Origin: Lachnospiraceae bacterium
Lineage (GTDB): Bacteria; Bacillota; Clostridia; Lachnospirales; Lachnospiraceae
DNA length: 41,049 nt
Reading direction: 5' to 3'
Assembly: GCA_016285265.1 (NCBI GenBank)
Contig: JAEEQL010000011.1
Location: 1-41,049, forward strand
This document shows positions 1 to 41,049 of this stretch, piece by piece. Each line of letters opens with the position of its first letter. The first letter of the stretch is position 1. The notes under the pieces are model-generated. The model saw only the letters and a list, made by a program, of their open reading frames with translations, had not been told where the DNA came from and did not search any database. The translations under genes and the position numbers were made by a program.

Positions 1-62
1 AAAATGGTAAAATAAAGTGATTTGCATAAATTTAAGAAAATATTGAAACGAGAGGTTTAAAA

Positions 63-791
63 ATGTCAGGACATTCCAAATTTGCAAACATCAAACACAA
101 GAAGGAAAAAAATGATGCCGCAAAGGGAAAGATCTTCACCATCATCGGAAGAGAGATAGCGGTTGCGGTCAAAGAAGGCGGCCCCGACCCTAACAATAAT
201 TTCAAGCTTGCCACCGTTATTGCAAAGGCTAAAGCCAATAATATGCCCAACGATACCATCGATCGCGGCATCAAGAAGGCAGCCGGAGAAGGCGGCAACG
301 TTAACTACGAATACATCACATATGAGGGATACGGACCCAGCGGTATCGCCATCATCGTTGATACGCTTACCGACAACAAGAACCGTACCGCTGCAAATGT
401 AAGGGCAGCTTTCACAAAGGGAGGCGGAAATGTCGGAACTCCCGGATGCGTATCTTTCATGTTCGACAAGAAGGGCCAGATCATCGTTGACAAGGAAGAG
501 ACCGATCTTTCTGCAGACGATCTCATGATGACCGCTCTTGATGCAGGAGCAGAGGATTTCAACGAAGAGGAAGACAGTTATGAGATCCTTACAGATCCCG
601 ACAGCTTCGATGAAGTCAACAAGAAGCTTAATGATGCGGGTATCCCGATGCTCAGCGCAGAGGTTACCATGATCCCCCAGAACTATGTCGAACTTACCAA
701 TGAAGACGACATCAAATGTCTCAACAGGATCCTCGATATCCTTGATGAGGACGACGATGTTCAGAACGTTTACCATAACTGGGACGAGTGA
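63..791 (+). CDS. yebC: YebC/PmpR family regulator (TACO1-like)
   Basis: This 242-residue protein has the YebC family length and the characteristic N-terminus MSGHSKFANIKHKKEKND, followed by AAKGKIFTIIGREI and the conserved NMPNDTIDRGIKKA stretch near residues 60-73. The middle holds the ANVRAAFTKGGGN(V)G block and the acidic C-terminal half typical of the three-domain fold. Family members are cytoplasmic and have been described both as DNA-binding transcription regulators and as factors helping ribosomes through difficult sequences; which applies here cannot be read from sequence. The start is preceded by a GAGAGG site about 7 bases upstream. It is the first gene of the window, and a GT2 gene follows after 19 bases, so co-transcription is likely. 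Nothing unusual is seen in the sequence. Confidence 0.95.
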   Translation: MSGHSKFANIKHKKEKNDAAKGKIFTIIGREIAVAVKEGGPDPNNNFKLATVIAKAKANNMPNDTIDRGIKKAAGEGGNVNYEYITYEGYGPSGIAIIVDTLTDNKNRTAANVRAAFTKGGGNVGTPGCVSFMFDKKGQIIVDKEETDLSADDLMMTALDAGAEDFNEEEDSYEILTDPDSFDEVNKKLNDAGIPMLSAEVTMIPQNYVELTNEDDIKCLNRILDILDEDDDVQNVYHNWDE

Positions 792-810
792 TTAACTAAG
801 AGGATTTGAA

Positions 811-1773
811 ATGGAACGTCTTGCTATCGTAGTACCCTGCTATAACGAAGAAGAAGTACTGGAGATGAGCTCCGAGGCCCTCAGGGGAGTTCTCGACGAT
901 CTCATTGATAAGCGTAAGATATCCGTCGACAGCTTTATCATGTTTGTCAACGACGGAAGCAAAGACAAGACTTGGGAGCTCATCGAAGCTGAGCATGAGA
1001 AATATCCCTATCAGGTATACGGCGTAAAGCTGGCCAGGAATGTAGGCCATCAGTATGCGCTTACCGCAGGTCTTATAACTGCAGCCGATCTTTGCGACAT
1101 ATGTGTTTCCATCGATGCTGATCTGCAGGATGATGTATCCGTTATCGAGTACATGGTAGACAAGTATCATGACGGCTGTGACATCGTTTACGGTGTAAGG
1201 AAGGAGAGAAAGACCGATACCTTCTTCAAGAGATTCACTGCACAGTCATTCTATAAGCTTATGGCTCATATGGGAGTCAATACGATTTACAATCATGCCG
1301 ATTTCAGACTCATGAGCTGCAGGGCACTCAGACAGTTCTCCAACTATCGTGAGTACAACCTCTTCCTCAGAGGTATCGTTCCCCTTATCGGATATAAGAC
1401 CGACTGTGTATATTACGACAGAAAGGAAAGAGCCGCAGGCGTTTCCAAGTATCCTCTCAAGAAGATGCTCGCACTTGCTTTTGACGGCATTTCATCATTC
1501 TCGACAAGGCCCATTGACCTTATACTCACCGTCGGATTTGTGATCGTATTCCTTTCATTCATCGCACTTTTATATGCACTTGTTTCGTACTTCACCGGTA
1601 ATGTCGAGCCCGGCTGGACATCGCTGATCATATCGATCTGGTTCCTCGGAGGATTGCAGCTTCTTGCGATCGGACTTGTAGGAAAGTATGTCGGCAAGAC
1701 TTACATTGAAGTTAAGCACAGACCCAGATATAACATTGAAAAGGTTTTAACTGATGAATCTTCGGAAATCTAA
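811..1773 (+). CDS. Family 2 glycosyltransferase, polyprenyl-phosphate hexose synthase type
   Basis: The 320-residue protein begins with the GT2 nucleotide-sugar fold: VVPCYNEEE near residues 7-15, FVNDGSKDKTW near 48-58, and the metal-binding DADLQDD near 97-103. Two hydrophobic helices follow near residues 232-256 and 268-290. This layout (soluble GT-A domain plus two C-terminal TM helices) is that of GtrB/DPM1-like enzymes, which load glucose or another hexose from UDP- or GDP-sugar onto undecaprenyl phosphate at the inner membrane face. The sugar is not predictable. Its last 20 bases overlap the next gene, a multi-TM protein suited to be the GT-C partner using the lipid-linked sugar, which suggests a functional pair. 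The RBS AGAGGA lies at normal distance from the start. Confidence 0.9.
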   Translation: MERLAIVVPCYNEEEVLEMSSEALRGVLDDLIDKRKISVDSFIMFVNDGSKDKTWELIEAEHEKYPYQVYGVKLARNVGHQYALTAGLITAADLCDICVSIDADLQDDVSVIEYMVDKYHDGCDIVYGVRKERKTDTFFKRFTAQSFYKLMAHMGVNTIYNHADFRLMSCRALRQFSNYREYNLFLRGIVPLIGYKTDCVYYDRKERAAGVSKYPLKKMLALAFDGISSFSTRPIDLILTVGFVIVFLSFIALLYALVSYFTGNVEPGWTSLIISIWFLGGLQLLAIGLVGKYVGKTYIEVKHRPRYNIEKVLTDESSEI

Positions 1774-3991
1774 AGTAAGCATTGCCACCAATGCGATATA
1801 TGTTCTGATCGCCAGTCTTTTTTGCATACTTGCGATAATGGATGCGGCTAAGCAGTTCGGATATTCCTATCTGCCCGGGCTCATTGCATTCGGTGTGTTT
1901 GCCGTACTCGGACTTATACTCTGGAAAGTATTTTCCCTTTTTTCCGGTTCCGATCAGGTTAAGGCTATCTTCGAAAAAGGAGATACTCTGGGCCTTCTTG
2001 TTTTCGCGGTCCTTATCATCGCTTCCGTTATCTTTAGGGTGGCATCCTATGCCTGGAACGGCCTCGGAGGAACAATCTATTTCGAACAGGCCAAGGTTAC
2101 GGGAGGTGAGCTTGCTCACTATGTACATGCATGCGATGACTGGTATATTGCCGGTCTCCATGCAATATTTTTTCTTTTCGGGAACCGTATTTTCATAGCT
2201 GCGATCTTTAACTGCCTGATCCAGCTAGCGGCGGTTGCTCTCGGATTCTTCGCATTCCGCAAAATGCTCGGGATCGTTCCCGCTCTGTTCTTCACAGGCT
2301 TTTGGTCCATCACCGGATTCTCGGTACATGAGGCACTCACACTCAACTCAAGAAATCTTGTCTTCCTTCTGATGATGCTCGCGCTCTTTGCGATAAGCAC
2401 ATGCGTTCCGGCTACCGGAGGGAAGTTCATTTGTTATCTCGTTGCCGGCATACTCACCGCTATAGTCATTTATGCGGATATCATCGGCATCGCGCTTATT
2501 CCCTTTATAGTCGGAATAGTGTTTAACGATCTTTCCGATGAGGATACGGATATCGGTCTCAGGGTCAGGAAGATGCTGTTCACTCTGATCTCGGTTGTGT
2601 TCGGCCTTGTACTCATTATTTTCGTCGATTCCTTCCTCAGTTCTTCAAACCCTTCGGATGTACTGAATTCGATCCTTTCGCTTTACGGTCCTTCCAAGGG
2701 ATTTTTCTTCGGCTTTACCTATCTGACCTCGTATATCGAGGTGACGATCATAGCCGTCATTGTGTCCGTCGGTCTCTTTGTCTGCTTCCTTGCCGAGAAG
2801 GATTCCAAGACCGTGCTTCTGCTTTCGATCGTCATTGTTTCGCTCATAAATAATTTCGGGCTTACATATCTTGAAAATGACGGAAGAGAGATCTTCTTTG
2901 CGTTTGCCGCGCTCTTTGCCGGAAGCGCATTCAGGGAGCTTTTCCCCGGAGAGATACAGGGCGACATATTCAAGGCAAGCTCCGAACTTTATGACAATGA
3001 ATTCACAGCTCCCGATAAAGGCTATGTTCCCGTCGGCGTTAAGAGTTCGGGAGATCTTTCCGCAGAAGATTTCGGTGATATCGGTGACGGAATGACGGAT
3101 ACATCGGCCATTCCGGCTCAGGCCGCAAAAATCGATGAAAATACTGAGGCTCCCGCAGACGGCGCCGCTCAGATAACCGAAGAGAGTAAGGAAATGGAAA
3201 AGAAAGAAGATGTTTTCGAGTATCCCGCATTTGACTCCGCGCCTATAGTCAGGGCTCAGGCGGCTAATACTCATCCCGCAAATGCCCAGCCAGAAAATCC
3301 TCAGCCTTCAAATGCCCAGCAAGCGAATGCTTCAGGTGTTCCCAGAGTTCATCTTTCCGAAGCGGCACTTGCGGCAAAGGCAGCAAGAGATTCTGAAGTA
3401 GCCGAAGCGGCAAAACCTGCGGACGATCAGAAAGTGATCGCAGATACCAAACAGGTTGTTTCACCCGAGGACAGGCGCATAATTCCCGGATCGGCAATCA
3501 TGCCCGGAACTTTATCTTCGGCAAAGCAGACTCCCGTATCGGAAGCGGTAAGCGAAGCGAAGGAATCCGATAAAGCTGCTGTCGCGGAAACCGCAGAAAA
3601 AGCGGAAGAGGAAAAGAAACCCGAAAGACCCAAGACATACAGCACTTATACTTACCAGAAACCTCAGCTCAGACCTGAGTTCAGAAGAAGACCCGGAGCA
3701 TGGGCACAGTCCTATCTCGAAAAGGATAAGACCGGATCCGCACCTGCATCAGACAGTGCGGATAAGAAGGACGAAAAGCCTGCGGAGAAGAAAGCTCCCG
3801 AAGTCAAGGCTCCCGTCAAAGAGGAAAAGAAACCTGAGATCGCACCCAACGGCGCGGTTCTTCTGGACAATCCCATTCCTCATCCCGCAAGGAAGACAGA
3901 GCACAAGAATATGGAATATGACATTAATGTCGATGAATCGTCACTGCATTACGACATTAATATTTCCGATAATGATGATTATGATGTATAA
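1754..3991 (+). CDS. Multi-TM GT-C-like membrane protein with long disordered cytoplasmic tail
   Basis: This is a 745-residue protein. Residues 1 to about 410 contain some ten or more hydrophobic helices with short polar loops, and an acidic-aromatic loop (near residues 115-130, HACDDWYIAGLHAIF) of the kind found in GT-C glycosyltransferases such as the ArnT/PMT group. I see no signature that fixes the family. From about residue 410 on it turns into a low-complexity tail rich in Ala, Pro, Glu and Lys (for example HPANAQPENPQPSNAQQA), ending in an acidic segment with two YDIN motifs (EYDINVDESS, HYDINISDND). The gene starts inside the preceding GT2 gene by 20 bases, so the two are probably translationally coupled. 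Likely role (inference): transfer of a lipid-linked sugar outside the membrane. Alternatively it could be a membrane scaffold. Confidence 0.7.
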   Translation: MNLRKSKVSIATNAIYVLIASLFCILAIMDAAKQFGYSYLPGLIAFGVFAVLGLILWKVFSLFSGSDQVKAIFEKGDTLGLLVFAVLIIASVIFRVASYAWNGLGGTIYFEQAKVTGGELAHYVHACDDWYIAGLHAIFFLFGNRIFIAAIFNCLIQLAAVALGFFAFRKMLGIVPALFFTGFWSITGFSVHEALTLNSRNLVFLLMMLALFAISTCVPATGGKFICYLVAGILTAIVIYADIIGIALIPFIVGIVFNDLSDEDTDIGLRVRKMLFTLISVVFGLVLIIFVDSFLSSSNPSDVLNSILSLYGPSKGFFFGFTYLTSYIEVTIIAVIVSVGLFVCFLAEKDSKTVLLLSIVIVSLINNFGLTYLENDGREIFFAFAALFAGSAFRELFPGEIQGDIFKASSELYDNEFTAPDKGYVPVGVKSSGDLSAEDFGDIGDGMTDTSAIPAQAAKIDENTEAPADGAAQITEESKEMEKKEDVFEYPAFDSAPIVRAQAANTHPANAQPENPQPSNAQQANASGVPRVHLSEAALAAKAARDSEVAEAAKPADDQKVIADTKQVVSPEDRRIIPGSAIMPGTLSSAKQTPVSEAVSEAKESDKAAVAETAEKAEEEKKPERPKTYSTYTYQKPQLRPEFRRRPGAWAQSYLEKDKTGSAPASDSADKKDEKPAEKKAPEVKAPVKEEKKPEIAPNGAVLLDNPIPHPARKTEHKNMEYDINVDESSLHYDINISDNDDYDV

Positions 3992-4007
3992 AGGATCACA
4001 TTAACAG

Positions 4008-6980
4008 ATGGCATCAAGACCTACCGGCAACAACAGAAATAACCACAGACCTCAGGGGGGCGGACAAAGGTCCGGCGGCGGAAGACCTTCTTCCGCACCA
4101 GGAGGAGGTTCAAGGGGAAACAGCGGATATGATGACGACGGCTCACGTAATGTCCTTATAACGGTCATTACCATAGGCGTCGCCCTGTTTTTGTCGCTGT
4201 GTAATTTCGGACTTTGCGGAGGAGTCGGAGACAAGATCTCATCCGTCTTTTTCGGTGCGTTCGGATTTGAAAGCTATATTACTCCCGCTTTCATCGGCGG
4301 AATGATCGTGTGGGGACTTTACATGGGTGAAAGGGATTACCTTCTTCCCGTTCGCATGTCAGGTTCTATCGGTCTGTTTCTCATACTCGGCATCTTTTCG
4401 GATCTTCTTTCGGGTAATGCCGCTAGTCTTGAAAGATATAATGCGGGAGATCTATACAGACTGTCTGCTGCAGCTAGAAACGGCGGTGGTGTGATCTCAG
4501 GCTCGCTTTCATTTGCCCTTATCAAGAATATCGGAAAGGCGGGATGCGTGATCATCTGCCTTCTTCTTTTGATAATCTGTCTTTTTGCGATAAACAAGAC
4601 TTTCTTTGCGGAGCTTTTTAAGAACATCATTCTTAACGCAGGTGACAGATCCGGTGAATTTATACAGAATTCCAGACAGAGAAGGGAAGAAAGAAGACTC
4701 CGTCTCGAGCAGAGCGAAGAGCCCCTTGCACTTCCCGATAAAGAATCGGATGATTATGTTGGCGGAGAGGCCGATGAGACCGCTCCTTCTACCGCGCTTA
4801 CCGTGACCGAGAAGATGCGTAAGGAGCGTTCCGTCAAGAAAGAAGTTTTCGAATCCGTTTCCGGAAGCTTTGAAAACTGGAAGAATAATGTAAAGAAACG
4901 CAGCGAAGACGGCCGCATCAGGAAAGAAGCGGAAAAGAAAGAAAAAGAAGAAACACAGGATGCAAGGGAACTTCTCAGGACCACCAAGGCTCCCGTGCAC
5001 GGTGAACAGTTCAGGGAAAAGCATACCGGTGAGATGCATGAGCTTTCATACTCCGAGTATGATGACGAATATACGGATGAACCGGCACCTTCCGATGCAT
5101 CGGGCACATGGTACGATCCCGTAAGACGTCCCGGACCTTCTTCGGATTCATATGACGAAAAATATGATGATGCAGGCGAAGAGGATGAGCTCGGTTTTGA
5201 AAGGGTTCCCGTAAAGTCCGATCACAGGATCAATCTTACAGGCGAATTCGATAAATACGATACGCAGCCTCTGCCTTTGACTGAGCCTGCGGTAAGTCCC
5301 GAGGTAAAAGCTCCCGAAAAGCCCGCGGCACCTGCGCCTGCACGGAGAGCATCCATAACCCGTGAAGAAATGCCGGCTCCCAAGAAGCCTTTGGGCAAGT
5401 TCAATTATAAGGCTCCCGGTCTCGATGCACTCAAGAAGGGAAGCGGTACCGGTAAGGGTTCCGCAAACGAGGTCAAGGATGTTCAGACCAAGCTGATCGA
5501 AACACTTGCTTCATTCGGAATTGAAGCCGAGATGGGTAATTACAGCAAGGGTCCCACCGTAACAAGGTATGAACTCACCGTTAATCAGGGAACCAAGCTT
5601 TCAAAGGTTGTTGGACTTTCCGATGAGATCAAGATGGCTCTTGCGGCAACGGATATAAGGATCGAGGCTCCCATTCCCGGAAAGAGCGCCATTGGTATCG
5701 AAGTTCCCAATATTACGGCGGAACCCGTGCTTCTCGGAGATCTTCTTTCGAGCAAGGAGTTCAAGGATTCGAAGGCATCTCTTTCCTTTGCTGTAGGTAA
5801 GGATATCGAGGGCAAGACGGTGGTTGCGAACATCGCTGATTTCCCTCATGTACTGATCGCCGGTACGACCGGTTCAGGTAAATCGGTCTGCATCAATACC
5901 CTGATCCTGAGCCTTCTGTACAAATCCTCACCCGAGAATGTACAGCTGATGCTTGTGGATCCCAAGGTTGTCGAACTTAAAGTTTATAACGGAATTCCAC
6001 ATCTTCCTTTTGACGTCGTGACCAAGCCCAAGGCTGCATCCGAGATGCTCAAGTGGGCAGTCAGTGAGATGGAAAGAAGGTACCGTCTCTTTGCCGACAG
6101 GGAAGTAAGGGATATCGAAGGCTATAACACTTATATTGAGGATGTGAACGCAGGAAGGAGAGAACCCGTTCCCGCAGACACATACGAAGAGAGTGATTCA
6201 CTCACACCCTCTCTCAGAAAGCTTCCCCGTATAGTCATCATAATCGATGAGCTGGCCGATCTTATGATGGTTGCAGCCAAGGAAGTCGAGGAATCGATAG
6301 TACGTCTTGCGCAGCTTGCAAGAGCGTGCGGAATGCATCTTGTGGTTGCAACACAGAGACCTTCCGTTGATGTCATCACCGGTCTCATCAAAGCCAATAT
6401 GCCCAGCCGTGTTGCTTTCGCGGTATCATCCGGTGTCGATTCGAGAACCATACTCGATACGGTCGGTGCGGAAAAGCTCCTCGGAAAGGGTGACATGCTC
6501 TTTTACCCGAAGGGTAAGATGAAGCCCGAAAGACTTCAGGGCGCGTTCGTATCGGACAAGGAAGTTACGGACGTAACATCCAGACTCAGAAATGAGTACA
6601 GAAATTCCGCTTTCAGAAATCCTCTTGAAGGTGTTGACGGAATAGACGAACTGAAGAAGAGGATCATCGATATCGAAAACGGTGTCGATCCCGGAGTTTC
6701 ATCATCGGCTTCATCCGCTTCTTCATCATCAGGTAATTCCGTATTCGGCGATGAACTCTTTGTCGAAGCGGGCAAGTATATAATCCGCAGCGGCAAGGCT
6801 TCGATCGGTTATCTTCAAAGAGTGCTCAAGATCGGATTCAACCGCGCGGCCAGGATCATGGATGAGCTTGCGGACAACGGAGTCGTCGGACAGGAACAGG
6901 GAACCAAGCCCAGGGACATCCTCATGACGGAAGAAATGTTTGATGCGTACGTAGCCCGCAAGAGCGGCGGAGACGAATAA
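4008..6980 (+). CDS. ftsK: FtsK/SpoIIIE DNA translocase
   Basis: A 990-residue septal DNA pump. The N-terminus is Gly/Arg/Asn-rich, then about four TM helices lie between residues 45 and 205. A long charged linker extends to about residue 455, and the motor domain follows. The Walker A motif GTTGSGKS is at residues 619-626, and the Walker B region [13 protein letters not shown] lies near 742-754. The sequences [18 protein letters not shown] and GKGDMLFYP match the conserved FtsK motor. A winged-helix gamma domain (about residues 920-980, [23 protein letters not shown]) would read KOPS/SRS-type polarity sites. The family clears chromosomal DNA from the closing septum, or into the forespore in sporulating species. 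The gene starts 16 bases after the previous stop. Confidence 0.97.
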
Positions 6981-7008
6981 AATTATTTATTTACAGGTGG
7001 GAAAAGGA

Positions 7009-8676
7009 ATGAAATCAGATATTGAAATCGCACAGGAATGTACAATGCTTCCCATTGCGCAGGTTGCTGCCAAGGTAGGAATCTCGGAGGATGACCTCGA
7101 TCTTTACGGAAAGTACAAGGCTAAGCTTACGGATGAGTGTATCAAAAAGCTTTCCTCCGAAAAGGACGGAAAACTCATTCTTGTCACGGCTATAAATCCC
7201 ACCCCCGCCGGTGAAGGAAAGACAACCGTGACCGTCGGACTCGGAGAAGCCTTTGCAAAGCTCGATAAAAAAGCGATCATCGCTTTAAGAGAGCCTTCGC
7301 TCGGCCCCTGTTTTGGAATCAAGGGAGGAGCCGCAGGCGGCGGAATGGCACAGGTTGTTCCCATGGAGGATCTTAACCTTCATTTCACAGGCGATTTCCA
7401 TGCGATCACAAGTGCCAACAATCTTCTTGCAGCACTTCTCGATAATCATATCCAGCAGGGTAATGTTAAGAGGATCGATTCCAGAAGCGTTGTCTGGAAG
7501 AGATGCATGGACATGAACGACAGGGCTCTCCGTAATATCGTCGTAGGTCTCGGAAGCAAGAGCGACGGATTTGTAAGGGAAGATCATTTCGTTATCACCG
7601 TTGCAAGCGAGATCATGGCAGTGCTTTGTCTTGCCGAGGATCTTAAGGATCTTAAGCGCAGACTCGGCCGAATCATCGTTGCATATGATCTTGACGGTAA
7701 TCCCGTTACCGCTGAGGACATCCAGGCAGTCGGTGCCATGACGGCTCTTCTCAAGGATGCGATCAGACCCAATATCATCCAGACACTTGAACATACACCC
7801 GCCATAGTTCACGGCGGACCTTTTGCCAATATAGCACACGGATGCAATTCCGTTATAGCAACAAGAACCGCACTTAAGCTTGCGGATTACTGCATAACCG
7901 AAGCCGGCTTCGGAGCTGATCTCGGCGCCGAGAAATTCCTCGACATCAAGTGCAGACAGGCTGGTCTTACTCCCAGTGCCGTCGTTCTTGTCGCAACCGT
8001 CAGAGCTCTTAAGTATAACGGCGGAGTCCCCAAGGATCAGCTCGGAACAGAAAATCTCGATGCTCTTAAGAAGGGAATCGAAAATCTCGGAAAGCATATC
8101 GAGAACATACAGAGCTACGGTCTTCCCGTTGTTGTCGCACTCAATGCATTCGTATCCGATACCGATTCCGAGATCGGATTCGTCAAGGAGTACTGCGCAT
8201 CGAAGAACTGCACCATGTCAGTTGCGCGTGTATGGGAAAAAGGCGGAGAGGGCGGAACCGAACTTGCCGAGCTTGTCATCAAAGCTGCCGAGGAGAAGTC
8301 AGACTTCAGGTTCTGCTATCCCGATGAACTTTCCATCACAGAGAAGATCGAAGCCGTCGCTGAGAAGATCTACGGGGCCGACGGTGTGGATATCGCTTCA
8401 TCGGCAGCCAAGCAGATCGCGAAGATAGAAGAGATGGGATTCGGAAATCTTCCCGTTTGTATGGCGAAGACCCAGTATTCGCTTTCCGACGATCCTGCAC
8501 TTCTCGGAAGACCTGAGGGATTCAAGGTTCATGTAAGGGAAGTATATGTAAGTGCCGGTGCCGGATTTGTTGTTGTTCTCACCGGTTCCATCATGACAAT
8601 GCCGGGACTTTCAAAATCACCCGCAGCTTACAGGATCGATGTCAACGACGAAGGTAAGATCACGGGATTATTCTGA
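7009..8676 (+). CDS. fhs: Formate--tetrahydrofolate ligase
   Basis: The enzyme makes 10-formyl-THF from formate, THF and ATP. The 555-residue product has the family length. It shows the P-loop TPAGEGKTT near residues 64-72, and the [19 protein letters not shown] segment near 92-110, which are hallmarks of the family. I chose ATG 7009 because AGGTGGG lies just upstream and the N-terminus [10 protein letters not shown] matches the family. A GTG at 6997 would add four residues and would consume that RBS. It is followed after 15 bases by folD, so formate activation and C1 interconversion are linked in one operon. Such a pair feeds purine and formylmethionine synthesis; no acetogenic (Wood-Ljungdahl) gene is visible nearby. 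Confidence 0.97.
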
Positions 8677-8691
8677 TAAAGAGGAATCAAA

Positions 8692-9534
8692 ATGGCTAAG
8701 ATAATAGACGGAAAAGCAATATCACTTGCGGTCAAGGATGAGATAAAAGCAAAGACTGCAGAGCTTCAGGCAAAGGGCATCACCGCAACACTTGCGGTAA
8801 TACTTGTCGGAGAAGATCCCGCATCGCAGGTATATGTCAAGAATAAAAAGAAAGCATGTGAGTACTGCGGGATAAGATCTCTTTCTTATGAACTTCCTGC
8901 AGACACAACCGAAGATAAGCTTCTTGAGCTTATTGATGAGCTCAATAACAGAGATGATGTAAACGGCATTCTTGTTCAGCTTCCCCTCCCCAAGGGAATG
9001 GATGAGGACAAGGTGCTCGATGCGATCTCTCCCGATAAGGACGTTGACGGATTCCACCCCGTTAATGTCGGAAAGCTTTCTATCGGAAAGAAGGGTTTTG
9101 TAAGCTGCACACCTGCAGGCGTAATTCAGCTCCTTAAGAGATCCGGCATCGAGATCAGCGGAAAAGAATGCGTTGTTGTCGGAAGAAGCAATATAGTCGG
9201 AAAGCCTATGTCCATGCTCCTTCTTAAGGAAAACGGAACCGTTACCGTATGCCATTCAAGAACCAGGGACCTTAAGGAAGTGACTAAGAGAGCTGATATA
9301 CTCGTCGTTGCGATTGGCAAGCCTAAGTTCATCGATGCATCCTATGTTAAGGACGGAGCCGTTGTCATTGATGTCGGAATACACAGATGCGATGACGGAA
9401 AGCTCTGCGGAGATGTTGATTACGCATCCGTTGAACCCGTTGCATCAGCGATCACCCCGGTTCCCGGCGGTGTAGGCCCCATGACCATTGCAATGCTTAT
9501 GTACAACTGTCTTTCATCCGTATGTGAAGACTGA
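8692..9534 (+). CDS. folD: Bifunctional methylene-THF dehydrogenase / methenyl-THF cyclohydrolase
   Basis: A 280-residue cytoplasmic enzyme interconverting methylene-, methenyl- and 10-formyl-THF with NAD(P). Visible family motifs are the catalytic lysine region [15 protein letters not shown] near residues 45-59, [13 protein letters not shown] near 93-105, [15 protein letters not shown] near 114-128, the Rossmann loop [16 protein letters not shown] near 163-178, and the C-terminal [15 protein letters not shown]. Length and motif order are normal. It lies 15 bases behind fhs with an AGAGGAA site before the ATG. Confidence 0.97.
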
Positions 9535-9558
9535 AGATCATATCGATACACTGATCAT

Positions 9559-10785
9559 ATGAAATGTCAAAAATGCGGAGCCGAGATTCCCGAAGGCTCA
9601 CTGTACTGTGAAAAGTGCGGCCAGGATATACACATCGTTCCGGACTTCAAGGAATTTGCCGAAAAGAAAGCGGAAGATACCGTAAAAAGTATGCTCAGCG
9701 ATCTTGATGACGACGAAGCTGATTTCGGCAGATCTCCCGAAGGAGCGAATGATGAGATTCCTTACAGGGAAGAGGATGCTCCTGTTCCTGAAAAAAAGCA
9801 TAGAACGGGGTGGATCAGGTTTGCCCTGATAGCGGTTCTTACTCTGATACTTGTTACCGCGGGACTTGCGTTTTTCAACAGATCTTCCGGAACGGATTAT
9901 CTGTTTGAGCAGGCCAGGGAGGCAGCGGAACACGGGGATATAGCAAGAGCCGTTGCGATCCTTGAAGATGTTACTGCGGAAGACAGCAGCGATGTTGATG
10001 TGCTTTTGTATCTTGCCCTTTTGTATAAGGACCAGGGGGACACCGTAAAGTACGAAAACCTGCTGCTTCAGATAGCGGGGCTTCCTTTCGCAACATCGGA
10101 GCAGAATGCCGCAGCTTATGAAGGACTTCTTGCCATATATTTCGAGAGCGAAGATTACGTATCGATGGCGGATCTTCTTCAGACCTGCAATAATCTTGAG
10201 ATCCGTGAAAAGTACATCGACTATTGCCTGATGATCCCGGAGTTCAATCTGGACAGCGGTTATTACGGAACCGACCAGCTCCTTAAGATAACCGTTCCCG
10301 GAAATGCCAGGATCTATTACACGCTCGATGAGACCGCGCCAAATGAAGAATCGTTTGAATACATTGTTCCGCTTCTTCTTACAAAGGGTGAATACCATAT
10401 CAAGGTTTGCACGGTTAACGCTCACGGAGTATGGAGTCCGATCTCCGAAGTTAACTATGTGATCGAAAGCGAAGAGCTTTACGAGGTCATAGAGCCGTCC
10501 TCGGACGATAAGCCTGTTGAGCACGATATAGTGGATCTTCTTAACGGGATCTACCTTGTCGACGGAACACCCTGCGTGCTCGATCCCGATACGGGACTCC
10601 TCGTTGTATGCGGGATCAGCATTGACGGCGTGGCTTATATTTTCAATGAGGAAGGCCAGCCGGTGGTTCTTGAGATACCCGAGGATGCGATCTATGTTCA
10701 CACCGTAGAAGAAACAGACACGGGACAGGGCGACGTATCAGCCAATGAAAACACAGACAATACCGATCCGGGTATTGATGAATAA
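9559..10785 (+). CDS. Zinc-ribbon / single-TM / TPR protein with chitobiase C-terminal-like module
   Basis: No named family is recognised for the whole 408-residue chain, but its parts are clear. A zinc ribbon with C3, C6, C17 and C20 starts the protein. An acidic linker follows, then one TM helix (about 85-106). Next come roughly 95 residues of TPR-like helical repeats (EQAREAAEHGDIARAVAILE and similar), and then a beta module near 240-305 with the RIYYTLDETAP pattern seen in chitobiase/hexosaminidase C-terminal domains. The acidic C-terminus may hold another small beta domain. The expected topology is ribbon inside and TPR plus beta modules outside. No Shine-Dalgarno is visible before ATG 9559; instead an 8-base repeat (GATCATAT, 9536-9543 and 9553-9560) covers the start. 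It sits between folD and the Nfn genes without obvious functional link. Confidence 0.75.
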   Translation: MKCQKCGAEIPEGSLYCEKCGQDIHIVPDFKEFAEKKAEDTVKSMLSDLDDDEADFGRSPEGANDEIPYREEDAPVPEKKHRTGWIRFALIAVLTLILVTAGLAFFNRSSGTDYLFEQAREAAEHGDIARAVAILEDVTAEDSSDVDVLLYLALLYKDQGDTVKYENLLLQIAGLPFATSEQNAAAYEGLLAIYFESEDYVSMADLLQTCNNLEIREKYIDYCLMIPEFNLDSGYYGTDQLLKITVPGNARIYYTLDETAPNEESFEYIVPLLLTKGEYHIKVCTVNAHGVWSPISEVNYVIESEELYEVIEPSSDDKPVEHDIVDLLNGIYLVDGTPCVLDPDTGLLVVCGISIDGVAYIFNEEGQPVVLEIPEDAIYVHTVEETDTGQGDVSANENTDNTDPGIDE

Positions 10786-10810
10786 ATCACAATGTGGAAA
10801 GGGAAATAAA

Positions 10811-11686
10811 ATGTACAAGATCTTAACAAAATCCTATCTTACGGACAACATCATCAGAATGGAAGTCGAAGCTAAGAGAACGGCCGACAGATGTCTTCCC
10901 GGACAGTTTGTCATTGTCAGATGTTCCGAAGACGGTGAGAGAATCCCTCTTACCATCTGTGATTACAACAGGGAGAAGGGAACCATCGTTCTCGTTTTCC
11001 AGACTATCGGAGCTTCAACCACTCTTATGGCAGATCTTAAGGAAGGTGATTCCTTCACCGATATCGTAGGACCTCTCGGATGTCCTTCGGAGCTCTGCGA
11101 GATGAGTGTGGATGAACTCAAGAAAGAAAAGATCATCTTCATCGCCGGCGGTGTAGGAACCGCACCTGTATATCCCCAGCTCAAGTGGCTCAAGGAGCAG
11201 GGAGTTCCCGCTGATGTAATCATCGGTGCGAGAAACAAAGATCTTGTGATCCTTGAAGATGATTTTAAATCCGTTGCCGAGAATGTTTACATCACTACCG
11301 ATGACGGATCATACGGAAGAAGCGGAAATGTCTGCGTATGTCTCCAGGCACTTATCGATGAGGGCAAGTCTTATACAAAATGTATAGCGATCGGTCCCCT
11401 TATCATGATGAAGTTTGCGGTACAGCTTACCAAGCAGCTTAATATCCCCACTATCGTTTCCATGAACCCCATTATGGTCGACGGAACCGGAATGTGCGGA
11501 GCATGCCGTGTACATGTAGGTGATGAGATCAAGTTTGCCTGCATCGACGGTCCCGAGTTTGACGGATGGCTCGTTGATTTCGATGAGTCAATGAGACGTC
11601 AGGCAATGTACAAGACCGAAGAGGGAAGAAAACTCCTCGAACTTCAGGAGGGTGCAACCCATCACGGCGGATGCGGCAATTGCTGA
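10811..11686 (+). CDS. nfnA: NfnA-like ferredoxin-NADP+ reductase subunit (sulfide dehydrogenase beta-type)
   Basis: The 291-residue flavoprotein has a PyrK/FNR-type FAD domain (PGQFVIVRCSEDGERIPLTI near residues 34-53) and an NAD(P) domain beginning IIFIAGGVGTAPVYPQL near 110. Near the C-terminus is a cluster-binding segment with C229, C232 and C244 (MCGACRV...FACIDGPEFDG). D224 stands where PyrK has its first cysteine, consistent with the three-Cys-plus-Asp [2Fe-2S] ligation described for Nfn small subunits. Together with the next gene it should form the electron-bifurcating NADH-dependent reduced ferredoxin:NADP+ oxidoreductase. Start 10811 has AAAGGGAAA upstream; an in-frame upstream ATG at 10745 lies inside the previous gene and lacks an RBS. 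Confidence 0.88.
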   Translation: MYKILTKSYLTDNIIRMEVEAKRTADRCLPGQFVIVRCSEDGERIPLTICDYNREKGTIVLVFQTIGASTTLMADLKEGDSFTDIVGPLGCPSELCEMSVDELKKEKIIFIAGGVGTAPVYPQLKWLKEQGVPADVIIGARNKDLVILEDDFKSVAENVYITTDDGSYGRSGNVCVCLQALIDEGKSYTKCIAIGPLIMMKFAVQLTKQLNIPTIVSMNPIMVDGTGMCGACRVHVGDEIKFACIDGPEFDGWLVDFDESMRRQAMYKTEEGRKLLELQEGATHHGGCGNC

Positions 11687-11733
11687 TCCGGTACAATCGA
11701 AACTTGAAACTATTCTTTAAGGAGATCATATAA

Positions 11734-13122
11734 ATGGAAGTCGATGTAATGAAGAAAGTACCCGTAAGGGAACAGGAAGCCAAAGTAAGAGCAACAAACT
11801 TCGAAGAGGTATGCTACGGATACAGCCTTGAAGAGGCACAGGCTGAGGCAAGCAGATGCCTTAACTGTAAGAATGCCCAGTGTATGAAGGGATGCCCCGT
11901 TTCCATCGATATCCCCGGATTCATTCAGCAGATCAAGGAAGGAAATATCGAGGAAGCATACAATATTATTTCAAAGTCATCGGCTCTTCCTGCCGTATGC
12001 GGAAGAGTATGTCCCCAGGAGACACAGTGCGAAGGAAAGTGCATCAGAGGTATCAAGGGTGAAGCCGTATCGATCGGTAAGCTTGAGAGATTTGTTGCCG
12101 ACTACGCTATGGAGCACGGCCTTAAGCCCAAGAAGACCGCTGAGTCCAATGGTATCAAAGTAGCCGTTATCGGATCCGGCCCCAGCGGACTTACCTGTGC
12201 GGGAGATCTCGCAAAACTCGGATATGACGTAACCATTTTCGAAGCGCTTCATCAGGCAGGCGGAGTTCTTGTTTACGGTATCCCGGAGTTCAGACTTCCC
12301 AAGGAGAGAGTTGTTGCCAAGGAGATCGAGAACGTAAAGGCTCTCGGTGTCAAGATTGAGACCAACGTTGTCGTAGGCCGCAGTGTTACCATTGACGAAC
12401 TCATGGAAAAAGAAGGCTTCAGGGCAGTATTCATCGGTTCGGGTGCAGGACTTCCCAGATTCATGAACATTCCCGGCGAGACTCTCAACGGAGTATTCTC
12501 CGCAAACGAGTATCTTACCAGAAGCAATCTCATGAAGTCATTCCGCGAGGAATCACCCACTCCCATTATGAAGAGCAGGAAGGTTGCCGTAGTGGGCGGC
12601 GGAAACGTTGCAATGGATGCGGCAAGAACCGCACTCAGACTCGGTGCCGAGGTACATATCGTTTACAGAAGAGGCGAAGAGGAGCTTCCCGCAAGAGTTG
12701 AGGAAGTTCATCACGCCAAGGAAGAAGGCATCATATTCGATCTTCTTACCAATCCTACCGAGATCCTCGGTGACGAGAAGGGCTGGGTAAAGGGAATCAG
12801 ATGCGTACGTATGGAGCTCGGCGAGCCCGACGAATCCGGCAGAAGAAGCCCTCAGCCCGTAGCAGGTTCAGAATTCGATATCGATGTCGATACCGTCATC
12901 ATGAGCCTCGGAACAAGCCCCAATCCCCTTATTTCCATGACTACCAAGGGCCTTGATACCAATAAGAGAAAATGTATCGTTGCCGAGGAGACTACCGGCA
13001 AGACCAGCAGAGACGGTGTATATGCCGGCGGAGATGCGGTTACTGGTGCTGCTACCGTTATTCTTGCAATGGGGGCAGGAAAAGAAGCAGCGAAGGCTAT
13101 CGATGAGTATCTTAAGGGATGA
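11734..13122 (+). CDS. nfnB: NfnB-like subunit / GltD-type NADPH-dependent oxidoreductase
   Basis: A 462-residue GltD-family flavoprotein. The N-terminus carries two cysteine groups for [4Fe-4S] clusters: CLNCKNAQCMKGCPV near residues 43-57 and CGRVCPQETQCEGKC near 89-103. An FAD-binding VIGSGPSGLTCAGDLA follows near 145-160, and an NADP-binding VVGGGNVAMDAARTALRLG near 287-305. Databases often call such proteins glutamate synthase small chain. The adjacent NfnA-type gene 47 bases upstream and the absence of a GltB large subunit point instead to the NfnAB transhydrogenase, which balances NADH, NADPH and ferredoxin pools in fermenting Clostridia. The RBS AAGGAG is well placed before ATG 11734. 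Confidence 0.88.
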   Translation: MEVDVMKKVPVREQEAKVRATNFEEVCYGYSLEEAQAEASRCLNCKNAQCMKGCPVSIDIPGFIQQIKEGNIEEAYNIISKSSALPAVCGRVCPQETQCEGKCIRGIKGEAVSIGKLERFVADYAMEHGLKPKKTAESNGIKVAVIGSGPSGLTCAGDLAKLGYDVTIFEALHQAGGVLVYGIPEFRLPKERVVAKEIENVKALGVKIETNVVVGRSVTIDELMEKEGFRAVFIGSGAGLPRFMNIPGETLNGVFSANEYLTRSNLMKSFREESPTPIMKSRKVAVVGGGNVAMDAARTALRLGAEVHIVYRRGEEELPARVEEVHHAKEEGIIFDLLTNPTEILGDEKGWVKGIRCVRMELGEPDESGRRSPQPVAGSEFDIDVDTVIMSLGTSPNPLISMTTKGLDTNKRKCIVAEETTGKTSRDGVYAGGDAVTGAATVILAMGAGKEAAKAIDEYLKG

Positions 13123-13195
13123 TCACTGCTGACCGGATAATTTTCTTGGGGGAAGATCGTACGGTAACCAGTTAACCTGAATCGGGGATGAAAAT

Positions 13196-13771
13196 ATGTC
13201 AGGTGATGAAAGAGAGTTAAGCGTTAATTACGGGTTCAGCGAAGAACCGGGAAATCCGGACGCTGAACCCGAAGAAGCATCATTTGCTTCAAAAGCTCCT
13301 TACATAAAGAATAACGATAAGGCAACGGATTACAGATCCACGGGGTATCTGCTCACCGTTTTCGGCGGAGCGGGGATTCTTTTCGTTATACTTACTTTGT
13401 TTGATGTGATCCCGAAGTTCTTTGGCAATCCCTATATGAGCTACGGCATACTTTTTGCCACATTTGTTCTTTTCCTTGTGATGGGACTCAGTTCAATAAG
13501 GGGTGCCAATATCTTCGAAAAGAAGGCAAAGTCGGATCACACTCTTGAGGACAGGATCGTAAAGTATGTTTCTGAAGAGCTTACCGCCACGGATGTTGAT
13601 GAAAAGGCAGGCATAGCGGAGGGAGACACTCCCGAGATCATGTTTTTCAAAAGAAACGACTGCCTGAAGAATCTTATCACGAAGAAGTTCGTGAACATCG
13701 ATCCGGATTTTCTCGATAACCTGATCGATGAGAAACTTTATGACAGCCTGTATGAAGAGAGTGAAGAATGA
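13196..13771 (+). CDS. Hypothetical membrane protein, two TM helices
   Basis: The family is not recognised. The 191-residue protein has an acidic N-terminal region (about 1-45), two TM helices near residues 52-73 and 82-101, and a soluble C-terminal domain rich in Glu, Asp and Lys, ending DKKLYDSLYEESEE-like. Nothing catalytic is apparent. Its stop overlaps the start of rlmH by four bases (ATGA), so the two are surely cotranscribed. The start at 13196 follows GGGGATG at about 5 bases; an ATG at 13188 is out of frame. Confidence 0.7.
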   Translation: MSGDERELSVNYGFSEEPGNPDAEPEEASFASKAPYIKNNDKATDYRSTGYLLTVFGGAGILFVILTLFDVIPKFFGNPYMSYGILFATFVLFLVMGLSSIRGANIFEKKAKSDHTLEDRIVKYVSEELTATDVDEKAGIAEGDTPEIMFFKRNDCLKNLITKKFVNIDPDFLDNLIDEKLYDSLYEESEE

Positions 13772-14244
13772 ACATAACACTGCTCTGTGTCGGGAGGATC
13801 AAGGAAGCTTTTTACCGTGATGCGGTGGCCGAGTATGCCAAGAGACTTTCCGCATATTGTTCCTTTAAAGTAATTGAAGTTGATGACGAACCCGATACCG
13901 GAAATTCAGCATCGGCTTCAGCCAGAGTCAGGGACATCGAAGGTGAACGTATCCTTAAGAATATCGATCCCGGGATGTATGTGATCACTCTTGAGATCAA
14001 AGGAAAAAAGTACGATTCCGAGAAATTTTCGGGTATGCTGTCCGATCTTTTCGTATCCGGAAAAAGCGATATAGCTTTTGTGATCGGAGGATCGCTCGGT
14101 CTTTCGGAAAAGGTGTCATCCCACTCTGACCTTAAACTCAGCTTTTCGGATATGACATTTCCCCATCAGCTGATGAGAGTGATCCTGTCCGAGCAGATAT
14201 ACAGGGCATTCAGAATAATGCGCGGAGAACCGTATCATAAATGA
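13768..14244 (+). CDS. rlmH: 23S rRNA (pseudouridine1915-N3)-methyltransferase RlmH
   Basis: This is a 158-residue SPOUT methyltransferase of normal length. It starts MNITLLCVGRIKEAFYRDAVAEY, carries the SAM-knot glycine loop FVIGGSLGLSEKV near residues 108-120, and ends with the conserved LMRVILSEQIYRAFRIMRG and terminal PYHK. It methylates pseudouridine 1915 in helix 69 of 23S rRNA on assembled 70S ribosomes. It overlaps the upstream hypothetical gene and the downstream nth gene by four bases each. Confidence 0.96.
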   Translation: MNITLLCVGRIKEAFYRDAVAEYAKRLSAYCSFKVIEVDDEPDTGNSASASARVRDIEGERILKNIDPGMYVITLEIKGKKYDSEKFSGMLSDLFVSGKSDIAFVIGGSLGLSEKVSSHSDLKLSFSDMTFPHQLMRVILSEQIYRAFRIMRGEPYHK

Positions 14245-14870
14245 GAAAAAAACAGCTGGCCGAAGAAGTGATCCGAAGGCTTAAATGTGAATATCCCGAC
14301 TCCGTCTGCACGCTTGATTCGCGTTCCGCCTGGCAGCTTCTTGTAAGCGTAAGACTTGCGGCACAGTGTACGGATAAGAGAGTAAACGAAACCGTACCCG
14401 CACTGTTTGCAAAATACGATTCACCCGAGAAATTGTCCAAGGCGAAGATTTCCGATATCGAAAGATTCATTAAACCCTGCGGACTTTTCAAGACTAAGGC
14501 AAGGGATATCAAAGCCTGTATGACCGAACTCGTCGAAAGGTTTGACGGAGTTGTTCCGGATACCATGGAGGAGCTTTTATCGCTCCCTGGAGTCGGAAGA
14601 AAGAGTGCCAATCTTATCCTCGGAGATGTATTCGGACAGGAAAGCTATGTATGTGATACCCATTGCATAAGGCTTTCGGGAAGGATCGGACTCAGCGACG
14701 GGTCCGGGGATCCGTACAAGGTTGAATTGCAGCTCAGGAAGATCGTGCCACCCGAAGAATCCGGCGCGCTCTGCCACAGGCTCGTTGATCACGGCCGTGC
14801 AGTCTGCAAAGCCCAGAGCCCTGCGTGTGAGGAATGCTGTCTTTCGGACATCTGCAGAAAAAGAATTTAA
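14241..14870 (+). CDS. nth: Endonuclease III (DNA glycosylase/AP lyase)
   Basis: A 209-residue HhH-GPD glycosylase that removes oxidised pyrimidines and nicks at abasic sites. The helix-hairpin-helix with catalytic lysine is LPGVGRKSANLIL near residues 114-126. The catalytic aspartate is in VCDTHCIRLSGRIGL near 137-151. The [4Fe-4S] loop with C-x6-C-x2-C-x5-C spacing is intact at the C-terminus (CKAQSPACEECCLSDIC). Its ATG overlaps the rlmH stop, and the pdp gene follows after 30 bases. Confidence 0.96.
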   Translation: MRKKQLAEEVIRRLKCEYPDSVCTLDSRSAWQLLVSVRLAAQCTDKRVNETVPALFAKYDSPEKLSKAKISDIERFIKPCGLFKTKARDIKACMTELVERFDGVVPDTMEELLSLPGVGRKSANLILGDVFGQESYVCDTHCIRLSGRIGLSDGSGDPYKVELQLRKIVPPEESGALCHRLVDHGRAVCKAQSPACEECCLSDICRKRI

Positions 14871-14900
14871 GAACGGTTTTATCGAAAGGAGATTTCAGTT

Positions 14901-16205
14901 ATGAGAATGGTTGATATCATTGCCTCAAAGAGAAACGGTAACGAGCTTACCGACGAAGAGATCTCTTTTTTCGTTGACGGATATACAAAAGGAGAGATCC
15001 CCGATTATCAGGTCTCCGCACTTATGATGGCGATCTATTTCAGGGGGATGAATGAAAGGGAGACTCTTACCCTTACCAATGTAATGGCTGATTCGGGCGA
15101 TAAGCTGGATCTGTCCGCTATCAAAGGTATCAAGGTTGATAAGCATTCTACCGGCGGTGTGGGTGACAAGACATCCATCGCACTGACACCCATCGTTGCC
15201 GCCTGCGGAGTTCCGATCGCCAAGATGAGCGGAAGAGGACTCGGGCATACCGGCGGAACCATCGATAAGCTTGAAAGCTTTAACGGCTTTAATGTTTCTA
15301 TCCCAACCGAAACCTTCATCAGAAATGTTAATGATATCGGAATAGCCCTTATGGGACAGACCGCAGATCTTGCCCCCGCAGACAAAAAGCTCTATGCACT
15401 CAGGGACGTTACCGCAACCGTTGAGAACATGTCACTTATCGCAAGCTCCATTATGAGTAAGAAGCTTGCCGCAGGTGCCGATGCGATCGTGCTTGACGTC
15501 AAGACCGGAAGCGGAGCTTTCATGAAGACCCTCGAGGATTCCAAAGCCCTTGCGGAGGAAATGGTCACCATAGGAAAAGGCGCGGGACGTAAGATGGTCG
15601 CCGTCATAAGCGATATGGACCAGCCCCTGGGAAGCAAAGTAGGAAATGCACTTGAAGTCATTGAAGCGATCGATACGCTTCGCGGAAAAGGACCCGAGGA
15701 TTTCACTCTTCTCGTCAGGACACTTGCAACATACATGATCATGCTCGGCGGCAGAGCTTCTTCGGAAGAGGAGGCGCTTCAGATGATCGATGATGTCATC
15801 GAAAGCGGAAGAGCACTCGATAAGCTTGCCGAGTTTGTTAAGGCACAGGGCGGTGATCCTTCGCAGGTATATGACACTTCGCTTCTTAAGGTTTCTGATA
15901 AAAAGAAAGTCATTACTGCCGAAAAGAGCGGATATATATCACGTATCGTTTGTGACAGTGTCGGTGTCAGCTGCATGATGCTTGGCGGCGGAAGAGCTTC
16001 CAAGGAGGATGTGATCGATCTCAGCGTAGGCATTGAGCTTTTGAAGAAGGTCGGCTCTAAAGTAAATGCCGGTGATGAACTGGCATATGTATATTACAAC
16101 GATGAAAAGAACCTTGATGCGGCTCTTGAAAAGCTTAAGGGTTCATACGAGTATTCGGAATCGGCTCCCGAACCTCAGAAGCTGATCAAGGAAGTTATCA
16201 AATAA
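14901..16205 (+). CDS. pdp: Pyrimidine-nucleoside phosphorylase
   Basis: The 434-residue enzyme belongs to the thymidine/pyrimidine nucleoside phosphorylase family and cleaves (deoxy)uridine or thymidine with phosphate to base and pentose-1-phosphate. The signature KHSTGGVGDKTSIAL is near residues 80-94. SGRGLGHTGGTIDKLES (about 113-129) and KTGSGAFM (about 189-196) complete the phosphate and nucleoside sites. The C-terminal alpha/beta hammerhead domain is present, ending in KLKGSYEYSE. The RBS AAAGGAG lies 10 bases before ATG 14901. Distinguishing the uridine-accepting Pdp from DeoA by sequence is uncertain; Firmicutes usually carry Pdp. Confidence 0.93.
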   Translation: MRMVDIIASKRNGNELTDEEISFFVDGYTKGEIPDYQVSALMMAIYFRGMNERETLTLTNVMADSGDKLDLSAIKGIKVDKHSTGGVGDKTSIALTPIVAACGVPIAKMSGRGLGHTGGTIDKLESFNGFNVSIPTETFIRNVNDIGIALMGQTADLAPADKKLYALRDVTATVENMSLIASSIMSKKLAAGADAIVLDVKTGSGAFMKTLEDSKALAEEMVTIGKGAGRKMVAVISDMDQPLGSKVGNALEVIEAIDTLRGKGPEDFTLLVRTLATYMIMLGGRASSEEEALQMIDDVIESGRALDKLAEFVKAQGGDPSQVYDTSLLKVSDKKKVITAEKSGYISRIVCDSVGVSCMMLGGGRASKEDVIDLSVGIELLKKVGSKVNAGDELAYVYYNDEKNLDAALEKLKGSYEYSESAPEPQKLIKEVIK

Positions 16206-16215
16206 AGGAATTTGG

Positions 16216-17202
16216 ATGGAAGAGATATCTCTTAAAGCGGAGCTGACTGATGAGGAAATGCGGAGCATTTTCGGAATGAGGGATGCCTATATCAAGAAGG
16301 TTGAATCCTCAATGGATGTCAGGGTTGTTTCCAGAAACGGTTATCTGTATGTATACGGCAGTAAGGACAATGCCGAAAAAGCAATGTCTGTGATCATGGA
16401 TCTGAAGGATTATTCGGGAAAAGTGGAAAATATCGAAGAACAGAGTGTTGATTATGCAATTGAAGAAGCGGCTGACAATAACGGCGGAGTCTTAAGCGAG
16501 ACTCTTTCGGATTGCATCTGTCATACCGCTGCAGGCAAACCTGTTTTTCCCAAGACACTCGGTCAGAAAACTTATGTCGGTTCAATAAAGGATAAGATGA
16601 TCACCTTCGGTATCGGACCTGCCGGTACAGGAAAAACCTACCTTGCCATGGCTATGGCAATCACCGCTTTTAAGAATGAAGAGGTCGGAAGGATCATTCT
16701 TACAAGACCTGCGATCGAAGCCGGAGAAAAGCTCGGATTCCTTCCGGGTGATCTTCAGAGCAAGGTTGATCCGTACCTCCGCCCTTTGTATGATGCACTT
16801 TTCCAGATAATGGGTCCCGAAAAATTCAGTGTGAATATGGAGAAGGGACTTATCGAAGTGGCACCGCTTGCATATATGAGAGGAAGAACTCTCGATAATG
16901 CTTTCATAATACTTGATGAGGCCCAGAATACCACACCTGCACAGATGAAGATGTTCCTTACGAGGATCGGATTCGGCTCCAAGGTTGTTGTTACAGGTGA
17001 TGCAACACAGAAGGACCTTGCACCCGGAACCGTAAGCGGACTTGATGTAGCCACCAAGGTTCTCGGCGGAATGGATGAAATAGCATTCTGTTATCTGACA
17101 AGCAAGGACGTTGTAAGACATCCCCTTGTACAGAAGATAGTCAAACGCTACGAAGATTATGAGAACAGAAGAAAGAGTAACGACAAAAAGCACAGGTCTT
17201 AA
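16216..17202 (+). CDS. phoH: PhoH family ATPase (PhoL/YbeZ type)
   Basis: A 328-residue P-loop protein with an N-terminal KH-like RNA-binding segment (VRVVSRNGYLYVYGSKDNAEKA near residues 36-57), Walker A GPAGTGKT at 134-141 and Walker B FIILDEAQNTTPAQMK near 231-246. The genomic order phoH, HD-membrane protein, ybeY is the standard Firmicutes arrangement tied to rRNA processing and stress. The biochemical role of PhoL is not settled; RNA helicase/ATPase activity is the usual proposal. It starts 10 bases after pdp and its last 44 bases overlap the next gene. Confidence 0.95.
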   Translation: MEEISLKAELTDEEMRSIFGMRDAYIKKVESSMDVRVVSRNGYLYVYGSKDNAEKAMSVIMDLKDYSGKVENIEEQSVDYAIEEAADNNGGVLSETLSDCICHTAAGKPVFPKTLGQKTYVGSIKDKMITFGIGPAGTGKTYLAMAMAITAFKNEEVGRIILTRPAIEAGEKLGFLPGDLQSKVDPYLRPLYDALFQIMGPEKFSVNMEKGLIEVAPLAYMRGRTLDNAFIILDEAQNTTPAQMKMFLTRIGFGSKVVVTGDATQKDLAPGTVSGLDVATKVLGGMDEIAFCYLTSKDVVRHPLVQKIVKRYEDYENRRKSNDKKHRS

Positions 17203-18370
17203 AGCGTTCGGTTTCGTTTTTACGCCCCTGTATGCTCTGCTCCTTACCGGAAGCGGTTTCTTTTTCGGGAAGGATACGGCTGAGCTTATTCAGCTGGCTG
17301 TTTTTTCCTGCATAATCGGCGGAACCGTCTCTTTATGTATCAGTAAATTCTATACGATATCCGAGACTGATCCCGATATTTCCAAAACAGCGGAAAAGCG
17401 GTTTTTGGTCGTTGTCTTTTTGTCCATGCTCTTGTCAGTGCTTTTTTCGACATTTCCAAATACCATGTGGGTATTTGTTCCGGTCTTTGTTGTACTCTCG
17501 CTTTTCTCATCGCCTTTGCTCGGAATAATAACCGCATCGCTTCTTCTTGCGGGAACCATACTTGTTTCCGGATGCGGTGTGATCGTGTTTTTCGTATATC
17601 TTGTAAGCGGCGTATTTTCCGTGATCGTATTTCTTCCGCTGGGCAGCGAAATGAAATTTGCACTTCCTGCATTTCTTTCATCATTCTGTCTTCTTGTGTG
17701 TGAAATGTGCGGAATAATACTTACGATAAATTCAAGGCCCGAGCTGCAGCTTTTTTATCTGCCGCTTGTAAACTGCCTTATCGGACTTATAGTTATTTAT
17801 TCCGCATTCAGGGGATATTCCTCGCTCATCATGTACAGGTATTCGGATCTTTATCAGACACTGTGCGATACTGAAAGCGAGATGCTCCTTTCGCTTAAAT
17901 CCGAGGATCCGAAGAAGTATATGATCAGCCTTCATACCGCATATTTCTGTGACCGAATAGCATCCGCACTGGGGCTCGATACGGATATTGTAAAGTGCGC
18001 CGGTTATTATCATGAACTCACTCCCGCGGATAAGAATGCGAGAGAAGATTTTTATCTTGATATGCGTTTTACAAATGCTCTCAAGTACATTCTTGACGAA
18101 TATACCGCTTACATCAAAAATCCCGGCATTTCACTTTCATCCAGGGAAGCTGCTGTGCTTGTATGTTCCAAGACCGTTGTCATGGCAGTGATGGCTGTCT
18201 TCGAGAAGGACAGGAATGCCGATATCGATACTTCCAAGCTGACTGATGCGGTTTTTGAGAGATTTATTAAAAAGGGAACATTTGATAAATGTGATATCAC
18301 CTTCTCCGATATTTCGGAGATGAAGAAGATATTCAAAGAGGAGAAGCTCTATTATGACTTTCTTCGTTGA
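17159..18370 (+). CDS. Shortened, degenerate 7TM-HD protein (PgpH-like, probably not a phosphodiesterase)
   Basis: The place between phoH and ybeY normally holds PgpH (7TMR-HD), a c-di-AMP phosphodiesterase of about 700 residues. This 403-residue version has about seven TM helices (roughly 13-230) but no extracellular N-terminal domain. The HD region is recognisable yet eroded. H259 (SLHTAYFCDRIASALG) is kept, but the metal-binding YYHD is YYHE at 283-286. The NPH motif is NPG at 321-323, and the later HV and HHG histidines are absent. The C-terminal FDKCDITFSDI segment still matches the family. Phosphodiesterase activity is therefore doubtful; a binding or membrane-sensor role is possible. 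The 44-base overlap with phoH and 17-base overlap with ybeY show a maintained operon. Confidence 0.8.
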   Translation: MRTEERVTTKSTGLKAFGFVFTPLYALLLTGSGFFFGKDTAELIQLAVFSCIIGGTVSLCISKFYTISETDPDISKTAEKRFLVVVFLSMLLSVLFSTFPNTMWVFVPVFVVLSLFSSPLLGIITASLLLAGTILVSGCGVIVFFVYLVSGVFSVIVFLPLGSEMKFALPAFLSSFCLLVCEMCGIILTINSRPELQLFYLPLVNCLIGLIVIYSAFRGYSSLIMYRYSDLYQTLCDTESEMLLSLKSEDPKKYMISLHTAYFCDRIASALGLDTDIVKCAGYYHELTPADKNAREDFYLDMRFTNALKYILDEYTAYIKNPGISLSSREAAVLVCSKTVVMAVMAVFEKDRNADIDTSKLTDAVFERFIKKGTFDKCDITFSDISEMKKIFKEEKLYYDFLR

Positions 18371-18860
18371 AAACGAGACCGAAGCCGATTTCGGTTTTGA
18401 TGCTGCGGAACTTATCAGGACAGTCTGTGAACGTACCTTCTTGTCGGAAGGTGCTCCCACCGAATGCTCCTGCGTAAATATTGTGATCACCGATTCGGAA
18501 GGCATAAGGGAACTGAATGCATCATACAGGGGAATAGATTCTCCCACCGATGTTCTTTCTTTTCCCGGACTTGATTTTGATAAACCCTCCGATTTTAACA
18601 TATCCGACGAAAAAAAAGCCGACTGTATCGACCCCGAGAGCGGTGAACTGATCCTCGGAGATATTGTTCTTAATGCCGACCGTATTTTCTCCCAGGCTGA
18701 GGAGTACGGTCACAGCGTTAAGAGAGAAATGGCATTTCTGACTGCACACAGCTGTCTTCATCTGTGCGGCTACGATCATATGACCGAGGATGAAGAGAAG
18801 GTCATGTTCTCCAAGCAGGAAGCCGTACTTGAATCCCTTGGCATAACGAGAGGTAACTGA
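18354..18860 (+). CDS. ybeY: Endoribonuclease/rRNA maturation factor YbeY
   Basis: A 168-residue zinc metalloprotein of the UPF0054 family with the diagnostic H132, H136 and H142 in HSCLHLCGYDH. The upstream conserved segment is YRGIDSPTDVLSFPG, near residues 59-73. It acts in the maturation of 16S rRNA 3' ends and ribosome quality control. Between those motifs is a slightly longer acidic insert (FNISDEKKADCIDPESGE). Its start overlaps the HD gene, and its stop overlaps the next start (TGATG). The usual dgkA-cdd-era continuation is absent. Confidence 0.96.
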   Translation: MTFFVENETEADFGFDAAELIRTVCERTFLSEGAPTECSCVNIVITDSEGIRELNASYRGIDSPTDVLSFPGLDFDKPSDFNISDEKKADCIDPESGELILGDIVLNADRIFSQAEEYGHSVKREMAFLTAHSCLHLCGYDHMTEDEEKVMFSKQEAVLESLGITRGN

Positions 18861-20431
18861 TGAAAACATTTATTATCAAGAAAAAAACAGCACTTATATC
18901 GCTTCTGATCTCTGTGCTTTCGATATATTTTTACAGGTTCATTCTTTCCGACATAGGAGTCGGATATATGGTAAGTGCTTATCTTATCTGTGTCTTTGTC
19001 TGGATGTTGTTCGGAGAAGGCTTTTCCGATGTCATGTCCAGAATGATAAGGTCCAGACTTTCCAAAGGACAGAAGTCGAATGCGGGTACGATCCTTTCCG
19101 TGAGTCTTGTAAATCAGTTTCTCGCAGCTGTTATCGGTTCCGTTCTCTGCATAGCCGTTACTTATTATTCGATGAGCGATTTCTTCGCGCTTCCCAAGGG
19201 GAGATTTCTCGGATTTTATATCGCTGCGTTCTTCTTTTTCAGGATGATCAACGAATACTTCTACGGATATGCTTCCGTTTCTTCGGGAGACAGGGCTATA
19301 TGCATTACATATGTACTCAGGGAACTTCTCAGGATTGTTTCCGGCTTTTTCCTTATGAAATATATGTATGATAAGGGAGTTATAGCCGGTCAGATACTTA
19401 TGGATGAAGATATGAAATTCATCTATGCCGCTGCCGGGCTTTTCGTCGGATTTTGCATTGCCGAAGTGTTTGTTTTCCTTTTCCTGTTTATAGTACGTCT
19501 CGGACTTAAGATGAAGAGCGTGGGAGAGCATGATGCGTTTTCCGGAAGGGACCGTGTCGGATACATCTTCTTTACACTTTGGAGAAGAAGACTCGGCAGC
19601 ATCCTTCACGGAGGTTTCTTCTGCCTTCTTTTGCATTCCTGCATTATGCTGGCAGGTGATGCCGCTTCGATAGGAACTGCGGTGTGTGTGCTGTTCATTC
19701 CTTTCGCGGTTTCCGTCATCGTTGCTCTGTTCTGCGGAACAGGTGCTTCGATCAATTGGGTCGGAAGTGTCCGTAAAAATGAAAAAGGTCCCTCAAGGGC
19801 ATTCTTTGATTTCGGAATTCATATCGTTGTTATTTCCGCTGTGTTCTTTACCGCGTTTTTCGCATCCGTTTCCAAACTGCTCGCAAAAGTCCTGATAGCC
19901 GAAGGCGGTCCTTCGCTTACTACCGAACTCATCCTTACTCTTGCTGCTTCGGTTGCTTTTGTCATTTACTGGTTCTGCGACGGACTCTGTGCAATGAGGG
20001 ACGATCGTATTCCCAGGATAATAGCGGATGCTGCAGCGGGCTTTGCGGGTTTCCTTACCGTAAGGCTCAGCATAGGCGCTCATTCTCTTTACAGAACACT
20101 GATGCTTTCGCTTCTTGTCTATTCCATAGTCGGTATGGCTGTATGGTGCGTGATCACGTATCTTCGTATGAGTATGGTATTCGATCCTCTGAGGAATGTT
20201 CTTCTTCCGGTAGTTTCGGGTGCCGTCACCGCCATATTCCTTCTTCTTATCACAAATGCCGCTTCCCCTCATCTCGGGAACCTGTTTACGCTGTTTCTCT
20301 GCATTCCCATAGGGCTGATCATTTATCATTCCGTACTCTTGCTTCTCAGGAATTACACTGAATATGAGCTTAAGCTCATGCCCTTCGGAGGACTGCTTTA
20401 CAGCCTCGGTCAGATTTTGAAAGTAATGTAA
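18860..20431 (+). CDS. Multi-TM flippase-like protein (MOP/MVIN superfamily, tentative)
   Basis: The 523-residue protein is almost wholly hydrophobic, with about 12-14 predicted TM helices. Short positively charged loops (RMIRSRLSKGQKS near residues 56-68) suit the MATE/Wzx/MurJ/SpoVB superfamily of lipid-linked sugar exporters. No specific subfamily motif was identified, so the label rests on length, topology and general texture. It is locked to ybeY (one-base overlap) and to the following FAD gene (one-base gap), so expression is linked. A plausible role is export of a lipid-linked cell-wall or polysaccharide precursor; a generic polytopic membrane protein cannot be excluded. Confidence 0.55.
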   Translation: MKTFIIKKKTALISLLISVLSIYFYRFILSDIGVGYMVSAYLICVFVWMLFGEGFSDVMSRMIRSRLSKGQKSNAGTILSVSLVNQFLAAVIGSVLCIAVTYYSMSDFFALPKGRFLGFYIAAFFFFRMINEYFYGYASVSSGDRAICITYVLRELLRIVSGFFLMKYMYDKGVIAGQILMDEDMKFIYAAAGLFVGFCIAEVFVFLFLFIVRLGLKMKSVGEHDAFSGRDRVGYIFFTLWRRRLGSILHGGFFCLLLHSCIMLAGDAASIGTAVCVLFIPFAVSVIVALFCGTGASINWVGSVRKNEKGPSRAFFDFGIHIVVISAVFFTAFFASVSKLLAKVLIAEGGPSLTTELILTLAASVAFVIYWFCDGLCAMRDDRIPRIIADAAAGFAGFLTVRLSIGAHSLYRTLMLSLLVYSIVGMAVWCVITYLRMSMVFDPLRNVLLPVVSGAVTAIFLLLITNAASPHLGNLFTLFLCIPIGLIIYHSVLLLLRNYTEYELKLMPFGGLLYSLGQILKVM

Positions 20432-20432
20432 G

Positions 20433-22109
20433 ATGCTTCGTATAGATCAGATCAAAATCAGAGTAAGTGATAAACAGCCTGATCTTCGTAAGGCTGTCTG
20501 TTCCAGACTTAAGATTCCGGATTCGGACATAACCTATGCAGGGATATTAAGAAGGTCCCTTGATGCGAGGAAAAAGCCCGAGCTTTATTATGTGTTCAGC
20601 CTCTGTGTCAGCTGCCGGAACGAAGATAAGCTTCTCAGGAGATTTTCAAAAGATACCTGCGTATCTAAATACGAAAAAAAAGAATATATGCTTCCCGAGC
20701 AGGGATGTGAAGAACTGACCGAAAGACCCTTGATCGTGGGAATGGGTCCCGCCGGTCTTTTCTGTGCTTATGAGCTTGCAAGAGCCGGATTCAGGCCGCT
20801 TGTGATAGAACGCGGAAAATGCGTTGAAGACAGGGCAAAGGATGTTGAGAAATTCTGGGAGACAGGAGTGCTTGATACTTCCTGCAATGTCCAGTTTGGT
20901 GAAGGCGGAGCCGGTACGTTTTCGGACGGAAAGCTTTCAACTTCAGTCAAGGATAAGGACGGAAGGATAGGTGAGGTTCTTAAAACGTTCGTCGAATTCG
21001 GAGCGGACGATGAGATACTGTACGATCATATGCCCCATCTCGGAACGGATGTGCTTCCCGTTATAGTCAGAAATATCAGAAACCGTATAATCGAACTCGG
21101 CGGTGAGGTCAGATTCGAGACCTGTCTTACAGGGATAGAGTGTCTTGACGGCGCAGCAAGATCCGTAACCGTAAGATGTGCGGACGGCAGGGAAGAGAAG
21201 ATACGGACATCTGTCATCGTGCTTGCGATCGGACATTCGGCAAGGGATACATATGAGCTTTTGTATGATAGCGGTCTTTCGATGGAGCAGAAGCCCTTTG
21301 CCGCAGGGTTCAGGGTGCAGCACCCACAGTCTCTCATAAATGCCAATCAGTACGGCGATGAAAAATATGCGGACATACTCGGGGCATCTCCTTATAAGCT
21401 TACTGCCAATTTCGGTGACAGGGGTGTGTTCTCATTCTGTATGTGCCCCGGAGGATATGTTGTGAATTCATCATCCGAAGATGGCGGTACCGTTGTAAAC
21501 GGAATGAGCTACAGCGGAAGAGATTCAGCCAATGCCAACTCCGCCATAGTTGTAAGCATTCCCGTTTCCGATTATCCGTCAAGCCATCCGCTGGCGGGAA
21601 TAGAGTATCAAAGGGAACTGGAAAAAAGAGCGTATGAAGCTGCCGGCGGAAAGATTCCCGCTCAGCGATACGGCGACTTTAGATCAAAAGTAAAACAGGT
21701 GGACAGTTCTTCTTTTTCCGGCAATACGGAAGACAAAAGAAGAGGAGATGCATCGTCTCCGTTTGAGGCTTTTACCGTTGATCCCGTATTCAAGGGTTCG
21801 TACGAATGGTGTGATCTTTCAGGAATATTTGACGATAATATAAATGAACTGTTCATTGACGGCATGACCCGTTTCGGAAATGTGATCAAAGGTTTTGATT
21901 CTCCCGAAACCATTATGGCGGGTGTGGAATCGAGGACCAGCTCGCCCGTGAGGATACCGAGAGATGACGAAATGCAGTCTTCGATAAAAGGACTGATCCC
22001 GTTGGGAGAAGGAGCAGGCTATGCCGGCGGAATAACCTCCGCAGCCATCGACGGAATTCGCGGGGCTGAGACGATCATAAGAAAATATGCTGTGACCAAT
22101 ATGGTTTAA
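20433..22109 (+). CDS. COG2509-type FAD-dependent dehydrogenase, uncharacterised
   Basis: The 558-residue flavoprotein has an N-terminal domain of about 85 residues (IRVSDKQPDLRKAVCSRL, then RRSLDARKKPELYYVFS). The dinucleotide-binding VGMGPAGLFCAYELARAGF lies near residues 97-115, GEGGAGTFSDGKLST near 155-169, and a C-terminal GLIPLGEGAGYAGGITSAAIDG that closes the FAD site. These are the traits of the widespread uncharacterised dehydrogenase family of COG2509, whose substrate is unknown. It is cytoplasmic, with no signal or TM segment. It is the last gene in the tight rlmH-to-FAD cluster. Confidence 0.88.
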   Translation: MLRIDQIKIRVSDKQPDLRKAVCSRLKIPDSDITYAGILRRSLDARKKPELYYVFSLCVSCRNEDKLLRRFSKDTCVSKYEKKEYMLPEQGCEELTERPLIVGMGPAGLFCAYELARAGFRPLVIERGKCVEDRAKDVEKFWETGVLDTSCNVQFGEGGAGTFSDGKLSTSVKDKDGRIGEVLKTFVEFGADDEILYDHMPHLGTDVLPVIVRNIRNRIIELGGEVRFETCLTGIECLDGAARSVTVRCADGREEKIRTSVIVLAIGHSARDTYELLYDSGLSMEQKPFAAGFRVQHPQSLINANQYGDEKYADILGASPYKLTANFGDRGVFSFCMCPGGYVVNSSSEDGGTVVNGMSYSGRDSANANSAIVVSIPVSDYPSSHPLAGIEYQRELEKRAYEAAGGKIPAQRYGDFRSKVKQVDSSSFSGNTEDKRRGDASSPFEAFTVDPVFKGSYEWCDLSGIFDDNINELFIDGMTRFGNVIKGFDSPETIMAGVESRTSSPVRIPRDDEMQSSIKGLIPLGEGAGYAGGITSAAIDGIRGAETIIRKYAVTNMV

Positions 22110-22135
22110 ACTCCGGGGGGGAGAGACATATAACC

Positions 22136-23395
22136 ATGAAATTTAATAAACATAATGTAAAAAGATCCATATTGTTTGTACTTCTCGGTATTCTGATCTC
22201 CGTAGTTCTTTTTACGGCTTTTTCCCGGATCGTTTCCAATGTCAGTGCAAAGATGACATATGAGGCTGCGCTTTCTGTCAAGAAGAACATGCTCTATGAG
22301 TATGTTAATAATTTTATGATCTATCTTGACGGTGAAATCGATCAGTATCTGGCAGCTCATCCCGATGCCGATGAAGCAGAACTTGAAGAGGCAATGCTTG
22401 AGATTGCCCGTAAGCGGATCTATGAGGAAGAGCATTTTGACGGAGCCTATATGTGGATTCAGAAGGTTCTTGATTATAACGGCGGGGACGATTATGCGAT
22501 AAGACTGGTTCATCCAAATCTTTCGGATACGGAAGGCTGTTATCTGTCCACGAATGAAGTCAATCAGATGGGAATGAAAGCCTATGAGACGGAGCTTCAG
22601 GGTATTGTTGAAGACGGAGAGATCTATCAGAATTATGCATTCAAGAAGCTGGATTCGGATGAAGTGACCGAAAAGGTAACCTATGCCAAGCTCTATGAGC
22701 CATTTGACTGGATCATATGCATGGGCGTAAATCTTGATGATGTTGAGCATTATAAAATTACCGCACATGATAATGTGTTTAAATATCAGGTGATCACCCT
22801 GGGGCTTGTTGTTTTTGCCTGGATGATACTTCTGTTCCTGTTCCTGATCGTTTACAGAAGGATAGGCATAAGGGAGTATGAGCAGAAGAACCGCGAACTC
22901 AAAGACAAACTCAACTGGGATGCTCTGACAGGAGCCAATTCAAGATTATACGGGGACCGTCTGCTCGAGAGAGAATTTAATGAATTCAAAGAAGGCAAGA
23001 AGGATACACTCATCCTTATGATGGATATCGATTATTTCAAGCAGTTCAATGACGGATACGGACATGAGCTGGGAGATAAAGTTCTGAAGGAATTCGTATC
23101 GGCTGTACATAAATGCACAAGATCAACGGATAAGATCATACGCTGGGGCGGAGATGAGTTTATAGTCATCCTCCAGAATGTTTCAATGGAGCTTCTTCCC
23201 GCGATCGGCGACAAAATACTCGAATCGATCCGTTCTATAAAGCTTGAGGAACTTCCGGGGGATGTGAAGATCACCTCTTCAATGGGATTTTCCTTTTTCA
23301 GTGAAGAAGACGAAGCTTACAAGGATACCCTTGCAAGAGCCGATGAAGCCCTCTACAGAGCCAAGGACGCAGGACGAAATAACTGGAAAGTATGA
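22136..23395 (+). CDS. Cache-domain diguanylate cyclase
   Basis: A 419-residue membrane sensor that makes c-di-GMP. The N-terminal TM is near residues 9-31. An extracellular Cache-like domain spans about 40-205 (GAYMWIQKVLDYNGGDDYAIRLV, given here as two overlapping parts: GAYMWIQKVL and DYNGGDDYAIRLV), with the WIICMGVNLDD close. A second TM lies near 218-242, followed by a short coiled linker. The GGDEF domain has GGDEF intact at 338-342 and the inhibitory RxxD I-site at 329-332. Conserved MMDIDYFKQFNDGYGHELGD is just upstream. It should therefore be an active, product-inhibited cyclase responding to a small extracellular ligand, perhaps a carboxylate or amino acid. The gene is followed by GH51. 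Confidence 0.92.
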   Translation: MKFNKHNVKRSILFVLLGILISVVLFTAFSRIVSNVSAKMTYEAALSVKKNMLYEYVNNFMIYLDGEIDQYLAAHPDADEAELEEAMLEIARKRIYEEEHFDGAYMWIQKVLDYNGGDDYAIRLVHPNLSDTEGCYLSTNEVNQMGMKAYETELQGIVEDGEIYQNYAFKKLDSDEVTEKVTYAKLYEPFDWIICMGVNLDDVEHYKITAHDNVFKYQVITLGLVVFAWMILLFLFLIVYRRIGIREYEQKNRELKDKLNWDALTGANSRLYGDRLLEREFNEFKEGKKDTLILMMDIDYFKQFNDGYGHELGDKVLKEFVSAVHKCTRSTDKIIRWGGDEFIVILQNVSMELLPAIGDKILESIRSIKLEELPGDVKITSSMGFSFFSEEDEAYKDTLARADEALYRAKDAGRNNWKV

Positions 23396-23425
23396 TCTTA
23401 AAGAATAAAACCAAGGAGACCCTTA

Positions 23426-25021
23426 ATGGCACAGAATGCTAAGATCACAATTCATCCCTCGTATGAGATAGGAGAGATATCCGAAAGACTCTTTTCCGCA
23501 TTTCTCGAACCGATAGGGACTATTGTAAACGGAACAATGTACAATCCCAAGCATCCCACAGCGGATGAGCAGGGATTCAGGACCGATTTCATCGATGCAC
23601 TTAAAGCTTCGGGACTTCCGGCTGTCAGGATGCCCGGAGGCAATTTTGTTTCGGCATGGCAGTGGAAGGATTCCATCGGCCCCAAGGCTGACAGAAAAGT
23701 ACATCTCGATCCTTCATGGCATCAGTATATAACCAATGAAGTAGGTCATGACGAGTATCTTCAGTGGGCCGAAAAGGTTGGAACAGACCCCCTTTATACA
23801 GTCAATATGGGCACCGGAACGATCCAGGATGCGATGGATCTTGTTGAATATACAAATCACTCCGGAGGTTCATACTGGTCGGATCTCCGAAAGAAGAACG
23901 GTCATGAGGATCCGTATAATGTTAAGATGTGGTATCTCGGAAATGAGATGGACGGCCCCTGGCAGCTCGGTGCCTGGGACAAAAATCCCGAGGGCTACGG
24001 ACACAAGGTTCTCGAAACCTCCAAGGCAATCAAGTGGATCGACGAAAGCATAGAAACCGCTGTTTGCGGCTCGTCCGCACCTTTTATGGAAACATTTCCC
24101 GCATGGGATGAAGCTGTACTTGATAAGTGTTATGATGTTGTTGATTATGTATCCGTACATCATTATCACTCGGCACCTCCCGGAGATATCAGGGCTCTTC
24201 TCGGCGGTTCGCTTTATTATGAGGATTACATCAACAACCTTACCGCGATGATAGATTACGTTGCCTCAAAGCACAGATCACCTAAGAAGGTCATGATCTC
24301 GCTTGACGAATACGGATGCATGGTAAGACCTCTTGAACCTCTTCATCCCGGATACGGCCGTTATAATATGGCGCGCAATCATTACAAGTTCGATCCTTCC
24401 AGAACCTATGTGCTCCATGATCCCGACAATATGCAGGACAGGGTATTCCCCGGCGGAGATATGATACATGCACTCGGAAATGCGTCGGTCCAGCTTGCGA
24501 TGCTCCGTCATGCGGACCGTGTTAAGATCGGATGTCAGACCGGCGGACTTGCCGCACTTGCAGCGTCGAATCATGATCATATATGGAAGAGTGCATCACA
24601 CTTCTCGTTTACTCAGCTTATTGAGTATGCTAAGGGAACCTCGATGGATGTTAAGGTTGAATGTGAGACATTCGATATGCCCGGATATGCGATCGAAGAC
24701 ACTTCACAGTACACCGGAAAAGAAGGCGTAAATTACATCGACGCAGCTTCCGCGTGGGATAAGGGTAATAAGAGACTCGCAGTATTTGTGATAAACAGAA
24801 ACGAGGACAGTGATTATCCTCTTACAGTCGATATTAAGGGCTTTGAAGGATATAAGGTAAAACTCGCCACATCAATGACCGCACCCGATCTCGAAGTGAG
24901 GAATGAATTCGGAAATGAATTTATAATGCCCTCCGAAGTAAAAGAATACAAACTTGAAAACGGTGAGTTTAAGATGCATGTAAAGCCGCTTTCATGGAAT
25001 GTTTTGGTATTCGAAGGATAA
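23426..25021 (+). CDS. abfA: GH51 alpha-L-arabinofuranosidase, intracellular
   Basis: The 531-residue enzyme removes L-arabinofuranose side chains from imported arabinoxylan or arabinan oligosaccharides. The TIM barrel carries MPGGNFVSAWQWKDSIGP near residues 69-86, the acid/base glutamate E174 in WYLGNEMDGPWQLG, and the nucleophile E295 in ISLDEYGCM. A C-terminal beta domain (from about 415) ends in HVKPLSWNVLVFE. No signal peptide is present, so the enzyme acts in the cytoplasm. The AAGGAG RBS is 8 bases before the start. No transporter or regulator of arabinose is adjacent; its neighbours are a diguanylate cyclase and a phosphatidyltransferase. Confidence 0.94.
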   Translation: MAQNAKITIHPSYEIGEISERLFSAFLEPIGTIVNGTMYNPKHPTADEQGFRTDFIDALKASGLPAVRMPGGNFVSAWQWKDSIGPKADRKVHLDPSWHQYITNEVGHDEYLQWAEKVGTDPLYTVNMGTGTIQDAMDLVEYTNHSGGSYWSDLRKKNGHEDPYNVKMWYLGNEMDGPWQLGAWDKNPEGYGHKVLETSKAIKWIDESIETAVCGSSAPFMETFPAWDEAVLDKCYDVVDYVSVHHYHSAPPGDIRALLGGSLYYEDYINNLTAMIDYVASKHRSPKKVMISLDEYGCMVRPLEPLHPGYGRYNMARNHYKFDPSRTYVLHDPDNMQDRVFPGGDMIHALGNASVQLAMLRHADRVKIGCQTGGLAALAASNHDHIWKSASHFSFTQLIEYAKGTSMDVKVECETFDMPGYAIEDTSQYTGKEGVNYIDAASAWDKGNKRLAVFVINRNEDSDYPLTVDIKGFEGYKVKLATSMTAPDLEVRNEFGNEFIMPSEVKEYKLENGEFKMHVKPLSWNVLVFEG

Positions 25022-25031
25022 AGAAAGAAAT

Positions 25032-25847
25032 ATGAAGAAACAGCTTGCCAACATACTGACGGGAACAAGGATCGTCATCAGTCTTATGATCCTTGTTTTT
25101 CCTGCGTTTTCAGTTTGGTATTACGCTCTTTATATTTCGGGAGGACTTACGGATATACTTGACGGAGCCGTAGCCAGGGGACTTAAGACAGAATCCGAAT
25201 TCGGGGATAAATTCGATACTATTGCCGATATAACCTTTTCCATGGCGGTTTTCCTTAAGCTTGTCGATATAATCATAGTTCCGGATTGGCTGCTCATCTG
25301 GATATGCATTATCATACTCATAAAGTTTTCGAGCATCATTGTTTCACTGACTGTTCTTCACCGCTTTATTTCAATACATTCTAAGCTTAATAAATTCTGC
25401 GGTTTTTACGTGTATTTCATGCTTTTCTCACTTGGCCTTTCCGTAAACTGGCAGATCAAATTTGTTCTGATCATTGCCGCTTGTATCATTGCCACCATGG
25501 CTGCGATACATGAAGCGTATTGCATTTTCATCGGCGGCCCCGGTAATGTCGATGAAGCGATGGACAGGGTCGAAAGAATGGAACTGATCTTCGATAAACT
25601 CGGTGATCTGATCTATGAAGCCGATAATGATGAGATAACGGACGATCTGATCTCGAGGTATAAGGCTTTTCAGCCCAAGGCCAGGGAGCTTGAACGGTAC
25701 TATTCGAGCCGTGACTGGAAAAATGATCACAAAATGGACGAACAGGGCAAATTCCCCGAGTATTTCAAAAGGGGAGTCCTTTCGGAAGACGGTTTATATA
25801 ACACTCTTGACAGGAATAAGGAGCTCCTTGAAAAAATAGGCCGCTGA
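25032..25847 (+). CDS. CDP-alcohol phosphatidyltransferase fused to a DUF4298-like C-terminal domain
   Basis: This is a 271-residue protein. The N-terminal 180 residues form a polytopic phospholipid synthase with the complete CDP-alcohol motif D44, G45, A48, R49, G58, D62 and D66; D66 is the usual catalytic base. It would transfer phosphatidyl from CDP-diacylglycerol to an alcohol such as glycerol-3-phosphate or inositol; the acceptor is not predictable. The last 85 or so residues (from about 185) are soluble and match my memory of DUF4298, with the traits ELERYYSSRDWKNDHKMDEQ and FKRGVLSEDGLYNTLDRN. That domain is normally a free-standing protein. Start 25032 is chosen because the N-terminus MKKQLANILTGTRI fits the family; an in-frame ATG at 24999 lies inside the GH51 gene. 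Confidence 0.88.
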   Translation: MKKQLANILTGTRIVISLMILVFPAFSVWYYALYISGGLTDILDGAVARGLKTESEFGDKFDTIADITFSMAVFLKLVDIIIVPDWLLIWICIIILIKFSSIIVSLTVLHRFISIHSKLNKFCGFYVYFMLFSLGLSVNWQIKFVLIIAACIIATMAAIHEAYCIFIGGPGNVDEAMDRVERMELIFDKLGDLIYEADNDEITDDLISRYKAFQPKARELERYYSSRDWKNDHKMDEQGKFPEYFKRGVLSEDGLYNTLDRNKELLEKIGR

Positions 25848-25871
25848 CCCCATAAATTATAGTAAGATTAT

Positions 25872-25900
25872 TTGACAGTTAACGCTCTTGGATTTATAGT
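25872..25900 (+). promoter_or_regulatory. Sigma-A-type promoter of the proB operon
   Basis: The -35 box TTGACA (25872-25877) and -10 box TATAGT (25895-25900) are separated by exactly 17 bases, which is close to consensus. Transcription would start near 25907, giving a leader of about 66 bases before proB. A TTATAGTAA direct repeat (25857-25865 and 25894-25902) is also present. Confidence 0.85.
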
Positions 25901-25918
25901 AAAACGGTATGTTTACTA
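25897..25918. repeat. 7-bp inverted repeat over the proB -10 box and start site
   Basis: TAGTAAA (25897-25903) and TTTACTA (25912-25918) form a perfect inverted repeat with 8 bases between. It covers the end of the -10 box and the predicted start of transcription, which is a normal place for a repressor operator. In RNA it would be only a weak A-U hairpin at the 5' end. No regulator is identified. Confidence 0.45.
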
Positions 25919-25972
25919 AGATCTGAGGGCTTTTTTTGTCCGGAAAAATTATAACAGCGGTTAAATGAAAAA

Positions 25973-26839
25973 ATGAGCGATTTAAGAGAGAATTTTAAGA
26001 ACAAGAAAAGAATTGTAGTTAAGATCGGATCATCATCGATCAATCATCCCGAAAGCGGCGGAATGGATTTTTCAAGGATCGAGCTTCTCGTAAGGCAGCT
26101 CTGTGATATCCATAATTCCGGCAAGGATGTCGTGCTTGTATCATCGGGTGCGATCGCTGCCGGAAAGTATGCGATCGGCTACGGAAGGGACAGATCCATA
26201 TCCCACGAGCTTACGCTTCCCCAGAAGCAGGCATGTGCGGCGATCGGCCAGGGAAGACTCATGAACATATATGAGAAGTTCTTCACCGAGTATAACCAGC
26301 TTCCCGCCCAGGTTCTCATGACCAAGGACACCGTTCTTAATGACGGAAACAGGAATAATGCGACCAATACCTTCAAGGCGCTTCTTGATATGGGTGTTAT
26401 TCCCATCGTTAATGAGAATGATACCATCGCAACCAATGAGATCGAGATCGGAGATAACGATACTCTTTCCGCTATGGTGGCTTCGATGGTCGGTGCCGAT
26501 CTGCTCATTCTTTTGTCGGATATCGAAGGACTTTATACAGATGATCCCAACAAGAACCCCGATGCCAGGTTCATAAAGGAGGTTCCGAAGATCACCGCGG
26601 AATATCTTGAGATGGGCAAGGATTCAACAGGTACCGGAATGGGAACGGGCGGAATGAGCACCAAGCTTAACGCAGCTCGTATAGCAACCAAGTCCGGCGC
26701 CGATATGGTCATCTGCTCCAGCAAGGATCTTACCGTTCTTTCGAAGATCATAGCCGGTGAGGATGTGGGAACCGCATTTGCATCCGATCTCGACAAAGAT
26801 TTCAAACTTCACGAATTTGTTTCCGAAATACTTAAGTGA
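25973..26839 (+). CDS. proB: Glutamate 5-kinase
   Basis: First enzyme of proline synthesis: it phosphorylates glutamate to gamma-glutamyl phosphate. The 288-residue chain is the amino-acid kinase domain alone, without the C-terminal PUA domain of the E. coli enzyme. Visible motifs are VVKIGSSSI near residues 15-23, VLVSSGAIAAGKYAIG near 54-69, NENDTIATNEIEIGDNDTLSA near 144-164 (written here as NENDTIATNEI and EIGDNDTLSA) and GTGGMSTKLNAARIA near 222-236. A minimal open frame (ATG AAA AAA TGA, 25965-25976) ends across the proB ATG. The SD is weak (AGCGG). The operon partner proA is two genes downstream. Confidence 0.96.
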   Translation: MSDLRENFKNKKRIVVKIGSSSINHPESGGMDFSRIELLVRQLCDIHNSGKDVVLVSSGAIAAGKYAIGYGRDRSISHELTLPQKQACAAIGQGRLMNIYEKFFTEYNQLPAQVLMTKDTVLNDGNRNNATNTFKALLDMGVIPIVNENDTIATNEIEIGDNDTLSAMVASMVGADLLILLSDIEGLYTDDPNKNPDARFIKEVPKITAEYLEMGKDSTGTGMGTGGMSTKLNAARIATKSGADMVICSSKDLTVLSKIIAGEDVGTAFASDLDKDFKLHEFVSEILK

Positions 26840-26851
26840 TAAGAGGTTTCT

Positions 26852-27460
26852 ATGGCCGATCCCAGACAGGAAATAACCAAAAAACAGATAAGGGCTGATG
26901 TCATCGCAAGAAGGGATGCTCTTTCAGAGATTCAGAGGAAAGCTGCTTCCGAGGAGGTCTGTGCCAAGATCCTTGCCGACCCCTTTTATGACAAAGCCGG
27001 AAAGATCCTCGGCTTTATGCCGTTCGGATCCGAGATTGATATAAAGCCTGCACTTGAACAGGCGCTTAAGGATGAAAAGGAAGTATATCTTCCGAGGATC
27101 ACGACCAACGGTTTTCACAAGGAAATGGAATTCAGGAAGGTTACCGATGTAAACCCCGTGAATTTCTCCTTCGGTAAGTACAAGATCCTTGAACCGTCCG
27201 AGGAAAACGAACTCTACGAGTACAATGAAGCCGATGCGATGATGCTTCCCTACAAGGACCTCATGATCATGCCCGGTGTTGCTTTTGACTCATACAATAA
27301 GAGAGTCGGTTACGGTGGCGGATATTTTGACAGGTTCCTTGAAGATAAGCTTACTTTGAGACTTCACTCCATCGGTGTCTGCCATAAATGTCAGATGGTC
27401 GAATATGAGATACCCGAGGATGAAGGAGATGTAAGACCTTACAGGATTTATTTTGCATAA
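26852..27460 (+). CDS. 5-formyltetrahydrofolate cyclo-ligase
   Basis: The 202-residue enzyme (MTHFS, YgfA/FthC family) converts 5-formyl-THF with ATP to 5,10-methenyl-THF, returning this storage folate to the active pool. The N-terminal KKQIRADVIARRDAL contains the usual basic motif, and the hallmark MPGVAFDSYNKRVGYGGGYFDRFL region sits near residues 142-165 (in parts: MPGVAFDSY, RVGYGGGYFDRFL). The gene lies between proB and proA with 12- and 10-base gaps, so it is part of the proline operon even though its product belongs to folate metabolism. RBS AGAGG precedes the start. Confidence 0.95.
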   Translation: MADPRQEITKKQIRADVIARRDALSEIQRKAASEEVCAKILADPFYDKAGKILGFMPFGSEIDIKPALEQALKDEKEVYLPRITTNGFHKEMEFRKVTDVNPVNFSFGKYKILEPSEENELYEYNEADAMMLPYKDLMIMPGVAFDSYNKRVGYGGGYFDRFLEDKLTLRLHSIGVCHKCQMVEYEIPEDEGDVRPYRIYFA

Positions 27461-27470
27461 AGAGGTGAAT

Positions 27471-28721
27471 ATGTACGATCTTATAAGCTTAGGTGAAAAA
27501 GCACGTAAAGCCAAATATGATGCGGCTGTTATACCTACAGATAAAAAGAATGAGGTTCTGCTGAAGTGTGCGGAAGCTCTTAAGGCAAATGAAGGCAATA
27601 TCATAAAGGCCAATGCCATAGATCTTGAAAATGCCGTGGCAAACGGCATGAGCGCAGCCATGCAGGACAGACTTAAGTTGACTCCCGAAAGGATCGATGG
27701 GATAAATGAAGGCCTCAGACAGGTCAGCGAATTACCGGATCCCGTAGGTGAGATCATGGATGAGTGGGACAGACCGAACGGCCTTCACATTACCAAGGTC
27801 CGCGTTCCCATGGGCGTTATCGGTATCATCTATGAATCCAGACCCAATGTAACACCCGATGCATTCTCGCTTACCTTTAAGGCCGGCAGCGCCTGCATTC
27901 TTAAGGGCGGCAGCGACTGCATCGAATCCAATAAAGCCATCGTTAAGGTTCTCAGGAAAGTGCTGGAAGATGAGGGACTCAACCCCGATATCCTTCAGCT
28001 CATCGAATCGACCGACAGGGCTGTTACGACCGAGTTCATGAAGATGAAGGACTATATCGATGTTCTCATTCCCCGGGGCGGTGCCGGACTCATCCGTGCG
28101 GTCGTTGAGAATTCCATGATACCCGTCATTGAGACCGGAACCGGAAACTGCCATGTGTATGTGGATAAGGATGCCGATCTCGATATGGCCGTAAATATCA
28201 TCTTTAACGCAAAGACACAGCGCATTTCCGTATGTAATTCAATGGAGAGCCTTGTTGTTCATAAGGACATTAAGGATGCGCTTCTTCCCAAACTTTATGA
28301 GAAGCTTTCCGAGAAGAATGTGGAGTTCAGATGTGATGCCGAATCACTGGGCGTGCTTGGCGATAAGGCAAAGGCTGCCACGGAAGAGGATTTCGGAAAA
28401 GAATACCTTGATTACATACTTTCCGTAAAGACCGTATCAAGTGTGCAGGAAGCCATAGATCACATTAACAGATACAGCACACATCATTCCGAGAGTATCG
28501 TGACTTCGAATAAGGAAACTGCTGAATTGTTCCTTGAGCGTGTCGATGCGGCATGCGTATATCAGAACGTATCAACGAGATTTACCGACGGTTTCGAATT
28601 CGGATTCGGTGCCGAGATCGGAATCTCAACGCAGAAGCTTCACGCAAGAGGACCCATGGGACTTAAGGAGATCACTTCCTACAAGTTCCGCATCGAAGGA
28701 AACGGTCAGGTCAGAGGATAA
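27471..28721 (+). CDS. proA: Gamma-glutamyl phosphate reductase
   Basis: A 416-residue member of the aldehyde dehydrogenase superfamily that reduces gamma-glutamyl phosphate with NADPH to glutamate semialdehyde, the second step of proline synthesis. Conserved parts are [33 protein letters not shown], and the catalytic cysteine region [17 protein letters not shown] near residues 248-264. The C-terminal [14 protein letters not shown] is normal. ATG 27471 has AGAGGTGAAT directly upstream; an in-frame ATG at 27453 overlaps the previous gene and has no RBS. Confidence 0.97.
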
Positions 28722-28741
28722 ATCGAAAGGATTTTTTAGAT

Positions 28742-30196
28742 ATGGAGAAGATAAGAACAAGATATGCACCATCACCCACGGGTAAGATGCATGTCGGAAA
28801 TTTAAGAACCGCACTCTATGAGTTTCTTGTCGCAAAGCATGCCGGCGGAGACTTCATGCTCAGGATCGAGGATACCGATCAGGAGAGATTTGTTGAGGGA
28901 GCCATAGACATCATCAACAGAACTCTTGAAAAGACCGGTCTTTATCATGACGAAGGTCCCGATAAGGACGGCGGAGTTGGCCCCTATGTTCAGTCAGAGA
29001 GAGTTAAGACCGGCATTTACATGAAGTATGCCAGGGAACTTATCGAAAAGGGTGAAGCATATTACTGCTTCTGTGATAAGGAGAGACTCGATTCACTCAA
29101 GACCGCTGTTTCCGAAGACGGCAAGACCATTACCGTATATGATAAGCACTGCCTCGGACTTTCCAAGGAAGAGGTGGAGCAGAATCTCGCAGAGGGTAAG
29201 CCCTTTGTCATAAGACAGAATATTCCGAATGAGGGAACAACCACATTCAGCGACGAGCTTTACGGGGACATCACCGTTGATAATTCCGAGCTTGATGACA
29301 TGATCCTCATTAAGTCCGACGGATATCCCACATATAATTTTGCGAATGTTGTCGATGACCATACAATGAACATCACACATGTCGTAAGAGGAAACGAGTA
29401 TATTTCCTCATCACCGAAGTATCAGAGACTTTATGATGCATTCGGATGGAAGAGCCCCGTATATATCCATCTTCCCCTGATCACCGATGAGAATCATAAG
29501 AAGCTTTCAAAGAGAAGCGGTCATTCTTCATTTGAGGATCTTCTCGAGCAGGGATTCATATCCGAGGCTATAGTCAATTACATAGCACTTCTCGGATGGT
29601 CACCGGAGGATAACAGGGAGATCTTCTCGCTCGATGAGCTTATCAGGGAATTTGATTATCACCGCATAAGCAAGTCCCCTGCCGTTTTCGATATTCAGAA
29701 GCTTAAATGGATGAACGGCGAATATCTGAAGGCTATGGATGATGAGAAGTTCTTCGAGATGGCAAAGCCTTATCTCGAGGCTTCGCTTCCTCAGGGAATG
29801 GATCTTAAGAAGGTTGCTTCAAAGGTCAAGACCAGGATTGAGGTGTTCCCCGATATTGCGGAACAGGTTGATTTCCTTACCGCAGTTCCCGAGTATTCGA
29901 CTGAGCTTTATGCGAACAAGAAGAACAAGATCGATGAAGCGGCTTCTCTGGCTGTACTTAAGGATGTTCTTCCAATTCTTGAAGCCCAGGATGATTATTC
30001 CAACGATGCCCTTTATGCCGTACTTCTTAAGTATGCTGAAGAAAAGGGATTTAAGAACGGATATGTTATGTGGCCGGTTAGAATCGCTCTTTCCGGAAAG
30101 GTCATGACACCCGCAGGAGCAACGGAGATACTCGAGTTTCTCGGAAAAGAGGAATCCGTAAAGAGAATAAAGGAAGCCATCGCCAAGCTTTCTTAA
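28742..30196 (+). CDS. gltX: Glutamyl-tRNA synthetase
   Basis: A 484-residue class I synthetase that charges tRNA-Glu (and, where GatCAB is present, also tRNA-Gln). It shows the HIGH-type motif [18 protein letters not shown] near residues 9-26 and the KMSKS-type motif KKLSKRSG near 257-264. The helical anticodon-binding domain includes [19 protein letters not shown]. Length is normal. It lies 20 bases behind proA, so enzymes drawing on glutamate are grouped. A large palindrome follows the stop at once. Confidence 0.96.
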
Positions 30197-30202
30197 TGTC
30201 TA

Positions 30203-30266
30203 CAGAAACAGGGGGACGGTTCCGGTGTTTCGGTTCTGAAACACCGGAACCGTCCCCCTGTTTCTG
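30203..30266. repeat. Perfect 29-bp palindrome with 6-base loop, REP/RAYT-like sequence
   Basis: Bases 30203-30231 and 30238-30266 are exact reverse complements (29 bp, no mismatch), with the loop GGTTCT. The arms contain CAGGGGGACGGTTCC; from memory, GGGGACGGTTC-type repeats are spread through many bacterial genomes and linked to REP-associated Y1 transposases. It starts 7 bases after the gltX stop. There is no T-run after the stem, so it is not a typical intrinsic terminator, though such a stem may still protect or end transcripts. Confidence 0.85.
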
Positions 30267-30301
30267 CGTCTTAAAGCGTGCTTAACGGCACTTAAAATGA
30301 A

Positions 30302-30330
30302 TTTACTTGATAAGCCTTTAGTGATAAAAT
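30302..30330 (+). promoter_or_regulatory. Putative extended -10 promoter of the LytTR two-component operon
   Basis: TTTACT (30302-30307) and TAAAAT (30325-30330) are 17 bases apart, and TGA immediately precedes the -10 box, giving an extended -10. The start of transcription would be near 30337, about 50 bases before the response regulator. The -35 match is only partial. Confidence 0.5.
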
Positions 30331-30387
30331 TTTTACGGTTAATGTTTCCATACATTTATCATGGATTATTATGATCGGAGCAGATCC

Positions 30388-31074
30388 ATGCTGATAGCAT
30401 TGTGTGATGACAATAAAACCTTTCTCGAAGATATCCATCATAAACTGATGGATTTTCTTCCTGAGGAAACTCGGTATTTATCATTTGAATCCGGTGACGA
30501 ATTTTTAAAGGCGGATATTGAACCCGATTATATTTTTCTTGATATTGAAATGCCCGGGACTGACGGGATCGAATTAAAAAACCGTCTGGAAGAAACTAAT
30601 AAGAAAACGCGCATAGTTTTTCTTACCGGCTACAGCGAAAGAATGCGCGAGGCATTTGGTAACCGTGTTATCGGATTCCTTGATAAACCGGTATCATATG
30701 CCGATCTGAAGATCATCGTCAACAAGATTCTCAGGGAACAGAACAGGCAATATTTTGAATTTGATTATGGCGATAAGCATCATGTGATTCCTTTTGATGA
30801 GATCTTATTTATCCGTTCCGATGACAAATATACTTATCTTAATACGTCGGATAATAAAAGATACTGTATCCGAAAAACTTTAAAGGAATGGAATGAAGTG
30901 CTCCCCGGAGAATTGTTCTGCAGGATAAACAGATCACATATTATCAACTATTGTCTTTGCAATAACGGAATCAGGAAGATTAAGCTTCCCGGTAATGAGG
31001 AAACGGAAGTCAGCAGATTATACAGGAATGAATTAAAAAAAGGATACACCGATTATCTGTTGTCTAATACCTGA
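30388..31074 (+). CDS. LytTR-family response regulator (AgrA-like)
   Basis: The 228-residue regulator has a receiver domain (about 1-118) with acidic DD at residues 7-8 and the phospho-acceptor D52 in YIFLDIEMPGTDGIEL, with the conserved K in GFLDKPVSY. A LytTR DNA-binding domain (about 130-225) has FDEILFIRSDDKYTYL, CRINRSHIINY and the closing VSRLYRNELKK. Such proteins bind pairs of short direct repeats about two helical turns apart. I chose ATG 30388 because GGAG lies 7 bases upstream and the product then begins with the receiver; an in-frame ATG at 30361 would add nine residues. The sensor kinase follows after 23 bases. Confidence 0.93.
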   Translation: MLIALCDDNKTFLEDIHHKLMDFLPEETRYLSFESGDEFLKADIEPDYIFLDIEMPGTDGIELKNRLEETNKKTRIVFLTGYSERMREAFGNRVIGFLDKPVSYADLKIIVNKILREQNRQYFEFDYGDKHHVIPFDEILFIRSDDKYTYLNTSDNKRYCIRKTLKEWNEVLPGELFCRINRSHIINYCLCNNGIRKIKLPGNEETEVSRLYRNELKKGYTDYLLSNT

Positions 31075-31097
31075 ATGGTTTTTGACCGGAGAAGAAA

Positions 31098-32369
31098 ATG
31101 ACAAGGGAATTAGTTTTATCCACACTATATTATCTGCTTGCAGCTGTATCTTTTTGGGCGATGATCCTGTTGTTTTACAGGGATAAAAAAACCCGCTGGT
31201 ATTTATACTTTGCGCTCGGATCGGTTCTTATAGCGCTTTCAGGTATCATTTTTCCCCAAAATCATCACATTCCCGCTATTATTCAGTTCATATTTGCATT
31301 TCTTGTTGTTAAGGATGATATCATATCCAAGATTCTTAATATTCTTTTAGCTTATACTTCTACAGGAGTATTATTTTCACTTTTTAAGATCATACTTAGG
31401 CTGTTTATCAGCAAGCCTGTTGATCAAATGATGGTAAATGTCATTATCGGACTTGTGACATCCATTATTATTCTTTCTGCACACAGAACCGGACTTCATG
31501 AAGTCCTGATCCTGTATTTTGGCCGGACCAAAAAGCTTAATAAAGTCATTAATCTGATACTTATAGTAGCAACGGAATTATTGATCACATATGGCGAGAT
31601 GATGGGAAGGGATTATGTCGGAGACGGATTTGCGTCGGTTTATCTCATGATAGCACTGGTCGCAGCTGTCTTGATCGGATATATGATGATCTCGTTATGC
31701 GTTGATTATTATAAACAGGATGAGCTGAAAACAGAAAACGAGACCAAAGAAATCATAATATCCGAACAGAAGGCTATTTATTCACTTCTTATGGAAAAAA
31801 ACAATGAAGTGAAGAAATTCAGACATGATCTGAACAATAATCTCGGAACCATTCAGCTTCTTCTCGAAAATGACAAGATCGAAGATGCCAAGGATTTCAT
31901 GAAAAAACTTACTTCCGAGAATAATAATCTTCGTATAAGACAGGTGTATTTCGGTAATGAGATCCTTGATACATTGATCGTGATGATGGTCGGGCGTGCC
32001 AATGACAATAATGTTGATATCCGTGTAAACGGTGAAATAAATATTGAAGGCGTAAACATTTATGATATATGCTGTATTTTCTCAAATGCTCTGAGTAATG
32101 CGACCGAAAGCTGCATAATTCAGAAATGCAGCGGACCTGTAAATGTAAATGCGATTTCAAAGGGCGGTGTACAGATCATATCTTTCAGTAATCCCGCGAC
32201 TGCAGAAATGTTTGAAAATATTCAATCCGGAAAATCCGGCAAGAAGGATGCTGAGGATCACGGAATAGGGATCGGAAACATAATCAATGCGGCATCCAGA
32301 TTAAAGGGCAGTGCAGAGTATTTCTACGAAAACGGAGAAGTTATTCTTAAGATCATACTTGGCTTATGA
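31098..32369 (+). CDS. GHKL sensor histidine kinase (AgrC-like)
   Basis: The 423-residue membrane kinase has about seven N-terminal TM helices (residues 5-205), a coiled linker, the phospho-accepting H243 in KKFRHDLNNNLG, and a HATPase_c_5-type domain. That domain shows the N-box FSNALSNATESC and glycine box DHGIGIGNIINAASRLKG. The architecture is that of AgrC/ComD peptide sensors. No agrB (peptide protease) and no convincing agrD precursor are next to it, so the ligand is unknown and may be made elsewhere or by another strain. RBS GGAGAAG precedes the ATG. Confidence 0.92.
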   Translation: MTRELVLSTLYYLLAAVSFWAMILLFYRDKKTRWYLYFALGSVLIALSGIIFPQNHHIPAIIQFIFAFLVVKDDIISKILNILLAYTSTGVLFSLFKIILRLFISKPVDQMMVNVIIGLVTSIIILSAHRTGLHEVLILYFGRTKKLNKVINLILIVATELLITYGEMMGRDYVGDGFASVYLMIALVAAVLIGYMMISLCVDYYKQDELKTENETKEIIISEQKAIYSLLMEKNNEVKKFRHDLNNNLGTIQLLLENDKIEDAKDFMKKLTSENNNLRIRQVYFGNEILDTLIVMMVGRANDNNVDIRVNGEINIEGVNIYDICCIFSNALSNATESCIIQKCSGPVNVNAISKGGVQIISFSNPATAEMFENIQSGKSGKKDAEDHGIGIGNIINAASRLKGSAEYFYENGEVILKIILGL

Positions 32370-32478
32370 TGTTGTTTGCGACTTTTTTTGCATCTTACGA
32401 CAAAGTGTTTGTTTATGCGATTTTGTGCTGATATATCTATGTTCAGTGGAGATGCAATGATATGGGCAGTTATTTTGT

Positions 32479-32520
32479 AAAAGCCGAATTGCTATGAGGG
32501 CAATTCGGCTTTTGTATTTT
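32479..32520 (+). terminator. Intrinsic terminator after the two-component operon
   Basis: A perfect 13-bp stem (AAAAGCCGAATTG at 32479-32491 and CAATTCGGCTTTT at 32501-32513) encloses a 9-base loop and is followed by GTATTTTTT. The A-run on the left would let it also work on the opposite strand. Confidence 0.9.
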
Positions 32521-32548
32521 TTCTCCTGTGTTTCGGACAATAGTCGAA

Positions 32549-32575
32549 CACGACAAAAAATATTGGTTCACGACA
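32549..32575 (+). promoter_or_regulatory. Direct repeat pair CACGACA, putative LytTR operator
   Basis: CACGACA occurs at 32549-32555 and 32569-32575, a 20-base period, within AACACGACAAAA and TTCACGACATTA. Two near-identical half sites about two helical turns apart, just upstream of a promoter region, is the layout of LytTR operators. The bases do not match the published general consensus closely, so the assignment is inference. Confidence 0.4.
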
Positions 32576-32671
32576 TTATTGTTGTGATGGATCTTGCAGG
32601 TTGGTAGGCTGTATATGATAAGGATTATGCGTGATCATGAATTACCAAATACGGATGATCGGAGGAAGAGT

Positions 32672-32845
32672 ATGAAAAAATTATCTATTGGAATAATAAT
32701 AATGTCTTCAGCAGGAATCATTGCCGGAGAAACGTTATCCCTCGTCAATTCATCAATTGATTCACAAAGGATAGTTGGCATATCCTTTATCGGATTTGGT
32801 GTGGGAGCGATCCTGTTCGGACTGCGTATGTTACACACAAAGTAA
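32672..32845 (+). CDS. Small two-TM membrane protein, 57 residues
   Basis: The family is not recognised. The start at 32672 is supported by the strong RBS GGAGGAAGAG ending two bases before it; the same frame is open upstream to 32594 but without an RBS. The product begins MKKLSIGIIIMSSAGIIAG and has two hydrophobic helices (about 3-25 and 36-53) joined by a short polar loop (NSSIDSQR). It is basic at both ends. It sits behind the putative LytTR operator and 56 bases ahead of another membrane protein, so both may be targets of the adjacent two-component system. Holin-like, small-regulator or immunity roles are all possible; none is supported directly. Confidence 0.6.
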   Translation: MKKLSIGIIIMSSAGIIAGETLSLVNSSIDSQRIVGISFIGFGVGAILFGLRMLHTK

Positions 32846-32901
32846 AAAGCAGATCTTTCCGGATTGAAGTATACGAATCGTGATGATGAAAGGATATATA
32901 T

Positions 32902-33576
32902 ATGTTGTTTGATAAATTCAGAAGATCCAGATATAGCTCAGAGAATATAAATGTTAAATCAATTTATCCAAAGGGGTGGAGATTTTTGATATTTGCTATA
33001 GAAATGATCCTGGCTTGTCTTGCAATATATTTTTATAAATTCAAAGTTGATCATTTAGTTACATTTCTTTTCCTGCTGCTGTTTTATGTTGTTGCATTAG
33101 CTGAATTTACTTTTAAATTCAAGATTAAGGATAAATATTTTAAAAATGGTTATGAAATGGGTGTAAATACTCCCTATTACCACAATAAAGTAAAACTGCT
33201 CATTTTTGCCAGTGCAGGAATGGCTTTTGCCTGCTCTGTATACATCTTTAATCAAAGTCTTCGTTATAGCGGGACTGATTTTATATATGATTATTACTGG
33301 ATCTGGTTCGGGCTGGTTGCATTTTTGCTGTTTTTTGAACCGTTCAATCTTATAACATCAGGGTTTTGTGATTCTTATTTCCTTACAGATAACTATGTAG
33401 TCGATTATTCAGAGATAACTGATATACGAATCGTGAAAGAGAGGCCTTCCACAAAAGGAGTTGTCTGCGAAATTGAAATCTATAAGGGTGATCTTAAGGT
33501 CGGAATGGACAGGGTTTTTGAAGACGATCTGATTCAATTGCAGAAATTGAAGAGAATTAATCGGCAATTGGTTTGA
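32902..33576 (+). CDS. Membrane protein, about four TM helices with a small C-terminal domain
   Basis: No named family is recognised in this 224-residue protein. It has a basic N-terminus (FRRSRYSSENIN), hydrophobic helices near residues 29-47, 52-74, 100-118 and 132-156, and a C-terminal cytoplasmic segment (about 160-224). The C-terminal DSYFLTDNYVVDYSEITDIRIVKE pattern (in parts: DSYFLTDNYVVDYSEI, TDIRIVKE) recalls bacterial PH-like domains in small membrane proteins. The start has AAAGGA at 9 bases. Codons are richer in A and T than in the operons on the left. It probably shares a transcript with the 57-residue gene before it. Confidence 0.7.
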   Translation: MLFDKFRRSRYSSENINVKSIYPKGWRFLIFAIEMILACLAIYFYKFKVDHLVTFLFLLLFYVVALAEFTFKFKIKDKYFKNGYEMGVNTPYYHNKVKLLIFASAGMAFACSVYIFNQSLRYSGTDFIYDYYWIWFGLVAFLLFFEPFNLITSGFCDSYFLTDNYVVDYSEITDIRIVKERPSTKGVVCEIEIYKGDLKVGMDRVFEDDLIQLQKLKRINRQLV

Positions 33577-33583
33577 TGCATAA

Positions 33584-33613
33584 ATATACCCGGAAACCGA
33601 TTCCGGATATTTT
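33584..33613 (+). terminator. Weak hairpin terminator candidate
   Basis: CCGGAA (33590-33595) and TTCCGG (33601-33606) form a 6-bp stem with a 5-base loop, extended by ATAT pairing across a two-base bulge and followed by TTTT. It lies between convergent genes. A second imperfect hairpin (33629-33651) could serve the minus-strand cellulase. Confidence 0.4.
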
Positions 33614-33673
33614 GCGGAGATTTATGTCGAGAATTCCGATATTGCCGGGATTCATTACCGTCTCCTGAATTAT

Positions 33674-35791
33674 TTATTCCTTATCTTCATAATCGTCGTC
33701 GCTTAAGACAACGTTTTCAAACTCGTCCGTATTCCTGAGCTTCTTAAGGTTGTGAACATTCATGATTATTATGAGACCGAGAAGTGCCACGGCTATTACC
33801 AGCATGACAACAAGAACACCGAGGCTTATTCCTTTTTTGCCCGATGCGTTATTCTGATTTCCTTCAACAGGGTTTCCGTCGGTCATGTTTGCAGGCTGGC
33901 CGGCTGCGGTATCGGCTACGACAATTGTACCTTCCGATGCGGTTTCCGCAGGAGCGGTTTCGGTAACAGGGGCTACGGGTTCCTCAACTACGGCAATCGT
34001 ATCTTCATTGATGACGGGCTCGGGTGAATTGCCGGAATGATCCGAAAGGCTTATGCCGTTTGCTCCGAGTGCAACCTCGTGGTCAAGGCTTATGAATTTG
34101 CCGTCATCCGTCTGCCAGAGAACAGGCTTTACAAGTGCATACTTTTCTTCATCCCAGGTCTTGAAATCATCCTTGACCAGTCCGCCGGTATCGCCGGAGT
34201 TTGCATTGAAGCACCAGAAGGTGTGATGAAGATTTTCCTGACCGATCAGATCTCTGATATACTCCATCCACTTGAGGTTGTCTCCCTGCATGAATCCTCC
34301 CCATTCGCCGATGAGGATGGGGGCAATCTCATCCTCTTCAATATAGAGCCAGTAAGGATGCCATGCATCATTGTAGAGAGACTGGTACGTGAAACCGCCC
34401 GTGAACCAGGGCTGTTCATATACGAGCGGACCGTAATCGTGAGGAGAGTAGACTATCTGTCTGTTCCTTGCGGCACTTCCGAAATCAATGGGGTAATCCT
34501 TGACCGCCATAAGATTTCCGCCCCACCATGTGTTGTAATAATCAGCATCATTTGTTGAAGTGAAATCATTCGATCCGGGATTGATCGGATATATCTGGAT
34601 TCCCTCGATGACTATGAGTGCGTGGGGATTGATGTCCAGTATCGCATTTCCCGCTTTTTCGGCAACTCTTTTCCAATTGTTCTTGTCATCGGAATTATTC
34701 CATATCGCATGAGTTTGCTCACTTGCTTTTCCGTGAGGCTCATTCTTAAGATCGTATGCGATGATGGTGTCGTAATTCTTGTATCTTTCAGCAAGCCACT
34801 GAAGTGCTTCTATGTACTGATCCTCGGAAATCTTGTCGGTATACCATACGGGATGGTTGTGTCCCGAAGCGTCGGTATTTGCGGAGTGTATATCAACCAT
34901 TACTTTCATGCCGTTCTGCTCACAGAGAGTAAGAACATAGTCGAAGATCTCAAGCGAATTCATGGAGTTGAGATTTCCGTTATATGCATGGTTGTAATTT
35001 GCGGTGGGATAATTTCCCTTTTTCCACTCGAGAAGAAGCTCTGCGGACATGGGTACACGGAGCAGATTGAAGCCGTGGTCCGCAATGGCTTTGATCGAAC
35101 TTTCAAGCTCGGCATTCCAGAGACCGTCGAAAAGGTTTGTTCCTGTATTGTATCCGAACCAGTTGCATCCGGTGAGCCATACTTCGTTACCGTTCATATC
35201 GATGATCTTGGCACCCCGTGTGGTAAGCCAGTCATCACCTGCGGTTCCGTAAGTGGAAACGGCGGGAGAGGAGAACTTAGGCTTAGCGGATGAGTTCTGA
35301 TCATTATTTCCGTTATTGTTCTGATTGTTGTTCTGGCTGTTCGCATTATTGTTGTTATTATTTGTGTTGCCGCTGTATGTACCGGAGCCGGAAACGCTGA
35401 CAACGGATGCACTTGAAAGACCGGAGCCGGAGACCTGAATGCCTACGTTGGAATTGAATCCCCACGAATTAGCGCCGTTTGCATTTACGACAGCGGTGAC
35501 CTGCTTGCCGTTTGCGGTATATGAATCAAAGCCCCAGCCGGAAGGGGAGTTTACATTGCTGTTGAATTCGACGACAACGGTAATGGTCATGTATCCGTCG
35601 CATCCGGAAAGATCGAAGGATATCTGCCCGCCGCTTCCCCACAGATTTGTTTTTACATTCTTTGCCTCGGGAGTTCCCGCAGCCGATGCTACGCCGCCTG
35701 TGATATATGGTGATACGGATAAAGTAAGCGTGATCACGGCAAGGATGATCACAGCAGCCTTTGATAATTTATTTCTGATAAAAAAAGTCAT
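33674..35791 (-). CDS. Membrane-anchored GH5 (GH5_1-like) cellulase
   Basis: The 705-residue secreted endoglucanase starts with a signal peptide (residues 1-38, ending VASA). A beta-sandwich module that looks carbohydrate-binding (about 43-138, WGSGGQISFDLSGCDGYMTI) follows, and then an Asn/Gln-rich linker (140-170). The GH5 barrel spans about 178-560. Its acid/base is E351 in YDLKNEPHG and its nucleophile is E496 in ILIGEWGG. WFGYNTGTNLFDGLW and FNANSGDTGGLVKDD resemble the Acidothermus E1 type. A Pro/Glu/Thr linker, one TM helix (655-676) and an acidic cytoplasmic tail then anchor it; no LPXTG is present. The RBS AAGGAGCG is well placed. It follows the helicase gene by 72 bases. Confidence 0.92.
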   Translation of the reverse strand: MTFFIRNKLSKAAVIILAVITLTLSVSPYITGGVASAAGTPEAKNVKTNLWGSGGQISFDLSGCDGYMTITVVVEFNSNVNSPSGWGFDSYTANGKQVTAVVNANGANSWGFNSNVGIQVSGSGLSSASVVSVSGSGTYSGNTNNNNNNANSQNNNQNNNGNNDQNSSAKPKFSSPAVSTYGTAGDDWLTTRGAKIIDMNGNEVWLTGCNWFGYNTGTNLFDGLWNAELESSIKAIADHGFNLLRVPMSAELLLEWKKGNYPTANYNHAYNGNLNSMNSLEIFDYVLTLCEQNGMKVMVDIHSANTDASGHNHPVWYTDKISEDQYIEALQWLAERYKNYDTIIAYDLKNEPHGKASEQTHAIWNNSDDKNNWKRVAEKAGNAILDINPHALIVIEGIQIYPINPGSNDFTSTNDADYYNTWWGGNLMAVKDYPIDFGSAARNRQIVYSPHDYGPLVYEQPWFTGGFTYQSLYNDAWHPYWLYIEEDEIAPILIGEWGGFMQGDNLKWMEYIRDLIGQENLHHTFWCFNANSGDTGGLVKDDFKTWDEEKYALVKPVLWQTDDGKFISLDHEVALGANGISLSDHSGNSPEPVINEDTIAVVEEPVAPVTETAPAETASEGTIVVADTAAGQPANMTDGNPVEGNQNNASGKKGISLGVLVVMLVIAVALLGLIIIMNVHNLKKLRNTDEFENVVLSDDDYEDKE

Positions 35792-35863
35792 AATGTTTCG
35801 CTCCTTTTATGATCGGCAACATATATATTTTACTATTTATTAACTTTATTGAAAAACGTAAAA

Positions 35864-37699
35864 TTAGCTAAATTTAATCAAGGGATTTAAAAACCTGCTT
35901 GGTACATATTTAGTGTTTTCCGTCTGTTTGATGTAAAAAATGTTCAGTTCGGATATCGCCCTTGTCATGGCAACATAGAAAATGCGTCTTTCTTCGTCGA
36001 CCGTTTTTTCATCAGGCATTCTTCCGTGGGGGAAGATTCCTTCATTGCAGTCCGGAATCCAGACTCTTTTGAATTCAAGTCCCTTGGATGCGTGGACCGT
36101 CATAAGATTAACCGCATTTTCACATTTTTTCATTTTTGCTTTCCTTAGATCTTCTTCGTAGCTTTCTTTCAGTTCGAAGAATTCATCGAATGAATCGGAA
36201 ACCGAAGCAAGTTCCTGAGCTTTCTCAAGGACACAGGAATATTCTTCCGCTTTTTTCACATTGCCTTCCGCAAGCTCATGAATATATTTTTCATATCCTG
36301 CTTTTTTATACAGGTATCCGATCGCATAGGAAGGTGAAAGTTTTTTCATAAAGCTCAGGTCTTTTTTCAGTTCTTTAAGATTTTTGATCTTTATCACCGC
36401 ATTCTTAATTCCGGGATTGCCCATTATTTTGCATATGACATTATCGATATTTCCCTCACAGCCGATAATGCACTCCGCATTGATGTAACGATTCGGCTTG
36501 TTGATGATCTCCTCAAGATCGTTTGTATCACCGAATCCTGCGGCAACTTTCATATAGGAGAATATCTCTTTAAATATGAAATGCTCATAACAACTGCCGG
36601 TTTTTTCGCGGATGATATACGGTATGTCACGAGAGGTCAGATAAGAGGCAAATCCCTGCATCTCGAGATTTGTCCTGAAAAGGACTGCATCGGAGGATGA
36701 ACCGGCCGAGTCTGCGATCTTTTCGTATTCGGCAATCCGGTCATCAAATCCCAGTATATTAACCATTCCTTCCTTTTCGGAAGATGAGATCAGTTCTTTA
36801 TTTATTCTGTCTTTGCCTTCCTCAATGACTGAAAGCGATGATCTGACTATCCCCGCGTCACTTCTGTAATTGGTATCAAGATGCAGTATTTTCGCATTCA
36901 TTTCTGATACATATTTTTTTAAGATGCCTGGCTCTGCCCCGCGGAAACCGTAAATGGACTGATCGTCATCACCAACGGCAAACACTTCGGTTCTTTTTCC
37001 GGAAAGCAGCTTTACGGTTTCGTACTGGACCGGATTGATGTCCTGGAATTCATCAATGAGTATCCGGGTAAATCTGTTTTTCCACTTTTGGGAAAATGCC
37101 TTATCCCTGATCAGTAATTCCCTGCAGTCATAAACCATATCGTCAAAATCCATCTGGCACGTTTTCTTCCTGAGGGCTTCATAGTATCCGAACATTTCAC
37201 TGAAATGAGGTCTGCATTCTTCAGGTAAAAGGAGCGCGGATTTTTCCGTATCAAGAGTGTTTTTGTAATATGTAACGGCTGAGCACAGACTGCTTACCGA
37301 AGCTTTGTTTTCAAGCACATAATCCTTACCCATGAACTTTCTGAGCACACTTCCCGCCATCTGTGTCTTGTTCTTTTCGAATATAAGTATTGGCGGATCG
37401 TTTCTTTTATACTCGGTGATCATATGGTAGAAGATGGAATGGAAAGTGCCGAAAGCAACCGGATAAAACATATCGGACAACTTACCGAATCTTCTCTGCA
37501 TTGACAGTGCGGCATCCTTGGTGAAGGTGATGACAAGAATAGAAGACGGATCGATCTTCCTTTCTTCGATCAGATAGAGAATACGTGCGGTCATTGTATG
37601 AGTCTTGCCCGAACCGGGTCCTGCAGCAAGAAGAAGATTTCCGCCTGTGAATGTTGCTGCTTCATATTGCTGGTTGTTTAGAGACATATCTTTGAACAT
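35864..37699 (-). CDS. UvrD/Rep-type ATP-dependent DNA helicase (superfamily 1)
   Basis: The 611-residue helicase contains all SF1A motifs: the Q motif LNNQQYEAATF, Walker A GPGSGKT at residues 27-33, motif II LIDEFQDINPVQY, motif III GDDDQSIYGFRGAEP, motif V LMTVHASKGLEFKRVW and motif VI YVAMTRAISELN. It is shorter than PcrA/UvrD (about 720 residues), mostly in the 2B and C-terminal regions, so it is a short paralogue rather than the housekeeping PcrA. It should unwind DNA 3' to 5' in repair or replication restart. The RBS GGAGG is 7 bases before the ATG but lies within a hairpin (37702-37738). Confidence 0.93.
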   Translation of the reverse strand: MFKDMSLNNQQYEAATFTGGNLLLAAGPGSGKTHTMTARILYLIEERKIDPSSILVITFTKDAALSMQRRFGKLSDMFYPVAFGTFHSIFYHMITEYKRNDPPILIFEKNKTQMAGSVLRKFMGKDYVLENKASVSSLCSAVTYYKNTLDTEKSALLLPEECRPHFSEMFGYYEALRKKTCQMDFDDMVYDCRELLIRDKAFSQKWKNRFTRILIDEFQDINPVQYETVKLLSGKRTEVFAVGDDDQSIYGFRGAEPGILKKYVSEMNAKILHLDTNYRSDAGIVRSSLSVIEEGKDRINKELISSSEKEGMVNILGFDDRIAEYEKIADSAGSSSDAVLFRTNLEMQGFASYLTSRDIPYIIREKTGSCYEHFIFKEIFSYMKVAAGFGDTNDLEEIINKPNRYINAECIIGCEGNIDNVICKIMGNPGIKNAVIKIKNLKELKKDLSFMKKLSPSYAIGYLYKKAGYEKYIHELAEGNVKKAEEYSCVLEKAQELASVSDSFDEFFELKESYEEDLRKAKMKKCENAVNLMTVHASKGLEFKRVWIPDCNEGIFPHGRMPDEKTVDEERRIFYVAMTRAISELNIFYIKQTENTKYVPSRFLNPLIKFS

Positions 37700-37701
37700 A
37701 A

Positions 37702-37738
37702 AAAGCCTCCGGAAAAAGAAGCCTTCTCCGGGGGCTTT
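37702..37738 (-). promoter_or_regulatory. Hairpin hiding the helicase RBS, with T-run
   Basis: Read on the minus strand, AAAGCCCCCGGA pairs with TCCGGAGGCTTT over 12 positions with one mismatch. The GGAGG Shine-Dalgarno is inside the second arm, and TTTTT follows just before the ATG. It could limit translation or act as an attenuator. On the plus strand the same stem has only one G-U pair but no clear T-run. Confidence 0.5.
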
Positions 37739-37782
37739 AAGTGTGTAAATATTATCATATTTCTATATGGATACAAAGAGGA

Positions 37783-37788
37783 TATAAT
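37783..37788 (+). promoter_or_regulatory. Consensus -10 box for the FecR-domain gene
   Basis: TATAAT stands 33 bases before the start codon of the gene at 37822. The best -35 at 17 bases (TTTCTA, 37760-37765) is weak. The gene is divergent from the helicase. Confidence 0.45.
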
Positions 37789-37821
37789 GATTCGGTAAGT
37801 TTATTTTATCGGGGGATAAAT

Positions 37822-39672
37822 ATGTTCTGTTCAAAATGCGGAAGTGAAATTGAAGAAGGAGAGCTTTTCTGCGGAAATTGCGGTACACCGGTTTCGGCAG
37901 AATCCGTCACACCGGAAAAGGAAGAGTCGCATGCAGACGGCTCCGAAAAGGCTGTCAGTGCAGAGGAAAAGCCTGACGGCAGGAAGTTTAATAAGACCGC
38001 CATTGTTATTGCAGTTTTTTTTATATGGCTTCTATTGGTGGCGGGATTGGCATTTATGATCTATTCGATCGTCATGAAAGCTTCGACCATGAGACTTTCA
38101 TCATATACCGGCGATGTGACGCTTACCAATGAAAACGGAAAGGTTCTTGAACTTAAGGAAGATAAGAGGCTCTTTGGCGGCAATGAGCTAAGTACGGGAA
38201 AAGAAAGCAAAGCCTATGTGCTTCTTGACGAAGACCGTTTTGTGACGCTCATGGAACGCAGCACCGCAGATTTCATCCAAAAGGGCAGCAGTATAAGCAT
38301 ATCGCTTGAAAAAGGAGATCTGTTCTTCAATATCGCAAGGGATCTTGAAGAGAATGAATCATTGAATATATCCACATCCACCATGATCATCGGTATTCGC
38401 GGAACATCGGGTTACGTAAGAGCGGATGAAAACGGAAATCCCGTGCTGTATCTTACCGGCGGAAAGGTTATGGCCTATGCCGAAGATCCGGATTCGGGAA
38501 ACACCGATCAGAGAAAGATCAGAGCAGGTCAGAAGCTTACCGTGATCATCACAGACGGTGAGATCGAAATGATCGTAGAGGATATAACTGAATACGATCT
38601 TCCCGAAGATGCGATAATAGAGATCACAACGGACCGGGATCTTCTTAATGACGTTGTAGAAGAGACCGGATGGGATAAAGATATTCTGAAGGAACTTAAG
38701 AGTATGTATGAAAGCGGAGATGTTCCGGATGTCGGCACAGGTTCATCCGACTCCTTCGGACCTCCCGATACATCCGATTGGCCGGAAGAGGCTTTTGAGA
38801 TCGTAGGCACATGGGATCTGAGCCCGACTATGGAAAATACTCTGCTGAGTCTGCAGTTTAACCGTGATGCAACCGGTATCGCCAAGACATATGTTGACGG
38901 TGAATTCCATGAGATAGAATTTTATTGGAACTGGATGAATTCCGGCAGCCTGTACTCTGTTGTTCTTGCAAAAGGAGAGACCGCTGTCGGCATTGACAGT
39001 TTATTTAACGTTGAATGCTGGGGAGACAGGATTGTATATCATTCTTCTTATTACTTAAGCGCCGATACCACAGTTCAGACAGGTTCTTTGGCATCCGACA
39101 ATGAAATAGATCAGCAGATCATCAAGTGGGTTATCGGAACCTGGCATGATCCTGATGATTTCATAAAGTTCACTTTAACTTTCTATGATGACGGAACAGG
39201 AACGACAGGATATCAGGCATTTAACTGGAGTGTAAATAACGGTGTCTTAACCTGCGATTTATTTGACGGTGATTCTGTTGAATTTGATTCCGGAACGATC
39301 CTGTATAAGTTTGAAGCCTTTGACCGGTATGGCTGGATTGAATTAGATAAATATGTCCTTTGGGTTCCGGATACTTTTGCCGTATGGACATACGACGATT
39401 ATGAATATTATTCGGTTCGGAACGGTGATTACACAGATTACCTGACAGGCAGAAAATTCTCGCTTTATATCGGTGCTCCTGCAGGAGCCGGAACAGGAAG
39501 CGGCTGCGGAAGGATTGTTTTTGGAGAGGATAATTCGTTTCTCTCGTATTACGGTGACGGTATGTTTTACACTGATTATGACGGAGGAATGTATTTCTGG
39601 CTGACAGATGATGATATTATCAGGGTACAATACCCCGATGATCCGTGCTCATATTTTTTTGAGAAAGACTGA
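37822..39672 (+). CDS. Zinc-ribbon / TM / FecR-domain protein with tandem lipocalin-like repeats
   Basis: The 616-residue chain has a zinc ribbon (C3, C6, C17, C20), an acidic linker, one TM helix (about 59-83), and a FecR-type beta domain (about 95-240: AYVLLDEDRFVTLMERS, STMIIGIRGTSGYVRA, GGKVMAYAED). Two repeats of about 110 residues follow, beginning VGTWDLSP (G329) and IGTWHDPD (G439), each with an FxxDxTG(I/T) strand. A third, divergent beta segment closes the protein. FecR domains in Gram-negatives relay siderophore signals to sigma factors; here no sigma factor or TonB receptor is nearby, so the role is different and unknown. GGGGGATAAAT before 37822 fixes the start. The N-terminal ribbon has the same Cys spacing as the gene at 9559. 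Confidence 0.78.
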   Translation: MFCSKCGSEIEEGELFCGNCGTPVSAESVTPEKEESHADGSEKAVSAEEKPDGRKFNKTAIVIAVFFIWLLLVAGLAFMIYSIVMKASTMRLSSYTGDVTLTNENGKVLELKEDKRLFGGNELSTGKESKAYVLLDEDRFVTLMERSTADFIQKGSSISISLEKGDLFFNIARDLEENESLNISTSTMIIGIRGTSGYVRADENGNPVLYLTGGKVMAYAEDPDSGNTDQRKIRAGQKLTVIITDGEIEMIVEDITEYDLPEDAIIEITTDRDLLNDVVEETGWDKDILKELKSMYESGDVPDVGTGSSDSFGPPDTSDWPEEAFEIVGTWDLSPTMENTLLSLQFNRDATGIAKTYVDGEFHEIEFYWNWMNSGSLYSVVLAKGETAVGIDSLFNVECWGDRIVYHSSYYLSADTTVQTGSLASDNEIDQQIIKWVIGTWHDPDDFIKFTLTFYDDGTGTTGYQAFNWSVNNGVLTCDLFDGDSVEFDSGTILYKFEAFDRYGWIELDKYVLWVPDTFAVWTYDDYEYYSVRNGDYTDYLTGRKFSLYIGAPAGAGTGSGCGRIVFGEDNSFLSYYGDGMFYTDYDGGMYFWLTDDDIIRVQYPDDPCSYFFEKD

Positions 39673-39693
39673 CAGGATACGAAGGCGTTTAAA

Positions 39694-39762
39694 GTCCCCC
39701 CGGCTTTGCAATATATTGTAATTTCTTAAAGATATATATTGCGGGCAAAGGGGGATTTTTAT
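39694..39762 (+). terminator. Intrinsic terminator after the FecR-domain gene
   Basis: The stretch CCCCCCGGCTTTGCAATATA pairs with TATATTGCGGGCAAAGGGGG by two partly alternative stems (outer C/G runs, CTTTGC with GCAAAG, or inner GCAATATAT pairing). It is followed by ATTTTTATT. It starts about 25 bases after the stop. Confidence 0.75.
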
Positions 39763-39785
39763 TGTCTGAAAATTGCCGTTTTTCC

Positions 39786-39814
39786 TTGTTAATAGTGCGA
39801 ATTTGCGATATAAT
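39786..39814 (+). promoter_or_regulatory. Promoter of the GH13-like gene
   Basis: TTGTTA (39786-39791) and TATAAT (39809-39814) are separated by exactly 17 bases. The predicted start near 39821 leaves a leader of about 20 bases with GGAG before the ATG. Confidence 0.75.
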
Positions 39815-39840
39815 TTATGGGATTATGGAGAAGTTTGCGA

Positions 39841-41049
39841 ATGAATAGGAACAGTTCCAATTTCATATTTCCCCTGATCACTCAGGTGACCGCGTCAGGT
39901 GTGCGTTTCTGCCTTGAAACAAGCGCTTCTGATTGCGGTATCGTCCTTTATGACAGAAAGTCCGGGGACGAACTCGGAAAGATAGCTTTTGACTCTTCCG
40001 ACAGGATAGGAAATCTTTATTGCAAGACTGTTCCGGATATTGATCCCGCAGGGATGTCATATCTGTATTATATCGGAAATAAACTATTGTCCGATAAAAG
40101 AGCACTCAGCCTTCTTCCTTCGGATCATTACGGTAAGGAATTAAAGGAGCCGTTAAAGGCGAACATATATGATGAGGATTATGACTGGGAGGGTGACTGC
40201 TTTCCGGCACTTAAATATGAGGACAGCTTCTGGTATCTCCTTCATGTAAGGGGCTTTACCAGGTCTTCAAGTTCAGGTGTTAAGGGAAAAGGAACCTTTG
40301 CCGGCGTTACCGAAAAGCTTGATCATCTTCAGGATATAGGCATTACTACCGTAGAGCTTCAGCCCGCGTATGATTTTGAAGACTGGGATGAGGAGACAGG
40401 CAGGCTTAACTACTGGGGATATAAGCCCGGATTTTATTACGCACCCAAGGCCGCTTATGCGTATTCCAAGGATCCCGTCAGGGAGTTCAAGGATCTCGTT
40501 AAGGCTCTTCATAAAAGAAATATGGAAGTCTGTATGCAGTTTTATTTTGCGGCAGACTTTCCCGAGGCGGAGATCCTGGAGATCCTTCGCTACTGGGTTG
40601 TAAACTTCCACGTTGATGCATTCCACCTTATGGGCATGAACATACCCATGAGTCTTGTGGCATCCGATCCCATGCTTGCCGGTACCAAGATCCTTTCCGA
40701 TCATCTGGAAAGCATTAATTTTGATATCATCAGAAAGCCCGGTGACAGAAGAGTCATCGGTTACTATTCCGACGATTTTCAGTATCCGCTCAGAAAGCTG
40801 CTTAAGAGCGATGACGGACAGGTGTCCGATGTTCTTGCACAGCTCCGTTCCAATCCCGAGGAAAACGGAAGGATCAATTTCTTTTCAAGTTACAGGGGAT
40901 TCACTCTTATGGATATGGTCAGTTACGACCGTAAGCATAATGAGGAAAACGGCGAAGAAGGACGAGACGGAAGCGATTACAACTTCAGCTGGAATTGCGG
41001 CGAAGAAGGTCCCACCAGGAAAAAGAAGGTAAAGGATCTCAGGGAAAAG
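39841..41049 (+). CDS. GH13 glycogen-debranching-like protein with lost catalytic residues (partial, runs off right edge)
   Basis: The frame is open from ATG 39841 to the window end (403 codons, no stop). An N-terminal CBM48-like beta domain (about 1-125) is followed by a GH13 barrel. GKGTFAGVTEKLDHLQDIGITTVELQP and LNYWGYKPGFYYAPKAAYA (first one in parts: GKGTFAGVTEKLDHL, QDIGITTVELQP), and later SYDRKHNEENGEEGRDGSD and YNFSWNCGEEGPT match TreX/GlgX/isoamylase-type enzymes. The active-site regions do not. Region I is MEVCMQFYFA (228-237) instead of VIMDVVYNH. Region II is VDAFHLMG (258-265), two residues short and without the nucleophile Asp. Region III is VIGYYSDDF (305-313) without Glu. 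Region IV is FSSYRGF (348-354) where CHDGF is expected. It is therefore probably a non-hydrolytic glycan-binding or regulatory relative. GGAG lies 10 bases before the start. Confidence 0.82.
   Translation, partial: MNRNSSNFIFPLITQVTASGVRFCLETSASDCGIVLYDRKSGDELGKIAFDSSDRIGNLYCKTVPDIDPAGMSYLYYIGNKLLSDKRALSLLPSDHYGKELKEPLKANIYDEDYDWEGDCFPALKYEDSFWYLLHVRGFTRSSSSGVKGKGTFAGVTEKLDHLQDIGITTVELQPAYDFEDWDEETGRLNYWGYKPGFYYAPKAAYAYSKDPVREFKDLVKALHKRNMEVCMQFYFAADFPEAEILEILRYWVVNFHVDAFHLMGMNIPMSLVASDPMLAGTKILSDHLESINFDIIRKPGDRRVIGYYSDDFQYPLRKLLKSDDGQVSDVLAQLRSNPEENGRINFFSSYRGFTLMDMVSYDRKHNEENGEEGRDGSDYNFSWNCGEEGPTRKKKVKDLREK

Follow-up and report, generated by a model that had tools for sequence, protein, structure and literature searches.

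A family-wide GlgX/isoamylase paralogue of Lachnospiraceae without a complete catalytic triad, putatively a non-catalytic alpha-glucan binder

In plants, the isoamylase ISA1 forms heteromers with the non-catalytic ISA2 (PMC12892837; PMC12510319), which has been proposed to add glucan sites to the ISA complexes, and the available text of the latter source describes the reason why plants retain ISA2 as not understood (PMC12510319). According to the same text, from a 2025 study, maize ISA1 mutants in R504, N561, W578 and N628 had no detectable activity; these four residues cluster at the surface, at a distance from the catalytic site, in a 'border lobe' that makes up one flank of a secondary glucan-binding site in plant ISA1, W578 contacting glucan in the secondary binding site 2 (SBS2), and the SBS2 sequence is said there to be absent from ISA2 (PMC12510319). 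A further heteromer of the same pathway is that of GlgC with GlgD (PMC10395257). The GlgX of Streptomyces venezuelae is controlled by c-di-GMP, with an ExR(X)6R motif and Arg438/Arg579 among the features of the responsive protein, and represents a case in which the GlgX fold serves as a signal receptor (PMC9530166). In Blautia obeum, two glgX homologues were counted (PMC10395257). A search of the open-licence literature for a bacterial inactive GlgX retrieved no description, while the plant case was found.

The window analysed here, a stretch of 41,049 nucleotides, corresponds to contig C97 in the draft genome (2.7 Mb, 190 contigs) of a Lachnospiraceae bacterium. At its end, an open frame that starts at ATG 39817 or ATG 39841 runs to the last base and encodes the first two thirds of a GlgX/isoamylase-like protein of around 614 amino acids, truncated by the contig end. 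From ATG 39841 the window holds 403 codons (39841..41049, + strand) and the remainder is found on another contig of this genome, C1 (614 residues in total from ATG 39817). Contig C1 starts within the gene and overlaps the window along 492 bases (window 40558-41049 vs. C1:1-492, locus L039) with 7 mismatches, all of them silent, the encoded protein being identical, which suggests a strain mixture in the draft genome. In G116, a genome of the same genus, the gene is whole, a single uninterrupted frame of 615 amino acids that is 89% identical to the window protein and has a DUF5662-like and an aroC-like gene behind it, as is also seen on C1. Hence, of the intact frame described in an earlier note on this DNA, what stands is that the frame is open up to the window end and whole in G116, whereas the gene itself is cut by the contig end and has to be completed from C1.

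The likelier start is ATG 39841, because a ribosome-binding-site-like GGAGAAG read from the sequence (39827..39833, + strand) ends 7 nt 5' of it, and because a promoter-like site TTGTTA-17-TATAAT (39786..39814, + strand; 10 of 12 matches) ends at 39814, so that ATG 39817 would precede the expected transcription start. The earlier note had credited the gene with a good promoter of its own; the match is there, but the number of such sites in the region (2 vs. 1.1 ± 1.0 in shuffles) was not above chance and the argument is weak. Residues of the protein are numbered from ATG 39817 throughout. Upstream of the gene, positions 37741-39672 (+ strand) encode a protein with a zinc ribbon and a FecR domain.

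An intact GlgX is also encoded in the window genome, on contig C189, and was compared with the degenerate paralogue over the segments that we take to be GH13 regions I to IV. Region I reads QFYFAAD (residues 241-247; 40537..40557, + strand) vs. DVVFNHT in the intact enzyme, region II AFHLMGM (residues 268-274; 40618..40638, + strand) vs. GFRFDLA, region III LSDHLE (residues 293-298; 40693..40710, + strand) vs. IAEAWD and region IV SYRGF (residues 358-362; 40888..40902, + strand) vs. CHDGF. The nucleophile Asp of region II, the acid/base Glu of region III and the His-Asp of region IV are all substituted, as already claimed from the letters of the window and as corroborated by the alignment of homologues. 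In contrast, the claim that region II was two residues shorter fell short of the actual loss, with 23 residues between regions I and II compared to 67 in the intact GlgX and 28 between regions II and III compared to 42.

None of the first 29 best matches that were read had a complete triad, and 80 named loci could be sorted into 46 of the degenerate and 34 of the intact type. In the final alignment, the complete triad was absent from all 141 homologues of the degenerate clade, the window protein included (L170 and L188, which are partial frames, and L097 are omitted from the 141-row counts). The aligned nucleophile was found in 0/141 degenerate rows vs. 36/36 active GlgX rows, the acid/base Glu in 23/141 vs. 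36/36 and the transition-state Asp in 28/141 vs. 35/36, one active row being gapped at this position. Locus L189 retains Glu, His and Asp in the remaining catalytic places but lacks the nucleophile. The possibility that the catalytic residues had moved nearby was rejected, as only L029 (1/141) presented an Asp at the nucleophile offset, without the Glu and the transition-state Asp.

In a tree of 27 degenerate and 36 active rows, a single change divided the two groups with an SH-aLRT value of 100; the tree came from a quick search with 27 of the 76 degenerate rows then collected and all 36 active ones, and 19 of its 60 inner branches were poorly supported (L079, L081 and L097 had been dropped from alignment A2). 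The intact sequences formed the separate group, and no orthologue with intact motifs was found among the homologues. Of 120 genomes sampled from the family of the window genome, 98 have the degenerate protein; these genomes are related, and so the counts are not independent. Named carriers were mostly Lachnospiraceae, and the labels of others were looser (Eubacterium sp. or Clostridiales, for instance). Across the class, 291 genomes were sampled: the protein was detected in 8 of the 10 that belong to the family (counting the window genome), and a full-length match was found in none of the 281 genomes outside it, three of these being members of the same order but not of the family; these 281 were judged by match pattern at E 1e-30, their motifs not being read. 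Seven of them did give matches; in six the match falls into two parts on either side of the lost loop, as occurs with intact GlgX, and in one it is restricted to the N-terminal part. In genome G019, the degenerate frame (L012:1420-3858, + strand; 813 amino acids) continues as a single open frame into a stretch that resembles a methylated-DNA cysteine methyltransferase.

Between two genomes of the genus, the dN/dS of the gene was 0.044 for the window part, where dS (1.38) is close to saturation, and 0.050 for the C1 part, values near those of aroC (0.045) and GlgX (0.037) and below those of DUF5662 (0.076) and the helicase (0.067, with saturated dS) for the same genome pair. As judged from these ratios, the gene is under strong purifying selection, and the alignment and tree indicate that the loss of the triad is old and clade-wide. 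Recent decay was rejected on the basis of the 141 homologues without a complete triad and the low dN/dS, in agreement with the earlier description of a maintained protein. Thus, the three features that define a pseudoenzyme appear together: the catalytic residues are lost, the loss is common to the orthologues and selection is purifying.

The homology to GlgX exceeds chance by a wide margin (TIGR02100, E 4.3e-48; a solved isoamylase, E 2.3e-46). The curated TIGR02100 cut-off of 640.9 bits was not reached by the window part (163.9) or by four full-length relatives (311.6, 286.4, 348.1 and 322.6), and a Pfam GH13 match of 31.8 bits covers part of the protein. Curated families do not set the degenerate clade apart. 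A structural model of the relative L045, predicted from 44 degenerate sequences, reached a pLDDT of 86.6 and a pTM of 0.88, and a Foldseek search with this model returned rice ISA1 as the nearest solved fold (E 6.1e-50, TM 0.79), followed by other ISA1 structures, GlgX and TreX, with ISA2 at TM 0.74. The isoamylase-type fold of this relative is therefore predicted to be intact, as had been proposed for the window protein.

The distribution of the conserved positions along the protein was uneven. Columns invariant (at least 97%) in active GlgX were examined across the degenerate rows and called kept at 90% or more, in residue bins that were picked after the column list had been seen. Kept columns amounted to 3/10 in the N-terminal part and 15/25 in the first part of the barrel, fell to 3/56 around the active site (2/40 for residues 237-300 and 1/16 for residues 301-360) and reached 26/30 in residues 361-460, the border-lobe block, and 3/3 beyond residue 460. 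The well-kept block reads KHNEANGExNxDGxxYNxSWNCGxEGxT ... GDEFGNSQxGNNNxYCQDN; in the window protein, its first part is KHNEENGEEGRDGSDYNFSWNCGEEGPT (residues 373-400; 40933..41016, + strand), which includes N375 and W392, aligned with N561 and W578 of maize ISA1.

The positions of maize ISA1 were transferred through the rice enzyme, in which the maize spacings recur (74 for R504-W578, 17 for N561-W578 and 50 for W578-N628), giving R493, N550, W567 and N617. The alignment of the degenerate protein with rice ISA1 is gapless from N375 to N442, and R326 (40792..40794, + strand) is aligned across a gap of eight residues. The equivalents of R504, N561, W578 and N628 are R326, N375, W392 and N442, which were kept in 139, 141, 125 and 141 of the 141 degenerate rows, respectively. 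W392, at the position of the glucan-contacting Trp, was the least conserved of the four, with 16 exceptions (eight Ser, two Phe, two Tyr and the rest others). The conservation pattern thus reads as a clade that gave up the cutting site and kept the border lobe, and the retained residues point to glucan contact. These residues are conserved in active GlgX too, so their retention may merely hold the lobe together.

Concerning the neighbourhood, the recurrent genes within 8 genes of 46 named loci were those for DUF5662 (24 loci), a UvrD-like helicase (20), a GltX-like protein (19), a short acidic protein (19) and an ABC protein (17), names that, except for DUF5662 and the helicase type, represent a reading of the sequences. 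No glycogen gene was recurrent within this range, and membership in a glycogen operon was rejected on this basis. In 68 further loci, a DUF5662-like frame was found in the available flanks of 34, always on the same strand and downstream (34/34), and the DUF5662 gene lies directly downstream of the degenerate glgX in 52 of the 98 genomes. In the window genome both genes are coupled, their frames overlapping as ATGA (DUF5662 gene at L039:1101-1673, + strand). DUF5662 was present in 85 of the 98 genomes with the degenerate protein vs. 14 of the 22 without it (p 0.025, uncorrected for kinship). DUF5662 is a compact, conserved family. An alignment of 24 of its rows revealed an invariant His-Asp pair together with further shared His, Asp and Glu residues, a pattern that makes the product a putative metal-dependent hydrolase of HD type ('HD-like'). 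No paper on DUF5662 was found in the open-licence literature. As a weak lead, matches to glgB lie near the degenerate gene somewhat more often than expected, at least 5 within 20 kb (about 1.5 expected) and at least 10 within 40 kb (about 3 expected) among the 115 matches listed in genomes with the degenerate protein, figures uncorrected for kinship. In genome G117, the GlgB gene (C6:103841-105721) is around 2 kb from the degenerate glgX.

The enzymes of glycogen synthesis were almost universal among the 120 family genomes, with scores over the cut-off for GlgD in 118, for GlgA in 116 and for GlgB in 114. The debranching enzymes were much less frequent: GlgX was counted in 35 (matches of at least 377 bits plus one fragment of 293 amino acids in G045), PulA in 28 (genomes over the cut-off) and GDE_C in 22 (matches of at least 176 bits, leaving out 14 further genomes with marginal matches below 28 bits only). 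GlgA was still present in 20 of the 22 genomes without the degenerate protein, and therefore glycogen synthesis does not require it. The complete absence of a debrancher from the 45 carriers that have neither GlgX nor PulA nor GDE_C was an idea weakened by a GH13 search of six of them, all of which showed a frame of 685-713 amino acids with one shared match pattern; the one that was read (G078) is neopullulanase-like with intact catalytic segments, and the window genome has a similar one. A missing debrancher is thus not proven, and the neopullulanase-like GH13 is a candidate for glycogen debranching in these six genomes. The near-complete genomes G072, G117, G078, G061, G059 and G012 hold the degenerate glgX and no counted GlgX, PulA or GDE_C.

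The explanation that we prefer, with the chances about evenly balanced, is that the protein is a family-wide pseudoenzyme of the isoamylase/GlgX type and a putative non-catalytic binder of alpha-glucan, analogous to plant ISA2 but with different retained parts. Its border lobe would grip alpha-glucan chains, of storage glycogen or limit dextrins, without cutting them, and the protein would act in holding or sensing glucan or as a scaffold. More tentatively, it might cooperate with the DUF5662 product and do without GlgX; speculatively, the glycogen status would be handed over through DUF5662. The full extension of this idea, namely that a non-catalytic isoamylase arose in Lachnospiraceae independently of the plant one, senses the state of the glycogen store via the border-lobe site and relays it via the adjacent DUF5662, as a module commoner in this family than the parent debranching enzyme, we consider improbable. 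Against glucan binding stands the possible, although doubtful, alternative that the ligand or partner is a different one and that the lobe is kept for fold stability only, in a scaffold unrelated to glycogen. The housekeeping character of the neighbours and the lack of a recurrent glycogen gene among them agree with such a scaffold, as does the fact that the retained residues are common to active GlgX, only two columns having a degenerate-clade majority (at least 85%) that differs from the active one. It accounts less well for the retention of all four border-lobe positions that are known to matter for function in ISA1 and for the higher frequency of known debranchers (any of GlgX, PulA or GDE_C) in carriers, 53/98 vs. 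6/22 (p 0.033, uncorrected for kinship).

That the protein serves an active GlgX as the non-catalytic partner in a heteromer, as in ISA2-ISA1 and GlgD-GlgC, seems unlikely. The precedents belong to the same pathway and 32 of the 35 genomes with GlgX, that of the window included, also carry the degenerate protein (the other three being among the 22 without it), but GlgX is missing from 66 of the 98 carriers, the association across the 120 genomes was not significant (p 0.12) and 45 carriers lack all three counted debranchers. The 66 carriers without GlgX and the lack of a significant association imply that the protein is not an obligate GlgX subunit; an alternative partner might be another GH13. 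Those same 45 carriers, together with the presence of GlgA over the cut-off in 116 of the 120 genomes, could be taken to mean that the protein still debranches with other residues, and many acids are indeed conserved (D366, D384, E397, D433 and E434). This is very improbable, as active GlgX conserves these acids too, the loop between regions I and II is gone and each of the six examined genomes has its own GH13 frame, intact in its catalytic segments in the G078 copy. Finally, a decaying gene or an assembly artefact, which could be suspected from a frame that stops at a contig border and an overlapping contig that differs at 7 of 492 bases, is practically refuted by intact orthologues: the open frames of the homologues are comparable in length and free of internal stops, the G116 orthologue is whole and the dN/dS is as low as 0.044-0.050.

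If the preferred reading of a non-catalytic glucan binder is correct, this bacterial case, without the nucleophile, with lobe sequence that ISA2 lacks and mostly without GlgX, would allow non-catalytic glucan handling to be examined separately from debranching. The degenerate form outnumbers GlgX almost threefold in the 120 genomes (98 vs. 35) and resembles it in sequence, so that predictions of glycogen breakdown that rely on 'glgX' annotations may often fail in these gut bacteria. Set against the open-licence literature searched, the novelty is that bacteria possess a non-catalytic isoamylase whose retained parts are not those of ISA2.

Compared to bacterial GlgX (GH13_11, TIGR02100), the degenerate clade shares the fold (Foldseek TM about 0.72-0.79 to GlgX, TreX and ISA1), the border-lobe block and the GDE...GNNN segment, and it differs in the lack of a complete triad (141/141), in the shortened active-site loops and in scores far under the TIGR02100 cut-off. 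The fold of GlgD is unrelated to that of the degenerate GlgX, and GlgD-type matches are over the cut-off in 118 of the 120 genomes, whereas the degenerate GlgX is found in 98. GlgD, the regulatory subunit of GlgC, is a regulatory relative of an enzyme of the same pathway (PMC10395257), as the degenerate protein may be. Unlike the degenerate clade, the c-di-GMP-controlled GlgX of Streptomyces venezuelae is an active enzyme (PMC9530166). Plant ISA2 is, like the degenerate clade, a non-catalytic paralogue of GH13_11 type, old, conserved in its clade and with the nucleophile lost, according to the available text (PMC12510319). The degenerate protein differs from ISA2 in occurring mostly without a GlgX partner, in being nearer ISA1 (425 bits) than ISA2 (227 bits), as measured by profile scores, and in keeping the SBS2-side positions of the border lobe, a sequence said in that text to be missing from ISA2 (PMC12510319).
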